Shown here in pieces: positions 1 through 64,000 of a DNA stretch of 64,000 nt (positions are counted from its first letter, which is position 1; each line of letters opens with the position of its first letter). The notes beneath the pieces were generated by a model. That model saw only the letters and a program-made list of their open reading frames with translations. It ran no database searches and was not told the DNA's origin. This stretch comes from Halohasta litorea (lineage in GTDB: Archaea > Halobacteriota > Halobacteria > Halobacteriales > Haloferacaceae): contig NZ_JANHDJ010000001.1 in NCBI RefSeq assembly GCF_024494645.1, forward strand, positions 434,001 to 498,000, in the 5' to 3' direction. Both the position numbers and the translations under genes were made by a program.

Positions 1-1
1 C

Positions 2-1207
2 ACCGCCGAGCGGGCGCTCGCATCGGTGCTCTCGGAGGCAGGCATCTCGACTGCTGGCTTCAATGCGGCTAACGGCTTTCTGACCTCTCACTGGGGGTAC
101 GACGCCGGATTCGACGAATTCGAACCCTTCGTGGCGAGTGTCGGATCGAGCGTCTACAGCAAGTATCTGGCGACCCATCCGACCGTCGAGGCGTGGGTCC
201 AGCTGGCCACCTCGCCGCTCCGGCGGGCTGGCTCGTGGCTCCGGCGCAACACCGACGACAGACCGTTCCTCGACACCTCCAGGATGTTCGACGTCGAACA
301 CGCCGCCACCTCGTTTCTCGAGACGGCCGACGCGCCGTTTTTCCTCTGGGTCCACTACATGGATGCCCACACGCCCTACGTCCCGGCCCCGCGGTACATC
401 CGTGAGGTCTCCTCGAACTTCTTCGGGACCCACCGGATGCTGCATGCCCACCTCCGAACCGGCCTCGGCTGGGAGGTCGACGACCGCACGCTCAACGAAC
501 TTCGGACGCTGTATGCGGCGGCCGTCCGGCAGGTCGACGCCAGCATTGGCCGCCTCCGGGAGGCCCTCGAAGCCAATGGGCTGGCCGAGGACACGGCGAT
601 CATCCTGGCAGGCGACCACGGCGAGGAGTTCCAGGAGCACGGCCACCTCGCCCACTACCCCAAACTGTACGACGAGCTGATTCGAGTGCCGTTTATCGTC
701 GATATCCCCGGCGAGGCCCCGCGGTGTGTCGACCCACAGGTAAGCCTCGCGTCGATTCCGGCGACCGTCGCCGACCTGCTCGGTGTGGACCCACATCCCG
801 ACTGGATGGGTGACTCGCTCGTCCCCGCGGTATCGAGCGGCGAAGAACCCGCCGACGAGCCGGTTGTCTCGGTGACGGTTCGCGGCGAGGAGGTCACCAC
901 CCAGCCAATCCCCCGATCGCTGTCGGACGGCGAGCTACTGGTCAGTGTCCGGGATCGCGACTGGATCTACATCGAGAACGTCGACGCCGACGAGCGGGAA
1001 CTCTACCACCGGCCGTCGGACCCGACCCAACAGACCGATCTCTCGGCCGATCCGACCGCCGAGCAAGCGGAGGTGATCGATCGGTTCAGCCAGCGGGTCG
1101 AAGCCCACGCAGCAACAATACTGACGGGCGAGGACGCCGACGAGTCGACTGCCGAGGCCGTAGACGAGGATCTCAACGCACGCCTCGAAGCCCTCGGCTA
1201 CAAATAG
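2..1207 (+). CDS. Sulfatase family protein, 5' end outside window
   Basis: C-terminal part of a sulfatase/alkaline-phosphatase-superfamily protein. The reading frame is open to the left edge (codons from base 2), so the GTG at 26 is unlikely to be the true start, and the N-terminal nucleophile region is missing. Visible family features are a hydrophobic strand followed by HYMDAHTPY near 350-380 and the metal-site motif AGDHGEEFQEHG near 605-640, with LYDELIRVPFIV after it, as in sulfatases and phosphoglycerol-transferase-like enzymes. The substrate cannot be read from the sequence. The stop codon directly abuts the GtrA gene, so the two are probably co-transcribed. Together they suggest the end of a surface-polysaccharide or glycan locus. 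Confidence 0.85.
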   Translation, partial: TAERALASVLSEAGISTAGFNAANGFLTSHWGYDAGFDEFEPFVASVGSSVYSKYLATHPTVEAWVQLATSPLRRAGSWLRRNTDDRPFLDTSRMFDVEHAATSFLETADAPFFLWVHYMDAHTPYVPAPRYIREVSSNFFGTHRMLHAHLRTGLGWEVDDRTLNELRTLYAAAVRQVDASIGRLREALEANGLAEDTAIILAGDHGEEFQEHGHLAHYPKLYDELIRVPFIVDIPGEAPRCVDPQVSLASIPATVADLLGVDPHPDWMGDSLVPAVSSGEEPADEPVVSVTVRGEEVTTQPIPRSLSDGELLVSVRDRDWIYIENVDADERELYHRPSDPTQQTDLSADPTAEQAEVIDRFSQRVEAHAATILTGEDADESTAEAVDEDLNARLEALGYK

Positions 1208-1657
1208 ATGCTTAGATCGTTTCTCAGGAACCTCACTCACGGCCCCCTCACCCGACTGCTACGCCGGTTCGTCGCGGTCGGCGTGCTCACCGCTGGCGTC
1301 CAACAGCTCCTGTTGTGGCTGTTTCTCGATTGGGCCAGTCTGAACTACCTGCTGGGGGCGCTGATCGCCATCGAGATAACGATCGTTCTCTCCTATGTTC
1401 TCAACAACGCCTGGACCTTCGAGCGCTCACAGAATACGGGATGGGGGTCCTATCTGGTCGGCCTTTTAAAAACGAACCTCATCCGCGGTTCGGCGATCCC
1501 GATCCAGCTCGGCATCCTCTATGCACTCGTCGAATGGCTTTTGGTCCCGTTTTTCGCACCCGACGGGGTTGCGATTGTCCTGATAGGCAACGGGGTTGCG
1601 ATCCTTATCAGTGGGATCTATCGGTTCGTCCTGGATGCGACGTGGACGTGGGGCTGA
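1208..1657 (+). CDS. GtrA family membrane protein
   Basis: A 149-residue protein with four predicted membrane helices and the GtrA pattern: RRFVAVGVLTAGVQ in helix 1, VLSYVLNNAWTFER in the second helical hairpin, and a C-terminal YRFVLDATWTW. GtrA proteins are thought to flip polyprenyl-phosphate-linked sugars or otherwise serve glycosyl transfer at the membrane. The ATG follows the sulfatase stop with no gap, which implies one transcript and a shared role in surface glycan modification (inference). Length and topology are normal for the family. Confidence 0.85.
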   Translation: MLRSFLRNLTHGPLTRLLRRFVAVGVLTAGVQQLLLWLFLDWASLNYLLGALIAIEITIVLSYVLNNAWTFERSQNTGWGSYLVGLLKTNLIRGSAIPIQLGILYALVEWLLVPFFAPDGVAIVLIGNGVAILISGIYRFVLDATWTWG

Positions 1658-1660
1658 CAG

Positions 1661-1936
1661 TCAGGACGCCCGCTTCGACGTGGAGTCCGAGTCGGTCCGA
1701 ACGGCCTCGACGTCCGCCGGTGGTTCGTACTCGTCGCTCACCGCCGCCGCCAGGAGTGCGGCGAGCAGGAGGACTGCCGCCTCATGGTGGTCCCGCCGCG
1801 CGCGAAACGACACCGGCGTCACCCCGAGCTCGGTGTAGGGCTCGAAGTACGATCGGTCGACGATCCCCCGGTCGACGAGCCGCTCGGAGCACAGCACCAA
1901 TAGGGCGTGCAAATGAACGAGCTCGGTTTTCTTCAC
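1661..1936 (-). CDS. UPF0058 family protein
   Basis: The N-terminus KKTELVHLHALL is the hallmark of the archaeal UPF0058 family, small proteins of unknown function. I place the start at the GTG at 1936 because the family begins at that point; an upstream in-frame ATG would add eight atypical residues. About 91 residues. It converges on GtrA with 3 nt between stop codons and is divergent from the HEAT/pseudokinase gene, with an AT-richer shared promoter region (1937-2122). A possible metal-binding role has been proposed for the family; nothing here tests it. Confidence 0.75.
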   Translation of the reverse strand: MKKTELVHLHALLVLCSERLVDRGIVDRSYFEPYTELGVTPVSFRARRDHHEAAVLLLAALLAAAVSDEYEPPADVEAVRTDSDSTSKRAS

Positions 1937-2122
1937 ACCGTGGTGTTGGCTCCCAAGCAAAGTAAACCCTCTGCGGTAATTGCTGACTACTCGTTGGTTA
2001 GGAGCGTTCTACTCCTCGAATCTCCGAGACCAGTCGGAACTATTGGTGCCGGTGGTCAGCTCCGTTATCGGCCGTCACAACCGTGTCGGCTGTCTGTTCG
2101 ACCACATATTCAGAGAAACTAT

Positions 2123-3505
2123 ATGGTAGAAAACAATCTACATGAAATAATGAATGAATCGGGGAGTGAACAGCGCACCGCAGAGACGGTGTTGACCGCG
2201 GCGGTCACGGAACCCGAGACGTTCGACTCCCAGGAGATAAAACGGATTCTCCACCTCTTCGAGAGCCGCGACGAGACGGTGCGGCTCTCGGCGTCGTGGG
2301 CGCTTGGTCTCGTCGTTTCGGCCAACCCGGAGGCGGTCTCGGGGTCGGTTCGCGCACTCGCCTCACTGCTCGAAAGCGAACCCACGCGGCACCACGACGA
2401 CATCCTCCGGGGCTTGGGCTACATCGCCGCCGAGTTCCCCGACCTCGTCAGGGATGCCATCGAGGAGCTCGACCTCGGCGACGACACTCGACACAAACAG
2501 CTCATTGCAGCGGTGCGTGATCGGGAGCTCTCGGGGTCGGTGACGACGCTCACCGGCGCGGAATCCGAATACACCGGTCTCGGGACGGTCGACGACGATT
2601 CCGAACCGGCCGAGGAGCGTCCCGAACCGGAACAGCGGAGCCGCCCGCCCGAGGAGCCGCCGCCGACCCCGCCAGCGATCGACGCCAAACGCGATGCGTT
2701 CGATCCGGTCAAATCCCGTGGCGCGGGGAGCCACGTCGACCTCTGGTTGGTCCGCTATTCGACCGGCTCCGGGACCCACTCGGCGCTACTCAAACGGATT
2801 CAACACCGCGCCCCCGCGGCCTTCGATACGGAGTTCACCGAGACGCTCGACGAGTGGCAGTCGGTCGACGACCACGACGCTATCGTCCCGGTGGTCGCCC
2901 ACGGAACGATCCCCAAACCGTGGTTTGTCGTCGAATATCAAGAAGGTGGTCGGCTCAGCGACCGCCTCGGGGGCATCTCCGACCGGGAGACACGCTGGAT
3001 CATCGACCGAATCGTCGATGCGGTCTGTCACGCCCACGCTTCCGGCGTGATCCACGGCGGGCTCACCCCCCGAAACGTGATCTTCAGCCGGAGCTACGAT
3101 GACAACGTTTGGTCGTACCCAAAGATCAGCAACTGGGGAATCTCACAACTGCTCTGTCAGCTGTCGGCACTCCCGATGGGCGTCCCGCCGAAGTACGCGG
3201 CCCCCGAGCAGGTCGACCCCGAGGAGTTCGGCGGCGTCGACGCTTCGACCGACATCTATCATCTGGGGCTGATCGTCTACGAACTGTTGACCGGGCGGCT
3301 GCCGTTCGAGGACCAGCCGGGCGTTGTTCTTCAAAAAGCCGTCACCGAACAGCCCCCACCGGCCAGTCAGTTCAACGACGGGCTCTCGGAGGGCGTCGAC
3401 ACGGTGCTCGCGAAATGCTTCCGGAAGTCGAAACTCTACCGGTATAATACGGTCCAGGACTTCCGGACGGAACTCGATCAGGTGCTGGGTGGCGGGTCGC
3501 TATGA
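2123..3505 (+). CDS. HEAT-like repeat protein with C-terminal protein pseudokinase domain
   Basis: About 460 residues. The first ~140 residues look like alpha-helical HEAT-type repeats (ILHLFESRDETVRLSASWAL, followed by two similar units). A Pro/Glu-rich linker (about 2575-2690) leads to a Hanks-type kinase fold from 2700 to the end. The fold keeps a candidate ATP lysine (ALLKRI, codon 2792-2794), the APE-like YAAPEQVDP and the helix-F region STDIYHLGLIVYELLTG. The catalytic HRD aspartate is glycine (HGG at 3053-3061) and the DFG aspartate is asparagine (NWG at 3131-3139), and no glycine-rich loop is clear, so it is probably a binding or scaffold pseudokinase. Start: ATG 2123, with ATG 2150 as alternative; the frame continues upstream to 1907 but that stretch is intergenic in composition. 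The stop overlaps the next gene (ATGA). Confidence 0.8.
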   Translation: MVENNLHEIMNESGSEQRTAETVLTAAVTEPETFDSQEIKRILHLFESRDETVRLSASWALGLVVSANPEAVSGSVRALASLLESEPTRHHDDILRGLGYIAAEFPDLVRDAIEELDLGDDTRHKQLIAAVRDRELSGSVTTLTGAESEYTGLGTVDDDSEPAEERPEPEQRSRPPEEPPPTPPAIDAKRDAFDPVKSRGAGSHVDLWLVRYSTGSGTHSALLKRIQHRAPAAFDTEFTETLDEWQSVDDHDAIVPVVAHGTIPKPWFVVEYQEGGRLSDRLGGISDRETRWIIDRIVDAVCHAHASGVIHGGLTPRNVIFSRSYDDNVWSYPKISNWGISQLLCQLSALPMGVPPKYAAPEQVDPEEFGGVDASTDIYHLGLIVYELLTGRLPFEDQPGVVLQKAVTEQPPPASQFNDGLSEGVDTVLAKCFRKSKLYRYNTVQDFRTELDQVLGGGSL

Positions 3506-4254
3506 CGCTGCTGGAGGACCCCGCGGGCACCGTGGTCGTCACCCGACTGACCGCCTACCTGCTGTTGTTCGTCGCCTCGATGAGTCTGACCTACTACACG
3601 ATGCAGAACTCCCGTCGCCGGACGATCCGCTCGGAGATGTGGGGGTATGTCATCCTCGCGGGGATCGCCGGGACGCTGTATGCGCTCACCGGCACCGCCG
3701 AGGTCATCGCGGCGGCGGAGGTCCTCGACGCCGACATCGGCTTCGTCGGCTCGATCCGACGGCTCTGCCAGCTGTTCTTTATTATTTTCCTCGCGTTGTC
3801 GATGCGGGAGCTGTACTTCGAGTCCCCACAGGGGACCGGCGACCGGGGCGCGGACCTCCCGATCTCCATCGAGAGCATCCGGTGGATCGAGGCGGGGTTC
3901 CTCTGTATCGCGTTCCTCCAGTTCATGGCTATCATCCTCCTGGACCTGATCAACGTGACGCTCATCGTCCAACTGGCCGCGAGCATCGGCTTTACGCTCT
4001 ACGGCGTCTCGTTTGCCACCCGGATCAAGGGAGCGGCAATGTCGAGCCGGACCGTCCTGGACACCATGCTCACCTACATCATCGCGATCCTGCTCAGCGC
4101 GGGCGGTGCGAGCGCTGTCGAGGTCGGGGTGCTCGCCGACATCCAGCCCGCGCTTGTCGAATCCATCAGCATCGTGCTGACGATTATGAGTATCACCTTC
4201 CTGCTCGTCCTCACGACGCGACTCAAACAGAATGTTGCTGATGTATCGGTATAG
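3502..4254 (+). CDS. Seven-helix membrane protein of unknown function
   Basis: A 250-residue protein with about seven hydrophobic helices (around residues 14-33, 47-65, 85-103, 130-148, 152-172, 185-203 and 220-242) and short polar loops. No enzymatic motif is seen. The ATG overlaps the pseudokinase stop by 4 nt, so the two are translationally coupled and probably act together at the membrane, for example with the pseudokinase as cytosolic partner (inference). The layout resembles 7-TM sensory or input membrane domains, but I cannot assign a family. Confidence 0.75.
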   Translation: MTLLEDPAGTVVVTRLTAYLLLFVASMSLTYYTMQNSRRRTIRSEMWGYVILAGIAGTLYALTGTAEVIAAAEVLDADIGFVGSIRRLCQLFFIIFLALSMRELYFESPQGTGDRGADLPISIESIRWIEAGFLCIAFLQFMAIILLDLINVTLIVQLAASIGFTLYGVSFATRIKGAAMSSRTVLDTMLTYIIAILLSAGGASAVEVGVLADIQPALVESISIVLTIMSITFLLVLTTRLKQNVADVSV

Positions 4255-4272
4255 AGGGACGGGATCGGTCGC

Positions 4273-5838
4273 TCAGAAGATGTTGGCCTGACGGTGGACG
4301 CTCATCCCCTCGTCGGTCAGATCGTAGGGCTTGGTTGCCCGCGAGTGGTTGGCATCCCGGATCTTCTGGATCTCGATGGCCAGCCGGGTCTCCTCGAAGT
4401 TCGAGGTACGGACGTACCGCAGGACGAAGACGGCGTCGGTGAGGTATTCGACCGCGCCGTATCGGGAGGCGTGGCTCGAATCCTCGCTGGCCTCCGAGGT
4501 CAACAGCGTCGTGACGCCCGCCTCCTTCAGCGACCGGGTGAAATCGAACACCTCGCTCCGTCGTTTGGCGGGATGGTCGTACATCATCTCCAACAGCGAA
4601 ACGGAGTCGAGCACGAGCCGCGAGGCACCGAACTCACGAATCAGCCGCGAGATGTCGCCCCGAATACTCGCCAAACTGTTGGCCATCTCGACGGGGTCGA
4701 GCACGACGACCGCCAGCTGATCGTTGTCGGCGTACTCCCGGAACGGCCACCCCTTCTCCTCGGCGGTCGACAACACGGCCTCCTCGGTCTGTTCGAGCGT
4801 GATGAAGACCGCGCGCTCACCGTTTTCCAGTGCCTCGTTGAGGAACTGGAGGGCGAACGTCGTCTTGCCGGTCCCGGCCCCGCCGATGATCCCGATCAGC
4901 GAGCGCTCCGGTACCCCGCCGAGGATCATCTCGTCGAGTCCGTCGATCCCGAGATCGATCCGGTCGATATCCGACTCGAAATCCTCGTCGTCGAAATCCT
5001 CGGGGCTCGACGGCGTCGGCGAGCCACCGCCACCACTGCCGCCACCGAAGCCGCCGAAGCCGAAGTCGTCGTCGCCCGATTGGCCCATTCCCTGGCCACT
5101 ACCGCTGCCACCTCCGGCACTATCACCGAAGCCGAACGGGTCGTCGTTGCCACCGGTCTCGGGCTCCGGTGTCGACGCCGTCTGGGGCTTCGACGAGGCA
5201 GTCTCGGTGTCCGTGGTTGTGGCGGGGGTCTCCTCGTCCCCGTCAATACTGAAGCCGAACTCTTCGGGTGATTGTGCCGTCGACGGTCCCTTTGTGTCCG
5301 GTTCGCCTGTCCCAGCAGGCGAGGTCGGCTGTGGCTGGTCGGCTGTCGTCGCCTCACTAGCATCGGCTGTGCCTTCGTCGTCCGCGCTGGCTGGCGCTTC
5401 GTCAGCCGCCTCCGCATCGTCGACCGCTTGGTCGTTTCCATCAGCATCCTCGTCGTCAGCTGTCCCTTCGTCGCCGTCATCGCTGCTGAAGCCGAACTCT
5501 TCGGGGGATTGGGCCGTCGAGGAACTGTTCGTTGCCTCCTCGCTTTTGACGCCGAAGGCCGCCTCGTCGGCGGCTGTATCGGTCGACGGAGCGTCGTCGC
5601 TACGCTCGCCCTCGTCGCCCCCCGTCTCGGCAGCCGAAAACCCGAATACGTCGTCTTCCTCGTCGGTGTCGGCTTCAGCCTCGGAGTCGATGGATGTGTC
5701 GGTGGCCGTCTCTTCGTCCGAATCCTGGTCGTCCGTTTCGTCGGTCGTCCCTTCGTCCGTGTCGCGTTCGTCGTCCAGCTCCTCGACATCCTCCTCGTCG
5801 AGTTCGCTGATAGCCTCCTCGAACCAGTCGCTACTCAT
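4273..5838 (-). CDS. KaiC/RadA-like (RecA-superfamily) ATPase with long acidic FGF-repeat N-terminus
   Basis: 521 residues. Residues ~292-521 form a single KaiC/RAD55-type ATPase domain: Walker A GGAGTGKT at 319-326, Walker B RLVLD at 407-411, and a C-terminal QKIRDANHSRATKPYDLTD typical of the haloarchaeal group. Residues 1-290 are low complexity, first Asp/Glu-rich and then Gly/Ser-rich. They carry spaced FGF motifs at 65-67, 115-117, 194-196, 235-237 and 259-261, plus an FGV at 95-97. Two of these sit in the near-identical segment STAQSPEEFGFS. The gene converges on the pseudokinase/membrane pair with an 18-nt gap. Members of this family serve in signalling, motility or circadian-type switching; the role here is unknown. 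Confidence 0.8.
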   Translation of the reverse strand: MSSDWFEEAISELDEEDVEELDDERDTDEGTTDETDDQDSDEETATDTSIDSEAEADTDEEDDVFGFSAAETGGDEGERSDDAPSTDTAADEAAFGVKSEEATNSSSTAQSPEEFGFSSDDGDEGTADDEDADGNDQAVDDAEAADEAPASADDEGTADASEATTADQPQPTSPAGTGEPDTKGPSTAQSPEEFGFSIDGDEETPATTTDTETASSKPQTASTPEPETGGNDDPFGFGDSAGGGSGSGQGMGQSGDDDFGFGGFGGGSGGGGSPTPSSPEDFDDEDFESDIDRIDLGIDGLDEMILGGVPERSLIGIIGGAGTGKTTFALQFLNEALENGERAVFITLEQTEEAVLSTAEEKGWPFREYADNDQLAVVVLDPVEMANSLASIRGDISRLIREFGASRLVLDSVSLLEMMYDHPAKRRSEVFDFTRSLKEAGVTTLLTSEASEDSSHASRYGAVEYLTDAVFVLRYVRTSNFEETRLAIEIQKIRDANHSRATKPYDLTDEGMSVHRQANIF

Positions 5839-6001
5839 CCGGTCTCACCCTGGCTGCGAACTCCACCACCCAATCAGCTGGCCGCGCTGATCGCAGTGGT
5901 CGATGATTCATACCGGATCAAGAGTATCCGCAACTATGAATGTTCCCGTCGCACCGACCGGCTGACGGAGGGCTTTTGACTCCGGCTTGTGACCTGACTC
6001 C

Positions 6002-6829
6002 ATGGACGTCGGAATCGTTGCCCAGCGCGACAACAGCCGGGCGACCACGCTGGCTGGCGAGCTCCGAACCGCACTCACCGCCGACGGCGTCGGCTGTCGG
6101 CTCGACGAGTCGACCGCGGCCGCCATCGGTGTTCCCGAGGCCGCCGCAGCCGTCGACAGCTTCGAGGAGTGTGATCTCGTCGTCTCCATCGGTGGTGACG
6201 GTACGTTCCTGTTCGCCGCCCGGGGGGCCGGTGGGACGCCCATCTTGGGCGTCAACCTCGGCGAGGTCGGATTTTTAAACGCCGTCACGCCCGAGACGGC
6301 CATCGAGGCCGTCCGCGAGGAGGTCGCGTCGTTCCGCGACGGCAGCCAAGAGGTCCGTGAGGCTCCCCGACTCAGTGCCGACACTGGCGGCTGGGAGAGC
6401 GTCCCGGCAGTCAACGAGATCGTCGTCACCGGCCCGCGGCGCGGCCATGGAGGCGGCGCGAGTTTCGCAGTCGCAATCGACGGCTCGCCCTACACCAGCG
6501 GCCACGCCGACGGCATTCTGATCGCCACCCCCACGGGGAGTTCGGCCTACAACCTCAGCGAGAGCGGGCCGCTGGTCCACCCCTCGATCAACGGCCTGAT
6601 CATCAACGAGATGTGTGGCACCGAGGCGATGCCGCCGCTGGTGGTCGCCGGTGACTGTGAGGTCACCGTTCAGGTTGAGGACGCCGATCACGTCGTCGTC
6701 GTGAGCGACGGCCGCCGACCCCACGAACTCGATGTCCCCTGCGAGATCACTGTCTCACGATCCGAGCCACCGGTCCGACTTGCCGGGCCGGTCGCCGACT
6801 TCTTCGAAGCACTCGGCAAGCTCTCCTGA
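6002..6829 (+). CDS. nadK: NAD(+)/NADH kinase
   Basis: 275 residues, normal family length. It phosphorylates NAD to NADP with ATP or polyphosphate in the cytosol. The diagnostic GGDGT lies at residues 64-68 and the second conserved block TPTGSSAY at 176-183, with the NE motif (VNEIVV) before it. Start ATG at 6002. The gene stands alone and converges on carB. It contrasts with a degenerate relative encoded at 45864-46541 in this window, so this copy is the likely functional NAD kinase. Confidence 0.92.
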   Translation: MDVGIVAQRDNSRATTLAGELRTALTADGVGCRLDESTAAAIGVPEAAAAVDSFEECDLVVSIGGDGTFLFAARGAGGTPILGVNLGEVGFLNAVTPETAIEAVREEVASFRDGSQEVREAPRLSADTGGWESVPAVNEIVVTGPRRGHGGGASFAVAIDGSPYTSGHADGILIATPTGSSAYNLSESGPLVHPSINGLIINEMCGTEAMPPLVVAGDCEVTVQVEDADHVVVVSDGRRPHELDVPCEITVSRSEPPVRLAGPVADFFEALGKLS

Positions 6830-7006
6830 GCCGACTGCTTATAAATACACGGCGGCTTACGAAACGGCCTGAAAACGCCTTTTATAAAAAGTGTACTACT
6901 GGTTGTGATTGTAGCCGCCGCTGTCGACCCTTTCGCCGATACCGACTTCCGGAAAAACGGACCTCCAGCACCTAGTTAAAAACAGATTTCGGGCGTTAGT
7001 GACCGC
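6830..7006. other. Convergent intergenic region with two TATA-like tracts
   Basis: A 177-nt region between the 3' ends of nadK and carB. It holds TTATAAATA at 6839-6847, just after the nadK stop, and an AT-rich TTTTATAAAAA at about 6889-6899. Neither can serve a flanking gene as an ordinary promoter, because both genes end here. They may act as terminators or as promoters of an antisense or non-coding RNA. I see no ORF or tRNA. Confidence 0.4.
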
Positions 7007-10000
7007 CTACTTGCCCCACTCGGCGACCTGTTTCGGGCGATCCGAAATCGAGACCACGTCGAGCGGCTCGTCGGCGGCACGGAGTGCTTCGAGGGCGGCG
7101 TTCGCGCTGGCCGCGGTCGAGAAGTAGGTGAGATCCTCCTCGACGGCGACCTCCAGGAGGTTGCGGTCCCGCGAGATGATCAGATCTACGTCCCCTTTGC
7201 GGGCGGCATCCACGAGGTCGACGGCCTCACAGAACTCGAAGAACTCGCCGAACCCTTCGACCAGCGCCTCACCGGCCTCGGTGTCGGGGTCGGGGAACGT
7301 CTCATCGGAGAGATCGATCGCCACGACGCCCGACTTGGGGATCGGTTTGCCGGTGGCGTCCTGGGCTTTGTCGTAGGCTTTGCCGAAGCTGTCGGCGCTG
7401 CCCATGACCTCGCCGGTGGATTTCATCTCGGGGCCGAGACGCGGATCGGAGCCCTGGAGGCGGTCGAACGGCAGGACGACCTCCTTGACGCTGGTCTGTT
7501 CTGGGATCTGCTCGTCGACGTCCAGCTCGGCGAGCGTCGTCCCGGTCATCACCTTCGCGGCGAGTTTGGCGATCGGGACACCCGTGGCCTTCGAGACGAA
7601 TGGGACGGTACGCGAAGAGCGCGGATTCGCTTCAAGCACGTAGACGACGCCGTCCTTGACGGCCAGCTGAACGTTCAGCAGGCCGACGGTTTCGAGCGCC
7701 TCGGCGATCCCTTCGGTCACATCACGCACGCGGGCCATCGTCTCGTCGGACAGCGAGCGCGGCGGGATCATACACGCCGAGTCCCCGGAGTGGACCCCCG
7801 CGCTCTCGACGTGTTCCATCACGCCGCCGATCAGCACGTCTTCGCCGTCGGCGACCGCGTCGACGTCCAGTTCCACTGCGTCGTCGAGGAACTGATCGAC
7901 AAGGATCGGCTTGTCGGGCGAGACACGGACGGCCTCCTCGATGTAGTGTTCGAGTTCGGCGTCGTCGTGGACGACTCGCATCGCACGGCCGCCGAGCACG
8001 TAGCTCGGGCGTACGAGGACGGGGTAGCCGATGTCGTGGGCGAGTTCGAGGGCTTCGGTTTTCGATGTCGCAGTGCCACCCTCGGGCTGGGCGATGCCGA
8101 GGTCGTCCATCAGTTCGTTGAACCGGTCGCGGTCCTCCGCGAGGTCCATCGCCTCGACCGTGGTGCCCATGATATCGCAGTCGAGTTCGCGGCGGTCGAT
8201 CTCCTCCTGGAGCGGCTCGCCGATATTCACGGAGGTCTGGCCGCCGAACTGGACCATGACGCCGTCGGCGCCGGTGGCTTCGATCACGTCGGCGACCTCC
8301 TCGGCCGAAATGGGGTCGAAGAACAGCCCGTCGGAAGTGTCGTAGTCCGTCGAGACCGTCTCGGGGTTGTTGTTGACGACGTGGGCCTCGATCCCCATAT
8401 CGCGCAGGGCTTGGACGGCGTGGACCGAACAGTAGTCGAACTCCACGCCTTGGCCGATACGGATCGGGCCGCCACCGACCACGACGACGCTCTCGACGTC
8501 CTTGTTCACGCGCAGTTCGCCCGCGGCGGCATCCCCGACGAGGGGACCCTTCTGGAACTCCGGCAGGCGCGCCGAGTAGTAGTAGGGGGTTTGGGCGGCG
8601 AACTCCCCGGCACAGGTGTCGACCTGTTTGTAGTTACGACCCGGTACCTCCTGTTCGACGGTATCCACACTGACGCCTCCGTCAGCGATTTCGGCGATCT
8701 CGTTGTTGGTATGCCCCGCCACGGCAGCGGGCGTGAAGTCGCCGTCCTGGGCTGCTTGGGCCGAATCGGCCACACGCTTGAACCGCTCGACGTACCACTC
8801 TTTGATGCCGGTCAGTTCGATGATTTCGTCGACCGAATAGCCGCGGTCGAAGGCCTCGAACATGGCGTACGGTCGGTCCGGCGTCGGTGATTCGAGATAC
8901 TCGGCCTCTAAGGTCTCGTCGTCGACATCGACCCAATCGACGGCGGGGTCGTACTCCGAGGAGCGCAGGGCCTTCAACAGGGACTCCTCAAACGTCGAGC
9001 CGATCGCCATCGCCTCGCCGGTCGATTTCATCGCCGTCCCGAGCTCGAAGTCGACGTCCTCGAACTTGTCTATCGGCCACCGTGGCACCTTCGTGACGAT
9101 GTAGTCGATCGCGGGCTCGAAGGCCGCAGTCGTCTCGCCCGTAATCTCGTTCGTAATCTCGTGGAGCCGCTTGCCGAGTGCGACCTTTGCGGTCACACGG
9201 GCAATGGGGTAGCCGGTCGCCTTCGAGGCCAGCGCGGAGGACCGCGAAACGCGGGGGTTGACCTCGACGACGCGGTACTCGCCGCCCGGCGAGCCGTCGT
9301 CGTGCCAGGCGAACTGGATGTTACAGCCGCCCTGAATTCCGAGTTCCCGAATGACTTTGAGCGCCGCCGAGCGCATCTCCTGGTGGCCGTCGTCGGGGAT
9401 GACCTGCGAGGGGGTGACGACCGTAGACTCGCCGGTGTGGATGCCCATCGGGTCGATGTTCTCCATGTTACAGATGATGATACAGGAGTCGTCGGCATCG
9501 CGCATCACCTCGTATTCGAGTTCGACCCAGCCGGCGATCGACTCGGTGACCAGCACTTCGCTGTTCCGCGAGAGGCGGAGTCCTTTGCGCACGCGCTCGA
9601 CGAGCTCCTCGAACTCGTGGACGATGCCCGACCCCGACCCGCCGAGGGTGTAGGTCGTCCGGGAGATGACTGGGAGGCCGCCGACCGCATCGACGGCGTC
9701 CTTGACGCGCCCGCGGAAGGCGTCTTCGTCGAAGTCGGTGACCGATTCACCCTCATCGAGCGAGATGGTCGTCGATTTCGGCACGGGTTCGCCGATGTTT
9801 TCCATCCGCTGGCGGAACAGATCGCGGTCCTCGGTCGCGTAGATCGTGTCCAGCGGCGTCCCCATGATGTCGACATCGAATTCGTCGAGAACGCCCTCCT
9901 CGGCGAGTTCGGCGGTGACGTTGAGCCCGGTCTGACCGCCGAGCCCGGCGATCACGCCGTCGGGCTGTTCCTGTTCGATGATGTCGGCGATGGCTTCGGT

Positions 10001-10225
10001 CGTAATCGGCTCGATGTAGACCTCGTCGGCCATCTCGGGGTCGGTCATGATCGTCGCCGGGTTGGAGTTGACCAGTACGACCCGTGCGCCCTCCTCCTGG
10101 AGTGCCCGGCAGGCCTGGGCACCGGAGTAGTCGAACTCGGCGGCCTGCCCGATCTGGATCGGGCCGCTGCCGATGAGGAGGATTGTGCGGTCTTCCGTGT
10201 CGGCCGAACTGCGCTCCGTACTCAT
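7007..10225 (-). CDS. carB: Carbamoyl-phosphate synthase large subunit
   Basis: 1072 residues, full length. It makes carbamoyl phosphate from bicarbonate, ATP and ammonia delivered by CarA, feeding pyrimidine and arginine synthesis. The duplicated architecture is clear: GSGPIQIGQAAEFDYSG starts the first ATP-grasp half and GGGPIRIGQGVEFDYC the second, each with the NPR-containing metal site (EVNPRVSRSSALASKATG and EANPRSSRTVPFVSKATG). A C-terminal MGS-like allosteric domain follows (about 7010-7300). carA is not in the window. The start at 10225 (MSTERSSADTED) is followed soon by the core fold. Confidence 0.96.
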   Translation of the reverse strand: MSTERSSADTEDRTILLIGSGPIQIGQAAEFDYSGAQACRALQEEGARVVLVNSNPATIMTDPEMADEVYIEPITTEAIADIIEQEQPDGVIAGLGGQTGLNVTAELAEEGVLDEFDVDIMGTPLDTIYATEDRDLFRQRMENIGEPVPKSTTISLDEGESVTDFDEDAFRGRVKDAVDAVGGLPVISRTTYTLGGSGSGIVHEFEELVERVRKGLRLSRNSEVLVTESIAGWVELEYEVMRDADDSCIIICNMENIDPMGIHTGESTVVTPSQVIPDDGHQEMRSAALKVIRELGIQGGCNIQFAWHDDGSPGGEYRVVEVNPRVSRSSALASKATGYPIARVTAKVALGKRLHEITNEITGETTAAFEPAIDYIVTKVPRWPIDKFEDVDFELGTAMKSTGEAMAIGSTFEESLLKALRSSEYDPAVDWVDVDDETLEAEYLESPTPDRPYAMFEAFDRGYSVDEIIELTGIKEWYVERFKRVADSAQAAQDGDFTPAAVAGHTNNEIAEIADGGVSVDTVEQEVPGRNYKQVDTCAGEFAAQTPYYYSARLPEFQKGPLVGDAAAGELRVNKDVESVVVVGGGPIRIGQGVEFDYCSVHAVQALRDMGIEAHVVNNNPETVSTDYDTSDGLFFDPISAEEVADVIEATGADGVMVQFGGQTSVNIGEPLQEEIDRRELDCDIMGTTVEAMDLAEDRDRFNELMDDLGIAQPEGGTATSKTEALELAHDIGYPVLVRPSYVLGGRAMRVVHDDAELEHYIEEAVRVSPDKPILVDQFLDDAVELDVDAVADGEDVLIGGVMEHVESAGVHSGDSACMIPPRSLSDETMARVRDVTEGIAEALETVGLLNVQLAVKDGVVYVLEANPRSSRTVPFVSKATGVPIAKLAAKVMTGTTLAELDVDEQIPEQTSVKEVVLPFDRLQGSDPRLGPEMKSTGEVMGSADSFGKAYDKAQDATGKPIPKSGVVAIDLSDETFPDPDTEAGEALVEGFGEFFEFCEAVDLVDAARKGDVDLIISRDRNLLEVAVEEDLTYFSTAASANAALEALRAADEPLDVVSISDRPKQVAEWGK

Positions 10226-10330
10226 TACACGGCCGAAGTACGCTCATCGTAATAAGGCCGACGATAAATTGCGAGATCCGTAGTGATTTTCCGAATTTCG
10301 AAAGTGATGCTGTAGCATACCACACACTGC

Positions 10331-10714
10331 TCAGTCGGAGTCGGTCGGTGGCGGGTCGGTCGCCGAGCCGAATCGGTTGACGACGGGTGTGTGTCGGCCG
10401 TACCGCCAGTCGTACAAGAGAAACGTGATGCCGAGCGCGCACAGCGCGAGGAACGTGAGTTCGATATTCAGCGCGCGAAAAACCGGTTCATCGAGCGTTC
10501 CGTGAAAAAAGAAGAGATCGGCGAGTTCACCGTCGTGGATGGTTTCGACTGCCGTCCCCTGACTGCCATCGAGGATTTTCGAGCCATCGGGGACGAGCGC
10601 CCAAATCCCGCCGAGAAACGCCCCCGTGAGTCGGTACCGGGTAAGTGGGAGCGCCCACAGGAGTGCAAGGATACTCACGAACCCAACCGTGAAATGAACG
10701 ATTGCGAATGCCAT
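10331..10714 (-). CDS. Small membrane protein, unknown function
   Basis: 127 residues with about three hydrophobic helices (residues 3-25, 30-42 and 84-101) and a hydrophilic Pro/Asp tail. The segment ALVPDGSKI after helix 2 resembles the DxxK-like loops of YdjM-type membrane-associated hydrolases, but the metal-ligand set of that family is not evident, so I leave function open. It stands alone, upstream of carB on the same strand but separated from it, and divergent from S19e. Confidence 0.6.
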   Translation of the reverse strand: MAFAIVHFTVGFVSILALLWALPLTRYRLTGAFLGGIWALVPDGSKILDGSQGTAVETIHDGELADLFFFHGTLDEPVFRALNIELTFLALCALGITFLLYDWRYGRHTPVVNRFGSATDPPPTDSD

Positions 10715-10870
10715 CTGCCCCTCGTAGGCGGTCGAAACGTTTCGTTAGGAACAGCATACGGTCCCATTGACTCACAGCTCGTTCGGTAACCACAGGCTAC
10801 GAGGCCCTGATCCGGCCGAGACCACCGGACGTGACTCCCCCGCATACGCCGTACGTCGGCAATACGATGG

Positions 10871-10878
10871 CTTTAAAC
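10871..10878 (+). promoter_or_regulatory. TATA box of the S19e gene
   Basis: TTTAAA at 10872-10877 is centred about 27 nt before the ATG at 10902. That spacing places the transcription start at or next to the start codon, the usual leaderless arrangement in haloarchaea. Confidence 0.6.
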
Positions 10879-10901
10879 ACTGCAATCGGGAATACGCTCG
10901 T

Positions 10902-11357
10902 ATGGTAACTCTCTACGACGTCCCGGCCGAGGAGTTCATCGAGGAACTCGCCGACCGGCTCGCCGATCGCGTCGACACCCCGGATTGGGTCGAATACACC
11001 AAAACCGGCCAGGACCGCGAACTGCCGCCACAGCAGGAGGACTTCTGGGAGACGCGCGCCGCGAGCCTCCTCCGCAAAGTCGCGATGAACGGACCGATCG
11101 GTGTCGAACGCCTCGCCACCGAGTACGGCGGCACCAAAGGCGGCTCGAACCGATACGCCGTCGCCCCAGCCAACCACGTCTCGGGCTCGAAGAAGATCAT
11201 CCGCGAGATCCTGACCCAGCTCGAAGACGAAGACCTTCTCCAGACCGCACAGGGCGAGGGCCGCCGCACCACCGCCGAGGGCGATTCGTTCCTCGACGAG
11301 GTCGCACAGGACGTCTTCGACTCGCTCGACCGGCCGGAACTCGAACGCTACGCCTAA
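10902..11357 (+). CDS. rps19e: Small ribosomal subunit protein S19e
   Basis: 151 residues. S19e is an archaeal/eukaryotic protein of the small subunit head, needed for late 16S rRNA processing. Family features are the N-terminal MVTLYDVPAEEFIEELA, the PDWVEYTKTG segment, the winged-helix core (DFWETRAASLLRKVAMNGPIGVE, given here by position near 11040-11110) and YGGTKGGSNRYAVAP. I start at ATG 10902 rather than further upstream because the family starts there and a TATA box lies at the right distance. A terminator-like hairpin follows. Confidence 0.94.
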   Translation: MVTLYDVPAEEFIEELADRLADRVDTPDWVEYTKTGQDRELPPQQEDFWETRAASLLRKVAMNGPIGVERLATEYGGTKGGSNRYAVAPANHVSGSKKIIREILTQLEDEDLLQTAQGEGRRTTAEGDSFLDEVAQDVFDSLDRPELERYA

Positions 11358-11366
11358 CTCCGTTTT

Positions 11367-11395
11367 ACCCGACTTCGGGTCGACTCCTCGTTTTC
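11367..11395 (+). terminator. Hairpin plus T-tract after S19e
   Basis: ACCCG (11367-11371) pairs with CGGGT (11376-11380) around a four-base loop, with TTTT runs on both sides (11363-11366 and near 11391). It lies ten bases after the S19e stop and is a plausible terminator. Confidence 0.45.
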
Positions 11396-11470
11396 TCGAC
11401 TGAGCGGCGTACACGAGTACCGGCGGACAGACCTGTCTCAAAGCCACAAACAACCGTTTAACCCTTCACC

Positions 11471-11700
11471 GGGTATATAGTGGCTGTCCTCGATGTTCTG
11501 TCCGTGTCGGGGATTCCATCCCCGACTGATCTCGCATGAGATGTCAGCCTCAGACGGTACCGGAGTGCGGACCATTGGAACCCGTCGAGCTCGGTACGGC
11601 GATCGTATGCACTCACGGACGATTCAGTGGGTCTGTCTGCCCTTGTTTGGGCACCCCCGGTCTACCACCGTGTCAGGGGGTTCGTCGGAGCCATGCCTGA
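11471..11700 (+). ncRNA. Candidate structured RNA or 5' leader upstream of the TlpA/CcdA cassette
   Basis: The gap between S19e and the TlpA-like gene (11358-11710, 353 nt) has no convincing ORF. A TATA element GTATATA lies at 11473-11479, predicting transcription from about 11500. Downstream are several pairings: GTCGGGG 11506-11512 with CCCCGAC 11520-11526; CTGATCTC with GAGA..TCAG (11526-11547); GTACCG near 11558 with CGGTAC near 11592; GCCC 11639-11642 with GGGC 11649-11652; CCCCC 11654-11658 with GGGGG 11676-11680. It does not show SRP or RNase P RNA signatures. It could be an independent RNA or a long leader of the redox operon. GC-rich DNA makes chance hairpins common, so confidence is low. 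Confidence 0.3.
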
Positions 11701-11710
11701 AGGTTCACCG

Positions 11711-12238
11711 ATGCAGCGTCGATCCCTGTTGGGCACGCTCGGAGCGGCGCTCGGAGTCGGGTTGGCAGGCTGTTCGGCGAGCGTGAACTCCACGGATGAC
11801 TCCTCGGAGTCGCTGACGCTCCCATCAGTTGTCACCACCGGTGACCTCCCTGAAGGACAGGTCGAACTCATCCCCGAGGGGACGGTGACGCTTCTGAACT
11901 TCTTTGCCACGTGGTGTAAACCGTGTGTCGACGAGATGCCCCATTTCCGTCGGCTTCGCGCGGAGTACGACGCCGAGACGCTCCACATGGTGTCGATCAC
12001 CCCCGAGGTCGAGGAGGAACTCATCGAGGAGTTCTGGAGCGAACACGAGGGGACGTGGCCGGTCGTCAACGATCCCGCCTTGGAGGCCACCGACCGGTGG
12101 GATGCCAACAGCTACCCGACGAACCTCCTGTTCGACCGCAACGGCGAACAGGTGACTGAGGGAGGCCACGGACTCCGAGTCCGCGACTTCGAGGGGCTCC
12201 AATCGAGAATCGAACCGCTGGTCGAGGACTCCTCATGA
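11711..12238 (+). CDS. TlpA-like thioredoxin-fold lipoprotein
   Basis: 175 residues. A twin-arginine start (MQRRSLLG) and lipobox LAGC predict export and lipid anchoring on the outer face of the membrane. The thioredoxin fold carries ATWCKPC, so both redox cysteines are present, followed by a cis-proline region SYPTNLLFD. It probably keeps extracytoplasmic thiols reduced, for example for cytochrome or copper-site assembly. I chose ATG 11711 because signal sequence and lipobox then fall at the N-terminus. It overlaps the CcdA-like gene by 4 nt, its likely electron donor. Confidence 0.85.
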   Translation: MQRRSLLGTLGAALGVGLAGCSASVNSTDDSSESLTLPSVVTTGDLPEGQVELIPEGTVTLLNFFATWCKPCVDEMPHFRRLRAEYDAETLHMVSITPEVEEELIEEFWSEHEGTWPVVNDPALEATDRWDANSYPTNLLFDRNGEQVTEGGHGLRVRDFEGLQSRIEPLVEDSS

Positions 12239-12966
12239 CGGGGGTCGGCTCTATTGGACTCCTCTCGCTGGCGTTTTCGGCGGGGAGTGCCACCTTCTTC
12301 GCCCCCTGTGCCTTTCCGTTGTTGCCGGGCTACCTCTCGTATTTCCTCAGCGACACCGCCTCGACGGCCGTCGACGAGGGGGCGACCGAGGGCCGATTCA
12401 TAAAGCGAGTACAGAACCCCTTGGCCCGGGCGCTGTTCGTGAGCATCGCCGCCTGCCTCGGCATGACGCTCGTCTACGTCGGCCTGGCCGGGACGACCGT
12501 CGCCCTCGGCGCGGGAGCACTCACGGATATCGCGGTGCTCGAACTCGTCGTCGGCTCGGTGTTCATCGTCGTCGGGGGTGCGATGGCCCTCGGCTGGACG
12601 CTCGACCGGGTTCACGTTCGACTCCCCGAGCGTCGACGCTCGTTCGGCGGCTTCTTCGCCTTCGGCGTGCTGTATGCCGCCGCGGCTGCGGGCTGTACGG
12701 CACCACTGTTCATCGCCGTGATGGCGCGCGGGCTCGCTGCCGGCCCCTCCCTCGGGGTCGGACTGGCGGTCGCCTACGCCCTCGGCATGAGCGTGGTGCT
12801 CGTCGTGTTGACGGTGGTCTCCGCACTGGGTGGTTCGTCGGTGGCCACGAGGCTCAGTCGACACACGGGGCGCATCTACCGGCTTTCCGGCGGGCTGCTG
12901 GTGCTCTCGGGGATCGCCGAGATCTACTACTACTTCTATGGGTTTCCGGAGGTGATTTCGGTATGA
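12235..12966 (+). CDS. CcdA/DsbD-type transmembrane thiol-electron transporter
   Basis: 243 residues with six membrane helices. The conserved cysteines appear in FFAPCAFPLLPGY (helix 1) and AAGCTAPLF (helix 4), the arrangement that carries reducing equivalents across the membrane in CcdA. Overlap of start and stop (ATGA) with both neighbours shows a tightly coupled three-gene cassette with the TlpA-like lipoprotein. The pair likely forms an outward thiol-reducing route serving cytochrome c or copper protein maturation. Confidence 0.87.
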   Translation: MTGVGSIGLLSLAFSAGSATFFAPCAFPLLPGYLSYFLSDTASTAVDEGATEGRFIKRVQNPLARALFVSIAACLGMTLVYVGLAGTTVALGAGALTDIAVLELVVGSVFIVVGGAMALGWTLDRVHVRLPERRRSFGGFFAFGVLYAAAAAGCTAPLFIAVMARGLAAGPSLGVGLAVAYALGMSVVLVVLTVVSALGGSSVATRLSRHTGRIYRLSGGLLVLSGIAEIYYYFYGFPEVISV

Positions 12967-13715
12967 GAACACGTAGCGCCCTCGCCATCGGTGTCGTCTG
13001 TCTGCTCGCCCTCGCAGGGTGTACTGCCTCGCCGGGACCGGCCACACCGCCGGGGGTCTCCGAGAACGGTGTCACTGACACGAGCGCCCTCGTCGAAGCC
13101 CACACTGAGGCCCTGCAGTCGACCTCGTTTACGGTTCGGTCGACGCGAACGATGCGGAGTACCGATCCAGCGTTCGCGGTGACGACCAACCGGACCTGGA
13201 AGATAGACGGAACCGAAACGCTCCGCGGCTCGGTGGTAAGTAGCACCAACGTAACGGGTGCTGCACCCGAACCGTATCGACAACAACCCGAGCGCAGGTC
13301 GGTGTGGCGGCGCGGGCGGACCACTGTCGAGCGCGTCGAAGCCAACGGGAGCGTCACCGAGCGAGAGGTCGACTTCCTCAACACGTCGGTGAAACTGAAC
13401 CCGGTACTCCAACGCCAGACGATCTACGACCTCACAACCAGCTCGAATACGAGCGTCGACCGCGTCTCACGGGACGGACGGGAGCTGTATCGGGTCGACG
13501 CCTCGTTGAACGACACCGGTGTTACCACGAACGCGTCCATGACACTGTTCGTCGACAGCGACGGAGTCGTTCGGGAGATTCAGACCAGTCGGACAGTCCG
13601 GTATCGGACGGGACCACGTCGGATAACCCAGCGGATTCGCATTACCGACATCGGCACCACGGCAGTTGATCGACCGACGTGGGTCAGTTCTTCTGCCGAT
13701 GACTCGTCACCCTGA
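12963..13715 (+). CDS. Exported lipoprotein of unknown function (LolA-like fold possible)
   Basis: 250 residues starting with a hydrophobic signal and lipobox ALAGC, so lipid-anchored outside the cell. The mature part is rich in Thr, Asn and Arg, with many short beta-type segments and several N-x-T/S sequons. It resembles a widespread haloarchaeal lipoprotein family (I recall DUF7537), possibly with a LolA/LppX-like half-barrel, but I see no motif that fixes function. It overlaps the CcdA-like gene by 4 nt and is probably the third product of the redox cassette. Confidence 0.7.
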
Positions 13716-13827
13716 TTTCACGCGTTATCTCGGTGTCATCGTCGACGCGACGGAGTGGTCGTGTGTCGTGGGGTTACCTGTCGACCGCTCCGAAACCGTT
13801 TTTGGCGGTGCAGGAAAACAGATAGAT

Positions 13828-14187
13828 ATGAGCAACAGCCCCGACGACGACCGACTCGAAGAGCTTCGCGAACAGAAGCGCAAGGAGCTCGAACAGCGCC
13901 AACAACAGGGCCAATCCGCGCAGGACCAGGAGGCCCAGGAGGCCGCCCAGCAGCAGGCCGAAGCCCAAAAGGAGGCGATGTTGAAACAGCACCTCACCGA
14001 CGGCGCGCGTCAGCGGCTCAACGCCGTCCAGATGTCGAAGCCGGAGTTCGCCGAGAAAGTCGAACAGCAGATCATCGCCTTAGCTCGGAGCGGCCGCATC
14101 CAGGACCGGATCGACGAAGACCAGATGAAGTCGCTGCTCAAGGAGCTCCAGCCGGAGTCCCAGTCGTTCGACATTCGGCGGCGGTAG
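13828..14187 (+). CDS. PDCD5/TFAR19-family DNA-binding protein
   Basis: 119 residues. The N-terminal half is a charged, Gln-rich helix ([19 protein letters not shown]), followed by the conserved core [24 protein letters not shown] and [13 protein letters not shown], as in archaeal PDCD5 homologues. These bind DNA in vitro; their cell role is unclear. Starting at ATG 13828 gives the family N-terminus; the frame is open upstream but unlike the family. In many archaea this gene is next to S19e. Here three redox genes lie between them. Confidence 0.9.
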
Positions 14188-14193
14188 TCCGCC

Positions 14194-14790
14194 ATGGAGC
14201 TCGCGTTACTGTACAGCGGCGGCAAGGATTCCTCGCTCGCTGCCCTCCTTCTGGACGAGTTCTACGAAATCCGGCTCGTGACTGCCACCTTCGGTATCAC
14301 CGACGACTGGCAACACGCCCGGAGTGCCGCCGAGGCGCTGGGCTTTCCGTTCGAGACCGTCGACCTCGATCCCGAGGTCGCCAAGGCAGCGGTCGACCGG
14401 ATGGCCGACGACGGCTTTCCCCGAAACGGCATCCAGGAGGTCCACGACCACGCCCTCGAATCGGTCGCCGCCCTCGACGTGGCCGCGATCGCCGACGGCA
14501 CTCGGCGGGATGACCGGGTGCCGAACGTCTCGCGGGCCAGCGCCCAGAGCATTGAGGACCGCCGCGGCGTCGACTACATCGCTCCACTCTCCGGGTTCGG
14601 CCGCCACGCGGTCGACCGGCTCGTCGAGACCACCTTCGAGGTCGAGGTCGGCCCCAGCGAGGAGATACAGAAGGCCGACTACGAGGACGAACTCCGCACG
14701 CTGTTGGCCGACCGCCACGGCCCCGAGGCGGTCGCCGAGGTGTTCCCCGACCACGAACAGACCTACGTCCACGGTCGGCGCGGCCAGTAG
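14194..14790 (+). CDS. PP-loop ATPase (N-type ATP pyrophosphatase superfamily)
   Basis: 198 residues. The PP-loop SGGKDSS sits at residues 9-15 and the second half carries ADGTRRDDRVPN, the ATP/substrate-binding turn of adenine-nucleotide alpha hydrolases. Such enzymes adenylate a substrate, often a tRNA base or a carboxylate. The family is conserved in archaea without an assigned reaction. It starts 6 nt after the PDCD5-like stop and is probably co-transcribed with it. Confidence 0.8.
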   Translation: MELALLYSGGKDSSLAALLLDEFYEIRLVTATFGITDDWQHARSAAEALGFPFETVDLDPEVAKAAVDRMADDGFPRNGIQEVHDHALESVAALDVAAIADGTRRDDRVPNVSRASAQSIEDRRGVDYIAPLSGFGRHAVDRLVETTFEVEVGPSEEIQKADYEDELRTLLADRHGPEAVAEVFPDHEQTYVHGRRGQ

Positions 14791-14886
14791 TCTGCTTGTA
14801 CCTGTTGCTGCGACCGGAGCTCCGATTGCCACTGCCCGGAGAGACGACCGAACTGTTCATGATCCCCGTCGTGTTCGTGTTCGGTA

Positions 14887-15765
14887 ATGGCTCCGGGCAT
14901 CGGGTTCGCGGTGGCGGCAGCACTGGTCTGGGGCGTTTACCTCTTCGTTCTCAAGCGGCTGTTCGACGGCTTTCCGGCGACCGTCCTGATCGTCTACGCC
15001 AACGGCTTTGCCCTCCTGTGGTATGCGCCGGTCCTCCTCGCGTCGATAGGTGTCGACGGCACGCGGACCGCAATCACCGGACTCGACGGCTCACAGCTCG
15101 CCCTGTTGGTCCTCACTGCGGCCATGACTGCTGCAGCGATCGTCTCGTTTATTCGGGCCTTGGATGTCGGCGAGGTCTCGTACGTCGCACCCATTAGCAA
15201 GATCGTCCCCGTGTTCGTGCTACCGATCGAAGTGCTTCTGCTCCAGGAGGTGCTTCGGCCGCTGCAGATCGCGGGCGTCGTCGTCGCCACGGCGGCCGTC
15301 TACGTCGCCAACTTCCGCGGCGGCTCGCTCGCCGCGCCGCTCCGGCGGGCGGCGTCGTCTCGTGCTGCACAGCTGGCGGTCCTCAGTGCGGCCTGTTTCG
15401 CCGTCGGCGATGTCGGCAAACGGGTTGCCCTCCAGGAACTGGCGATTCCGTCGGCGCTCTGGGTACCGCTGCTGCTCGGCTGTGTGTTGGTAATCGTCCT
15501 CCCGATCGCGGTCCGTTCGCACCCCGAGAGGGTTCGGGACGACTTCCCGAAACTGGCGGCGCTCGGCGCACTCGTGGCGCTCGCCGAGTACCTGACAACG
15601 CTCGCGTTCGCGGTAGTTCCCGCCAGTATCGCCTCGCCGATCGTCAACACTCAGGCGATCGTTGCCGTCCTCCTCGGCGGCGTCCTGCTCGACGAGCAGT
15701 ACTTCGGGACGCGACTCCTCGCCGCGCTGCTGGCCGTCATTGGGGTCACGATGATCGCTCTCTAA
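14887..15765 (+). CDS. EamA/DMT family transporter
   Basis: 292 residues with about ten membrane helices in two EamA halves. Hallmarks are VAAALVWGVYLFVLKRLF in helix 1, and APISKIVPVFVLPIEVLLLQE in the first half (near 15190-15260) echoed by SPIVNTQAIVAVLLGGVLLDE in the second. DMT carriers move metabolites such as amino acids or drugs; the substrate is unknown. It converges on the next gene with a 4-nt overlap of the 3' ends. Confidence 0.85.
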   Translation: MAPGIGFAVAAALVWGVYLFVLKRLFDGFPATVLIVYANGFALLWYAPVLLASIGVDGTRTAITGLDGSQLALLVLTAAMTAAAIVSFIRALDVGEVSYVAPISKIVPVFVLPIEVLLLQEVLRPLQIAGVVVATAAVYVANFRGGSLAAPLRRAASSRAAQLAVLSAACFAVGDVGKRVALQELAIPSALWVPLLLGCVLVIVLPIAVRSHPERVRDDFPKLAALGALVALAEYLTTLAFAVVPASIASPIVNTQAIVAVLLGGVLLDEQYFGTRLLAALLAVIGVTMIAL

Positions 15766-16229
15766 ACCGACGCCGACCGATCGATAGCAGCCGATTCACG
15801 TCGTGGTCCCTCGGCTGACTGTCGCTGCCGGGTGTCACGACTGGCTGCGATCTCCGTGGCCGTCCCAATCGCCGCCGACAACGAGTCGGCTGTCTGCCGG
15901 TACTCTCGGCTTTTAAACGGGGACGGACGCGTGTAGATCCTGATCCGTCCTGTCGGGTCCGTCATGTCGGTGGGTTTGAGCGTGATCCGGTAGCCGTCGC
16001 TACGATTGGTGAGCCGGAGGACTTCGGCCAGCGACTCGCCGCGGAACTGGACGATCTCGCGGTCGACACTCCAGCCGTCGGGGAGCCGACTGCCGATTTC
16101 CTGGCTTTCGATCCAGTCGCCGATCGTCGTCACCTCCTGGACCTCATCGAGGGAGTCGGGTGGGGAGTACCACTCGCTGATGCGTTGTAGCCACGTGCGG
16201 ACCTGGAGCCGAATGGGGAAGCCAATCAT
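15762..16229 (-). CDS. Hypothetical protein
   Basis: 155 residues, soluble, with a basic N-terminus and a Ser/Arg-rich tail. The middle looks like an alpha/beta domain (WSVDREIVQFRGESLAEVLR, then LTNRSDGYRITLKPTD). I do not recognise a family. Codon use matches its neighbours and it is unlikely to be a shadow, because no real gene overlaps it on the plus strand except for four bases of the transporter stop. Confidence 0.6.
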   Translation of the reverse strand: MIGFPIRLQVRTWLQRISEWYSPPDSLDEVQEVTTIGDWIESQEIGSRLPDGWSVDREIVQFRGESLAEVLRLTNRSDGYRITLKPTDMTDPTGRIRIYTRPSPFKSREYRQTADSLSAAIGTATEIAASRDTRQRQSAEGPRRESAAIDRSASV

Positions 16230-16420
16230 GGATCGAGGGGTGCTGTATGTCCGCAGATCGGGACTGTCACCTATCGTTATGCAGTTGCTTTCGGGAGTGT
16301 CGACGACAGTAGTGACTGTCTACGCCAGTCGATCCCCGTTGATTCGACGGGGGTACCGGGGGTTGGCTTTCCGACCGACAAAGGACAGCTTTCAAGCGCG
16401 GCTACCGCCAACGCCTCGCT

Positions 16421-17719
16421 ATGTACGACCGACTCAAAGGGTTCCGCGACTTCTATCCCGACGAGATGACCGCCCGCCGGGAGGTCATCGACACCGTCGA
16501 GGCTGCGGCGGCCCGCTACGGCTTCCGCGAGATCGGCACGCCGACCTTGGAGGCAACCGAGCTCTACACCGACAAATCCGGCGACGAGATCGTCGACCAA
16601 CTGTACAACTTCACCGACCAGGGCGGCCGCGAGGTGACGCTGACCCCCGAACTGACGCCGACGGTCGCCCGGATGGTCGTCGCCAAAAGCCAGGCGCTCT
16701 CGAAGCCCATCAAGTGGCGCTCGACGCGGCCCTTCTGGCGGTACGAGCAGGTCCAACAGGGACGGTTCCGGGAGTTCTACCAGACCAACGTCGACATCTT
16801 CGGCTCCGCGGAACCCGAGGCCGACGCCGAAATCCTCGCGTTTGCGGCCGACGCACTCACCGATCTGGGGCTGACGGGCGAGGACTTCGAGTTTCGGGTC
16901 TCCCACCGCGATATCCTGGGTGGGCTGCTGGAGGCCTTCGACGCCGAAGTCGACACCGAGGCCGCGATCCGAGCGGTCGACAAGAGCGATAAGATCGACG
17001 ACGAGGAGTATTATGCACTCCTTACCGATGTAGGGCTTCAGTACCACCAGGCAGAACGGTTCGACGACCTGCTGGGTACCGACGACCTCGCCGAGCTGGT
17101 CGACTTCGCCGGGACCGACCGGGTGGCCGATGCCGTTTCGAATCTCGAAGCGGTCCTGGAGGCCGTCGAGGACTTCGGCGCACGCGAGTTCTGTGAGATC
17201 TCGCTGGAAACCGCCCGCGGGCTTGACTACTACACCGGCGTGGTCTTCGAGTGTTTCGACTCGACCGGCGAGGTCTCTCGGTCCGTGTTCGGCGGCGGCC
17301 GCTACGACGACCTCATCGAGAGCTTCGGCGGCCAGCCGACACCCGCCGTTGGGGTTGCGCCCGGCCACGCCACCCTCCAGCTGCTCTGTGAGCGCGCCGG
17401 TGTCTGGCCCGAGGAGGCTCCGGCGACGGACTACTACGTGCTCTCGGTGGGCGATACCCGCGCGGTCGCCGCCGCGGTCGCCCGCGAACTCCGCGAGTTG
17501 GGCCACGTCGTCGAGAGCGACGTCTCCGATCGGAGCTTCGGCGCACAGATGAGCTATGCCGACTCGATCAACGCCGAGACGGTCGTGGTCGTCGGCGAGC
17601 GCGATCTCGAAAACGGCGAGGTGACGATCAAGGACATGGAAACCGGCGATCAGACGACCGCGCCGGTCGACGAGTTCCCCGGCGATCTGGAGCGGCCGAC
17701 CTACGAGGACTGGGAGTAA
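16421..17719 (+). CDS. hisS: Histidine--tRNA ligase
   Basis: 432 residues, a class II synthetase charging tRNA-His. Motifs in order: KGFRDFYPDEM at the N-terminus, TPTLEATELYTDKSGDEIV, motif 2 around RPFWRYEQVQQGRFREFYQ (16730-16785), the histidine-binding ARGLDYYTG and motif 3 region GGGRYDDLIESFGG, then the C-terminal anticodon-binding domain from about residue 335. The ATG at 16421 gives the family start. Complete, with no oddities. Confidence 0.96.
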   Translation: MYDRLKGFRDFYPDEMTARREVIDTVEAAAARYGFREIGTPTLEATELYTDKSGDEIVDQLYNFTDQGGREVTLTPELTPTVARMVVAKSQALSKPIKWRSTRPFWRYEQVQQGRFREFYQTNVDIFGSAEPEADAEILAFAADALTDLGLTGEDFEFRVSHRDILGGLLEAFDAEVDTEAAIRAVDKSDKIDDEEYYALLTDVGLQYHQAERFDDLLGTDDLAELVDFAGTDRVADAVSNLEAVLEAVEDFGAREFCEISLETARGLDYYTGVVFECFDSTGEVSRSVFGGGRYDDLIESFGGQPTPAVGVAPGHATLQLLCERAGVWPEEAPATDYYVLSVGDTRAVAAAVARELRELGHVVESDVSDRSFGAQMSYADSINAETVVVVGERDLENGEVTIKDMETGDQTTAPVDEFPGDLERPTYEDWE

Positions 17720-17779
17720 TCCGGGGATCGATAGCCGTACTTAATTGGGAGTGGTCACTGTATCGAGTCGACCATCCGA

Positions 17780-19303
17780 ATGAACGTCCGAGTGTCGTGG
17801 CGGTACAGCCTCAGTCTGACCGGCACGATCGTCAAATGGCTGGCCGCCCCGCTGTGTTTTCCCCTGCTGGTTGCGGTCTACTACGCCGAGCCGGTCGCGC
17901 CGTTTCTCGTGACCATCGGCGTCGCCCTCGGCGGCGGTGGGCTGCTCGAACGGCTCAAACGGCTCGACGGCGAGGAGCGACTCGGGCCGAGAGAGGCGCT
18001 GCTCATGGTGTCGCTGACGTGGCTGTTGGTCGCGCTGGTGAGTGCGGTCCCCTTCGTTGTTGCGGGCCAGGGGACTATCGCCCATCCGATCAACGCCGCC
18101 TTCGAGTCGATGAGTGGGATCACCACGACCGGAGCAACCGTCCTCAGGCAGTTCGATATCCACGCCCGGTCGATCATGATGTGGCGACAGCTCACCCAGT
18201 GGCTCGGCGGGCTCGGCATCCTGATCCTCGCCACCGCGATCCTCTCGCGGCTCTCGGTCGGTGGGGCACAGCTGATGGAGACCGAAACCCAGTACGACAA
18301 CGTCGACAAGCTCACTCCGCATATCGAAGACACCGCCCGCCTGATCGGCAAACTGTACGCCGGCCTGACGCTCGGCACCGTCGCAGTTTTATATATCCTG
18401 TATCTGGTCGGCCTCGCACCGAACATGACCCTTTATAATTCGGTCGCCCACGCCTTTACGAGCGTGTCGACCGCGGGGTTCTCCACGGAGCCGCTGAGTA
18501 TCGAGGCCTTCGCACCGGTCGTCCACTGGGTGCTGATCGTCGTGATGTTTCTGGGGTCGACCAGCTTCGTCCTCATGTACTTCGTGCTGCAGGGCAACCT
18601 CGCCCGGCTCCGCAACAGCGAGGAGTTCCGGTTCTATCTCGGCACCGTCATCGTGTTCTCCGGACTGATCGTCACGATCCTGCTGCTCAAAGAAAACCCG
18701 ACCGGCACCGGGGTTTCGGACACGTTCCGGCAGTCGGTGTTCAACGTCGTCTCGATCATCACGACGACCGGCTACGCCAACGCGAATTTCGATCTGTGGT
18801 CGCCGTTCGCCAAACACCTGCTGTTGATGTGTATGTTCCTCGGCGGAATGGCTGGCTCGACGACCTGTTCGATCAAATCCCTGCGGTGGCTGGTCGTATT
18901 TAAAGCGTTCCGGCGGGATCTGTTTACGGTCATCCATCCCGAGGCGATTCGACCGGTCCGACTCAGCGGCGTTACCGTCGACGAGGATACGATACGCAAC
19001 ATCTACTCGTATACGCTGATCGCCATCGTCGGCGTCTTCTTCGTGACCGTGCTGATCGTCGTCGACGGCGCACGGACCGGCCTCTATCTGGTCGAGGGAG
19101 GGTTCGGGGAGTTCGATGCGCTGGGCGCGGCGGCCTCCACGTTCCTCAACATCGGTCCGGCGTTCGGTCCCGCGGGGCCGTACGGCACCTACGACGTGTT
19201 TTCGATGTCGACCAAAGCCGCACTGGTCGTTTTCATGTGGATCGGTCGGATCGAGATCATCCCCGTGTTGGTGCTGTTCACCCGGTCGTTCTGGCAGAGC
19301 TAA
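17780..19303 (+). CDS. trkH: TrkH-type potassium uptake transporter (copy 1)
   Basis: 507 residues with the four-fold membrane-pore-membrane plan of TrkH/KtrB. Selectivity-type segments are visible, such as SGITTTGATV, HAFTSVSTAGFST, SIITTTGYANANF and AGSTTCSIKSLRW. It moves K+ inward, normally gated by a cytosolic TrkA ring, which is not encoded nearby. High K+ is central to the salt-in strategy of haloarchaea. A UspA-type gene follows 81 nt downstream and a second trkH lies on the other strand beyond it. Confidence 0.92.
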   Translation: MNVRVSWRYSLSLTGTIVKWLAAPLCFPLLVAVYYAEPVAPFLVTIGVALGGGGLLERLKRLDGEERLGPREALLMVSLTWLLVALVSAVPFVVAGQGTIAHPINAAFESMSGITTTGATVLRQFDIHARSIMMWRQLTQWLGGLGILILATAILSRLSVGGAQLMETETQYDNVDKLTPHIEDTARLIGKLYAGLTLGTVAVLYILYLVGLAPNMTLYNSVAHAFTSVSTAGFSTEPLSIEAFAPVVHWVLIVVMFLGSTSFVLMYFVLQGNLARLRNSEEFRFYLGTVIVFSGLIVTILLLKENPTGTGVSDTFRQSVFNVVSIITTTGYANANFDLWSPFAKHLLLMCMFLGGMAGSTTCSIKSLRWLVVFKAFRRDLFTVIHPEAIRPVRLSGVTVDEDTIRNIYSYTLIAIVGVFFVTVLIVVDGARTGLYLVEGGFGEFDALGAAASTFLNIGPAFGPAGPYGTYDVFSMSTKAALVVFMWIGRIEIIPVLVLFTRSFWQS

Positions 19304-19353
19304 CTGATTTCGTGACACTCTTGTAAATATCAAATCGGATTCTGTGGAAGGAA

Positions 19354-19364
19354 GACAAATATAC
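19354..19364 (+). promoter_or_regulatory. TATA box of the UspA gene
   Basis: The AT-rich ACAAATATACC is centred about 26 nt upstream of the GTG at 19385. This fits leaderless transcription of the UspA gene independent of the preceding trkH. Confidence 0.5.
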
Positions 19365-19384
19365 CCGCTCAGCGAACTCCGGTC

Positions 19385-19780
19385 GTGACAACCACGCTCG
19401 TTTCGGTCCGGTATCCGCTGACGGATGACAGTCACCGGACGATCAGCCGCGGGCTCGACCACACTGCCGACGGCGACTCGCTGATCGTCCTCCACGTCGC
19501 CCTCCTCCAGAACGGCGACAGCATCACCCGCGAGGAACTTCGGGCGGCGGTCGAAGCCGCCTTCGGCGAGATCCCGGCCCACTACGTCGTCCGACAGGGG
19601 TACGTCCTCGAAGAGGCCATCGTCGATGAGGCCGCCAGGCAAACGGCCGACCGGGTTATGGTCGGCAAAACCAAGCGCGGCCGGATTCGACGGCGGATCG
19701 GCCAACTGTTCGGGCTGTATCCGGATCTCGAAGCCGAACTCGCAAAGGGCCTCAGTACGACGCTCGAAGTCGTCGACTGA
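19385..19780 (+). CDS. Universal stress protein (UspA) family
   Basis: 131 residues with a GTG start. The Rossmann-like UspA fold opens with TTTLVSVRYPLTDDS, continues with a central LIVLHVALLQ strand and ends with a degenerate ATP-binding turn (VMVGKTKRGRIRRRIGQ). UspA domains near Trk or Ktr transporters are thought to sense nucleotides or stress and regulate transport. Lying between two trkH genes (3' end 16 nt from the 3' end of the second), it probably serves K+ uptake. Confidence 0.85.
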   Translation: MTTTLVSVRYPLTDDSHRTISRGLDHTADGDSLIVLHVALLQNGDSITREELRAAVEAAFGEIPAHYVVRQGYVLEEAIVDEAARQTADRVMVGKTKRGRIRRRIGQLFGLYPDLEAELAKGLSTTLEVVD

Positions 19781-19796
19781 CAGCTGCCACCGGTAG

Positions 19797-21332
19797 CTAT
19801 CGGTCCTGGATTCGCCCGACGAACAGCGCGAGCACTGGGACGATTTCGAGCCGCCCGATCCACATCAGAAACACCATCAACAGTTTCGAGAGGGCCGAAA
19901 ACCCTTCGTAGTTGCCGAAGGGGCCGACCGAACCGAATCCCGGTCCGATGTTGCCGATGGTCGCCAGCGAGGCGCTGAAGGCTTCGAGCGTCGAGATCGG
20001 TTCGCCGATCCGGGCCGAATCGAGTTCGAGGAACACCGCCGAGACGGCGAACAGCACGATGTACAGGAGCGTAAACACCATGATACCGCGGATCGCGTCC
20101 TCGTCGATCACCTTACCGCCGAGGCGGACGGGTTGGACGGCGTCGGGATGGACCGTGGTGTACAGTTCGCGGCGGATCGTTTTGAGGACGACCAGCCACC
20201 GGACGACCTTGACGCCGCCGCCGGTCGAGCCCGCCGAGCCGCCGATGAACATGGTAAACAGCAGCAGCATCTGGGCGTGCTGATCCCACTGGGCGAAATC
20301 GGCGGTCGCAAAGCCAGTCGAATTCATCAGCGAGGCGATCTGGAAGGCCGCTTGTCGAATCGTGTTCTCAGTGAGTCCTTCAGTGACGCCGCCACGTTCC
20401 AGTGCCGGTGCGCCCCCGAGGGCCAACACCGACGTTAGCACGGCGACCAATACGGCGATCGCCCCGGCATAGGCGCGAAACTCGGTGTTGTCGACCAGCG
20501 TGCGGAACTCGCCCCGCAGTACGTGCCAGAACAGCGCGAAGTTGACACCGGCAACCACCATGAACGGAATGATGACCCACTGGACGACCGCACTGAAGGC
20601 GGCGATGCTGTCGGCCTGCGGGGAGAAGCCGCCGGTCGGCAGCGTCGAAAAGCCGTGAGCGATCGCGTTGTAGAGGTTCATTTCCGGAGCCAGTCCAACC
20701 AGATTGAGCCCATAGAGGATGACGATCAGCGCGATCGTAAAGCCGAAGTAGATGATCCACAGCGCGCGGGCGGTTTCGGCGATCTTCGGCGTGAGTTTCT
20801 GGAGCTCCGGGCCGGGGGCCTCCGACTGCATCAACTGCGCGCCGTTGACCGCCAGCTCCGGTAAAATTGCGATCATCAGGACGATAATTCCCATCCCGCC
20901 GAGCCACTGGGTGAGCTGCCGCCACATCATAATCGCGTGTGAGTGGCTGTCGACGCTGATCTCGCCCATAACAGTCGCCCCCGTGGTGGTGATTCCGCTT
21001 GTCGCCTCGAACAGCGCGTTCACCGGCAATCGGAGCGTCGACTCCGTGCCGTAGCCCGCCAACACGTACGGAACCGCGGCGACCACCGCGACCGCGAGCC
21101 ACGACACCGAGACGAGTAACAGCGCCTCCGGCGGACCGAGATCCGGATCGTCGTCGAACTGTTCGAGCCCGATTCCGATCCCCAGTGCGACTGCCAGCGA
21201 GACGAGAAAGACCCAGAAATCCTCTCCGTAGATGACTGCCACGATGAGGGGAACCACCATCGTCAACGCGAGATATTTGATAACGGTCCCGACGAGACTC
21301 AGGCTTGCATACCAGTCGAGCCGCCACCTCAT
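19797..21332 (-). CDS. trkH: TrkH-type potassium uptake transporter (copy 2)
   Basis: 511 residues, same plan as copy 1, with pore segments SGITTTGATV, HGFSTLPTGGFSP, SLMNSTGFATADF and GSAGSTGGGVKVVRW. The fourth segment keeps the GSTGGG seen in canonical TrkH, where copy 1 has GSTTCS. The two copies are therefore diverged paralogues, perhaps with different affinity or partner. Transcribed towards the UspA gene and copy 1. Confidence 0.92.
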   Translation of the reverse strand: MRWRLDWYASLSLVGTVIKYLALTMVVPLIVAVIYGEDFWVFLVSLAVALGIGIGLEQFDDDPDLGPPEALLLVSVSWLAVAVVAAVPYVLAGYGTESTLRLPVNALFEATSGITTTGATVMGEISVDSHSHAIMMWRQLTQWLGGMGIIVLMIAILPELAVNGAQLMQSEAPGPELQKLTPKIAETARALWIIYFGFTIALIVILYGLNLVGLAPEMNLYNAIAHGFSTLPTGGFSPQADSIAAFSAVVQWVIIPFMVVAGVNFALFWHVLRGEFRTLVDNTEFRAYAGAIAVLVAVLTSVLALGGAPALERGGVTEGLTENTIRQAAFQIASLMNSTGFATADFAQWDQHAQMLLLFTMFIGGSAGSTGGGVKVVRWLVVLKTIRRELYTTVHPDAVQPVRLGGKVIDEDAIRGIMVFTLLYIVLFAVSAVFLELDSARIGEPISTLEAFSASLATIGNIGPGFGSVGPFGNYEGFSALSKLLMVFLMWIGRLEIVPVLALFVGRIQDR

Positions 21333-21494
21333 AAACGCGACACCATTCGTTGTCGACCGTAACTCACAGTTGCTGTATCAACGCTTCGATACCACAGTCG
21401 GAGCTATCACCGGTCACTGTTTGTGACGGCCGTTACACTCTCGGGGGGCTCAAAAAACGAATCCGCCGGTGGCTGTCTCGACGAGCCGAAGCCG

Positions 21495-22310
21495 CTACTC
21501 GTTGGGATCGCTGTGCAGCATCGGCGCGGGGGCCGGAACCGTCGGCACGTTCCCGCCGGGCTGGTCGGCCATGAACTCGAACTCCCCTTTGCCATCGGGG
21601 GAGGTACCCTGTGTCCACGGCAGCTCGGGGTCCGGCTGCTGTTCTCTGGCTGTCGACATAAACGAGTAGTTGACCGACTGGTTTTCCTGCTCCTGGGGGA
21701 AACTCGACGGGATCGGGTGGGGATCGTCGAGCGCGTCGAGGGCTTCGAGCCACTGATTTTGGTGCATCGTATCGCGGGCGATCAGGTACGAGAGCATCTC
21801 CTCCATTCCTGGATCGTCCGTCAGCTCGTACAGTCGGCTGGCCAGCAGCCGACCCGTCGACTCGGCCATCACGTTGGCATAGAGGTCGGCGGCCAGATGC
21901 CCCGAAGCGACGACGTAGCCGCCCGTAAACGGCACGCCGTTGCTGTCGACCGGCATCGCCGACAGTCCCGACGAGAGCAGCGTGCGTGGATTCTGGCCGC
22001 CCATAACGCTCTCGCCGAGCGGGTGTTGATCGGCCTCCGCGTCGAGTTGGGCGTCGGCCCCGCGGAGGTTTTTCGTCACCGCCGTCGCCAGCATCTCGAT
22101 GTGGCCGAGCTCCTCGGCGGCGGTCTCCATCAACAGCTGCCGGAACTCGTCGTACTCCGGCGGCAGCGCCCACGCCTGAAACATGTACTGGAGGGCCACC
22201 CGCATCTCGCCTTCCTGGCCGCCGATCGCCTGTTGGAGCAGTTTGCCGAACTGCGGATCCGGCTCCTCGACTGTCACCTCGTACTGAAGGGCTGGCTCCT
22301 GGTAAAACAT
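21495..22310 (-). CDS. Manganese catalase
   Basis: 271 residues. It splits hydrogen peroxide at a di-manganese site in a four-helix bundle. Metal-ligand motifs are in order: QEGEMRVALQYMFQA (Glu), ETAAEELGHIEML (Glu and His), AESTGRLLASRLYE (Glu) and ARDTMHQNQW (His). The C-terminal tail is Pro-rich, as in the family. Single gene; a 12-base palindrome lies just upstream of its start. Confidence 0.92.
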   Translation of the reverse strand: MFYQEPALQYEVTVEEPDPQFGKLLQQAIGGQEGEMRVALQYMFQAWALPPEYDEFRQLLMETAAEELGHIEMLATAVTKNLRGADAQLDAEADQHPLGESVMGGQNPRTLLSSGLSAMPVDSNGVPFTGGYVVASGHLAADLYANVMAESTGRLLASRLYELTDDPGMEEMLSYLIARDTMHQNQWLEALDALDDPHPIPSSFPQEQENQSVNYSFMSTAREQQPDPELPWTQGTSPDGKGEFEFMADQPGGNVPTVPAPAPMLHSDPNE

Positions 22311-22626
22311 CCCACTAGGTAGTCACTGTCGAACGCACCGTAAAATTTTACACTGCACTCATACTGCGAAATTATCTGGCGTCTGAATTACAGCAGCCGA
22401 CGACTACCCGGCGACGAGACCGCTCGCTGGCGTCGACATCCGTTCATTACTCTACGAATATCTTATTACATTATAAAAATTATCGTGTAGATGATAATAT
22501 TTATTATATGAATCATTGATTACTACCTGTGGATCGGGTAGTGGTTACACACCGTCCGGACGGTCGACGGCATCCTCCAGCGACCGGACCGGCGCGTGCT
22601 ACCCGCAGACACACTGGTGATTATTT
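22311..22626 (+). promoter_or_regulatory. glpK promoter and long structured 5' leader
   Basis: This 316-nt gap contains AT-rich promoter DNA (TTATAAAA at 22471-22478 and ATATTTATTATA at about 22497-22508), predicting a transcript start near 22528, some 100 nt before glpK. From there an outer stem forms: 22528-22531 with 22610-22613, and CGGGTAG 22535-22541 with CTACCCG 22599-22605. It encloses a 14-base palindrome ACCGTCCGGACGGT (22551-22564) and a competing stem CGGTCG 22561-22566 with CGACCG 22581-22586. GGTGA at 22616-22620 is a Shine-Dalgarno sequence 6 nt before the ATG. An inverted AATCA/TGATT lies at 22511-22521. It may be a cis-acting regulatory RNA or operator. Confidence 0.4.
22340..22351. 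promoter_or_regulatory. Palindromic AT element upstream of Mn catalase
   Basis: GTAAAATTTTAC is a perfect 12-base palindrome centred about 35 nt upstream of the catalase start codon on the minus strand. It may be the TATA region itself or an operator overlapping it. Confidence 0.35.
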
Positions 22627-24168
22627 ATGGCAACTGATACATATGTCGGGTCCGTCGATCAAGGGACCACTGGCACACGGTTTATGGTCTTCGACCATGG
22701 TGGCAACGTCGTCTCAAGCGCATACGAGAAACACGAACAGATCTATCCGGAGCCCGGCTGGGTCGAACACGATCCCACGGAGATCTGGGAGAACACGAAG
22801 AGCGTCATCAACACGGCCCTCGACGAGGGTGGAATAGAGCCCGACCAGCTCGAAGCGATCGGCGTCACCAACCAGCGGGAGACGACGCTGCTGTGGGATG
22901 CCGCATCCGGCGATCCGATCGCCAACGCGATCGTCTGGCAGGACCGCCGGACGACCGACCGGATCGAAACCCTCGAAGACGAGGGAAAAGCCGAGATGGT
23001 CCAGGAGAAAACGGGGCTCGAACCCGACGCCTACTTCTCGGCGACCAAAGCCGAATGGCTCCTGGATAACACCGATCCGATCAAACTCCAGCGCGCCCGG
23101 CCCCAGGACGTCCGCGAGCGCGCCGAGGAGGGTGATCTCATGTTCGGGACGATGGATACGTGGGTGATCTACAACCTCACCGGCAACCATATCACCGACG
23201 TCTCGAACGCCTCGCGGACGATGCTGTTCGATATCCACGAGATGGACTGGGATGACGAACTCTTGGAGGAGTTCTCGGTTCCCGCCGCGACGCTGCCCGA
23301 AGTCCGTCCCTCCTCGGACGACGAGACCTACGGCTCCACGGACGCCGACGGCTTCCTCGGTGCCGAAGTGCCCGTTGCGGGCGCGCTCGGCGACCAGCAG
23401 GCGGCGCTGTTCGGCCAGACCTGCTTCGACTCCGGTGACGCCAAAAACACCTACGGCACCGGCTCGTTCATGCTGATGAACACCGGCAACGAGGCCGTCG
23501 CAAGCGACCACGGCCTGCTTACGACCGTCGGCTTCCAGCGCTCCGGCGAGCCGGTCCAGTACGCCCTCGAGGGGGCGATCTTCATCACCGGTGCGGCCAT
23601 CGAGTGGCTCGAAGACATGACGCTGATCGACGACGCGATGGAGTCCGAGGCCGTCGCTCGGAGCGTCGACTCCACCGACGGCGTCTATTTCGTCCCCGCC
23701 TTTACCGGACTCGGGGCCCCACACTGGGACCAACGAGCCCGCGGCACCATCGTTGGGATGACCCGCGGTACCCGCCCGGCCCACATCGTTCGAGCAACGC
23801 TCGAAGCGATCGCCTACCAGACCAAAGACGTCGCCGAAGCGATGGTCGAAGACAGCGGGATCGACCTGGCCGATCTCCGGGTCGACGGCGGGGCGGTCAA
23901 GAACAACTTCCTCTGTCAGCTCCAGGCTGATATCGTCAACACGAACATCGTCCGGCCGGTGGTAGACGAGACGACTGCGCTGGGATCGGCCTACGCCGCC
24001 GGGCTTGCGGTCGGCTACTGGGACACCGTCGACGAGCTCCGAAGCAACTGGCAGGTCGACCGCGAGTTCGAACCTGACGAGGACGCCGACTACTCCGAGG
24101 AGTTCGACCGCTGGCACGACGCCGTCGACCGGTCGATGGGCTGGGCCCAATCGACCGGCGACGAGTAG
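22627..24168 (+). CDS. glpK: Glycerol kinase
   Basis: 513 residues. It phosphorylates glycerol to sn-glycerol-3-phosphate, the entry step for glycerol from Dunaliella and other sources in haloarchaea. FGGY-kinase motifs: SVDQGTTGTRFMVFD at the N-terminus, NQRETTLLWD, a WQDRRT substrate loop, TYGTGSFMLMNTG and GLGAPHWDQRARG, with VDGGAVKNNFLCQLQADI in the C-terminal domain. No glpA/B/C or facilitator follows; the next genes are convergent. A Shine-Dalgarno sequence and a long leader precede it, unusual beside the leaderless genes around. Confidence 0.95.
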   Translation: MATDTYVGSVDQGTTGTRFMVFDHGGNVVSSAYEKHEQIYPEPGWVEHDPTEIWENTKSVINTALDEGGIEPDQLEAIGVTNQRETTLLWDAASGDPIANAIVWQDRRTTDRIETLEDEGKAEMVQEKTGLEPDAYFSATKAEWLLDNTDPIKLQRARPQDVRERAEEGDLMFGTMDTWVIYNLTGNHITDVSNASRTMLFDIHEMDWDDELLEEFSVPAATLPEVRPSSDDETYGSTDADGFLGAEVPVAGALGDQQAALFGQTCFDSGDAKNTYGTGSFMLMNTGNEAVASDHGLLTTVGFQRSGEPVQYALEGAIFITGAAIEWLEDMTLIDDAMESEAVARSVDSTDGVYFVPAFTGLGAPHWDQRARGTIVGMTRGTRPAHIVRATLEAIAYQTKDVAEAMVEDSGIDLADLRVDGGAVKNNFLCQLQADIVNTNIVRPVVDETTALGSAYAAGLAVGYWDTVDELRSNWQVDREFEPDEDADYSEEFDRWHDAVDRSMGWAQSTGDE

Positions 24169-24293
24169 CTGCCGCTGCTCGGTCGACACTCATCACGTCA
24201 TCGACCCTGCTTCTTTATATTCTATTTATAAATAGCCGCCGCTGACCGCTCACTGGCTACTTATAAATAAAATCGGAGCCGCTGTCGGCTGCG
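24169..24293. other. Convergent intergenic region with duplicated TTATAAATA
   Basis: Between the 3' ends of glpK and sufD lie two copies of TTATAAATA (24226-24234, within CTATTTATAAATAG, and 24261-24269), each followed by a CCGC/GCCG-rich stretch. The same nine bases occur after nadK and after nth. They may be terminators or antisense promoters. Confidence 0.4.
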
Positions 24294-25502
24294 TTAGTTG
24301 AGCCGCTCGATGATGAGGTCCGAGAGGTCCTCGCGGAAGGCCTCGACGTCGATCTCTTCGAGCACCGGCACGAAGAAGCCCTCGACGAGCATGTTGCGGG
24401 CCGTCCGTGGGTCGATCGAGCGGGAGGTCATATACAGGAGGTCCTCCTGATCTACTTGCCCGACGGTCGCCGAGTGGCTGGCCTCGGTGTCGTGGTTCTT
24501 GATGATCAGCTTGGGCGAGGCGTCGGCCTCGGAGTCGTCCGAGAGCATGAGGGTGTTCTCACGCTGGTAGGAACTCGTGTTCCACGCGCCTTCGCCGACG
24601 TCCTGGACGCCCTCGTAGACCGACCGGGCCACGTCGTCGAGCACGCCACGGGTGACGAGGTCGGCGGTCGTGTGCTCGGCGCGGTGCCAGACACGGGCGT
24701 TGACATCGAGATGCTGGTCCTCGTGGCCGAAGAAGGCCCCGACGACCTTTGTCTCCGAGCCGTCGCCCTTGAGTTCCGTCTCGACGTCCGAGCGGGTGAG
24801 TCGAGAGCCGATGTTGCCCTCGATCCAGTTGGCGGTGGCGTAGGTGTCGGTCACCGCACGCTTGAGCGTGACGTGGTAGGTCTCCTGGTCGAGGTTCTGC
24901 AGCGAGCCGAACTGGACGTAGCTGTTCTCGCCAGCCACTACCTCGACGATGTTGCTGAAGAAACGGTCTCCCTCAACGTCCTCGCCGGACTCGATGGATT
25001 CGAGGATCGTCGCGGAGGCAGACTTCTCGGTGACCACCAGCGTCTGGCTGAACAGCGACCGGGAGTTCATCTCCGCGCGGATCGTGATATCCTCGGCGTC
25101 GACGCCCTCGGGGACGTAGACGACCGTTCCCGTCGTGAACAGCGCTGCCGACAGCGCGGTCAGGTAGTTCTCCTCGGCGTCGACGATCGAGCCGAAGTGC
25201 TCTTTGACGAGCGCTTCGTGCTCGTCGAGCGCCTCGACAAAGGAGAGCACGGTCGCGCCCTCGGCCTCGACGCGTTCGGTCGCGTCGGACTGGTCGAGGG
25301 GGTCGACCAGGTTCTCGAAGTCCAGTTCTTCGAGGTTGGTCCATCGTCGCCCCGGCGTCTGGATGACATCGGGCAGTTCGAGCTCGTCGAGCGCATCGAG
25401 CGCCGCAAGGCGGCGTTCGAGGAGCCACTCGGGCTCGTCTCGTTGCTCGGAGATCTCCTGGACCGTCTCCTCGGAGATCGTGGCTGGAACCTGCACGCTC
25501 AT
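24294..25502 (-). CDS. sufD: Fe-S cluster assembly protein SufD
   Basis: 402 residues. SufD pairs with SufB and SufC to build iron-sulfur clusters. The beta-helix core is seen in DITIRAEMNSRSLFSQTLV and in KLIIKNHDTEASHSATVGQ, with the conserved histidine, then a C-terminal ARNMLVEGFFVPVLEEI. It overlaps the sufB stop by 4 nt and is the last gene of sufC-sufB-sufD. The N-terminal motif DEPEWLLERR is shared with SufB, showing common ancestry. Confidence 0.94.
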   Translation of the reverse strand: MSVQVPATISEETVQEISEQRDEPEWLLERRLAALDALDELELPDVIQTPGRRWTNLEELDFENLVDPLDQSDATERVEAEGATVLSFVEALDEHEALVKEHFGSIVDAEENYLTALSAALFTTGTVVYVPEGVDAEDITIRAEMNSRSLFSQTLVVTEKSASATILESIESGEDVEGDRFFSNIVEVVAGENSYVQFGSLQNLDQETYHVTLKRAVTDTYATANWIEGNIGSRLTRSDVETELKGDGSETKVVGAFFGHEDQHLDVNARVWHRAEHTTADLVTRGVLDDVARSVYEGVQDVGEGAWNTSSYQRENTLMLSDDSEADASPKLIIKNHDTEASHSATVGQVDQEDLLYMTSRSIDPRTARNMLVEGFFVPVLEEIDVEAFREDLSDLIIERLN

Positions 25503-26926
25503 CCGAGCGAGCCCTCCATTTCGAGTTCCACGAGGCGGTTGAGTTCGACCGCGTACTCGATCGGCAGTTCCTCGGTCAGCGGCTCGATGAAGCCGGAGAC
25601 GATCATCTGCTTGGCGTCGTCGTCGTCGAGACCGCGGGACTGCAGATAGAAGATGTCCTCGTCGCCGATCTTGCCGACGGTCGCCTCGTGTGCGACGTCG
25701 ACTTTCGACTCGTTGATCTCCATATACGGCATGGTGTCCGACGTGGACTCGTTGTCGAACATCAGCGCGTCACACTCGACTGCTGTCGAGGAGTTCTCCG
25801 CGCCGTCCGCGATGTGGACGAGTCCCCGGTAGTTGGTCCGACCGCCGTCCTTCGAGATCGATTTCGACTCGACAGTCGACTTCGTCTCGGGGGCGTTGTG
25901 GTAGACCTTCGCGCCGGTGTCGATGTTCTGACCCTCGCCCGCGAAGGCGATGGTGATGTGGTTGTCGCTCGCCCCGCGACCCTTGAGGATCGAGGCGGGG
26001 TACAGCATCGTGGCTTTCGAGCCCATCGAGCCCGAAATCCACTCCATGCGGCCGTTCTTCTCGACGATGGCGCGCTTGGTGTTGAGGTTGTAGGTGCTCT
26101 TCGACCAGTTCTGGACCGTCGAGTACTGGACGTGAGCGTCTTCGCCGACGAAGACCTCGACGCCGCCGGAGTGGAGGTTGAACTCGGAGTATTTCGGGGC
26201 CGAACAGCCCTCGATGTAGTGGACCTCCGAGCCCTCTTCGGCGATGATGAGCGTGTGCTCGAACTGGCCCATTCCTTCCGAATTCATCCGGAAGTAGGCC
26301 TGAATCGGCATCTCGACTTTGGTGTCTTCGGGCACGTAGACGAACGAGCCGCCCGACCAGATCGCGCCGTGGAGTGCGGCGAACTTGTTGTCGCTCGGTG
26401 GGACGCACTTGTTCATGAAGTAGTCCCGAACGAGATCCTCGTGGTCACGGACCGCCTTGTCCATGTCACAGAAGATCACGCCTTTCTCTTCCCACTGCTC
26501 CTGCATGTTCTGGTAGACGATCTCCGACTCGTACTGCGCGCCGACGCCCGACAGCGCGTTCTTCTCGGCTTCCGGAATGCCGAGCTTGTCGAAGGTGTCC
26601 TTGATGTCGTCCGGTAGGTCCGTCCAGTCGTCGACGCCGCCGCGGACATCGATGTCAGGTCGGATGTATGGCACGATCTCGCTGACGTCGACCTCCGAGA
26701 GGTCCGGGATCTCGGGCCAGTCGGTCGGCATCGGCATGTTCTGGAAGTGCTCGAGGGCGCGGAGGCGGCGCTGGAGCATCCACTCCGGTTCGTCCTTGTC
26801 TTCCGAGATGACCCGTACTGTCTCCTCGGTCAGTCCCTTTTCGCTCTTGAAGGCGGAGGCTTCCTCCTTCTTGAACTCGAATCGGGCCTCGGTGTCTGTC
26901 TGTTTGATGTGTTCTTCGGAACTCAT
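25499..26926 (-). CDS. sufB: Fe-S cluster assembly protein SufB
   Basis: 475 residues. It is the scaffold subunit on which the nascent Fe-S cluster forms. Typical segments: DEPEWMLQRRLRAL, GIPEAEKNALSGVGAQYESE, CVPPSDNKFAALHGA, the EGCSAPKYS region and the C-terminal VECDALMFDNESTSDT, carrying the conserved cysteine, then HEATVGKIGDEDIFYLQSRG. It is preceded by sufC with a 51-nt gap and followed by sufD with overlap, all on the minus strand. Confidence 0.96.
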   Translation of the reverse strand: MSSEEHIKQTDTEARFEFKKEEASAFKSEKGLTEETVRVISEDKDEPEWMLQRRLRALEHFQNMPMPTDWPEIPDLSEVDVSEIVPYIRPDIDVRGGVDDWTDLPDDIKDTFDKLGIPEAEKNALSGVGAQYESEIVYQNMQEQWEEKGVIFCDMDKAVRDHEDLVRDYFMNKCVPPSDNKFAALHGAIWSGGSFVYVPEDTKVEMPIQAYFRMNSEGMGQFEHTLIIAEEGSEVHYIEGCSAPKYSEFNLHSGGVEVFVGEDAHVQYSTVQNWSKSTYNLNTKRAIVEKNGRMEWISGSMGSKATMLYPASILKGRGASDNHITIAFAGEGQNIDTGAKVYHNAPETKSTVESKSISKDGGRTNYRGLVHIADGAENSSTAVECDALMFDNESTSDTMPYMEINESKVDVAHEATVGKIGDEDIFYLQSRGLDDDDAKQMIVSGFIEPLTEELPIEYAVELNRLVELEMEGSLG

Positions 26927-26977
26927 GTATTGTGTTTGGAGTTGGTTGCTTATAGTGCTGTGCGTAAACAGTGTTGA

Positions 26978-27895
26978 TTACGCCGTCTCGTAGACGTCCT
27001 CGCGGACCCAGTCGTAGCCCTTGTCTTCGAGCTTCTCGGCGAGCTCGGCACCGCCGCTTTTGGCGATCTTGCCGTCGAGCATGACGTGGACGTGATCGGG
27101 TTCGACGTAATCCAGGATGCGCTGGTAGTGGGTGATCTGCAGCACGCCGGTACCCTGCTCGTCGCGGAGGGCGTTGATGCCTTTCGAGACGTCCTGGAGG
27201 CGATCGATGTCCAGCCCCGAGTCGATCTCGTCGAGCACGGCGATGGCGGGCTCCAGCAAGGCTGCCTGGAGGACCTCGTTCTGTTTCTTCTCGCCGCCGG
27301 AGAACCCGGCGTTGAGATAGCGGGTCATGAACTTCTCGTCCATGTCGAGCAGCTCCATCTTCTCGCTGAGGATCTGCTGGAACTCGGCGACACTGACCGC
27401 GCCGTCGTCGGCGGGCCCTTCCATCGGCGAGGTGTCGTAGCCTTCCTCGTCGTCGTCGGCTGCTTCCTCTTCGTCTTCGTCCTCGAAGAGCTCCTCGCGT
27501 TCCTCGGCTTTGGCGTTGAGCGCCTGGCGGAGGAAGCTCGTCATGGTGACGCCTTCGATCTCGGCGGGATACTGGAAGCCGAGGAAGATACCGAGCGCCG
27601 CGCGCTCGTTGGGTTCGAGCTCCAAGAGGTTCCACGACAGATCCTCGGCGTCGAGGTCCTCGTCGATGTCCTCGACGTCCTCGTCGTCGAGATGAAGGAG
27701 GATCTCACCCTCGGTGACCTCGTAGGCCGGGTGTCCGGCGATGATCTTGGCGGTCGTCGACTTTCCGGAGCCGTTGGGACCCATCAGCGCGTGGATCTCG
27801 CCCGAGTTGACTTCGAGGTCGACGCCCCGAAGAATCGTCTCGCCGTCCTCTTCTGCGACTGCTGCGTGTAGATTTTTGATTTCGAGTGTTGCCAT
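26978..27895 (-). CDS. sufC: Fe-S cluster assembly ATPase SufC
   Basis: 305 residues, longer than the usual ~250. It is the ABC ATPase that drives the SufBD scaffold. Walker A GPNGSGKST, signature FSGGEKKQNE and Walker B AVLDEIDSGLDID are intact. The extra length comes from two acidic insertions: one around LHLDDEDVEDIDEDLD (27640-27690) and one near 27415-27490 that is almost all Asp/Glu. First gene of the operon, with its promoter in 27896-28029. Confidence 0.95.
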   Translation of the reverse strand: MATLEIKNLHAAVAEEDGETILRGVDLEVNSGEIHALMGPNGSGKSTTAKIIAGHPAYEVTEGEILLHLDDEDVEDIDEDLDAEDLSWNLLELEPNERAALGIFLGFQYPAEIEGVTMTSFLRQALNAKAEEREELFEDEDEEEAADDDEEGYDTSPMEGPADDGAVSVAEFQQILSEKMELLDMDEKFMTRYLNAGFSGGEKKQNEVLQAALLEPAIAVLDEIDSGLDIDRLQDVSKGINALRDEQGTGVLQITHYQRILDYVEPDHVHVMLDGKIAKSGGAELAEKLEDKGYDWVREDVYETA

Positions 27896-28029
27896 TGTTG
27901 ATTCGTTGCCTCGTATGAGGGTAGTGGGATGTAACGCCCATAATGGTTACGCATTCACCCCTTCAAATCTGCAGATGAGAAAAGAAAACTTCCCGAATCG
28001 AAAAGGACAGCCGGTTCGTGACGATCTCT

Positions 28030-30768
28030 CTACCAGTATTGTTCGAGACCGGTCTGTGTCTGGCCGGTTTTGATCTCCTCCCAGGACATTCCGAGGGCTT
28101 CGATCACCCGGGAGATCGGCCCTTTGAGCGTTTTCTCCAGCATCTTGTCGAGGTCGACTTCGAACTCCTCGGGGAGTTGGTCGGCGTACTCGAAGCAGAT
28201 CACGTCCGGATCGCGCTTGAACTCCCCGTACAGTGGGTCGGTCTGTGGGTCGAACCCTTCCTCGTCTTCCATGCGCCGGAAGAAGTCGGGATGGACGGTT
28301 TCGAGATACAGCCGCTTGGGTTTCGAGCCACGGTCGAAATTCGTCCCGAGCAGGAGGTTGGCGTACTGCGCGCCCCGGACCTGCGCCGTCGGTGTCTCGT
28401 AGGCGTCGAGCCGTTTGCCGATGCCTCCTGGAATCCCAATCTCGTCGACGCTCCGCTCGCCGTTGCGGAACTCCTCGATGACGGTTGTGAGGTACTCCCG
28501 GACCTCCTCGATATCATCGTCGACATCGTTACCGGTGACGATCGTCTCGATAACGTCCTTCTGGACACGTTTGGTAATGGGCGCGATGTCCGAGCGTTTG
28601 TACTCGAAGCCGGTGATGTCGATATCGTCGACGTCCTTGCCCTCCTTCCAGATGATGTGGCCCGCATACCGCTTTTTCCGGCCCGCTTGGAAGAACCGCC
28701 GGTAGAGCTTCTCGAACTCGATCTGGAACCGGTGGGCGTCTGCGTTGAGCTCCTCGCTGGCGAAGTCGTCGTATCGGCTGTTGATGTACTCCTCGATCTC
28801 GAAGGATTGGTCGATGGCGTCGGCTTTTGACGTATCCTTGCCGAGTTCGAGCATAACGCTGTCAGTGTCTCCGTATGCGATCTCGTAATCGAGTTCGTTG
28901 GCCGCGGTTGCAGTGAAGTCGATGACTTCCCGGCCGGTGGCGGTGACCGCTGCTGCGCCCTCTTTGTCGTAGAGTCGGAACCGATCCCACCCCGTAACGC
29001 CATACAACGAATTCATAATAACTTTGACAGCTGCCTGCTGCCGATCGAAAATGGCATACTCGGAGCTGTCCGGGTCGTGTTCGTTCCGGAGTTCCTTTTT
29101 GTTCTCCCGCTCGGTCAACAACTCGTCGACCATCTCTCGCATGATTCCGTCGGGCTCCTTGCGGAACTGGCTCCCGTTGGGCGCGCGGTAGGTTTCGCCC
29201 TCGAAGTCGTCGTCGACCTTGGTTTCGGGTCCGGCGTTGATCGTCACCATACACATCGGATACAGGCTCTTGAGGTCGAGCACGGTGACGTTCTCTTTGA
29301 CGCCCGTAATCGGATCGAACACTGCGCCACCCTCGAAATCCTCGGATTCCTGTTTCCCCTTGGTTGGGAGGGCGAACTTGCCGTAGGCCTTATGCAAAAC
29401 GTACTGGTCGACCGCGTCGCCGGGTGTGGGTGCGTCTTCGAGCTTGCAGCCGACGAATTTTCGCACCTCGTCCCAGAAGGCGATCAGGTTCTGCTTGCGG
29501 TCGATCTCCACACAGAGTTCCACGTCCCGGAGGTTGTACTCCAGGAGTCGCGTCGGGTCGTTCTCCCAGAGGTCGCCGATATCGCCCGAATAGCGTTCTT
29601 TGCCGACCCCGAGTTCCGTCTCCCCCACGGCGTCGAGCCGGTAGGAGTCGAGTTCAGTGAACTGCGTACGCTTGTAGCCGTACAACAGATCGAAAACGAC
29701 CCGGCCCTTGATATCTGGCCCACCCCAGCCCGAGCGCCAGACCTCGTTGACGCGCGAGAGCCGATCGATCGAGAGGTCTTCATCGACGTCCTGCCGTTTG
29801 TCGACTTCCTCCAGCCGGTCGAGGAAGTACGGCGCGTCGAAGTCCTCGAAGTTCCACCCTGTAAGAATATCCGGGTCGGTAGCCTCGATATACCTAATAA
29901 AGGCGTCCAGCATCGCCGCCTCGGTGTCGTAACTACGGACGTCGACGGTGATCGCATCGCGGTAGGGCTCGTAGTCCGGGAGGTCGGCGGGAATCTCGCC
30001 GTCGCCCTCTTCGGCCTCCCAGATCCACACGATGTACTCCTCGTCGAACGAATCATAGCTGGTGAGACAGACGATCGGCTCCTCGCCGTCTTCGGGAAAG
30101 CCGTTTCTGTCGTTGACCTCGATATCGAAGATATTCACCCGGAGGTCGCTGTCGACGTCCGCGGAAATGACCTCGTTGTGGGGGACTTGAATCGAGTCGT
30201 CGTCGAGCCGACGCTCCGAGACCTCGATGCCGCTGTTGATCCCCTTGTCGATCAGGAACCGGTTCGGAAACAGGATGTCGGCCTCGTAGTGGTCGAACTC
30301 GTCGCGGATCTGTCCGACGTCCCGCGGTGTCCGGCCGATGATCTTGGTCAGTTTTTCGCCGCGGATACTCTCGAAGGGCTCGCCCTCCGGGTCCGTTTCG
30401 CGGCTGTCGATAAGCGCGTCGTACTCCTCTTCGGGCGGGGCCTCCAGCGAGTCGGTCGGCACGTAAAAATAAGGCTCGAAGCCGAGCACCCGGACGTGTT
30501 CGTGGCCGCCGTCCTCGCGGCGACCGAAGACGTGGATCACGGGGTGTTCCTCGCGGCCGCTGCCTTCGATCGTGTAGTCGACCTGCGTCACCATCAGCTC
30601 GACGGTGCCCGTCGAGTCGGGGAACCGCGCCTCGTCGATGTCGACGACCTCGCTGACCCGGCCACCGCCGTTGCCAGCGACGACAGCGGCGGCTTCGGCG
30701 GCATCGGGCTCGGCGGTCGCCGATTCGGTGTCGGGAGAAGAGAAGGTCGAGAGATCCGACTGTGTCAT
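28030..30768 (-). CDS. polB: B-family DNA polymerase
   Basis: 912 residues from the ATG at 30768 (the frame is open 20 codons further, but those residues are not family-like). Replicative polymerase with 3'-5' exonuclease. Exo I FDIEVN, Exo II-type GWNFEDFDAPY, motif A DLKSLYPM (about 29254-29282), motif B KVIMNSLYG (about 29000-29030) and motif C YGDTDS (about 28861-28880) are all uninterrupted, so the intein sites often occupied in haloarchaeal polB are empty. The C-terminus QTGLEQYW is a canonical PCNA-binding (PIP) box. Confidence 0.96.
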   Translation of the reverse strand: MTQSDLSTFSSPDTESATAEPDAAEAAAVVAGNGGGRVSEVVDIDEARFPDSTGTVELMVTQVDYTIEGSGREEHPVIHVFGRREDGGHEHVRVLGFEPYFYVPTDSLEAPPEEEYDALIDSRETDPEGEPFESIRGEKLTKIIGRTPRDVGQIRDEFDHYEADILFPNRFLIDKGINSGIEVSERRLDDDSIQVPHNEVISADVDSDLRVNIFDIEVNDRNGFPEDGEEPIVCLTSYDSFDEEYIVWIWEAEEGDGEIPADLPDYEPYRDAITVDVRSYDTEAAMLDAFIRYIEATDPDILTGWNFEDFDAPYFLDRLEEVDKRQDVDEDLSIDRLSRVNEVWRSGWGGPDIKGRVVFDLLYGYKRTQFTELDSYRLDAVGETELGVGKERYSGDIGDLWENDPTRLLEYNLRDVELCVEIDRKQNLIAFWDEVRKFVGCKLEDAPTPGDAVDQYVLHKAYGKFALPTKGKQESEDFEGGAVFDPITGVKENVTVLDLKSLYPMCMVTINAGPETKVDDDFEGETYRAPNGSQFRKEPDGIMREMVDELLTERENKKELRNEHDPDSSEYAIFDRQQAAVKVIMNSLYGVTGWDRFRLYDKEGAAAVTATGREVIDFTATAANELDYEIAYGDTDSVMLELGKDTSKADAIDQSFEIEEYINSRYDDFASEELNADAHRFQIEFEKLYRRFFQAGRKKRYAGHIIWKEGKDVDDIDITGFEYKRSDIAPITKRVQKDVIETIVTGNDVDDDIEEVREYLTTVIEEFRNGERSVDEIGIPGGIGKRLDAYETPTAQVRGAQYANLLLGTNFDRGSKPKRLYLETVHPDFFRRMEDEEGFDPQTDPLYGEFKRDPDVICFEYADQLPEEFEVDLDKMLEKTLKGPISRVIEALGMSWEEIKTGQTQTGLEQYW

Positions 30769-30899
30769 AGCGACCCCTTGGGCCGTCTCACCAAAAAGAC
30801 CGGGCTTTCTCCCAGCAGCCACGCCCATCGCATGTGGTGTGGCAACGATCAGCGCAACAACAAGGTATATACTGTGTCAAACGTTACCATGTAGTGATT

Positions 30900-31073
30900 A
30901 TGTCCACCCACGTAGACGACACGCAGTGGGATCGTGCTGACGCAGCCGAACCGGATGGAGTCGAGACCGTCGAATCGTATGAAGTCGATGGGGGTGTGGT
31001 ATTCTACGACGCGGAAAACCCGCTTGCATGGGTCGAAACCACTCAGGCTGTGAGGCTCACTGATCTCGCCTGA
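30900..31073 (+). CDS. Small conserved haloarchaeal protein
   Basis: 57 residues, acidic, with the C-terminal block GGVVFYDAENPLAWVETT. It resembles a small haloarchaeal family I recall as DUF7331; no function is known. I start at ATG 30900, which gives the family N-terminus (MSTHVDDTQWDR). An AAGGTATATAC element near 30862-30872 is a likely TATA region. It is divergent from polB. A strong hairpin follows the stop. Confidence 0.7.
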   Translation: MSTHVDDTQWDRADAAEPDGVETVESYEVDGGVVFYDAENPLAWVETTQAVRLTDLA

Positions 31074-31094
31074 ACTGGATCGGCCTCCTTGTTC

Positions 31095-31133
31095 GGCTCC
31101 CTGTGGGAGCCACCTCGAAACGCGAATTCTTTT
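31095..31133 (+). terminator. Hairpin between two small genes
   Basis: GGCTCCC (31095-31101) pairs perfectly with GGGAGCC (31105-31111) around a TGT loop, 21 nt after the preceding stop. A short T-run at about 31129-31133 follows. It is a plausible terminator. Confidence 0.45.
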
Positions 31134-31148
31134 GCGCCCAGTCGTCGA

Positions 31149-31619
31149 ATGCTGACTGTGCCCGGCGATTCAGCCGATGACGAGGACGACAGCCTCCTGG
31201 ACCGGTGGGGAGATCTCGAACACCCCTTCGGCGACCCCGCAGAGTCCGATCTCGTCTCCGAGTTCACCCAGGCCTCGGACTACGAGCCCGATGAGCCAAC
31301 CACCGAGGAACTCACCCGTGATCTCTCGGAGGTCGACCCCGATCTCCTCAACACCTTTACGGTCTGTGTACTGTTGGCCAACCTCGGCGTCCTGCTGGTC
31401 AGTGTCGGTCTCTTACTTGTCGTTGTCCGCGACATGTTCCAGCTTGGCGGTGGGCTCTTCGTTATTGGCTCTCTAACGCTGTTCCGGCTCCGACAGGTCT
31501 ACCGGTCGTACAAGCGCGACCGCGACGACTCCGAGCCAACCGCTACAGAACTTCCGTCGGAATCCGAGCCAGTCGAGAGTCCCGAATCGGACCAGGCCGA
31601 CTCGGGACACAATCGCTAA
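31149..31619 (+). CDS. Acidic two-helix membrane protein
   Basis: 156 residues: an acidic N-terminal half (DDEDDSLLDRWGDLEHPFGD), two membrane helices near residues 70-92 and 97-112, and an acidic Glu/Ser/Pro tail. I start at ATG 31149 because the preceding 20 codons run through terminator-like DNA. The family is conserved in haloarchaea (recalled as DUF7322) without known function. It lies 27 nt before a HTH gene on the same strand and may be co-transcribed with it. Confidence 0.7.
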   Translation: MLTVPGDSADDEDDSLLDRWGDLEHPFGDPAESDLVSEFTQASDYEPDEPTTEELTRDLSEVDPDLLNTFTVCVLLANLGVLLVSVGLLLVVVRDMFQLGGGLFVIGSLTLFRLRQVYRSYKRDRDDSEPTATELPSESEPVESPESDQADSGHNR

Positions 31620-31646
31620 CTCCGTTGAATCCCTCCGTCGACCCGA

Positions 31647-32075
31647 ATGCGAACCGTGTCAGCTGCCGACGGGACCCGCTATCTCCTCATCAAACAGTCG
31701 AGCGAGACGAGCCTCGTTCGAAACCCACAGACGGGGGCCGAGCAGTATATCGACAACGACCGACTCGACGTGGTCGACGGCGAGTCGCCGCTGGAGACGG
31801 CGGCCACGGCTATCGACGCGCCTGTGCGCCGACTGCTCACGGCGACCCACAACGACCAGTCGGTGGGATTGCTCGTCGAGTTGGTCGATCAGGGTCCCTG
31901 CTCGACGATCGAACTGCTCGACAGCTACGACCTCTGTGAAAGCGACCTTCACGGTCTGCTCGTCGAGTTCCGGGCCGCCGGGCTGGTCGAAGAGGCGACC
32001 AGCTACGGCGAGCGTGGATACGACGCAACTGAACTGGCAGCGACCGCCATCGACCAACTCCGGACAGAGCGTTAG
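31647..32075 (+). CDS. Winged-helix-like protein next to rad50
   Basis: 142 residues. The second half has a DNA-binding-type helical pattern (VGLLVELVDQGPCSTIELLD, then a recognition-type helix and wing), while the first half is a small beta domain (GTRYLLIKQSSETSLVRNP). It matches a haloarchaeal family I recall as DUF7346. The stop converges with the rad50 stop by a 4-nt overlap. Role unknown; the location suggests a link to the repair genes only by proximity. Confidence 0.65.
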   Translation: MRTVSAADGTRYLLIKQSSETSLVRNPQTGAEQYIDNDRLDVVDGESPLETAATAIDAPVRRLLTATHNDQSVGLLVELVDQGPCSTIELLDSYDLCESDLHGLLVEFRAAGLVEEATSYGERGYDATELAATAIDQLRTER

Positions 32076-34771
32076 TCGTCGCCTACCTGCCCGAGGACGG
32101 CCAGATCGGCGTCGTCGGTGTGGCTCACCGTCGACTGGTTTGTCGTGGGGTTCTTTTCGACCGTAATGAGGTCGTCGGCCGCCCCGACGAGTTCGTCGTC
32201 GTGGCTGACGATGAGGATCTGGCGAACGCCGAAGCCGCGCATCTCCTCGACGAGGTCGACCAGTCGGCCGACGTGGCCCGAATCCAGGAACACCGTCGGC
32301 TCGTCCAAAATTAGGGGTGGCGTCGGTGCCGCCCCGTCGATCCCCTCCGCGAGCAGCCGGTAGATTGCACACCGGAGGCTGAGGTTGAACAGCGCGCGCT
32401 CGCCGCCCGACAGCTGTTCGGGCTCTAGGGGCTGGTCGTCCTTCTGGTAGACGGTCAGCTCGTACTGGCCGTCGAGTTCGATGTGCGAGTAGGCGTCGTT
32501 GCCGTAGACGAGGTCGAACGTCTCGTTGAGCATCCGTTCGAGGCTCTCGACGTTCTGCCGCCGGAGCTCGGTCCGGAGCTCGCCGTACATCGCTTCGAGG
32601 CTCTCGGTTTCCTCGTGGAGCGCTTCGAGCCGGTCGACGCGGGCGGCGATCTCCTCGCGGTCCTCCCGGAGGGTTTCGAGCCCCTCGATGTCGGCTTTGA
32701 CGCCGCCGATGGCGTTCTGGAGCTCGTCGCGCCGCTCGCGGAGTTCGGCCAGTTTCTCGCCGACCCGTTCGAGGTAGTCCTCGGCGTTGGCCTTCCGCTT
32801 GCGTGCCCCTTCGACGGCCGACTCGTCGAAGGCCTCTCGCAGTTCGTCGTACTGTGTGCGCTTGTCGGCCAGCCACTCGCGGCGGTCGGCGTTGCGCTCG
32901 GCCAGTGACTCGCGTTTGTCGGCGAGGCGATCGATTCTCGATGAAAGCTCCTCGATCTCGCTCCGTAGCTCGTCGACTGCTTCGAGTCGGTCGATCGCCT
33001 CGGTGAGCTCGGCGCGCCGTTCGGTCAGGCGCTCGATCTCCTCGCGGGTGTCGGCGGCCTCCTCGCGTTTCGTTTCGGCCGCCTCCCGGCGTTCGGCTGC
33101 CTCCGTGCGTTTTTCGACGGCTTTCTCGCGCTTGGCGTCGGCCGCCTCGCGTTTTTCGACAGCCGTCTCGCGGTGGGTTTCGATCCGGTCGGCGAGTCGT
33201 TCGCGGTCGGCATCGAGCTCCGAGAGCGTCGATTCGGCCTCGACGAGTTCGGTTGCGGCCGTGATCTCGTCGTCGACATCCTCGCGCTCCTCGCGAATCT
33301 CTTCGAGTTCGGCTTCGAGCGTTTCGATCCGGTCGCGCTGGTCGTCGATGTCGGTGACGTGGGGCGCGTCGTCGACCGGCTGACCACAGGTCGGACAGTT
33401 CCCCTCGGCCAGCAGCGCCTCGGCCTCATCGACCGACTCGCGGACGCTGCTCAGTGTCGCGTTGGTTTCGGCTTCCCGTTCGCCGAGCTTCTGGCGGCGC
33501 TCCTGGAGCTGCTCGCGGTGGGCGGTTGCCTCGCCGACTGCGACCGGCGTGTCCTCGAACTCGGCGCGGAGCGTCGACTGCTCGTCGGCCAATGACTCTC
33601 GTTTGGCTTCGGCCTCCTCGGCGGCCGATTCGGCTTCTTCGGCTGCTGTGTCGGCCTCCTCGGCGGCTGTGTCGGCCTCCTCAGCTGCTGTCTCCAGCTC
33701 GTCAGCTGTCGTTTCGAGGTTGTCGGCCTGGTTCTCGAAGCCGGTGGCTTTCACTCGAAGGTCGCTGATCTCCTCGGCGAGTTCCTCCTGGCGGTCGGCC
33801 AGTGTCGATTTTCGGTCGGCGATCGCCTCGGCAGTGGCCTCGGAGAGTTCGGTTTCCGCGAGCCGGTCGGCGAGGTCGGCTTCGAGTTCCTCGCGCTTTT
33901 CGCGGGCCGTCCGCTGGTCGTCGCCAAGGTTGTCCCTCGTCGCGGCGGTGTCGCTGATCTCGGCTTCGAGCTCCTGGATCTCGGCTTCGAGCTCCTGGAT
34001 CTCGGCGCGGTTGTCCTCGTACTCGGCAAGTGTTGATTCGGCGTCTTCGAGCGTCGATTCGGCTTCTGCCTGTTGGTCTTCGAAATGGTCGATCTCCCCT
34101 TCGACGTCCTCGAGATCGCTCTCGAGACTGTTGAGCTTGGTGTGGAGGTTCTGGGACTCTTTGGCCTCGATCTGGGAGTCGACCTGTTTGAGCGATCCTC
34201 GCGCGTCTTTCAGCACGTCGTCGACGCCGAGTCGGGCCTCTCCGGCCCGGTCGCGGTAGGTTTCGAGCATCCCCAACTGGAGCAGATCGTCGATCATGTC
34301 CTGGCGCTGCTGGGGGGTGGCGTTAATGAGCTTGTTCACCTCGCCCTGCCGGACGTAGGCGCAGTTGACGAACGCCTCGGCGTCCATGCGTAGGAGGTCG
34401 GTCACGAAGGTCCGGACCGCACGCGCGCCGTCCCGTGAGACCGGCTCGCCGCTGCCGTCGTCGCCTTCCAGGACGCATTTGCTCGTCGAGACCCGATCGC
34501 CGCTCCGACGGAGTTGGCGTTCGATCGAGTAGTCGACGCCCTCGTGGGTGAACCACAGTTCGATCGAGGCCTCCTCCTCGCCGTTTCGGATCACATCGCC
34601 GAGCGTTCCCGAGAGGGCTTTCGAGCCGTAGAGGGCGAAAAAACAGGCCTCCAGAAGGGAAGATTTACCGCTGCCGTTGAGCCCGTGGATCACCGTGACG
34701 CCATCGCGGAACCGGACGTCGACGTCGCCGTAGGGCTTGAAGTTCGAGAGTCGGAGCCGGGTGAACCTCAT
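32072..34771 (-). CDS. rad50: DNA double-strand break repair ATPase Rad50
   Basis: 899 residues, an SMC-like ATPase that works with Mre11 on DNA ends. Walker A HGLNGSGKSS lies at residues 29-38. Long coiled coils flank the zinc hook CPTC (about 33384-33395). The C-terminal half has the signature LSGGERALFNLSL and Walker B PLILDEPTVFLDSG, then the H-loop VSHDDEL. The outbound coiled coil contains near-exact heptad repeats (AAEEADT units near 33610-33700). It overlaps mre11 by 4 nt, downstream of it in one operon. Confidence 0.96.
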   Translation of the reverse strand: MRFTRLRLSNFKPYGDVDVRFRDGVTVIHGLNGSGKSSLLEACFFALYGSKALSGTLGDVIRNGEEEASIELWFTHEGVDYSIERQLRRSGDRVSTSKCVLEGDDGSGEPVSRDGARAVRTFVTDLLRMDAEAFVNCAYVRQGEVNKLINATPQQRQDMIDDLLQLGMLETYRDRAGEARLGVDDVLKDARGSLKQVDSQIEAKESQNLHTKLNSLESDLEDVEGEIDHFEDQQAEAESTLEDAESTLAEYEDNRAEIQELEAEIQELEAEISDTAATRDNLGDDQRTAREKREELEADLADRLAETELSEATAEAIADRKSTLADRQEELAEEISDLRVKATGFENQADNLETTADELETAAEEADTAAEEADTAAEEAESAAEEAEAKRESLADEQSTLRAEFEDTPVAVGEATAHREQLQERRQKLGEREAETNATLSSVRESVDEAEALLAEGNCPTCGQPVDDAPHVTDIDDQRDRIETLEAELEEIREEREDVDDEITAATELVEAESTLSELDADRERLADRIETHRETAVEKREAADAKREKAVEKRTEAAERREAAETKREEAADTREEIERLTERRAELTEAIDRLEAVDELRSEIEELSSRIDRLADKRESLAERNADRREWLADKRTQYDELREAFDESAVEGARKRKANAEDYLERVGEKLAELRERRDELQNAIGGVKADIEGLETLREDREEIAARVDRLEALHEETESLEAMYGELRTELRRQNVESLERMLNETFDLVYGNDAYSHIELDGQYELTVYQKDDQPLEPEQLSGGERALFNLSLRCAIYRLLAEGIDGAAPTPPLILDEPTVFLDSGHVGRLVDLVEEMRGFGVRQILIVSHDDELVGAADDLITVEKNPTTNQSTVSHTDDADLAVLGQVGDD

Positions 34772-36015
34772 TGGAGATCCTCCAGGGAGAGCTGGCCGTC
34801 GGTCGCCGGTTCGTTCGCGGGCTCGTCTGTAGATTTATCACCTGCTGTTTCGGATTCCGCCTCCGGTTGGTCGTCGCTCACGGGATCGTCGGCCGGGTCA
34901 GCAGGCTCGTCCTCTACTCCGTCTTCAACGAGCTGGGAGACCGCCTCACGGACGTTGCTGTCGGCGAGCTTGCTGGCCCGGACTGTCTCGTCGATGTCGA
35001 GGGCAGTCTCCGAGAGCTCCAGTTCACGGATCTTCTCGTCGACGGCAGCGTCGGGATCGGCGAAGCTCACCGAGAGTTCGGTCTCGGTTTCGATCTCCCG
35101 CCGATCGGTGACCCGGGCCACCAGTGCCCCGCGGTCGAGGGCGAACTCCTCGATGTTTGCGGGGGTGACGGGGTCGCCATCGCCGAGGATTTCGACGCTA
35201 ACGACGGCCTCGTCGAGATCGTACTGGCGGACCTGCTCGCGGACGCGACTGCTGCCCTCTCCCTCGGCGAGGTCGACGCTCACGAAGACGAACGGGCGTG
35301 TCTTCACGGATCGCTGGCGGATGTCGACGCCCGAAGGTCCGGGTTCGTCGCTGAATTCGACGACGTTGTAGCCGCGGCCGTCGCGTTCGCTCGCGCTCGC
35401 GCGCTCGGTCGATCCACAGTACGTTACCCACGTCTCGTCGACCTGTTCGATGCCTGCTTCGTGGTTGTCGCCGAGGAGCACTGCATCGAAGTCGATGTTC
35501 GATTCCGCGAGGACCGTCTCAGTCTCCCAGTTAGCGTGTGCAAATGGTGTAAACAGACCATGGCTGACGAGCACCGATTGGGTCACGTCGTCGGACGGTG
35601 GGGTGAACTCGTAGTCGAGATCCTCACGCCGAGAGACCGGCACGTGGTCGAGTCCGTAGATTGCCGCCGAGTCGACCATCACCGGCTCGGAGCCGAGTCG
35701 GGTCGCGAGGTCCAGCCGTTCAAAAAGGTCGAGCCACTGGCCGCCGCGTGTCGACTCGTGGTTGCCGACGACTGCGAGAAACGGGATGTCGGCCCCAGCG
35801 AGTCGGCGAAGCGCGTTGAGCGTCCCAAGGAGATCAGGAAGCTCGGGCCGACGGTCGTGGAACAGGTCCCCGGCGTGGACGAGCGCCGCCACGTCCATCT
35901 CGATGGCGTCGTCGACCACCTGCTCGAAGGCGTCCAGAAAGTCCTGTCGACGCTCGGCGGAGTGGTACTGCTGATAACCGATATGGGTGTCGCCGGTGTG
36001 TATCACCCGTGTCAT
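34768..36015 (-). CDS. mre11: DNA double-strand break repair nuclease Mre11
   Basis: 415 residues. Mn-dependent phosphoesterase/nuclease of the Mre11-Rad50 complex. Motifs: GDTHIG (residues 8-13), HAGDLFHD, VGNHES, SHGLF and GDNHEAG, all intact. The capping domain follows, then a Rad50-binding region and an acidic Asp/Pro/Glu tail ending in QLSLEDLQ, which resembles a weak PCNA-binding box. First gene of the mre11-rad50 operon; its promoter lies in 36016-36165. Confidence 0.95.
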   Translation of the reverse strand: MTRVIHTGDTHIGYQQYHSAERRQDFLDAFEQVVDDAIEMDVAALVHAGDLFHDRRPELPDLLGTLNALRRLAGADIPFLAVVGNHESTRGGQWLDLFERLDLATRLGSEPVMVDSAAIYGLDHVPVSRREDLDYEFTPPSDDVTQSVLVSHGLFTPFAHANWETETVLAESNIDFDAVLLGDNHEAGIEQVDETWVTYCGSTERASASERDGRGYNVVEFSDEPGPSGVDIRQRSVKTRPFVFVSVDLAEGEGSSRVREQVRQYDLDEAVVSVEILGDGDPVTPANIEEFALDRGALVARVTDRREIETETELSVSFADPDAAVDEKIRELELSETALDIDETVRASKLADSNVREAVSQLVEDGVEDEPADPADDPVSDDQPEAESETAGDKSTDEPANEPATDGQLSLEDLQ

Positions 36016-36165
36016 TGCCCGTCTGTTGTTCCTCGTGTGGTATATCGGTTCCGTGGCTCGTCGGGCGAGGCTGCTGCAGTGTGTGCGACTGTTGGGATAA
36101 ACGTACTGACCGTCTATTGAACTACCGGACGGGTCTTCGACATCGACCGCCGCCGAACCAGTCTC

Positions 36166-36426
36166 TTAGATATTGAGACTGTAGAGCCGCTTGCGGGCAT
36201 CGGAGAAGGAAAACCGAGAGTCGACCACGTCGGCGTCTTCGAGTCGGCTCAGCGCGTACCGAACCGTCCGCGGTGGCAGCAGCGTCTCTTCGGCGAGTTC
36301 GCTCTGTGTGAGCGTGTCGTTGTACTCTAAGACCTTGGCAACGAGTTTCGCACTCGGCGGCAGATCACGGACCGCAGCCCATCGGTCACCCGATTCGTCG
36401 GCGGAAACAGCTTCTGGTGCGCTCAT
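36166..36426 (-). CDS. Small winged helix-turn-helix regulator
   Basis: 86 residues. The core SAKLVAKVLEYNDTLTQSEL, the recognition helix PPRTVRYALSRLEDADVV and the wing FSFSDARKRLYSL define a MarR/TrmB-like winged helix with no effector domain. Such small archaeal regulators act as dimers at nearby promoters. It is divergent from the PAN gene. Two tandem 10-base repeats lie just upstream of its TATA-like element, possibly its own binding sites. Confidence 0.8.
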   Translation of the reverse strand: MSAPEAVSADESGDRWAAVRDLPPSAKLVAKVLEYNDTLTQSELAEETLLPPRTVRYALSRLEDADVVDSRFSFSDARKRLYSLNI

Positions 36427-36448
36427 GGATACCGGCTAGTCTCGAATG

Positions 36449-36480
36449 CTGTATGATAATACTTGCTATTACTTGCTATT
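36449..36480 (-). promoter_or_regulatory. HTH gene promoter with tandem 10-bp repeats
   Basis: ACTTGCTATT occurs twice in tandem at 36461-36470 and 36471-36480, in phase with the DNA helix. They are directly upstream (minus-strand sense) of a TATA-like GTATTATCATAC centred about 27 nt before the regulator's ATG. Candidate autoregulatory sites. Confidence 0.4.
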
Positions 36481-36570
36481 ACCTATGGGCATGGTGTGGG
36501 TGTGTTATCATGAGCGGCGAGGAGCACCCCGACCCGAAACCTCTTATTAATCACCGCCTTAGTGCCGTCG

Positions 36571-37785
36571 ATGACTGACACCGTGGACGACGTCGAACTA
36601 CCTTACGAGGAGACGGCGTCCCGACAAGACAAAATCGAGGCGCTGCAGGATCGCCTAGGCGTCATCGAGTCCCAAAACGAGGAGATGCGGGACAAACTGC
36701 TCGACGCCAACGCGGAGAACAACAAGTACAAACAGAAATTAGAGCGGCTGACTCACGAGAACAAGAAGCTCAAGCAGTCGCCGCTGTTCGTCGCCACCGT
36801 CCAGGAGCTCTCCGAGGAGGGCGTGATTATCAAGCAGCACGGCAACAACCAGGAGGCCCTGACCGAGGTCACCCCCGAGATGCGCGAGGAGCTCGAACCC
36901 GACGCCCGGGTGGCGGTCAACAACTCGCTGTCGATCGTCAAACGGCTCGACAACGAGACTGACGTGCGCGCCCGCGTGATGCAGGTCGACCACAGCCCCG
37001 ATGTGACCTACGAGGACATCGGCGGGCTCGCCGACCAGCTCCAGGAGGTCCGAGAGACCGTCGAAATGCCGCTCGACCGGCCGGAGATGTTTACCGAAGT
37101 CGGCATCAATCCACCGTCGGGTGTCCTGCTGTACGGCCCGCCCGGGACCGGCAAGACGATGCTCGCCAAAGCGGTCGCCAACCAGACCAACGCTTCCTTC
37201 ATCAAGATGGCCGGTTCGGAACTGGTCCACAAGTTCATCGGCGAAGGGGCCAAACTCGTCCGGGATCTCTTTGAGGTCGCCCGCGAGAACGAACCCGCCG
37301 TGATCTTCATCGACGAGATCGACGCCATCGCCTCGAAGCGCACCGACTCGAAGACCTCCGGCGACGCCGAGGTCCAGCGGACGATGATGCAGCTACTCTC
37401 GGAGATGGACGGCTTCGACGAGCGCGGTGATATCCGCCTCATCGCAGCGACCAACCGCTTCGATATGCTCGATCCCGCCATCCTGCGGCCGGGTCGCTTC
37501 GATCGTCTCATCGAGGTGCCGAAACCCGAAGCGGATGGTCGAGAGATCATCTTCCAGATCCACACCCGCAATATGAACGTTTCTGACGATGTGGACTTCT
37601 CCGAACTCGCCGAGTTGGCGACCGACGCCTCGGGTGCGGACATCAAGGCTGTCTGTACGGAGGCCGGAATGTTTGCGATCCGCGACGACCGCACCGAGGT
37701 CTACCGCCAGGACTTCGTCGACGCCTGGGAGAAGATTCAGGTCGACGCCGACGAGGACGTTGGCAGCTCCCTAGCGTTCGCCTAA
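36571..37785 (+). CDS. pan: Proteasome-activating nucleotidase (PAN)
   Basis: 404 residues. Hexameric AAA+ unfoldase that feeds the 20S proteasome. In order: an N-terminal coiled coil (residues ~15-65), an OB domain, then AAA+ with Walker A GPPGTGKT, pore-loop region following [18 protein letters not shown], Walker [15 protein letters not shown] and arginine-finger region [17 protein letters not shown] start at ATG 36571, 25 nt after a TATTAA element; a GTG three codons upstream is an alternative. The C-terminus is LAFA, so the expected HbYX proteasome-docking tail is at best a Phe variant. Confidence 0.95.
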
Positions 37786-37815
37786 CACCCGGTAGCCCCG
37801 ATTTACTTGTCGTTT

Positions 37816-38049
37816 TTAATTCGGCTGTGAGAGACCCCACGCGATATGATCCCACAGCCGTTCGTAGAGATAGTAGGTTCCCGTTTTGACGACGTTGGCA
37901 ACGATCCCGATGTTGAGTGCATTTCCGACATCACCAATAAAAACCCACGCGACTGCGACGGTGACGAGGATCATAACCAGCCGATAACAAAGCGTCTTGA
38001 CGAGCGCGCGTTTCCGCGCCTGCAGCGCCGACCGCGAAAACAACCCCAT
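37816..38049 (-). CDS. DUF2061 small membrane protein
   Basis: 77 residues with two membrane helices. The pattern RALVKTLCYRLVMILVT and the C-terminal NVVKTGTYYLYERLWDHI match DUF2061, a small family with no established biochemistry. It is convergent with PAN and divergent from nth. TTTTATAA at about 38069-38077 lies upstream and may be its promoter. Confidence 0.82.
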   Translation of the reverse strand: MGLFSRSALQARKRALVKTLCYRLVMILVTVAVAWVFIGDVGNALNIGIVANVVKTGTYYLYERLWDHIAWGLSQPN

Positions 38050-38144
38050 ACGCTGGCTACGGACCCGGATTTTATAAGCACTGTCCGAGTCGATCCCCTC
38101 GCCGACTCCGAACCACTCAACAGGCTACCCGTCAACAGTGCTGT

Positions 38145-38831
38145 ATGGGCACGCGATTCGACAGTCGACACGAGCAGACACTCGAAGTAATCGACAGGCT
38201 CCACGACGCCTACCCCGACACGACGATCTCGCTGAACTTTTCAAGCCGATTGGAACTCCTCATAGCTGTGATGCTGTCGGCCCAGTGTACCGACGAGCGG
38301 GTAAACAAAGTCACAGCAGAGCTGTTCGAGAAGTATGACGGTGCGGCCGACTACGCGGCGGCCGACCAGGAGGAACTCGCCGAAGACATCTCCTCGATCA
38401 CTTACTACAACAACAAGGCCAAATACATCCGCTCGTCCTGTTCGGATATTATCGAGAAACACGACGGCGAGGTGCCCGATACGATGGACGAACTTACCGA
38501 TCTCGCAGGCGTCGGCCGGAAGACTGCCAACGTCGTCCTCCAGCACGGCCACGAAATCGTTGAGGGGATCGTGGTCGACACTCACGTCCAGCGCATCTCT
38601 CGCCGACTGGGTATCACCGAGGAACAGCGACCCGAGGCGATCGAACAGGACCTCATGCCGATCGTCCCCGAAGAGGACTGGCAGTGGTACACCCACCTCA
38701 TGATCACCCACGGCCGGGAGACTTGTACGGCGATCAACCCCGACTGTTCGGACTGTCTGCTCGAAGACATCTGCCCCTCGTCGAAACTCGACAACGAGGT
38801 CGACCTCGCCTCCGGCGACCCGTGGGACTGA
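38145..38831 (+). CDS. nth: Endonuclease III, DNA glycosylase/AP lyase
   Basis: 228 residues. Removes oxidised pyrimidines and cleaves the abasic site. The helix-hairpin-helix LAGVGRKTANVVL and following VVDTHVQRI provide the catalytic Lys-region and Asp typical of Nth. The [4Fe-4S] cysteines are Cys194, 201, 204 and 210 (spacing 6-2-5, as in the family). A TTATAAATA motif lies eight bases after the stop. Confidence 0.94.
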   Translation: MGTRFDSRHEQTLEVIDRLHDAYPDTTISLNFSSRLELLIAVMLSAQCTDERVNKVTAELFEKYDGAADYAAADQEELAEDISSITYYNNKAKYIRSSCSDIIEKHDGEVPDTMDELTDLAGVGRKTANVVLQHGHEIVEGIVVDTHVQRISRRLGITEEQRPEAIEQDLMPIVPEEDWQWYTHLMITHGRETCTAINPDCSDCLLEDICPSSKLDNEVDLASGDPWD

Positions 38832-38909
38832 GAGTCGGTTATAAATAGTCGACGACTACTGATACGTCGCCGTCGTTCGCTTCGGCGATCACAGCATCGA
38901 CTGCTCGGT

Positions 38910-39389
38910 TTATAAGAAGTATCGTAGGACGTACCGATACATCCCGACCAGCCACGCGGCGATCCAAAACAGCGTGTAGCCGAAGACGCCGACTCGGAGG
39001 CGGGCGCGCCACGCGCTCATGTTCTCGTGGAGATCATCGAGGTCGACGTCCTGGTCCGGATTTTTATACAGGTCGGCGTTCCGCTTGGCCTGAAAAATGC
39101 GGACGATCCCAGTTAGTCCGGCGAGCAACAGCGCGTAGGCCTGCAATCCGAGGAACGCATGGAGCGCCGAGAGGCCGCCGAGTTGGTCGAACAGCCGCGG
39201 GATCATCCACGTAACCATCGGCACCGTCGTCAGCGTCAGTCCGACAGCGATGAATTTGAGGTGGTAGGTGAGCACGTCCCACGTCACCGTCTCGGCGTCG
39301 ATCATGATCCACGCCCCATAGAGAAAGAAGGGGAAACTCGCGGTCACCGACAGCGCCGTCAGCGTCGCGATCGTCACGTCTTCGACCAT
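38910..39389 (-). CDS. Four-helix membrane protein, conserved in haloarchaea
   Basis: 159 residues with membrane helices near residues 8-28, 42-62, 78-98 and 135-155. Histidines in YHLKF and HAFLG could bind a cofactor, but no defined motif is visible. I recall the family as DUF7321, often near cytochrome b genes. Here dph2 and another protein separate it from that locus, so a respiratory role is only a guess. It converges on nth. Confidence 0.7.
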   Translation of the reverse strand: MVEDVTIATLTALSVTASFPFFLYGAWIMIDAETVTWDVLTYHLKFIAVGLTLTTVPMVTWMIPRLFDQLGGLSALHAFLGLQAYALLLAGLTGIVRIFQAKRNADLYKNPDQDVDLDDLHENMSAWRARLRVGVFGYTLFWIAAWLVGMYRYVLRYFL

Positions 39390-39460
39390 TAGGCTATGTT
39401 GACAGTCGACGGTCTAAAACATCCGCATTTGGCTGGCAGCCGTCCCGACGGTGGGCGGGG

Positions 39461-40519
39461 CTACCAGGTACCGTGGAAGGTATCGAATTCGAGGTCTTCG
39501 AGCGGCTTGTTGCCCATTGCGATCTCGTACTCGCCGGGGGTGAGCATCGGCTTTTTAAATCGAGGCCCGTCATCGGTCGTGATCCGCGGACAGCCCGTGT
39601 TGACGAAGGCGTCCATATCGAAATTGAGGAGTCGATCTGGGGTGACTTCGTCCATCGTGATCAGATAGGCGTTCTCGTTGTTCTCCAGGATCTCCTCGGC
39701 GATCTCCCAGCGTCCCTGGCCGATCTTGGTACAGAAGATGACACCCCACTTCTCGGCGTCCATCGCCTTGTGGACCGTGGCGTACCGCTGTTTGAGGAAC
39801 TGGTCGGGGTCGGCGATCTTCACGACGTTGTTGACCGGGTCGGCGATGACGACGTTCTTCTCTTGGTGTTCCATCGCCAGCCCCATCGGGTGGAACTTCC
39901 CGCCGCCGACGTAGAGGACTTGATCGGCGTCGATGTCGGCAGAGGCGTAGTTGCAGCCCAAGACTTGGCCCTCGTAGGTGAGTCGGTCGTCGCCGCGCCG
40001 GGTGTGGACCTCGTACCCTCGCTCTTCGAGCCAGTCGACCATCTCGCCGAACCGGTTCATGTGCTGGGCGGTCGTCACCAGCCCCACGGCGGGGTCGTCG
40101 TCGGGGTCTTCGAGCTCGTCGAGCGACTCTTCGAGGATCGGGAAGGGATCGACGTTCGAAAACAGCGGCACGTAGATGATCTTGTCCGACTCCTTCATCG
40201 GCGAGTGGCCGAAGTGGACGAACACGTCCGTCCGCCGCATCAGGAACGTATCGAGATCGCAGGCCCCGTAGCAGGGCTGGCCCGACAGCATGATCGTGAT
40301 GTCGTCGCCGACGACCTCGCGGAGATCGTCGGCGACCGCCGGACCGCGACGTTTGAGGCCCTCAGGGAACTGAAGGCCGACCTTCTCGGCGTCCCGCTCC
40401 TCGATCTCCTCGACGATCCGTTCGAGTTCGTAATCCCACTCGCGGTCGTGGCGGAGGTTCATCCCGGTGTTCCGAAGGTCGCCTTCGGAATACCCATCGT
40501 CAGTGGCGTCGTGGCTCAT
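39461..40519 (-). CDS. dph2: Diphthamide biosynthesis enzyme Dph2
   Basis: 352 residues from ATG 40519 (the frame continues 44 codons upstream, through the promoter). It transfers the 3-amino-3-carboxypropyl group from SAM to the histidine of elongation factor 2 by a non-canonical radical mechanism. The three cluster cysteines are visible in GQPCYGACD, VLGCNYAS and NTGCPRI. Complete and typical in length. It is divergent from the next gene. Confidence 0.93.
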   Translation of the reverse strand: MSHDATDDGYSEGDLRNTGMNLRHDREWDYELERIVEEIEERDAEKVGLQFPEGLKRRGPAVADDLREVVGDDITIMLSGQPCYGACDLDTFLMRRTDVFVHFGHSPMKESDKIIYVPLFSNVDPFPILEESLDELEDPDDDPAVGLVTTAQHMNRFGEMVDWLEERGYEVHTRRGDDRLTYEGQVLGCNYASADIDADQVLYVGGGKFHPMGLAMEHQEKNVVIADPVNNVVKIADPDQFLKQRYATVHKAMDAEKWGVIFCTKIGQGRWEIAEEILENNENAYLITMDEVTPDRLLNFDMDAFVNTGCPRITTDDGPRFKKPMLTPGEYEIAMGNKPLEDLEFDTFHGTW

Positions 40520-40712
40520 TGTCTCCCCTTTCGAACCGAGACGTAAAACCACGACGTTTCGACGAGCCAACAGTGTTACCGAATACCGTTTCAAAAACCG
40601 GCTGCTGTCAACCGATCTCGGTGATTGTATCTGACGTTTGTCAGGAAACATCTGGGCGCTGGTAGTCGAGAAACCGCTACTCTAACATGGGTTCCGACCT
40701 ATCTGCTAGCCA

Positions 40713-41618
40713 ATGAGCGACTCATCGGACGATCAGGCGGTCGACCGCGCCGATACCGATGGCGGTGCCGAGGCCGGTGGCGATGGTGGTGCCACCACCG
40801 ATACGCAGTCGGCTGCCGGGGCCGAGGGGCCGTCGGATTCCACTGCGGCCGATGATCTCGACGCACTCCGCGAGCAGGTCGACGAGAAATACGATTTCGA
40901 TAACTTCGGGCCCGCGGATATGGCCGAAATGAGCGCCGAGGAGTGGGAGGCGGCCTTCGACGCCGACTCCTGGATCACCGGGCCGGAGCTGCTCGACCGG
41001 CTCGAAACGGACCTCAAAAACAAGATCGCCAGCCGGGACGTCTTCGGCGTGATCGAACGCGAGACCGTAGACGGGGTCGACCGCCTGCTGGTGTACTCCG
41101 ACGAGGGGTACGTGACGGTCGCACCCGACGGCAGCGTCGAGGGCGAGGGCGGCATCCTCCGGGATGTCGAGCCCATGGTCGCGCTGTGTTCGATGGAGGA
41201 GTACGAAATCGACGACCCACCCGAAAACTATCAGCTCCCCTCGCCGGAGGCGGTCCCCGAACAGACCGGCGAGCTGGGCAATCTCATGATCCAGCTCATC
41301 GCCGGGATGCAGCTGCTCGGCGGGCTCGGACTGATCGGCGCGTGGATCGTCACCGACATCGGCCTCGTCGCGCCAGTGATCGGCGGGCTATTTTTGGCCG
41401 TCGGCTTCTTTCTGTTCTCGCTTGTGGCCAACGCGCGGCTCTCCGACCGGTTCCGGGCCGAACAGTACCGAAACCGACTCGAAGCCGTCGAAACCGGTGG
41501 CTTCGAGCGCCCGGCAGGGATCGATGACCACGAGCCAGCCGCCGAGATCGACGGTGGTGAGCAGGCCGATTCCGGCGGCGAGCCCGACGCCGAGTCGACT
41601 GCTCGTGACGCCAGTTGA
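40713..41618 (+). CDS. Conserved two-helix protein at the cytochrome b locus
   Basis: 301 residues. An acidic, low-complexity first ~45 residues precede a soluble domain (about 46-165, with KYDFDNFGPADMAEMSAEEW), then two membrane helices near 195-215 and 220-240 and an acidic tail. I recall the family as DUF7319, associated with haloarchaeal cytochrome bc loci. It has no CxH...CxxH Rieske motif. It precedes the halocyanin-type gene by 97 nt on the same strand, so a role in assembling or anchoring the complex is likely but unproven. Confidence 0.75.
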   Translation: MSDSSDDQAVDRADTDGGAEAGGDGGATTDTQSAAGAEGPSDSTAADDLDALREQVDEKYDFDNFGPADMAEMSAEEWEAAFDADSWITGPELLDRLETDLKNKIASRDVFGVIERETVDGVDRLLVYSDEGYVTVAPDGSVEGEGGILRDVEPMVALCSMEEYEIDDPPENYQLPSPEAVPEQTGELGNLMIQLIAGMQLLGGLGLIGAWIVTDIGLVAPVIGGLFLAVGFFLFSLVANARLSDRFRAEQYRNRLEAVETGGFERPAGIDDHEPAAEIDGGEQADSGGEPDAESTARDAS

Positions 41619-41715
41619 GAAAGCCGAGATCACACGACTGAAGGGCCGTAGCGACCCGTTCGGCCCAACCGATAGTCGGTGGGTTTAAGCCCGCCGCGTG
41701 CTGATTTGGTGGTGT

Positions 41716-42354
41716 ATGAAACGGCGGGATTTCATTCGAACTGCAGGAGGGTCTGCCGCCGCCACCACAGCCGTTGCCGCAGGGAGCGGAACGGCTGCCG
41801 CCCAGACGGTACAACCGGATTTTACCGAACTCGAGGGCATTGATGGCGGCATCGAGGACCTCCGTGGCGAAAGCGAGGTCACCGTGGAAGTCGGCGCCAG
41901 CGGCAACGGTGGCAACGTTGCTTTCAGCCCGGCTGGCATTTGGATCGATCCAGGAACGACCGTGATCTGGGAGTGGACCGGCGAAGGTGGCGACCACAAC
42001 GTCGTCGCGACCGACGGCCCGGCATCGCTCGAAAGCGAGACGATCGGAGAGGCGGGCTTTACCTACGAGTTCGAGTTCACCGAAGAGCACGCGGGTATCA
42101 CTAACTACCAGTGTGACCCCCACGCCTCGCTGGGGATGCTTGGGGCGGTCGCCGTCGGCGAGGACGTCCCGACCGTCGAGGTCGGTGGCTCGGCCGGTGG
42201 CTGGCCCGAGGACCTCGCCCACGACGCGGGTGTGCCGATCCAGAAACACTACGTCGGCATCGCCAGCTTCCTCGGCATCGCGGTGAGCCTCGTGTTCACC
42301 TTCTACGTGCTGAAGTACGGTGAATCGCCGAACACGGGACAGGGTGGTGCCTGA
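41716..42354 (+). CDS. Membrane-anchored halocyanin-type blue copper protein
   Basis: 212 residues from ATG 41716, which puts a twin-arginine signal (MKRRDFIRTAGG) at the N-terminus. The cupredoxin domain has all four type-1 copper ligands: His in GGDHNVVA and Cys, His and Met in QCDPHASLGM. A C-terminal membrane helix (GIASFLGIAVSLVFTFYVL) anchors it on the outside. It is likely the electron carrier of the quinol-oxidising complex encoded just downstream, whose genes it overlaps by one base. Confidence 0.88.
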   Translation: MKRRDFIRTAGGSAAATTAVAAGSGTAAAQTVQPDFTELEGIDGGIEDLRGESEVTVEVGASGNGGNVAFSPAGIWIDPGTTVIWEWTGEGGDHNVVATDGPASLESETIGEAGFTYEFEFTEEHAGITNYQCDPHASLGMLGAVAVGEDVPTVEVGGSAGGWPEDLAHDAGVPIQKHYVGIASFLGIAVSLVFTFYVLKYGESPNTGQGGA

Positions 42355-42743
42355 TGTCGTCATCCGGCAGTACCTACGGCGACATCCACCGCTACGAACC
42401 GGCCAGAGAGTCGACGGCGGCGGCCATCGGGATCGTCATGTTGACGCTGGTCGAGGTCGTCCTCGTGTTCTTTTTCATTTTCGCGCTTGTCTCCGGCTGG
42501 GCCGGGACCGAGTTCGGGAACATGTTCCTCGGGGCGATTCTCGGCTTGGTCTTCATCGATCTCGCCTTCATCCTCGCGCTGTACCGCAAGGAGTTCCTCC
42601 CGGACGTGATGATCGTCAAGAAACGCCGTCGCAAGTGGGAGGACCTCTACATCGACAGCGATCAGGCCGACGGGGTACAGCTCGGTAGCGAGCAGGCCTG
42701 GGACACCGTCAAACGGGCGATCTACCCCTACTACAAACGATAA
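42354..42743 (+). CDS. Two-helix subunit of the cytochrome b locus
   Basis: 129 residues with two membrane helices (about 25-45 and 57-77) and a basic cytosolic tail (KKRRRKWEDLYID). It matches a family I recall as DUF7318, found between the copper or Rieske gene and cytochrome b in haloarchaea. The start overlaps the preceding stop by one base and cytochrome b starts 2 nt after it, so it is very probably a subunit or assembly factor of that complex. Confidence 0.75.
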   Translation: MSSSGSTYGDIHRYEPARESTAAAIGIVMLTLVEVVLVFFFIFALVSGWAGTEFGNMFLGAILGLVFIDLAFILALYRKEFLPDVMIVKKRRRKWEDLYIDSDQADGVQLGSEQAWDTVKRAIYPYYKR

Positions 42744-42745
42744 CA

Positions 42746-43540
42746 ATGAGTTTAGAGAAAAAGGACGACTTCGACCACAACGCGTGGCTCAAAACGAAGG
42801 ACCTGACTCCGATCGAGTCGGTCTTTCTGACGACGCTGGTGTTCCTCGACCGTCGGCTCCGCATCGTCGACTACCTGGAACTCCTGGAGAACGCCTATTA
42901 TAAGGTCAACCTCCAGATGCCGAAGAGCCACACCGAGCAGTACGATCTGGACAACAAGTTTTGGTACTGGTATCCGCTCTACTCGTTGGGATTCTTCTCG
43001 ACGCTAGCGTACATCGTCGCCGCGGTCTCCGGCGCGCTGTTGGGCTTCTACTACGAGCCATCTGCGGTCGGCGATCCGAGCACGGCGTATGCCTCCATCG
43101 AGATGATCATGACCGAACTCCAGTTCGGCTTCGCCCTGCGGAGCATCCACCGGTGGGCCGCCCAGATCATGATGGCGGCGGTCTTCCTCCACATGCTGCG
43201 GGTGTACTTCACTGGCTCCTACAAGGAGCCCCGTGAGCTGAACTGGCTGCTCGGTATCATTCTGATCAGCCTCTCGATGGTCTTCGGCTATACTGGCTAC
43301 CTGCTACCGTGGAACCAACTGGCCTTCTGGGCCGGACAGATCGGCGTCGAGATGGCGCTGGCGACCCCGATCGTCGGGGAGTGGGCCGCCCAACTGCTGT
43401 TCGGCGGCTTCACGCTGGGACAGGCAACGATCATCCGAATGTACATCCTGCACGTGTTCGTCCTGCCGTTCGTGGTGACCGCGCTGATCGCACTCCACAT
43501 CGGCATCGTCTGGGTGCAGGGGATCGCGGAGCCACACTAA
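42746..43540 (+). CDS. petB: Cytochrome b, N-terminal (b6-type) subunit
   Basis: 264 residues. The two haem b groups are held by four histidines in helices B and D: SIHRW, FLHMLR, YILHVF and ALHIG, all present. The first ~75 residues are an extra soluble N-terminal extension. It oxidises quinol with the partner subunit encoded 4 nt downstream. The b6/subunit-IV split resembles cytochrome b6f and many prokaryotic bc complexes. Confidence 0.92.
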   Translation: MSLEKKDDFDHNAWLKTKDLTPIESVFLTTLVFLDRRLRIVDYLELLENAYYKVNLQMPKSHTEQYDLDNKFWYWYPLYSLGFFSTLAYIVAAVSGALLGFYYEPSAVGDPSTAYASIEMIMTELQFGFALRSIHRWAAQIMMAAVFLHMLRVYFTGSYKEPRELNWLLGIILISLSMVFGYTGYLLPWNQLAFWAGQIGVEMALATPIVGEWAAQLLFGGFTLGQATIIRMYILHVFVLPFVVTALIALHIGIVWVQGIAEPH

Positions 43541-43544
43541 GACA

Positions 43545-44318
43545 ATGAGCGAGACAGATACCACAGACGACGCGGTTCGAACCGATGGCTCCGGCGAGAC
43601 GGGGATCGTCGCGCCGGACGACGAGGTTCCGACGTGGAGCGAGCGAAAGGAACGGAAGGCGGGACTGCCCCGGCTGACCTACGAGTACTTCGAACGCTCC
43701 CGCCGAGAAGACCAGGACCTCCGCAACGAGTCCGATTACGTCGAACGCGACGTGCTCGGCTTCCCGACGTGGCCACACGAGGTCATCCGCAACCTCTCGA
43801 TTTCGATGTTCTTCGTCGGGATGATCGTCCTGATCGCGGCGGCGCTGCCGCCGAGCCTCGAAGCCCCGGCGGACCCGAGTTCGACCCCCGAGATCATCCT
43901 GCCCGACTGGTATCTCTACTGGTCGTTCGGGCTGCTGAAGCTCAACCCGCTGAACCCCGGTCTGGCCGTCCTTGAGGGCGGTAAGATCATGTCCGACCAG
44001 CTCTACGGCGTGCTCGCGAACGTCGTCGTCGTCGGCGCGGTCGCGCTGCTGCCCTACCTCAACAAGGGAAGCGCCCGTAGACCGGTCGAACAGCCGTTCT
44101 GGGCGGCCATCGGCGTTGGCGGGGCGGTGTTCTCGATCACGATCGCGGCGCTGGCGGTCCAGAACCTGATCCCGATCCCGCTACCGCTCCAGCTCAACAT
44201 CGTGTTCGTCTTCCCGGTCGTCGCAGGGATCATCACCTACGCCGTCCTCAAGACGATGCGCGAGGGCTACATGTACGGGCTCAACCGCCGGTACTACATG
44301 CTTCGGCCGCCGAAATAG
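43545..44318 (+). CDS. petD: Cytochrome b C-terminal (subunit IV-like) protein
   Basis: 257 residues. After a ~75-residue acidic N-terminal region come four membrane helices. The Qo-site motif PEWY appears as PDWY (ILPDWYLYW), a recognised variant, followed by LLKLNPLNPGLAVLEG. It completes the quinol-oxidising core with the preceding cytochrome b. A promoter for the next gene lies right after its stop. Confidence 0.88.
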   Translation: MSETDTTDDAVRTDGSGETGIVAPDDEVPTWSERKERKAGLPRLTYEYFERSRREDQDLRNESDYVERDVLGFPTWPHEVIRNLSISMFFVGMIVLIAAALPPSLEAPADPSSTPEIILPDWYLYWSFGLLKLNPLNPGLAVLEGGKIMSDQLYGVLANVVVVGAVALLPYLNKGSARRPVEQPFWAAIGVGGAVFSITIAALAVQNLIPIPLPLQLNIVFVFPVVAGIITYAVLKTMREGYMYGLNRRYYMLRPPK

Positions 44319-44332
44319 GCGAGAAACGCCGG

Positions 44333-44341
44333 ATAAATATA
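44333..44341 (+). promoter_or_regulatory. TATA box inside the cytochrome b locus
   Basis: ATAAATATA is centred about 27 nt before the ATG at 44364. This indicates that the two small downstream genes can be transcribed without the cytochrome genes. Confidence 0.55.
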
Positions 44342-44363
44342 CGTCTCGACCCGTTTTCTTCCT

Positions 44364-44753
44364 ATGAGCGATTCAGATGCCGCCACCGAGGGCCGCGGCA
44401 CCGCAGCGACCGACACCGACGAGGGGGGTCGACGCGATGTCGTCGTCCCGTTGCGGCTTTATAAGACGATCACGGTGTTTTCGACGCTGATCGCGGCGGC
44501 GAGTATTCTGGCCGGGTTTATTCTCCTGGACGCCGCGACCTTGCAGGTAAGCGTGCTCCGGAACCTGATCGTCTCGGCGATCGAAGCCGTCGGAGTCACG
44601 CCGAACCAGGACCTGTTGGGTGGGCTACTCGCGATCGCCGGTCTGGGGCTGATGGCCTTCGGATCGGGCGTCTTCATCCTGAGTAGCCGGTTCCGGGCTG
44701 CGGGAATGGGAAACGCTCAAGAGGACGCCGACGAAGAATCAAACAATGGCTGA
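44364..44753 (+). CDS. Small membrane protein at the cytochrome b locus
   Basis: 129 residues. An acidic N-terminal tail is followed by two or three membrane helices (about 33-55, 65-80 and 85-108) and an acidic C-terminus. I recall the family as DUF7315. It has its own leaderless promoter and overlaps the next gene by 8 nt, so the pair is made together. A supporting role in the respiratory complex is inferred from position only. Confidence 0.72.
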   Translation: MSDSDAATEGRGTAATDTDEGGRRDVVVPLRLYKTITVFSTLIAAASILAGFILLDAATLQVSVLRNLIVSAIEAVGVTPNQDLLGGLLAIAGLGLMAFGSGVFILSSRFRAAGMGNAQEDADEESNNG

Positions 44754-45021
44754 TGAGTTCATCAAAGGGTTCGGCATCCTGACCGGAGCAGGGCTCGTCT
44801 GGATGGTGCTTGCGGGCTGGTATCAGACGCCGTCGTTTTTCATGACGAACCAACTGATCGCTCCGCCGCCGGAGCCGGGCAACGTGTTCGATGCGATCTC
44901 GATTTTCCTCATCGACGTCTTCCTCTGGACGGCGATCCTCGGGGCACTGACGTTCTGGATCCTCATCCCGGCCGGGCGTGAAGCCGCTGCGGCGATCGAA
45001 AGTCGACGGGAATCGAGCTAA
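44746..45021 (+). CDS. Small membrane protein at the cytochrome b locus
   Basis: 91 residues with two membrane helices (about 7-25 and 50-73) separated by a Pro-rich loop (LIAPPPEPGNVF). I recall it as DUF7314. Its start overlaps the previous gene by 8 nt. Likely a minor subunit or assembly protein of the neighbouring complex; no catalytic motif is visible. Confidence 0.72.
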   Translation: MADEFIKGFGILTGAGLVWMVLAGWYQTPSFFMTNQLIAPPPEPGNVFDAISIFLIDVFLWTAILGALTFWILIPAGREAAAAIESRRESS

Positions 45022-45380
45022 CCCGTCTCCGTTCTCCGTTGACAACCGCATTCGGAGTGGTAACACTACAGTCTCGGCTGACGACCCATGTCGGATGCGC
45101 GTGCAGCCGGTGTCAAGATCGCAGACGGCCACACTGACGCGGGATATCGTCTCCCGAACGAGACACATTGAGCCTGACTATCGGGGAGTCGACAACCTGT
45201 CCGTCTCACCCGCCACTCGGTACTAAAGACAGCCGCTCGCCGACTGCGGACCGTTCGAATCGAGAGCTCCCTCTCCAGTTGGTGTCGTGCCGCGACCGGT
45301 TGCTTGTCGACACCGGGTTCGCTCCGACAGTCGAGGGCGGCTGTCGGCGGTGAGTGATATAAGAAAAGTGGGTCGGCCGA
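45022..45380. other. 359-nt gap with no recognisable gene
   Basis: Convergent region between two small membrane protein genes. Short open frames in it (for example 44978-45226 and 45168-45353 on the plus strand) lack family resemblance and cross the flanking gene or lack a promoter. A GATATAAGAAAAG tract lies at about 45354-45366, near the 3' end of the minus-strand gene. I see no RNA gene. Confidence 0.5.
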
Positions 45381-45821
45381 TCAGGCGAGGAGTGCGTCGA
45401 GAATCGGCGAGTACAGCGGCGTCAGGGCGTAGTACATCGCGTAGATGAGTGTGAGTCCCGACGCCAGCAGCGTGGCTTTGGGCCACTCGAATTCGAGGCC
45501 GTTGTCGGCTTCAACCTGTCGCCCCTCGAACTCGAAGACGTCGGCGACGAACAGCCCGAAGATCGGGATCATCATGATCATCCCGCTGATCGGCCGGTAG
45601 AGGACGAAAAGCAGGCCGAGGGTGACGATCCCCATCGTCGTGAACGTGTTGAGCGGATGTCGCGTAACCGGCTCGTCGTGTTCGATCTGCCAGGACTGTC
45701 GCCGGTTTTCGAGGATGCGCGCCCCGATGTTCGCAACGACTAGTACGAGGATGGCGATTGGAACGATCGGTCCGATAGTCTCGATCCAGCCCAGCGGAAC
45801 GAGAAACTGCAGTGGGTCCAT
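45381..45821 (-). CDS. Membrane protein, conserved haloarchaeal family
   Basis: 146 residues with membrane helices near residues 12-32, 62-78, 82-98 and 118-138. It resembles a family I recall as DUF7313, common near cytochrome b and haem-copper oxidase accessory genes. The N-terminus MDPLQFLVPLGWIETIGPIVP is typical of a start right at a membrane helix. A CATACGTATG palindrome overlaps the start codon. Function unknown. Confidence 0.7.
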   Translation of the reverse strand: MDPLQFLVPLGWIETIGPIVPIAILVLVVANIGARILENRRQSWQIEHDEPVTRHPLNTFTTMGIVTLGLLFVLYRPISGMIMMIPIFGLFVADVFEFEGRQVEADNGLEFEWPKATLLASGLTLIYAMYYALTPLYSPILDALLA

Positions 45822-45863
45822 ACGTATGTCTGGGGCAACGACTCATTAGAGTTTTTCCAATTG

Positions 45864-46541
45864 CTACAGCCGCCGGGAGTCGACGACTGCTATCGACGGG
45901 CCGGTTTCGATCTCGACTGTGAGCGCCGACCCCCCCGTGGCGACCTGCTCGGTGTCGGCGAACACCGAAACTGCGGTCTCGCGTTCGACGCTCACCGACA
46001 GCGGCGGCTCGACGACCCACGCGTCGGCGATCGTGGCGAACGGTGCGATGGGGACGACCGCGAGGCCGGTGCCGAACCCGAGCTGTGGCCCACCCGCCGC
46101 GCGGTTGTAACCGTGGCTCCCCAGCGGGCTGGCGACGACGACACCGTCCGCACGGAACGCCGCGTGCTGGCGACCGTCCACAGATACGGCGTACTCGGAG
46201 ATCCGGGCCGGTTCGCTGGTGACTAGTGTCGTGTCGAAGGCCGCCGTCGACTGCGTCCCGTCGGCCGAGACGACCAGCGGGTGAGCCTCGACGGTCGGCA
46301 CTGATCGGTCGGTCAGCGACGCGAGCAGCTCCGGGAGTACCTCGCGGGACGGGCTCCACGCCGCATCGAGGCCGACCGGTACCACCGGTCGCTGCTCGCT
46401 GCGTGCGGCGGCCGCCGAGAGCGGCTCCTCGCCGACGGTAATTACGAGCGTTGGGTCCTCATCGTCGGCACACACGATGTCGACGACCGAGCCGAGGCGC
46501 TCTCGAAGCCCTTGGTCGCCGCCGCTGAGCGTAACGCGCAT
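45864..46541 (-). CDS. Degenerate NAD kinase-like protein
   Basis: About 225 residues. The C-terminal two thirds follow the NAD kinase fold: FDTTLVTSEPARISEYAVSV, then FRADGVVVASPLGSHGYNRA, matching the TPTGSSAY block of the true kinase at 6002. The catalytic GGDGT is replaced by VGEEP (about 46422-46436), so kinase activity is doubtful. Start at ATG 46541, with a GTG two codons upstream as alternative. It may bind a dinucleotide or regulate the true enzyme. It lies in the respiratory locus, between two membrane protein genes on the same strand. Confidence 0.75.
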   Translation of the reverse strand: MRVTLSGGDQGLRERLGSVVDIVCADDEDPTLVITVGEEPLSAAAARSEQRPVVPVGLDAAWSPSREVLPELLASLTDRSVPTVEAHPLVVSADGTQSTAAFDTTLVTSEPARISEYAVSVDGRQHAAFRADGVVVASPLGSHGYNRAAGGPQLGFGTGLAVVPIAPFATIADAWVVEPPLSVSVERETAVSVFADTEQVATGGSALTVEIETGPSIAVVDSRRL

Positions 46542-46630
46542 TCTCACTCCTCCGCCTTGCTCCGGTTAGTCACAGGCTACCTTTCGGTACTGATGAATAA
46601 AAACCTCCTGAGAGCACTGTCGAGAACTCA

Positions 46631-47254
46631 TCAGGCCGGGGCGAACTCCCATGCATAGAGGTGATTGAGCAGGAGGTAGGTCACGACGCCGAGGAAAAGC
46701 GAGAGGATCCACGAACCCGCGGCGATCCGGCCGACACGGCGGTGTGGCGTCTCGGTCCGCAGCTCCTCGGGGGTGTGGGTGAGCCCGAGAACGATCGCAT
46801 ACAGTACCAGCGGCACCGCCAGGATCGACAGCAGGATGTGGATCGCCAACATGAGCAGGTAGGCCGGATACACCCACTCCCACAGCGGCACCCACGCGTA
46901 GGCCGAATCGAGCACGAACTCCTTGGTGCCGCCACCGGCGACCTTCGGGAGGTACATCGAGAGGAACAACAGGATGAGCACGAACGAGCTTACCATCGCA
47001 TGGGCGTGTTTTTCGACCTCGCCCTGCCGAATCCAGTACCAGCCCAGACAGAGCAGGACGACCGCGATCGAGTTGACGACCGCGATGGCGTCCGCCAGCA
47101 GGTTGACCTGCGAGAGACTCAGCGTCGGAAACAGTGCTTGGACCGACGGCACGACAAAGGCACCGACGACAGCCGCGTAGCCGACAACCGACAGCAGTGC
47201 GGTGACGGCCTTCGGATGGGACCGAGCCGGACCGTCGACCAACGGAGTGTCCAT
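46631..47254 (-). CDS. DUF420 membrane protein
   Basis: 207 residues from ATG 47254 (the frame continues 25 codons upstream, overlapping the stop region of egsA's neighbour, so I prefer the downstream start). Five membrane helices carry conserved histidines in VEKHAHAMVSSF and LAIHILLS, as in DUF420. A bacterial relative, CtaM, is needed to mature a haem-copper oxidase, which suggests a respiratory assembly role here, consistent with the neighbourhood. Confidence 0.82.
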   Translation of the reverse strand: MDTPLVDGPARSHPKAVTALLSVVGYAAVVGAFVVPSVQALFPTLSLSQVNLLADAIAVVNSIAVVLLCLGWYWIRQGEVEKHAHAMVSSFVLILLFLSMYLPKVAGGGTKEFVLDSAYAWVPLWEWVYPAYLLMLAIHILLSILAVPLVLYAIVLGLTHTPEELRTETPHRRVGRIAAGSWILSLFLGVVTYLLLNHLYAWEFAPA

Positions 47255-47309
47255 ACTGACAGTTAGGACTCCCAGCCTATCGGTCTTCGGATTCCCATCC
47301 GGTGAGCCC

Positions 47310-48365
47310 TTACTGGCGGTCGATAACACCCGTCACAGCTGCGGTCTCGTAGGCGGCATCGAGACTGACGCCGTTGCCGAGGATCGTATACCGGTCTCTG
47401 ATCTCGTGGGCGGTCGTCAACGCCTCCAGGAGATCGTCGTCACTGATGCCGATTTCGGCGGCGGTGGTGGGTGCGTCGATGCTCTTGAGCGCGTCCCGAA
47501 TCGCGCGCCACTGGCCGCCGTCGCCGTTGTGGAGGTACTCGGTGATGATCGAGGCGACGCCGACCTGATGGCCGTGGAGTGCTTGACCGGGGGCGATCCG
47601 ATCCAACTGGTGGGAGATGAGGTGTTCGGCCCCCGAGGCCGGACGCGAGGAGCCCGCGATCGACATCGCCACGCCGGAGGAGACCAGCGCCTTGACGACG
47701 ATCCAGGCGGACTCTTCGAGGTTGGGTTTGATCGAGTCGGCGTTGTCGACCAGCATCTCGGCGGTCATCTCCGAAAGCGCCCCGGCGTACTCGGAGTACT
47801 CGACGTTTTTCAGGCGCTTGGCCAGTCGCCAGTCCTGGACGGCGGTGTAGTTCGAGATGATATCGGCACAGCCCGCGGTCGTCAGCTCCCAGGGGGCTTT
47901 GGCCATGATCTCGGTGTCGGCGACGACCGCCAGCGGCGGATCGGCAGCGACGCTGTGGCGGCTGTCGCCCTCGGGGATCGACGACCGACCGGAGACGATG
48001 CCGTCGTGGCTGGCGGCAGTCGGCAAGGAAACGAGCCCGCAGTTGATCTCGTCGGCGGCCATCTTGGCGATATCGATCGGTTTGCCGCCGCCGAGACCGA
48101 TGAGGTAGTCGGCCGCCTGGGCTTGGGCGGTCTCGATGACCCGTTCGATCGACTCGAAACTCGCCTCCTCGACGATGATCGTCGCCGATTCGGGGACCTG
48201 GGCGCGAACCAGGCCGCCCGCCAGCTCGTTGGGGGTCGGACTCGTGATGATCAGCGGCTCGCCGGTGAGATGGAGGTCGGAGATCGTCTCCCCGAGCTCG
48301 TCGACCACGCCGTGGCCGACGACGACGTTGCGGGGGAGTTTGATCCACGTCGACTTGTCGAACAT
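47310..48365 (-). CDS. egsA: sn-Glycerol-1-phosphate dehydrogenase
   Basis: 351 residues. It reduces dihydroxyacetone phosphate to sn-glycerol-1-phosphate, which sets the stereochemistry of archaeal lipids. Features: N-terminal LPRNVVVGHGVVDELG, cofactor motif GLGGGKPIDIAK, and the zinc ligands in AEHLISHQLD and GHQVGVAS, with SHDGIVSGRSS between. Complete and typical. It precedes the DUF420 gene by 55 nt on the same strand. Confidence 0.95.
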   Translation of the reverse strand: MFDKSTWIKLPRNVVVGHGVVDELGETISDLHLTGEPLIITSPTPNELAGGLVRAQVPESATIIVEEASFESIERVIETAQAQAADYLIGLGGGKPIDIAKMAADEINCGLVSLPTAASHDGIVSGRSSIPEGDSRHSVAADPPLAVVADTEIMAKAPWELTTAGCADIISNYTAVQDWRLAKRLKNVEYSEYAGALSEMTAEMLVDNADSIKPNLEESAWIVVKALVSSGVAMSIAGSSRPASGAEHLISHQLDRIAPGQALHGHQVGVASIITEYLHNGDGGQWRAIRDALKSIDAPTTAAEIGISDDDLLEALTTAHEIRDRYTILGNGVSLDAAYETAAVTGVIDRQ

Positions 48366-48455
48366 GGTCGCCCCAACGGGGGCCGCCCGTGAAACTGTTT
48401 GTGTCTCCGCCGCCCATGTGCCACCGTAGTCGCCAACTACTGCCCCGATGTCGCC

Positions 48456-49130
48456 TTAGACAGTCTCTTCGAGGGCCGGTTCGACCCGGATCGAGCGGGC
48501 GACCGATTCGGGGAGGCTCTGCTCGCGGCCCTCAGGTGTTCGGACGGTCATCATCCCGAAGGGAGCGATATCGTCGACGACGAGTTCGGTCCCCGGGGTG
48601 ATGCCCGCGTCTTCGAGATACGCGAGTTCCTCGTCGTTGCGGTCGGAAACGCGGGTGACGACGACGTGGTCGTCCTCGGCGAACTCGCTGAGGGCAACCG
48701 ATTCGTCCTCGCCGAGCGGTTCGAGATCTGCATCCGGGATCGGATCGCCGTGGGGGTCTACAGTCGGATAGTCGAGTGCTTCGGCGACCCGGCGCTCGAA
48801 CTCCTCGGAGATGTGGTGTTCGAGCCGGTCAGCCTCCTCGTGGACCTCGCTCCAGGAGTAGTCGAGCTGTTCGGTCAGATAGGTCTCCAACAGCCGGTGG
48901 TGACGGATCACTTCGAGGGCGACGGTCTCTCCCTCCGGTGTGAGCTCGACGCCCTTGTATTTCTCGCGGTCGACCAACGCGTGGTCTTCGAGCTTGCCGA
49001 CCATGCTGGTGACCGTCGGCGGTGTCTTGTCCAGGTACTCCGCGATCGCCGACGTCGAGACGGGCGGATCGCCCTCGGCCTGAAGCACGTAGATCGCCTT
49101 CAGGTAGTCCTCCATCACGTCGCTGAACAT
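48456..49130 (-). CDS. DtxR/MntR-family metal-dependent repressor
   Basis: 224 residues with three domains: winged helix (1-62, with STSAIAEYLDKTPPTVTSMV), metal-binding/dimerisation (63-135, with the His/Glu-rich RLEHHISEEFERR), and a C-terminal FeoA/SH3-like domain (about 150-215). This is the full-length IdeR/SirR architecture that represses iron or manganese uptake genes when metal is bound. Which metal is sensed cannot be read. It follows the threonine-synthase-like gene by 47 nt on the same strand. Confidence 0.9.
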   Translation of the reverse strand: MFSDVMEDYLKAIYVLQAEGDPPVSTSAIAEYLDKTPPTVTSMVGKLEDHALVDREKYKGVELTPEGETVALEVIRHHRLLETYLTEQLDYSWSEVHEEADRLEHHISEEFERRVAEALDYPTVDPHGDPIPDADLEPLGEDESVALSEFAEDDHVVVTRVSDRNDEELAYLEDAGITPGTELVVDDIAPFGMMTVRTPEGREQSLPESVARSIRVEPALEETV

Positions 49131-49177
49131 ATCTTCCCTATCGGTGTCGGCGGCAAATAGCTACCGGGTCGGCCGAC

Positions 49178-50368
49178 TCAGACGCCCTGTCCCATCAGGT
49201 GGCTCCGCAGCACATCGGGCGTTTTGACCGCCGATTCGGTGTTGAGCAGGACGACGGTTTCGTCGCCCGAAAACTGATCGGCTTCCTGCCAGTTCCATGC
49301 CCCCGCGGCGGCCGCCCCGCCCGCCGCGCCCATCTCGATGACTTCGTGTTGGGCGATCGCTGTCGCCGATTCGAGGCTGTCGCTGTCGTCGACGGTCACC
49401 GCCGCGCCGTCGAGTCGGCGGAGGGCGTCGACTGCTTCGGCTCCGCCAGCCGGATCTGTCACCTCCAGTTCCCCGATAATCGTATCCGGATGGGCCCAGG
49501 GCTCGGGCTCGTCGAGGCCACGGTCGAAGGCCGCGGCGATCGGTCCACAGCTGGTCGGCTGGACCGCGACGATCGTCGGGGTCTCCTCGGTCGCCCCGAT
49601 CTCGGTTAGCTCCTCGAACCCCTTGGCGATCCCGGCGACGAGTTCGCCCGTGCTCGTCGGGATGAACACCACGTCGGGCAACTCATCGAGATCGGCGTAC
49701 AGCTCGAAGGCGACCGTCTTGGCTCCCTCGTGGCGGTACGGGGTGGTGAACTCCTGCAGCGAGTAGTAGTCGGTGGCTAACTGGTCGTCGACCGCGCTGG
49801 CGGCGTCGGCGTACCGGCCGCCGACCACCCGCATCTGGCCGCCGTGGACGTTGATCATCGCCTTGTTCGAAAACGCCGACCGCGAGGGGACGAAGGCGTA
49901 CGAGCGGAGGCCGAGTCGGCCGACGTAGGCCGCCGCCGACTGCCCGCTGTTGCCGGTCGAGGCGAGCGCCAGCGGTTCGAGCGAGTCGGGATCGTCGTGA
50001 TCCGACAGCGCGGTCACCGCGAGGCTCATCCCCCGGTCGTAGACCGTACCGGTCGGATTTCTCCCCTCGTCTTTGATATAGACTTCGCCGACACCGAGTT
50101 CGTCGACCAGCCGGTCGGCCGCAACGAGCGGGGTCTCCCCTTCGGCGGCCGTGACCGCACTGTCGCGCCCAAACGGCAGCAGCGCGTCGAACCGCCACTG
50201 TCCGGTTGTCGTTCCCCCATCGAAGAGGTCCGCCGGTGTGACCGAATCGTACTCGTAGGTCGGCTCCAGGACCCCCTCACAGTCGGGGCACCGCTGGTCG
50301 ACATCGACGGTAAAATTCGACCCACAATCGGTGCAGACGAGTCCAGAAAACGCCGGAGTCAGCTCCAT
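49178..50368 (-). CDS. Threonine synthase-like protein lacking the PLP lysine
   Basis: 396 residues from ATG 50368, where the N-terminal zinc ribbon (LVCTDCGSNF, then CPDCEG) begins the family fold. The rest follows fold-type II PLP enzymes: VYIKDEGRNPTG, STGNSGQSAAAYVGRLG for phosphate binding, and a C-terminal GAAGGAAAAGAW. The position that should hold the Schiff-base lysine (NPTGSFKDRG in threonine synthase) reads NPTGTVYDRG, with tyrosine encoded at 50039-50041. It is therefore either inactive in PLP chemistry or has another role. The symbol thrC is withheld for this reason. A palindromic operator-like site lies in the divergent promoter. Confidence 0.88.
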   Translation of the reverse strand: MELTPAFSGLVCTDCGSNFTVDVDQRCPDCEGVLEPTYEYDSVTPADLFDGGTTTGQWRFDALLPFGRDSAVTAAEGETPLVAADRLVDELGVGEVYIKDEGRNPTGTVYDRGMSLAVTALSDHDDPDSLEPLALASTGNSGQSAAAYVGRLGLRSYAFVPSRSAFSNKAMINVHGGQMRVVGGRYADAASAVDDQLATDYYSLQEFTTPYRHEGAKTVAFELYADLDELPDVVFIPTSTGELVAGIAKGFEELTEIGATEETPTIVAVQPTSCGPIAAAFDRGLDEPEPWAHPDTIIGELEVTDPAGGAEAVDALRRLDGAAVTVDDSDSLESATAIAQHEVIEMGAAGGAAAAGAWNWQEADQFSGDETVVLLNTESAVKTPDVLRSHLMGQGV

Positions 50369-50465
50369 AGGCTTGGTTACCACGGAACTAACTAAGCCCT
50401 TCCCGTCTCCAGGGCGGTGTCGATCGAACGCCCGAATTACCAATATCAATAATAACATACCAACA

Positions 50466-50488
50466 ATTATATACCATCTGCAGATGGT
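50466..50488 (+). promoter_or_regulatory. Promoter with 16-bp perfect palindrome
   Basis: A TATA-like ATTATATA (50467-50474) is directly followed by ACCATCTGCAGATGGT (50473-50488), a perfect palindrome between the TATA box and the ATG at 50495. This is a classic position for an archaeal repressor to block initiation of the hydrolase-like gene, and it may also affect the divergent threonine-synthase-like gene. Confidence 0.5.
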
Positions 50489-50494
50489 CAGCGT

Positions 50495-51469
50495 ATGGAC
50501 TCTTCGCCGACGCGACGGCGAACGCTACAGCTCGGTGGCACGGCACTCGTCGCCGGGCTCGCTGGCTGTCTCGGTGGCGACCCTCCGGAGGGAACGCTGG
50601 ATTTCGATGGCCTCGACCGAATCGATGAGGCAGCACTGCCGGACCGACAGAACTATCGGACCGACGAACGGCCCTTCCCGACCTATCGCCGGTACGACGC
50701 CGACGATGCGGATATCGCGTTGATCCTCCTCCATACGGCCGCCTTCGACAGTCGTACCCTCCAACCGTTGGCGACCGCGATTTCGGACGCCGGGGCTGCA
50801 CACGTCATCACGCCGGATCTGCGTGGCCACGGGCCGAATCCGAACACGCGCGGCGATATCAGCTATATCGGACAGTACGAGGACGATCTCAGACACCTCA
50901 TCGATAGCGTCGGCCTGATGTATCCCGATGCGAACGTCGTCATCGGTGGACACGGGACCGGCGGCGGGATCGTGGTTCGCTTTGCGGCCCCATCTACCGG
51001 CTCGCTCGCCGACGGCTACCTGCTTTTGGCTCCGTATCTCGGCCCTGACGCCCCGACGACACGGCAGGGGCTCGGCGGCTGGGCGAACTTCTACGGCGAC
51101 CGGATCGTCATGCTCCGGGTGCTCACCGGGTTCGGGCTCGACAACTACAGCGAGATGACGACCGTCGAGTTCGATATTCCCGAATCGGTTCGTGACGACA
51201 GTACGACGCTCGAACACACCTATCGACTTATGGCGTCGTACACGCCCAACGAGGGAGCGGTCAGTGAGATGGTTGACGCACCCACGCTGACGGTCGCTGG
51301 CACCGCCGACGTGACAGCCGACGCTGCCGCCTACGAACCACTGTTTACCGACCGGGAGGCAGCTAGCGTCGAGGTTCTCGACGGTGTCTCACATCTCGAT
51401 ACCGTCCTCGGCGATGCAGCCGTCGATCCCATCGTCGGCTGGCTCCGAGCACTCCGAAAGTCGTTGTGA
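50495..51469 (+). CDS. Alpha/beta hydrolase-like lipoprotein without serine nucleophile
   Basis: 324 residues. A twin-arginine signal (RRRTLQLGG) and lipobox LAGC send it to the outer face of the membrane. The alpha/beta hydrolase fold is clear (ALILLHTAAFDS, DLRGHGPNP, and a late GVSHLDTV histidine), and an acid candidate lies in AGTADVTAD. At the nucleophile elbow GHSxGG is GHGTGG, with the serine codon replaced by GGG (50954-50956). Hydrolysis by the usual triad is therefore unlikely. It could bind a ligand or use another residue. Promoter palindrome upstream. Confidence 0.78.
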   Translation: MDSSPTRRRTLQLGGTALVAGLAGCLGGDPPEGTLDFDGLDRIDEAALPDRQNYRTDERPFPTYRRYDADDADIALILLHTAAFDSRTLQPLATAISDAGAAHVITPDLRGHGPNPNTRGDISYIGQYEDDLRHLIDSVGLMYPDANVVIGGHGTGGGIVVRFAAPSTGSLADGYLLLAPYLGPDAPTTRQGLGGWANFYGDRIVMLRVLTGFGLDNYSEMTTVEFDIPESVRDDSTTLEHTYRLMASYTPNEGAVSEMVDAPTLTVAGTADVTADAAAYEPLFTDREAASVEVLDGVSHLDTVLGDAAVDPIVGWLRALRKSL

Positions 51470-51515
51470 TCCGATAGTAGCAGTTTCTTTGTATCGGCCG
51501 CCCGAACCGGCAGGT

Positions 51516-52787
51516 ATGAGTCGTTCTGTTGTCGTCGTTGGTGGCGGGCTGGCCGGACTCGTCGCCGCACGACACCTCGCCGAGGCGGGTGCGGACGTGA
51601 CGGTGTACGAACAGCGCGAGACGGTGGGTGGCCGTGTGCGATCACGCCAGCACAAGGGCTGTACCCTCGACTACGGGTTTCAGGTCCTGTTTACCGCCTA
51701 CCCGGCGGTCCAACGGGAACTGGATCTCGACGCCCTCGATCTCCGGCCATTTAAACCGGGTGCCGTGATCGCCCGCCCTGGCCAGCGGTCTGTGCTTTCG
51801 GACCCCCTGGGTGACCCGAAAGCCACCGTCGAGAGCCTGACCAACAGCGAGGTCTCCTTCAGCGACAAGCTCCGAACCCTCGCACTCCGGCAGGACCTCT
51901 CGGGGCGGGACTACGAGTCGCTCCTGGAGCGTCCCGACGCCTCGATCCGCGAGTGGCTCCGCGAGTGGGGTTTTTCCGAGCGGTATCTGTCGAACTTCAT
52001 CGCCCCCTTTTACGGCGGGATCACTCTCGACCGCTCACTGGGCACTTCGAAGCGGGTCTTCGAGTACACGTTTAAGGCCCTCAGCGACGGCCGGAGCGTC
52101 CTCCCCGCGGGCGGGATGGGCGAGATCACCCGCCAACTGGCCGCCCGCGCTGCCGAGGCAGGCGCAACCATCGAAACCGGTGAAGCGGTGACTGAACTCA
52201 AACCGAAGCGCCGACACGCCGTTGTCGTCACCGACGAGGATCGACGCGCGGTCGACGCGGTCGTCGTCGCCACGCCACCCACAGTTGCCGCCCGGCTCAC
52301 CGGCAACGACGATATCCCGACCGAGGGCGTCGGCTGTGTCACCCAGTACTACCGGCTTTCCGGCGGCTCGCCGCTCGACACCGGCAAACGACTTCTCCTC
52401 AATGCAGGCGGCACTAAGCCCAATACGGTCGTCCCGATCTCGGAGGTCGCCCCTGAGTACGCCAGCGGCGACGATCTTCTTTTGAATGCGACCTTCCTGG
52501 ACGAGGACCTCTTCGATACACCGAGCGACGAGCTGGCGGCAACCACCCGCGATACGCTCGACTCGTGGTATCCCGAACGGAGCTTCGAGAGCCTCGAACC
52601 CCTCGCAACCGACCGGATTCCGTTCGCCCAGTTCGCCCAACCACCGGGCGTCCACGACTCGCTGCCGGACGTTCGGGACGGCGGCCCGCGGACCTATCTC
52701 GCTGGCGAGTACACCGAGTGGTCCTCGATTCAGGGCGCGATGAAAAGCGGGCGAAAGGCCGCCGAAGCAGTGGTAGAAGACTTTTAA
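51516..52787 (+). CDS. FAD-dependent amine oxidase/phytoene desaturase-like oxidoreductase
   Basis: 423 residues from ATG 51516, where the dinucleotide-binding motif VVVVGGGLAGLVAARHL begins. ETVGGRVRSR follows, the second FAD contact in this superfamily (protoporphyrinogen oxidase, phytoene desaturase, monoamine oxidase). The C-terminal FAD turn TYLAGEYTEWSSIQGAMKSGRKAAEAV is present near 52695-52770. The substrate is not evident. Carotenoid or haem-related oxidation are possibilities. It follows the hydrolase-like gene by 46 nt on the same strand. Confidence 0.85.
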   Translation: MSRSVVVVGGGLAGLVAARHLAEAGADVTVYEQRETVGGRVRSRQHKGCTLDYGFQVLFTAYPAVQRELDLDALDLRPFKPGAVIARPGQRSVLSDPLGDPKATVESLTNSEVSFSDKLRTLALRQDLSGRDYESLLERPDASIREWLREWGFSERYLSNFIAPFYGGITLDRSLGTSKRVFEYTFKALSDGRSVLPAGGMGEITRQLAARAAEAGATIETGEAVTELKPKRRHAVVVTDEDRRAVDAVVVATPPTVAARLTGNDDIPTEGVGCVTQYYRLSGGSPLDTGKRLLLNAGGTKPNTVVPISEVAPEYASGDDLLLNATFLDEDLFDTPSDELAATTRDTLDSWYPERSFESLEPLATDRIPFAQFAQPPGVHDSLPDVRDGGPRTYLAGEYTEWSSIQGAMKSGRKAAEAVVEDF

Positions 52788-52793
52788 TCCCGA

Positions 52794-53834
52794 TTAGGGA
52801 GTAATTACGGCCCGGCCTTCGATCTCGCCGTGCTCCAGTTTTTCGGCGACCTCGTTGATCTCGCCGAGGTCGTAGCGGGTGGTGTGCAGATCGACGGCCT
52901 CGCGTTCGACCAGCGCGACCAGCTCCTGGAGTTCGGCGTAGCGGCCGACGATGTTGCCGACGAAGGAGAACTCGCCGTTGACCAGCGCCTGTGCGGGTTC
53001 GTGGATGTGGCCGCCGTAGCCGATGATGTGGTGGTCGCCGCCGGCCGCACAGATGTCGGGGGCCAGCGCCGTCGTCTCGTCGGCCCCGACGAAATCGAGC
53101 ACTTGGGCTGCGCCGGTCCCGTCGGTGATATCGCCGATGGCGTCGGCGACGTCCTCGCTTTTGGGGTCGACCGTGTAGTGTGCGCCCAGGTCGTCGGCGA
53201 GGTCACGGGCGGACTGTTTGATATCCACCGCGACGATGTCCGCGGCGCTCATCGATTCGAGACACTGCAGGCCGATGTGGCCGAGGCCGCCGACCCCGAT
53301 GACGACCGCGGCGTCGCCCGGGTTGAGCCCGCCGACGGCCTTCTTTGCGGCGTGATAGGCGGTGATCCCCGCGTCGGCGTGGGGCGCGATGTCGGCCGGG
53401 TCGACGCCGTCGGGCAGCGGGATGACCGACCGCTCGCTCGTATGGAGTTCCTCGGCGAACCCCCCATCGGTAGTGAGCCCGTTGAACGCGTCGTTCTCAC
53501 AGTACATCGTCTCGCCCTGTCGGCAGGGTCGGCAGGTGCCACAAGTCTGGACCGGATGGCAGATCACCTGGTCGCCCTCCGAAACCAACTCGACCTCCTC
53601 GCCGACCTCGACGACGGTTCCGGCGTTCTCGTGGCCCAGTGTCATCGGGAGCGGCTGGGGGACGTACTGCTCCCACATTCCCTCGATGATATGGTTGTCA
53701 GTCTGACACCATCCGGCTCCTTCTACCGCGACGATGACGTCGTCGCTGTGCTGTACCTGTGGCTTGTCGATGTCGTCAATTGATAGCCCGTTCGACATAT
53801 CGTCCGTGTACTCGTGGAGTCTAGCTGCGTCCAT
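52794..53834 (-). CDS. Zinc-dependent alcohol dehydrogenase family protein
   Basis: 346 residues of the medium-chain dehydrogenase family. Catalytic zinc ligands: Cys in GWCQTDNH and His/Glu in GHENAG. The structural zinc lobe CGTCRPCRQGETMYC is complete. The coenzyme motif VGVGGLGHIGLQ precedes an acidic residue (AVDIK), which suggests NAD. Substrate unknown. It converges on the FAD oxidoreductase with a 6-nt gap. Confidence 0.9.
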   Translation of the reverse strand: MDAARLHEYTDDMSNGLSIDDIDKPQVQHSDDVIVAVEGAGWCQTDNHIIEGMWEQYVPQPLPMTLGHENAGTVVEVGEEVELVSEGDQVICHPVQTCGTCRPCRQGETMYCENDAFNGLTTDGGFAEELHTSERSVIPLPDGVDPADIAPHADAGITAYHAAKKAVGGLNPGDAAVVIGVGGLGHIGLQCLESMSAADIVAVDIKQSARDLADDLGAHYTVDPKSEDVADAIGDITDGTGAAQVLDFVGADETTALAPDICAAGGDHHIIGYGGHIHEPAQALVNGEFSFVGNIVGRYAELQELVALVEREAVDLHTTRYDLGEINEVAEKLEHGEIEGRAVITP

Positions 53835-53940
53835 AGTCCATACGACCGTTCTCTCTAAACTGCATTATAGTTAATTAAAAACTCGGCGGATGGAATTATG
53901 AATGTGGGCTAGATTCTCGACATGTCTTGCCAAGTCGATC

Positions 53941-54633
53941 TCAGAGCAGCCGACGGAACTCTCCGAGTGGCGGGAATCGAAGCGTTTGCTCCGTGTCGGC
54001 GTCCCAAACAGTCGGCTGCAGCGAGCCGACCGACGACACGAGCGGCGACTGCAGGGCGTCGGCGCGTAGACGGTTGAGTTCGACACCGCCAGCGAGTCGG
54101 GTGAACGCCGGGAGGACCACCAGTTCGCGTCCGCGGTAGCCCGTCGGGTCGACACACAGACAGGGCCGTTTGACGCCCTCGATGGTCATCGCCGGATGAT
54201 CGTGGCCGATCAGATACCGATTTCCCTCCAGGTCCGGCTCCTCATGGCCGTGGCAGACGACCGTGCCGTCGTCGAGTTTCACCGACGACTTGATACTCGC
54301 GGGCCAGACGGTCTCTAACAACTGGTCGTGGTTGCCCTCGATGGCGACCACCTCAATGCCGTCGTCGACACATTCCAGATACAGCTCCTCGATGGTCTCT
54401 TCGACGCCATCGGGGACGGTCGAAAAGCTATGGAGCAGATCCCCCGCAAACACGACTGTCGTCGGGTCGAAAAGCGAGCGGAGCCGCGACAGCCGATCGA
54501 GCAGGTCGCGCCGCTCGCCGAGCGGGGCCGCAACGTTCGAGACGGCCTCGCGGCCGAGGTGGAGATCCGCCACCACCAGCGTCTCGGTCGCCGGGAGATA
54601 GACCGCCCGATCACGAAAGGCCAACTCGTCCAC
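53941..54633 (-). CDS. Metallophosphoesterase (SbcD/Mre11-related, small)
   Basis: 230 residues. The calcineurin-type metal motifs are intact: ADLHLG, FAGDLLH, EGNHD, CHGHEEPD and GHDHPA. This small archaeal family lacks the Mre11 capping domain, and its substrate is unknown. It is divergent from the HTH gene with an 86-nt promoter region. Confidence 0.87.
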   Translation of the reverse strand: MDELAFRDRAVYLPATETLVVADLHLGREAVSNVAAPLGERRDLLDRLSRLRSLFDPTTVVFAGDLLHSFSTVPDGVEETIEELYLECVDDGIEVVAIEGNHDQLLETVWPASIKSSVKLDDGTVVCHGHEEPDLEGNRYLIGHDHPAMTIEGVKRPCLCVDPTGYRGRELVVLPAFTRLAGGVELNRLRADALQSPLVSSVGSLQPTVWDADTEQTLRFPPLGEFRRLL

Positions 54634-54689
54634 ACCGACCGCTCGGAAGGCAGTGCCTAAAATGCCACCGTCGGCGCGTGCCCGCGGGG

Positions 54690-54697
54690 CTTTTAAT
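54690..54697 (+). promoter_or_regulatory. TATA box of HTH gene
   Basis: CTTTTAAT centred near 54693 lies 27 nt before the ATG at 54720, predicting a leaderless transcript. Confidence 0.5.
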
Positions 54698-54719
54698 GCC
54701 CCCGCACGGACAAGGGGAT

Positions 54720-55505
54720 ATGAGCGATGCGCTGGCCGACAAGCGAACCGCCACCCGATTTCGGGTGCTCGTCGAGATCGCCGACCGACAGCCCGCGGTG
54801 AGCCAAGGCGAGATCGCCGACGCGGTCGGCGTCACCAGTCAGGCGGTCAGTGAGTACATCCGCGAGTTGGTCGACGACGACCTCGTGACCAAGGAGGGTC
54901 GATCGCGCTACTCCGTGACCAAGGAGGGCGTCGACTGGCTGTTCCAGGAGGCCAAATCCCTCCAGCGGTTCGCCGACCACGTCACCGGCGACGTGCTGGG
55001 CACCGTCCAGGAGGACACCGCCATCGCAACCGCCCAGATCGAGGCGGGCCAAGCGGTCACCATCTCGGTCCAGGACGGGCTGCTCCACGCAACGCCGGGA
55101 GAATCCGGCCCTGCGACCGGCGTGGCGACGACCGACGCCGACGAAGGAACCGACGTGAGTGTGACCTCCTTCGAGGGTGTCATCGATATGACTGCCGGGA
55201 CGGTCACTGTCATCCAGATTCCGCCAGCCAGGGATGGTGGCAGTCGAGCCGTCGACACCGACCAACTCGCCGATAGCTGCGCAACTGCGGACCTCGTCGT
55301 CGCGGCGGGCGTCGAGGCCGTCGTCTCGCTTCGGCAGGCCGACCGCGAACCGGCGGTAACAGTCGCGGCTGGCGAGGTCGCTGCCGCGGCCGCCGCCGTT
55401 GGACAACGCGTTGTCGTCGTCGCTTCGACCGATACCATGGGCCGGGTGACCGACGCGCTCCGCGACGGCAACGTCTCCTACGAAGTGACGAACCCGGTAG
55501 CCTGA
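54720..55505 (+). CDS. MarR-like HTH protein with C-terminal sensor-type domain
   Basis: 261 residues from ATG 54720. Residues ~10-75 form a winged helix (SQGEIADAVGVTSQAVSEYI, then a wing with SRYSVTKEGVDWL). The rest is an alpha/beta domain rich in Ala and Val (two parts near 55030-55230 and 55240-55490) that I recall as DUF7839 in haloarchaea. A role as a ligand-responsive regulator is likely; the ligand and targets are unknown. Confidence 0.82.
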   Translation: MSDALADKRTATRFRVLVEIADRQPAVSQGEIADAVGVTSQAVSEYIRELVDDDLVTKEGRSRYSVTKEGVDWLFQEAKSLQRFADHVTGDVLGTVQEDTAIATAQIEAGQAVTISVQDGLLHATPGESGPATGVATTDADEGTDVSVTSFEGVIDMTAGTVTVIQIPPARDGGSRAVDTDQLADSCATADLVVAAGVEAVVSLRQADREPAVTVAAGEVAAAAAAVGQRVVVVASTDTMGRVTDALRDGNVSYEVTNPVA

Positions 55506-55538
55506 GGCTACCGGTGGAAAAACACAGGTTACTGAGGC

Positions 55539-56303
55539 TCAATACACGCTGACATCGTCGAACCGACCCTCGTAGACGAGATTTCGTGGATGGGTTGGCT
55601 CGTCGCCCGACAGCAGCAGTCGGTCGACTTTCTTCCAGCTGTTTTCGTAGAGCAGATGGCTGAATTCCACGAGCCCGCGGGCCCGATGGCCAATGCCTGC
55701 CCGATGCTGGACGCGCCGGGGGGCTGCCGTTTCGAGTGCCTCGACGAGTGCCGCTTCGCTGTCGATATCGGTCTCGAACAGCGTCCAGGCCTCGCCGACC
55801 GTCGACGGCAGATGGGCATACGAGGAGCCGAAACCCGGGAGGTCGAGGTCGGCGGCGATACGTTGGCCTCGGCGTCGCTGGTGGGGAAGTAGTTTGGCGT
55901 TGTAGGTTTCGACACAGTCGATGCGATCCGCGTGGGCACGGATTTCCGCCCACGTGAGGCTGACGTTCATAAAGGAGGGATGGGGCACTGCCACGGCTGC
56001 GGCCTGTCTTTCACATTCGGCCATCGCAGCCTCGAAGGTGATGAAATCCGCAACCGGTTCGGAGAGACCGATCGCAAGGAGGTGTCGGCGGTTGTTCCAG
56101 TCGCCGGTGAATATCTCGCGGGCCGGGACGACCAATAGCTCCTCGTCACTGTAGCGGGCGGCCGTCCGCTTGATCTCCGGGAGTCGGGTGAAGTGAGGTG
56201 CATAGACCAGCACGTCGATCCCGCGGCGTTTCGCCCGCGCGACGACCTCGTCGCTGAGGATCTTCACGTGCATGTCGACGCGCGTCTGCTCGGAGCCGGT
56301 CAC
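55539..56303 (-). CDS. PHP-domain-like protein with altered metal motifs
   Basis: 254 residues. PHP phosphoesterase layout is visible: N-terminal VDMHVKI, VYAPHF, REIFTGDW, AVPHPSF, CVETYN and the late GSSYAH. Several canonical ligands differ: the first HxH is HxK, the DH motif is PH and the last GSDAH is GSSYAH. Retained are the single His of motif 1, the Glu of REIF, the His of PHPS and the Glu of VETYN. It may bind fewer metals or act on an unusual substrate. Convergent with the HTH gene. Confidence 0.78.
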   Translation of the reverse strand: MTGSEQTRVDMHVKILSDEVVARAKRRGIDVLVYAPHFTRLPEIKRTAARYSDEELLVVPAREIFTGDWNNRRHLLAIGLSEPVADFITFEAAMAECERQAAAVAVPHPSFMNVSLTWAEIRAHADRIDCVETYNAKLLPHQRRRGQRIAADLDLPGFGSSYAHLPSTVGEAWTLFETDIDSEAALVEALETAAPRRVQHRAGIGHRARGLVEFSHLLYENSWKKVDRLLLSGDEPTHPRNLVYEGRFDDVSVY

Positions 56304-56400
56304 ACTGACAGGTAGCGACTCCTCCCATTAGTGGATGCCGTTTCCGGCGTGTTGGACGCAGTCGGGAGCGACTACAATGGCCGTCTGACGCACGAAAACC

Positions 56401-56408
56401 GTTATAGG
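56401..56408 (+). promoter_or_regulatory. TATA box of zinc-finger gene
   Basis: GTTATAGG centred near 56404 lies 27 nt before the ATG at 56431. Confidence 0.5.
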
Positions 56409-56430
56409 CCCTGCGGGCAACCCCCTATAT

Positions 56431-56739
56431 ATGTCCGGCTGGCGCTGTGGAATCGGCGACTGTGAACAGGGATTCGAGGACGTAGAGTCGCTGATTATCC
56501 ATCAGACGACCGAACATGACAAACACGAGTGTCAGGTCTGTGGGACACTCATTCCGGACGGCTACTTCGCGATCCGGCATGTCTTCGACGAACACACCCG
56601 CGCCCAGTACGTCCGGGCCTACGACGCCGACTCGGCGGCCGTCCGTCGCCGCGAGGAGATCCAGGCCGAAGTCGAGGCCACGGCCGATCTCAACGCTGTC
56701 GTCGACCAACTCGATACGCCCTCAAAGCAGATCGAGTAA
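56431..56739 (+). CDS. Small two-zinc-finger protein
   Basis: 102 residues. Two C2H2-type units are evident: CGIGDC...HQTTEH and CQVC...HVFDEH. A charged helical tail (RRREEIQAEVEATADLN) follows. It resembles haloarchaeal zinc-finger proteins I recall as DUF7565, possibly DNA or RNA binding. It has its own TATA box and no operon partner. Confidence 0.78.
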   Translation: MSGWRCGIGDCEQGFEDVESLIIHQTTEHDKHECQVCGTLIPDGYFAIRHVFDEHTRAQYVRAYDADSAAVRRREEIQAEVEATADLNAVVDQLDTPSKQIE

Positions 56740-56833
56740 CGCTCACCGGCCAGCGCTCGCCTTACCCTGTAAGCGATACTAGATCCTTCACGAAAATCAC
56801 AGATCTTTACTACCGGTGTTGTCTCCTCCGTGC

Positions 56834-57811
56834 ATGGAATTTGGCGTACTCAGCACTGCCGGAATCGCTCGCAAGGACGTCCTACCTGCGATTACTGCCA
56901 GCGAGCATCAGGTCGGTGCGATCGCTTCACGAAGCCGCGAGCGCGCGGCGGCGGTCGCCGAGGTGTTCTCGATCCCGCGTCACTACGGCAGTTACGAGGC
57001 GCTGCTCGACGACACCGGGATCGATGCGGTCTACATCCCGCTCCCGAACGGGCTGCACGCCGAGTGGATCCGCCGGGCCGCCGACGCCGGGCTCGACGTG
57101 CTCTGTGAGAAGCCGCTGACAGTCGACGCCGACGAGGCTCGTGAGATAGTCGAGTACTGCAGGCAGCGCGACTGTACGCTCATGGAGGCGTTTATGTACC
57201 GATACCATCCCCGCACTGAGCGGGCCATCGAACTCGCCGACACCGCTCTCGACGAGGTCCGGTCGGTGTCGGCCTCGTTCAAGTTTTCGCTGTACGGCGA
57301 TCCGGACGACATCCGACTCGATCCGACGCTTGCCGGGGGGAGTCTGATGGATGTCGGCTGTTATGCCGTGTCGGCTGCCCGGCAGTTCTTGGGCGAACCC
57401 GACCGCGTCTACGCCCACTCCGACGATTCCCGAGGGACAGGCGTCGACACCGAACTCGCGGGCGTCCTCGAGTACGACGACGGCTCGTCGGCTCGAATTG
57501 CTTCCGGGTTCGATACGCCTAAAGTCCAACGCTACCGGATCGAGGCCACGAACGGCTGGATCGAGGTCCCTGATGCCTTCGACGTCCCGACCGACGAGGC
57601 ACTCGAACTCGATTACGAGGTCGATGGCCAGCGCCACACCGAGCAGTTCGACCCGGTCGACCAGTACCGACTGGAGGTCGAAGGGTTCGCCGACTGTGTC
57701 GAGAACGACAGCCAGCCACTGACCGACGGTGCGGAGGCAATCGCGAATATGCGCGTGATCGACGGGCTCTACGAGAGCGCGACCAGTGGCACACCAGTCG
57801 ACCTCTCCTAA
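56834..57811 (+). CDS. Gfo/Idh/MocA family oxidoreductase
   Basis: 325 residues from ATG 56834. N-terminal Rossmann domain (FGVLSTAGIARKDVLPAI), the family motif CEKPLTVDADEAREIV and a C-terminal sugar-binding domain with AGGSLMDVGCYAVSAARQFLG. These enzymes oxidise sugars or related cyclic substrates with NAD(P). Xylose or glucose dehydrogenase activity is known in haloarchaeal relatives; the substrate here is not determinable. It converges on spt5, and a cluster of hairpins lies between them. Confidence 0.87.
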   Translation: MEFGVLSTAGIARKDVLPAITASEHQVGAIASRSRERAAAVAEVFSIPRHYGSYEALLDDTGIDAVYIPLPNGLHAEWIRRAADAGLDVLCEKPLTVDADEAREIVEYCRQRDCTLMEAFMYRYHPRTERAIELADTALDEVRSVSASFKFSLYGDPDDIRLDPTLAGGSLMDVGCYAVSAARQFLGEPDRVYAHSDDSRGTGVDTELAGVLEYDDGSSARIASGFDTPKVQRYRIEATNGWIEVPDAFDVPTDEALELDYEVDGQRHTEQFDPVDQYRLEVEGFADCVENDSQPLTDGAEAIANMRVIDGLYESATSGTPVDLS

Positions 57812-57863
57812 CTCGGGAGGGACATCTGGGAGCTGCCAATTTTAAAAAAGTTCTCAGTCGACC

Positions 57864-57997
57864 GAGGAACTACCGTTCCTCACTATCTGCTCGCGGCGTT
57901 GCCGTCTGCTCACGGGTGCTTCGCACCCGTTCGCATGGTCCGAGAGATTCTTCGAATCTCTCGCTACTCGCACGGCCCGAGGAGCTACCGCTCCTCG
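57864..57997. repeat. Cluster of four perfect stem-loops between convergent genes
   Basis: In 134 nt there are four perfect hairpins: GAGGAAC/GTTCCTC with loop TACC (57864-57881); ACGGGTGC/GCACCCGT with loop TTC (57912-57930); CGAGAGATTC/GAATCTCTCG with loop TTC (57941-57963); CGAGGAGC/GCTCCTCG with loop TACC (57978-57997). The first and last are near copies of each other, and the last covers the spt5 stop codon. Likely bidirectional terminators or RNA stability elements. Confidence 0.6.
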
Positions 57998-58422
57998 CTG
58001 TCCAGCACGCGGATCTGGTCGCCGCGGACCGTCACCGGGATCGGGACGGTCGCCTCGTAGAGCTCGACGGTCACCTGATCTTTGCCCTCGTCGATCCGCT
58101 GGACACGGGCCTTCTCGCCTTGGAAGGGACCGGCGATGAGTTCGACGATGTCGCCCTCGGCGATCCCCTCGACGTCCGGGGTGGGCGAGAGGAAGTGTTC
58201 GACCTCGGCGAGGCCGGACTCGCCGGGGACGATCGAGCGAGCGTGGGGTATCTCGTCGAAGAGCCGTTCGAGGGCCGCCGTGCCGTCAGCCTCGACCATC
58301 ACGTAGCTAGTGAGCGAATCCGGCGACAGGACGGCGTGGATCTCGTCTTCCTCCTTGGTTGCGATCATGTCGGCGACGGTTTGCTCCTGTCGCGCGGTGG
58401 TTTTGACGGCGTAAATACCCAT
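57985..58422 (-). CDS. spt5: Transcription elongation factor Spt5 (NusG homologue)
   Basis: 145 residues. It binds the RNA polymerase clamp and aids elongation. The NGN domain begins [18 protein letters not shown]. The KOW domain is [18 protein letters not shown], close to residue 95. I start at ATG 58422, the family start; the secE stop overlaps it by one base (TGATG), so the genes are translationally coupled. The 3' end lies inside the last stem of a hairpin cluster. Confidence 0.94.
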
Positions 58423-58595
58423 CAGACACCACCGGGCAGGAAGCTCATGATCGCGAAGATAATAAAGCCGATAATCCCGATCAGGATGATCCCGGCACCG
58501 GCGATCTTCGAGACCTGCGAGAACTCGTTCCACGAGGGCGTACTCGCCAGTTTCAGTACGCGAATGTAGCTGTTGAGATCGTACGGAACGTTCAT
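58422..58595 (-). CDS. secE: Protein translocase SecE (Sec61-gamma type)
   Basis: 57 residues, read from ATG 58595 to TGA 58422. It is the small subunit that clamps the SecY channel. An amphipathic N-terminal helix ([18 protein letters not shown]) is followed by a single membrane helix ([20 protein letters not shown]). It sits between ftsZ and spt5, its usual place in haloarchaea, and its stop overlaps the spt5 start by one base. Confidence 0.9.
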
Positions 58596-58719
58596 GGTAG
58601 CCGGTCGTTAGGTGTCGGGCTTTTTCTATCTATTGGTACTGCGCGTGCCCGAACATCACTCTCGACCAGTAGTTCGCTCAAAAAAGCCTCTCGCCGGGAC
58701 CGAACCCTCGACCGTTCGA

Positions 58720-59898
58720 TTACTCGACGTAGTCGATATCGTCTGACTCCTCGACCGACTCCGAGGCGGCGGCTGCTTGGGTGTCTTGTGTGCGGCTCTT
58801 GACGGTCTCGCTGCTGCCGTAGATCTGTGGGGAGTCGACGCCGGTGACGACGATCATCGTCCGCATACTGCCTTCGAGCTCCTCGTCGATCGAGGTCCCC
58901 CAGATGATCCGGGCGTCGGGGTCGATCCGGTCGTAGATCTCCTCGACGACGCCTTCGGCCTCCTCGATGGACATATCGTTGCCACCAGTGACGTTGACCA
59001 GCGCAGAGTTCGCACCGGAGATGTCGACATCAAGCAAGGGAGAACGGAGGGCACTTTTGACCGAATCTTGGGCTTTGGACTCCGAGTCTGACTCGCCGAG
59101 GCCGATCATGGCGACGCCGCCTTTCTCCATGACGGTCCGCACGTCAGCGAAGTCGAGGTTGACAAGCCCGGGCTTTGTTATGAGCTCGGTAATCCCCTTG
59201 ACCGAGCGCATCAGCACCTCGTCGCTGACCTGGAAGGCCTGACGGACCGGCATCTTGCCGACCGCATCCAGGAGTCGGTCGTTGGGAACGACGATGACCG
59301 TGTCACTCACGTCCCGAAGCCGTTCGAGTCCGGCCTCGGCGTTGGTGCGTCGGACCTCTCCCTCGGCGGTAAAGGGCGTGGTGACGATCGAGATGGTAAG
59401 TGCACCCGAATCACGGGCGGCTTTGGCGACCACGGGAGCCGATCCGGTGCCGGTTCCCCCACCGAGACCCGCAGTAACGAAGACCATATCCGAGCCTTCG
59501 ATGGCGTCGTAGATCTCCTCTTGGCTTTCGAGGGCGGCTTCTTCACCCACTTGTGGGAGCGAGCCAGCACCGCGTCCTTGGGTTTTCTGTTGGCCCATCA
59601 GGATCTTGGTGTCGGCCTCGATGTTCACGAGATGCTGTACGTCGGTGTTCGCGGCGACCAACTTGGCACCGTGAATCCCCTCTTCGTGCATCCGGTTGAC
59701 GGTGTTGCCGCCACCGCCGCCACAGCCGACGACCGTGATATCGGTCTGGAGGTCCTGGAGGACGTCCTTCAGTTCGTCGTCGGTCATGGTCCCGGACTGT
59801 GGCGCGCCGCCGGAGGGGCTGGTCCCGGTGAGTTCCTCGGATGCCTCGCCCTCGCCATCCTCGGCCTCGTCGATCGCGTCCTCAACGATAGAGTCCAT
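58720..59898 (-). CDS. ftsZ: Cell division protein FtsZ (FtsZ1 type)
   Basis: 392 residues. The tubulin-like GTPase of the division ring. The first ~50 residues are an acidic extension ([13 protein letters not shown] and so on) common in haloarchaea. GTP-binding motifs: [12 protein letters not shown], the tubulin signature [14 protein letters not shown] and the synergy-loop region [11 protein letters not shown]. An acidic C-terminal tail ends in DDIDYVE. The window shows the order ftsZ, secE, spt5 on the minus strand, a conserved arrangement. Confidence 0.96.
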
Positions 59899-59965
59899 CA
59901 GTATAACCGTGCCTTGCAGACCGAGCGTATTTATCTTTCCCCATTTGTCAGACAGTCGTCGGACT

Positions 59966-61351
59966 CTATCTGTCGGCTTCCCGAATTTCCGGCCGCGAGA
60001 GATCGAACCGGTCGACCTGCTGGCTCTCGACGACGTGGGGTTCGACCGTCTTCCCGTTGACGGTCACGGCCTCGCCTGCGGCGAGTTTCCCGAACTTTGG
60101 TCCCTCCGGTACCCCGAGGGTGGCGGCCTTCCCGGGGTCGAAGCTCGTCTGTCGGGCGACGACCTCGCCGTCGGTTCGCTCGACAGTCTGATATTTCGAG
60201 TCGAGCAGGCCGACAAGCCGCTCGACGAGCCGGTCGAAGTCGTCGGTTGTCGCCACCGCGGCATGCCCGGCCGGGAGGGTGCCACCCTCGACGGTCTCAA
60301 AGGCGACAGTGTTCTCGGTGATGGCCTCCCAGACGGTGTCGGTGTCGACGCCGTTTGCGGCTCCGATCAGTTCGTCGGGCAACTCGACGGCGAGCCACTC
60401 GCCGTCGGCTCCGATCGATACGTCGCCGAACCGAAGGCCGTCTTCGACCGTCGACAGCGCGGTTTCGAGCGCCGAAACCACCGGGAGGGGCCGACTCTCG
60501 ACTGTTTGGAGCCACGTCTCGGAGACGACTCGGTAGCCGAGATCGTCGATGACGGCTTCGAGCTCCGGTTTCTCCCCATCGACGACCGCCAGTTCGGCCG
60601 CGCTGGCCTCGAAAGCGGCGTCGATCACCTCGCGGTTTGCTTCCGGGTCGCCCATCGCCTCCAGTTGCCAGTCCGACCCGATGTGGCCGACGGCCCACTC
60701 GCTGTCGGCGACGATCCGGGTACAGCGTGGGGTGTAGTGGCCGCCGCCGAAGCCGACGACGTGGCGAGGTGGCTCGTCGTCGACCGGCCGGTGGTCGGCT
60801 GCTGCGTCCTGGAGATCGAGTACTGCATCGGCGACTGCTCGCGCCCCGTCGGGGTCGGCCCATTCGGTCTCGCTACTCCCGAGTTCGACGAACAGCGAGG
60901 GGACTTCGGGAGCGGTCGGCCCGTGGTGGGTACACTCGATGCCGACGTCGTACCCCTCGGGTGCATGCCGGTCGAGGGCCGCGACGACGGCCTTCTGGAC
61001 GCCCGGCGCGGCGCGGGCGAACGACCCCGGTTGGCCGCCGTAGTCGGCGGGTCCGAAGTTACCCGTGAAGTGGGCGGTCAAGAGTTCGCCCGTCTCACCG
61101 GCATGTTTCGAGACGAACACGAGGAAATCGAGTTTTTCGGGGTCGCTGAAGGCGTCTTCGGGCGAGTCGAGTTCGACGTGGATCGGCTCGAAGCTCCTGA
61201 GTTCGAATCCCTTCCGTCGATAAAACTCACCGCCGCCGTCGGCATCCGGTCGGCTTTCGTCGACGTGTGTCGTCCAGCCCTCGCGGTCGCGCAGCTGCTC
61301 GCCGATGTGTGCCGAGGCCTGATCGGCCCGACTGACGACGATCCATATCAC
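59966..61351 (-). CDS. dtdA: D-aminoacyl-tRNA deacylase, archaeal type
   Basis: 461 residues from GTG 61351, giving the family N-terminus [16 protein letters not shown]. It removes D-amino acids from mischarged tRNAs. Characteristic segments are [19 protein letters not shown] and [22 protein letters not shown], and [12 protein letters not shown]. Residues ~270-461 form an extra C-terminal domain not present in short archaeal homologues but usual in haloarchaea. The gene is divergent from aroE. Confidence 0.92.
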
Positions 61352-61446
61352 AACCCCTCCTCGGTGGTCGGCCCGCAAAACCGCATCGGCTTGCGGCGAC
61401 GGCGTCGACTCCGGATATTTAAGAACGAACCGGCTAACAAACGTCT

Positions 61447-62259
61447 ATGGACGTATATGGACTGGTCGGCAATCCGGTCGGCCACTCGGTGTCGCCACCG
61501 ATGCACGAGGCGGCCTACGAGGAACTCGGGATCGAGGCCTCCTATGTCGCCTTCGAGCCGCCGGTCGATGAGATCAGACAGGCAATCGGCGGCGCACAAA
61601 CGCTGGGAATCGCCGGGCTCAACGTCACGATCCCGTTTAAACAGGACGTACTGGAGCTGGTCGAGCCGGACGGGCTCGCCGAACGCATCGGCGCGGTCAA
61701 CACGATCGAGTTCGGCGAGGGCGCACCACGCGGCTACAATACGGACGCTGCGGGCGTCACGCGAGCCTTCGAACATCACGACGTCGACCTCACCGGTCGA
61801 AAAGCCGTCGTCGTCGGCGCAGGCGGGGCTGGCCGGGCGGCCGCCTTCGCGCTGTCGGATGCTGGAGCCGAAGTCCACATCGCCAACCGAACCGTCGACC
61901 GGGCGATCGAGCTGGCCTCGGACGTCTCCGACGGCACCGGCGGGAGCCTCGATACGCTCGATTCACAGATCGGCGACGCATCGATCCTCGTCAACGCCAC
62001 GAGCGTCGGCATGGAATCCGACGAGACGCCCGTTCCCGCAGACTGTCTCCACAGCGATCTCACGGTGCTTGATGCCGTGTATGCCCCCCTCGAAACGCGC
62101 CTGCTCCAGGAGGCACGTGAGACCGGAGCGACCACCATCGACGGCGCGTGGATGCTGCTGTTTCAGGGCGTCGAGGCTTTCGAGCAGTGGACCGACCGCG
62201 AGGCCCCAGTCGAGGTGATGAACCGTGCGCTACGGGAGGCCCTCGACTCCTCTGAGTAG
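61447..62259 (+). CDS. aroE: Shikimate dehydrogenase
   Basis: 270 residues. Reduces 3-dehydroshikimate to shikimate with NADPH in aromatic amino acid synthesis. Substrate site [20 protein letters not shown], catalytic lysine in NVTIPFK and dinucleotide motif [13 protein letters not shown] are complete. A TATTTAAG element at about 61414-61421 is a likely TATA box. Together with the chorismate-using gene downstream, the region is partly devoted to the chorismate pathway. Confidence 0.95.
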
Positions 62260-62304
62260 CCACTGACTACCAGCGTCCTGGCACGTTATAGGTCGCTTGT
62301 AACG

Positions 62305-62312
62305 TTTAAATA
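62305..62312 (+). promoter_or_regulatory. TATA box of helix-hairpin-helix gene
   Basis: TTTAAATA is centred 27 nt before the ATG at 62336, predicting a leaderless transcript. Confidence 0.55.
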
Positions 62313-62335
62313 CAGTCGTCATGTAGCTACACCCA

Positions 62336-63073
62336 ATGGCCCTGTTGAACAAATTGAAGTCGATTCTCGGTATCGGAGGCGGCCGCGATAGAGAGGATCA
62401 GCGGACGGATACGTCCGTGACGGTCGAACGCGAGGCCAGCGAACCCGCCTCGGAGGACACCGAAGCATCTCCACCCTCCGATAGCGAATCGACCGACGCT
62501 GACGAGCCGGTCGCTGCTGGCACCGACGCGACGGCCTCAACCGGCTCGATGACCGAGTCGGCGGCCGACGACCCCGAAACTGCCGCCGAACCGAGCGAAG
62601 CTGCCGCCCCTCCAGCCGATGCCGACGACGAGGATGTCGAGGACGTTATCGACGAGGCCGAACCGTCGAGCGATTCCGAGGACGCTGTCGCCGCTGGCAC
62701 TGACGCGACAGCCTCGACCGACTCGTTGGTCGACAGCGACGGGACCGACCCCGACGACGCCGCCGAACCCGGCGAGGCAACCGGACCGCCGACCGGCAGC
62801 ATCGACGATGCCGAGGACTCGGTCGACGACCACGACGAGTCGGAGCCGGATGCCGAGGACTCGGTCGACGACCACGACGAGTCGGAGCCGGATGCCGAGG
62901 CCTCGGTCGAGACGATCAAGGGCATCGGGCCAGCCTACTCCGACCGCCTCGGTGATGCCGGGATCGAATCGGTATCGGCGCTCGCCGCAGCCGACGCCGA
63001 GGAACTCGGCGAGGCGATCGACGTCTCGCCCAAGATCGTCGCCGACTGGATCGACCGCGCCGAAGCCCAGTAG
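62336..63073 (+). CDS. Acidic repeat protein with C-terminal helix-hairpin-helix
   Basis: 245 residues. Residues 1-20 are a hydrophobic/basic start (MALLNKLKSILGIGGG). The middle ~165 residues are acidic, Ala/Asp/Ser-rich repeats, and residues ~190-245 form a helix-hairpin-helix (IKGIGPAYSDRLGDAGI, then LGEAIDVSPKIVADWI). The acidic part contains two ~38-residue blocks with VAAGTDATAST and a perfect 42-nt tandem duplication at 62807-62890. HhH proteins of this type bind DNA or proteins. A partner cannot be named. Confidence 0.72.
   Translation: MALLNKLKSILGIGGGRDREDQRTDTSVTVEREASEPASEDTEASPPSDSESTDADEPVAAGTDATASTGSMTESAADDPETAAEPSEAAAPPADADDEDVEDVIDEAEPSSDSEDAVAAGTDATASTDSLVDSDGTDPDDAAEPGEATGPPTGSIDDAEDSVDDHDESEPDAEDSVDDHDESEPDAEASVETIKGIGPAYSDRLGDAGIESVSALAAADAEELGEAIDVSPKIVADWIDRAEAQ
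62807..62890 (+). repeat. Perfect 42-bp tandem duplication within coding sequence
   Basis: Two identical 42-base units (62807-62848 and 62849-62890), encoding a 14-residue unit that begins DAEDSVDDHD, with a third partial unit from 62891. In frame, so it changes only the length of the acidic linker. Confidence 0.9.
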
Positions 63074-63139
63074 GGCCTTACTCGCGGCCCTTCAGGGGAA
63101 CGCGAAACTGTTACCCGCAGGGGGTGACTCCCGTTTCGT

Positions 63140-64000
63140 ATGTCAACGCCGACCGTTGTCACCGACCGGCCCACCTTTCGGTCGGTGGCTGCCGACGCGC
63201 CACCGGGCGCACGCGTCCCCATCGAGGTTCGAACCGACATTCGGGACCCCTTTACCTCCTACCGCCGCGCCCGCAAGGGCCCCGGCGGCGTCTTCCTGGA
63301 GACCACCGGCGGCCAGTCCGGCTGGGGATATTTTGCGACCGAGCCGGTCGACCGACTCACGGTCTCCCCCGACGCCGCCGTCGCCAACCGTGAGGCCACC
63401 ACCGCGACGAACGCGATGGGCAACTACCGGCGTGAGACCCCGTCGCTGGCGGCTCTCGATGGGCTACTCTCGGGGGAGACGCTGGTCCGCGGTCCCTGTT
63501 CGGTTCCCTACCCCTGTGGCGCCTTCGGCTGGCTCTCCTACGATATCGCCAGAGAGCTAGAGACGCTGCCCGGCGACGCGGCCGCCGACCGCCGACTCCC
63601 CAGACTCCAGGTCGGTGTCTTCGACTGTGTGGCCGCATGGGAAGCCCCCCACGAGGAGCCGGTTCGGCTCCACGTCACCTGCTGTCCGAAACTCCCCGAT
63701 TCGGAAGGGTTTGCGGAGTCCGAACTGGATGCGATCTACGACCGGGCAGTCGATCGGGCGACGGCGCTTGCGACCGCTGCCGCGGCTGGTGATCCCGACG
63801 TGGGTGAGCCACCGGTCGAGTCGGCCGCCGCCGCGTTCGAAAGCGAGTGTGGCCGGGCGGCGTTCGCAGACCGTGTTCGGCAGATCAAACGGTATATCCG
63901 TGACGGCGATACGTTTCAGGCGAACCTCTCGCAGTGTTTGACGGCTCCGGCGGCCGTCCACCCGGTTGAGGCCTACGACGCCCTCCGGCGGGTCAACCCC
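63140..64000 (+). CDS. Aminodeoxychorismate/anthranilate synthase component I, 3' end outside window
   Basis: The first 287 codons of a chorismate-binding enzyme, open to the right edge. The N-terminal domain (with SGWGYFATEPVDRLTV and GAFGWLSYDIARELE) is followed by the start of the catalytic domain with IKRYIRDGDTFQANLSQ, the typical block of PabB and TrpE. It uses chorismate and ammonia to make aminodeoxychorismate or anthranilate. The gene order does not decide between pabB and trpE; the C-terminal residues that would help are missing. I favour the PabB-type subgroup. Confidence 0.85.
   Translation, partial: MSTPTVVTDRPTFRSVAADAPPGARVPIEVRTDIRDPFTSYRRARKGPGGVFLETTGGQSGWGYFATEPVDRLTVSPDAAVANREATTATNAMGNYRRETPSLAALDGLLSGETLVRGPCSVPYPCGAFGWLSYDIARELETLPGDAAADRRLPRLQVGVFDCVAAWEAPHEEPVRLHVTCCPKLPDSEGFAESELDAIYDRAVDRATALATAAAAGDPDVGEPPVESAAAAFESECGRAAFADRVRQIKRYIRDGDTFQANLSQCLTAPAAVHPVEAYDALRRVNP

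Follow-up and report, generated by a model that had tools for sequence, protein, structure and literature searches.

Threonine synthase (ThrC; TIGR00260 and PRK08197; PDB 6nmx, 2zsj, 1uim, and 2d1f) is the described system closest to P0001, a threonine-synthase-like protein encoded in the 64,000-nucleotide stretch of Halohasta litorea DNA analyzed here (the window). The whole fold, as predicted for P0001, and the order of motifs are the same in both, and the N-terminal zinc ribbon of P0001 is as in PRK08197-type threonine synthases. In contrast to ThrC, P0001 has a replacement of the lysine (Lys) that forms the Schiff base with PLP and an altered phosphate loop, and it carries E206-F207 where ThrC has the substrate-site Asn-Ser before the conserved P-Y/F-R.

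Haloarchaea also possess Lys-bearing orthologues of the PRK08197 type, which are about 50% identical to P0001. Unlike P0001, these proteins have K110, A138, K216, and G240, and one of them (L053 of Halorarius halobius) exceeds the PRK08197 cut-off that P0001 does not reach (386 vs. 303). In several families, they share the neighborhood of the P0001 family, with a metallophosphoesterase gene upstream and a LysE gene downstream. Cells of H. volcanii with a transposon insertion in HVO_2969 (thrC3) depend on supplied Gly, Ser, and Thr (PMC4300041); thus, the other annotated thrC copies of this species do not cover the function of HVO_2969. Pseudoenzymes in general are already known, and we consider P0001 to belong, probably, to a haloarchaeal pseudoenzyme family with several origins that no longer carries out Schiff-base chemistry with PLP and is retained for a binding or regulatory function. 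A literature search, which covered open-access papers and is therefore weak evidence, found no paper on P0001 or on Lys-less threonine synthases.

Gene and family assignment

The reading frame of P0001 comprised 396 amino acids followed by a TGA stop, with no internal stops (Table 1). The start at 50368 (MELTPAFSGL) was preferred over a longer ORF from 50458 because it matches the conserved start of the orthologues. P0001 matched Pfam PALP (PF00291) at 213.6 bits (cut-off 35), as expected of a fold-type II superfamily sequence. The best NCBIfam model was PRK08197 ‘threonine synthase’ (237 bits, below the cut-off of 303), the thrC model TIGR00260 gave 111.4 bits (below the cut-off of 167.1), and P0001 scored below the curated cut-off of every threonine synthase model. 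The nearest solved chains were threonine synthases, with Tyr110 of P0001 aligned to the Lys of their NPTGSFKDRG motif. These matches and the four Cys residues bear out the earlier note, which had described a threonine-synthase-like protein with a zinc ribbon and Tyr in place of the PLP Lys.

Table 1. Features of P0001 and its downstream neighbors in the window
Feature	Position	Strand	Remark
P0001, Lys-less threonine-synthase-like CDS, 396 aa	49178–50368	−	TGA stop at 49178–49180
Tyr110 codon (TAC), Schiff-base Lys position	50039–50041	−	Alignment
N104-G113 (NPTGTVYDRG), PLP-Lys motif with Lys replaced	50030–50059	−	Orthologue alignment
Zinc-ribbon-like Cys pattern, C12-x2-C15...C27-x2-C30	50279–50335	−	Sequence and clade conservation
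S137-T138-G139-N140, fold-type II Asn loop	49949–49960	−	Thr138 is Ala in Lys-bearing relatives
R212-K217	49718–49735	−	Arg212 invariant; Lys216 in 27/28 Lys-bearing and 0 Lys-less rows
P237-L243 (PTSTGEL), altered PLP phosphate loop	49640–49660	−	Glu242 in 68/68 clade members
DtxR/SirR-type metal-dependent repressor with FeoA domain	48456–49130	−	47 bases past the P0001 stop
Iron-ADH-family protein, probably glycerol-1-phosphate dehydrogenase	47310–48365	−	Next gene downstream

The superfamily Lys for the PLP Schiff base was absent from P0001 (Tyr110), and the glycine-rich phosphate cup (GGGVG, or GNAGN in canonical ThrC) was replaced by STGEL. Because neither of the two defining features tested was found, we did not file P0001 as a threonine synthase. 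The Asn that contacts O3′ of PLP and the Thr/Ser at the ring nitrogen were both present (N140 and T377, aligned to 2zsj). The earlier claim that the frame and the other motifs are intact therefore stands for the frame and for the four Cys of P0001 and fails for the phosphate loop. The combination that marks a pseudoenzyme, namely a lost catalytic residue, a retained fold, and a gene under selection, was found in P0001.

Seven PALP genes above the cut-off were present in the same genome. A second, canonical thrC, which the earlier note had proposed to look for, was found (L003; TIGR00260, 292 bits against a cut-off of 167), with NPTGSFKDRG and PVGNAGN motifs; threonine synthesis thus has no need of P0001. 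Separately, we observed that the Lys-bearing PRK08197-type proteins (L053:8001–9188 and others) lack the NPFRLEGQKT and GNAGN signatures of canonical ThrC, carry a family-specific Lys216, and coexist with a canonical ThrC elsewhere in the genome. From these sequence features, their substrate may be other than O-phosphohomoserine, despite the name of the model.

Residue 110 and the cofactor site across orthologues

Homologues were present in 148/148 of the Haloferacaceae genomes sampled (cut-off 1e-40) and in all 242 of the 242 sampled haloarchaeal genomes (1e-30), at cut-offs that also admit paralogues and do not imply the Lys state. Plasmid-borne homologues were distant ones only, with at most ~36% identity. 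The Lys column was read in 123 family sequences, consisting of 68 from the Haloferacaceae clade and 55 from outside it. Lys was absent from all 68 clade members, in which the position was occupied by Leu (43), Tyr (11), Val (4), Ile (3), His (3), Phe (3), or Thr (1), while N104, T106, D111, R112, and G113 around it were invariant. Outside the clade, 27 rows were Lys-less (Thr, Val, Ala, Leu, Asp, Arg, or Gln) and 28 were Lys-bearing, and 40 further genera yielded 33 Lys-bearing and 7 Lys-less sequences (Thr, Glu, Arg, or Ala); these proportions do not represent natural frequencies because sequences outside the clade were selected for their similarity to the query. In other haloarchaeal families, some Lys-bearing and Lys-less orthologues occupy the same syntenic locus.

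The earlier note had raised the possibility that Tyr is a conserved residue of a subfamily. It proved to be a local state, one of seven replacements in the clade, fixed in Halohasta and Halonotius only and recurring in two distant members (L130 and L131). A sequencing error or a local mutation was rejected because Lys was absent from every clade member and Tyr recurs in Halonotius and in the three other members of the genus group that were sampled. A conserved Tyr acting as a new catalytic residue was likewise rejected, as Leu, Val, Ile, Phe, His, and Thr freely occur at position 110. Since Tyr is one of several replacements and Leu is the commonest, nothing points to Tyr-based chemistry, and the alignment indicates that constraint on the site was lifted and not replaced by a new requirement. 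The zinc ribbon also appears dispensable because Cys at C15/C27/C30 was lost in about 26/67 clade members; P0001 retains all four.

The loss of Lys was accompanied by further changes at the cofactor site. Gly240 lies in the loop that aligns with the phosphate cup for PLP; it was present in 28/28 Lys-bearing rows and missing from 94 of the 95 Lys-less rows. Lys216 occurred in all but one of the Lys-bearing rows and in none of the 95 Lys-less rows, and Ala138, found in 27/28 Lys-bearing rows, had been replaced in most members of each of the seven Lys-less lineages. The added genera followed the same pattern: all 33 Lys-bearing sequences had A138, K216, and GGG, and the seven Lys-less ones had lost A138 and K216 in every case and G240 in six. 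The phosphate loop reads GGGVG in Lys-bearing relatives vs. STGEL in P0001, and the Haloferacaceae clade has invariant loop residues of its own (T/S240, G241, and E242) together with another clade-specific new invariant, E300. Glu242 alone does not exclude PLP because Lys-bearing Chloroflexi relatives have Glu at that column. N140 was kept in 62/68 clade members and T377 in 49/68.

Young losses were compared over the 84 columns that are invariant in Lys-bearing rows. Natronorubrum had changed only K110, A141, G240, and G300, and Halococcus only K110, Y236, G240, and T377; most of these columns belong to the cofactor site by alignment. The Lys-bearing control lineages had changed 0–4 such columns and, with the exception of L080, none of those changed in the young losses. 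In an independent-pairs sign test of K110 with G240, K216, or A138, all informative pairs agreed, and the p value stays at 0.125 because only 4–5 informative pairs exist. The coupling of K110 with the cofactor-site residues is strong across lineages, with few independent pairs.

L080 itself (L080:8001–9173, Halomarina rubra; the same gene as L175) has kept Lys, but A138, K216, and some of the phosphate loop are gone, and a second, intact Lys-bearing copy (L161) is present in the same genome. By its sequence, L080 is a possible intermediate in enzyme loss.

Two explanations in which P0001 is still an enzyme were weighed against these patterns. In the first, PLP would form its Schiff base with another conserved Lys, for which K99 and K169 (both 68/68) and K217 and K382 (both about 97% of the clade) are candidates. 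The Lys-bearing orthologues, however, conserve all four to the same degree, and K99, K217, and K382 are also found in outgroup threonine synthases, in which the usual Lys is employed. No Lys column was gained in the Lys-less rows, and the phosphate cup changes together with the Lys. A substitute Schiff-base Lys is very unlikely because no new Lys column has appeared and the candidates are common to Lys-bearing rows.

In the second, P0001 would perform new chemistry, with PLP bound non-covalently or with a PLP-free reaction in the same pocket, and residue 110 would be a spectator or a side player. Pocket residues T106, D111, R112, N140, Q143, and R212 are conserved, E242 and E300 are new invariants of the clade, and in ColD, a fold-type I sugar dehydratase, His replaces the Lys. 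Against this, T377 was lost in 19/68 clade members, and no chemistry can rest on residue 110 because it is mostly Leu and is interchangeable with Val, Ile, Phe, Tyr, His, and Thr. We regard new chemistry as rather unlikely.

Repeated origin, selection, and predicted fold

Column 110 was masked for a quick tree of 129 rows, in which the Lys label needed 6 changes, at least 5 of which were forced by well-supported branches. A careful tree of 68 rows also gave 6 changes (6–6 over 5%–95% of bootstrap trees), and masking columns 109, 110, 138, 216, and 240 with the added genera included gave 5, all of them forced. A single Lys-less clade was rejected (p-AU 3.6e-5, 338 log units), for a grouping that was picked after the tree was seen. 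Three losses were nested within the Lys-bearing clade, in the Natronorubrum type, Halococcus, and Haloglomus. No mosaic genes were seen in windowed identities along the gene, and gene conversion between paralogues was rejected as an origin for the nested Lys-less genes, as their windowed identity tracks the Lys-bearing sister gene-wide.

Loss is the natural direction of change because the outgroups carry Lys, and the trees suggest that Lys was most likely lost several times independently in haloarchaea. The earlier note had held that orthologues with Lys would indicate a local mutation; such orthologues do exist in other families, but the local mutation did not hold up, as Lys appears to have been lost several times. 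The reverse history, with a Lys-less haloarchaeal ancestor and a regain of Lys, along with A138/K216, in the Lys-bearing clade, has the same small number of changes (5–6) under equal-cost parsimony. The Lys-bearing clade is also nested among Lys-less lineages, with A138/K216 derived within it, and the trees taken alone would be compatible with an early loss and one regain at its base. The outgroups, however, have Lys, a working PLP site is far harder to rebuild than to lose, and at least three nested losses in the Lys-bearing clade stand under both views. An ancestral Lys-less state is thus highly improbable.

Pairwise dN/dS values (NG86) were 0.08–0.26 for Lys-less pairs vs. 0.07–0.16 for Lys-bearing pairs, which indicates that the P0001 family is under purifying selection outside the cofactor site. 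With dN/dS of 0.08–0.26, a pseudogene was ruled out. A gene decaying toward loss and intact by chance would fit the repeated loss of catalytic residues and the zinc-ribbon Cys residues missing from about 26/67 clade members. It is at odds with the presence of homologues in every genome sampled at the cut-offs used, the freedom from stops, dN/dS well below 1 as in Lys-bearing relatives, and dozens of invariant columns in the clade, and we find it scarcely credible. The view of the earlier note that this is a maintained gene and could be a pseudoenzyme appears well supported by the clade-wide absence of Lys, purifying selection, and the canonical ThrC elsewhere in the genome.

The AlphaFold2 model of P0001 had a pLDDT of 94.6 and a pTM of 0.94, and that of the Lys-bearing L053 had a pLDDT of 94.0. 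The top Foldseek matches of P0001 were all threonine synthases (6nmx: E 1.3e-26, TM 0.76 by query and 0.86 by target). P0001 is thus predicted to have an intact threonine-synthase fold, in a model that partly mirrors the homologue alignment and is not proof of folding.

Neighborhood, proposed role, and relation to known systems

Neighbors on the same strand within 4.5 kb downstream were counted at 49 loci of the Haloferacaceae clade. DtxR was found at 35 loci, glycerol-1-phosphate dehydrogenase at 30, a LysE translocator at 29, and GDT1 at 22; LysE also lay downstream at 5/28 Lys-bearing and 11/28 other loci, and the metallophosphoesterase lay upstream in all three locus groups. Given these two neighbors shared across groups, Lys-bearing and Lys-less genes are, in at least some cases, orthologous by position. 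A conserved haloarchaeal block (47310–49130 in the window; loci L116–L155) comprises DtxR/SirR, the GDT1 divalent cation antiporter, LysE, and glycerol-1-phosphate dehydrogenase; LysE and GDT1 were absent from the block at the P0001 locus in the window. In H. volcanii, sirR is HVO_0819 (PMC11349517), and gene order suggests that the adjoining HVO_0818 may be the P0001 orthologue. A role tied to the neighboring LysE-type exporter or to the DtxR/GDT1 metal genes would be a guess, the neighborhood offering only leads and not proof of function.

Two other genes in the window were recorded. The protein encoded at 54678–55502 is a winged-helix protein with a C-terminal DUF7839, which recurs as a divergent upstream neighbor at both Lys-less and Lys-bearing loci. 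The one at 45864–46547 weakly matched an NAD-kinase C-terminal domain (49.5 bits) and may be a divergent NAD kinase.

In the pseudoenzyme reading that we prefer, the ancestor would have been a threonine-synthase-like PLP enzyme, and the P0001 clade would then have lost the Schiff-base Lys and the PLP phosphate cup. P0001 would most likely lack an internal aldimine and would therefore not perform ordinary PLP catalysis; PLP can still be held without Lys, either non-covalently or as an external aldimine. Selection, which appears to hold the fold and most other residues, would retain P0001 for a non-catalytic job, such as binding a small ligand, regulating a partner protein by binding to it, or both. 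T138-G139-N140 and Arg212 are kept in P0001, and from the alignment we take them to be the substrate side in threonine synthase, with T138-G-N140 as the amino-acid-carboxylate loop; their retention thus fits ligand binding. A more specific version, which we put forward tentatively, is that the non-catalytic job was already essential in the ancestral PLP enzyme. One haloarchaeal lineage after another might then have given up the cofactor site through a recurring combination of substitutions (loss of Lys110 and Gly240, Thr for Ala138, and mostly Ala for Lys216). An amino-acid enzyme would thereby have become a PLP-free sensor or partner protein, possibly tied to the adjoining LysE-type exporter.

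A fold-type II PLP family with repeated, independent loss of the Lys, the phosphate cup, and two active-site residues, and with strong selection on the remainder of the protein, would constitute a natural repeated experiment in the change from an enzyme to a binding protein. Haloarchaea that can be cultured and genetically manipulated carry Lys-less and Lys-bearing orthologues at similar loci, which makes the proposal directly testable. As for annotation, Lys-less genes probably carry the name threonine synthase, and they should not be counted as threonine synthases when pathways are reconstructed.

Among PLP enzymes of other folds, SPTLC1 (serine palmitoyltransferase) and antizyme inhibitor (ornithine decarboxylase) are pseudoenzymes of fold-types I and III without the cofactor Lys or cofactor binding. 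They are kept as structural or regulatory subunits, and they differ from P0001 in being eukaryotic, in having other folds, and in having known partners. The plant TSB-like protein is a fold-type II pseudoenzyme of tryptophan synthase beta that lost catalysis through changes of key residues and acts as an allosteric activator of TSA (PMC12727527). It provides a precedent for how P0001 may work, being of the same fold type and of a different fold-type II family. In the plant protein, two residues are changed and the partner is TSA, whereas in P0001 the Lys and the phosphate cup are lost.
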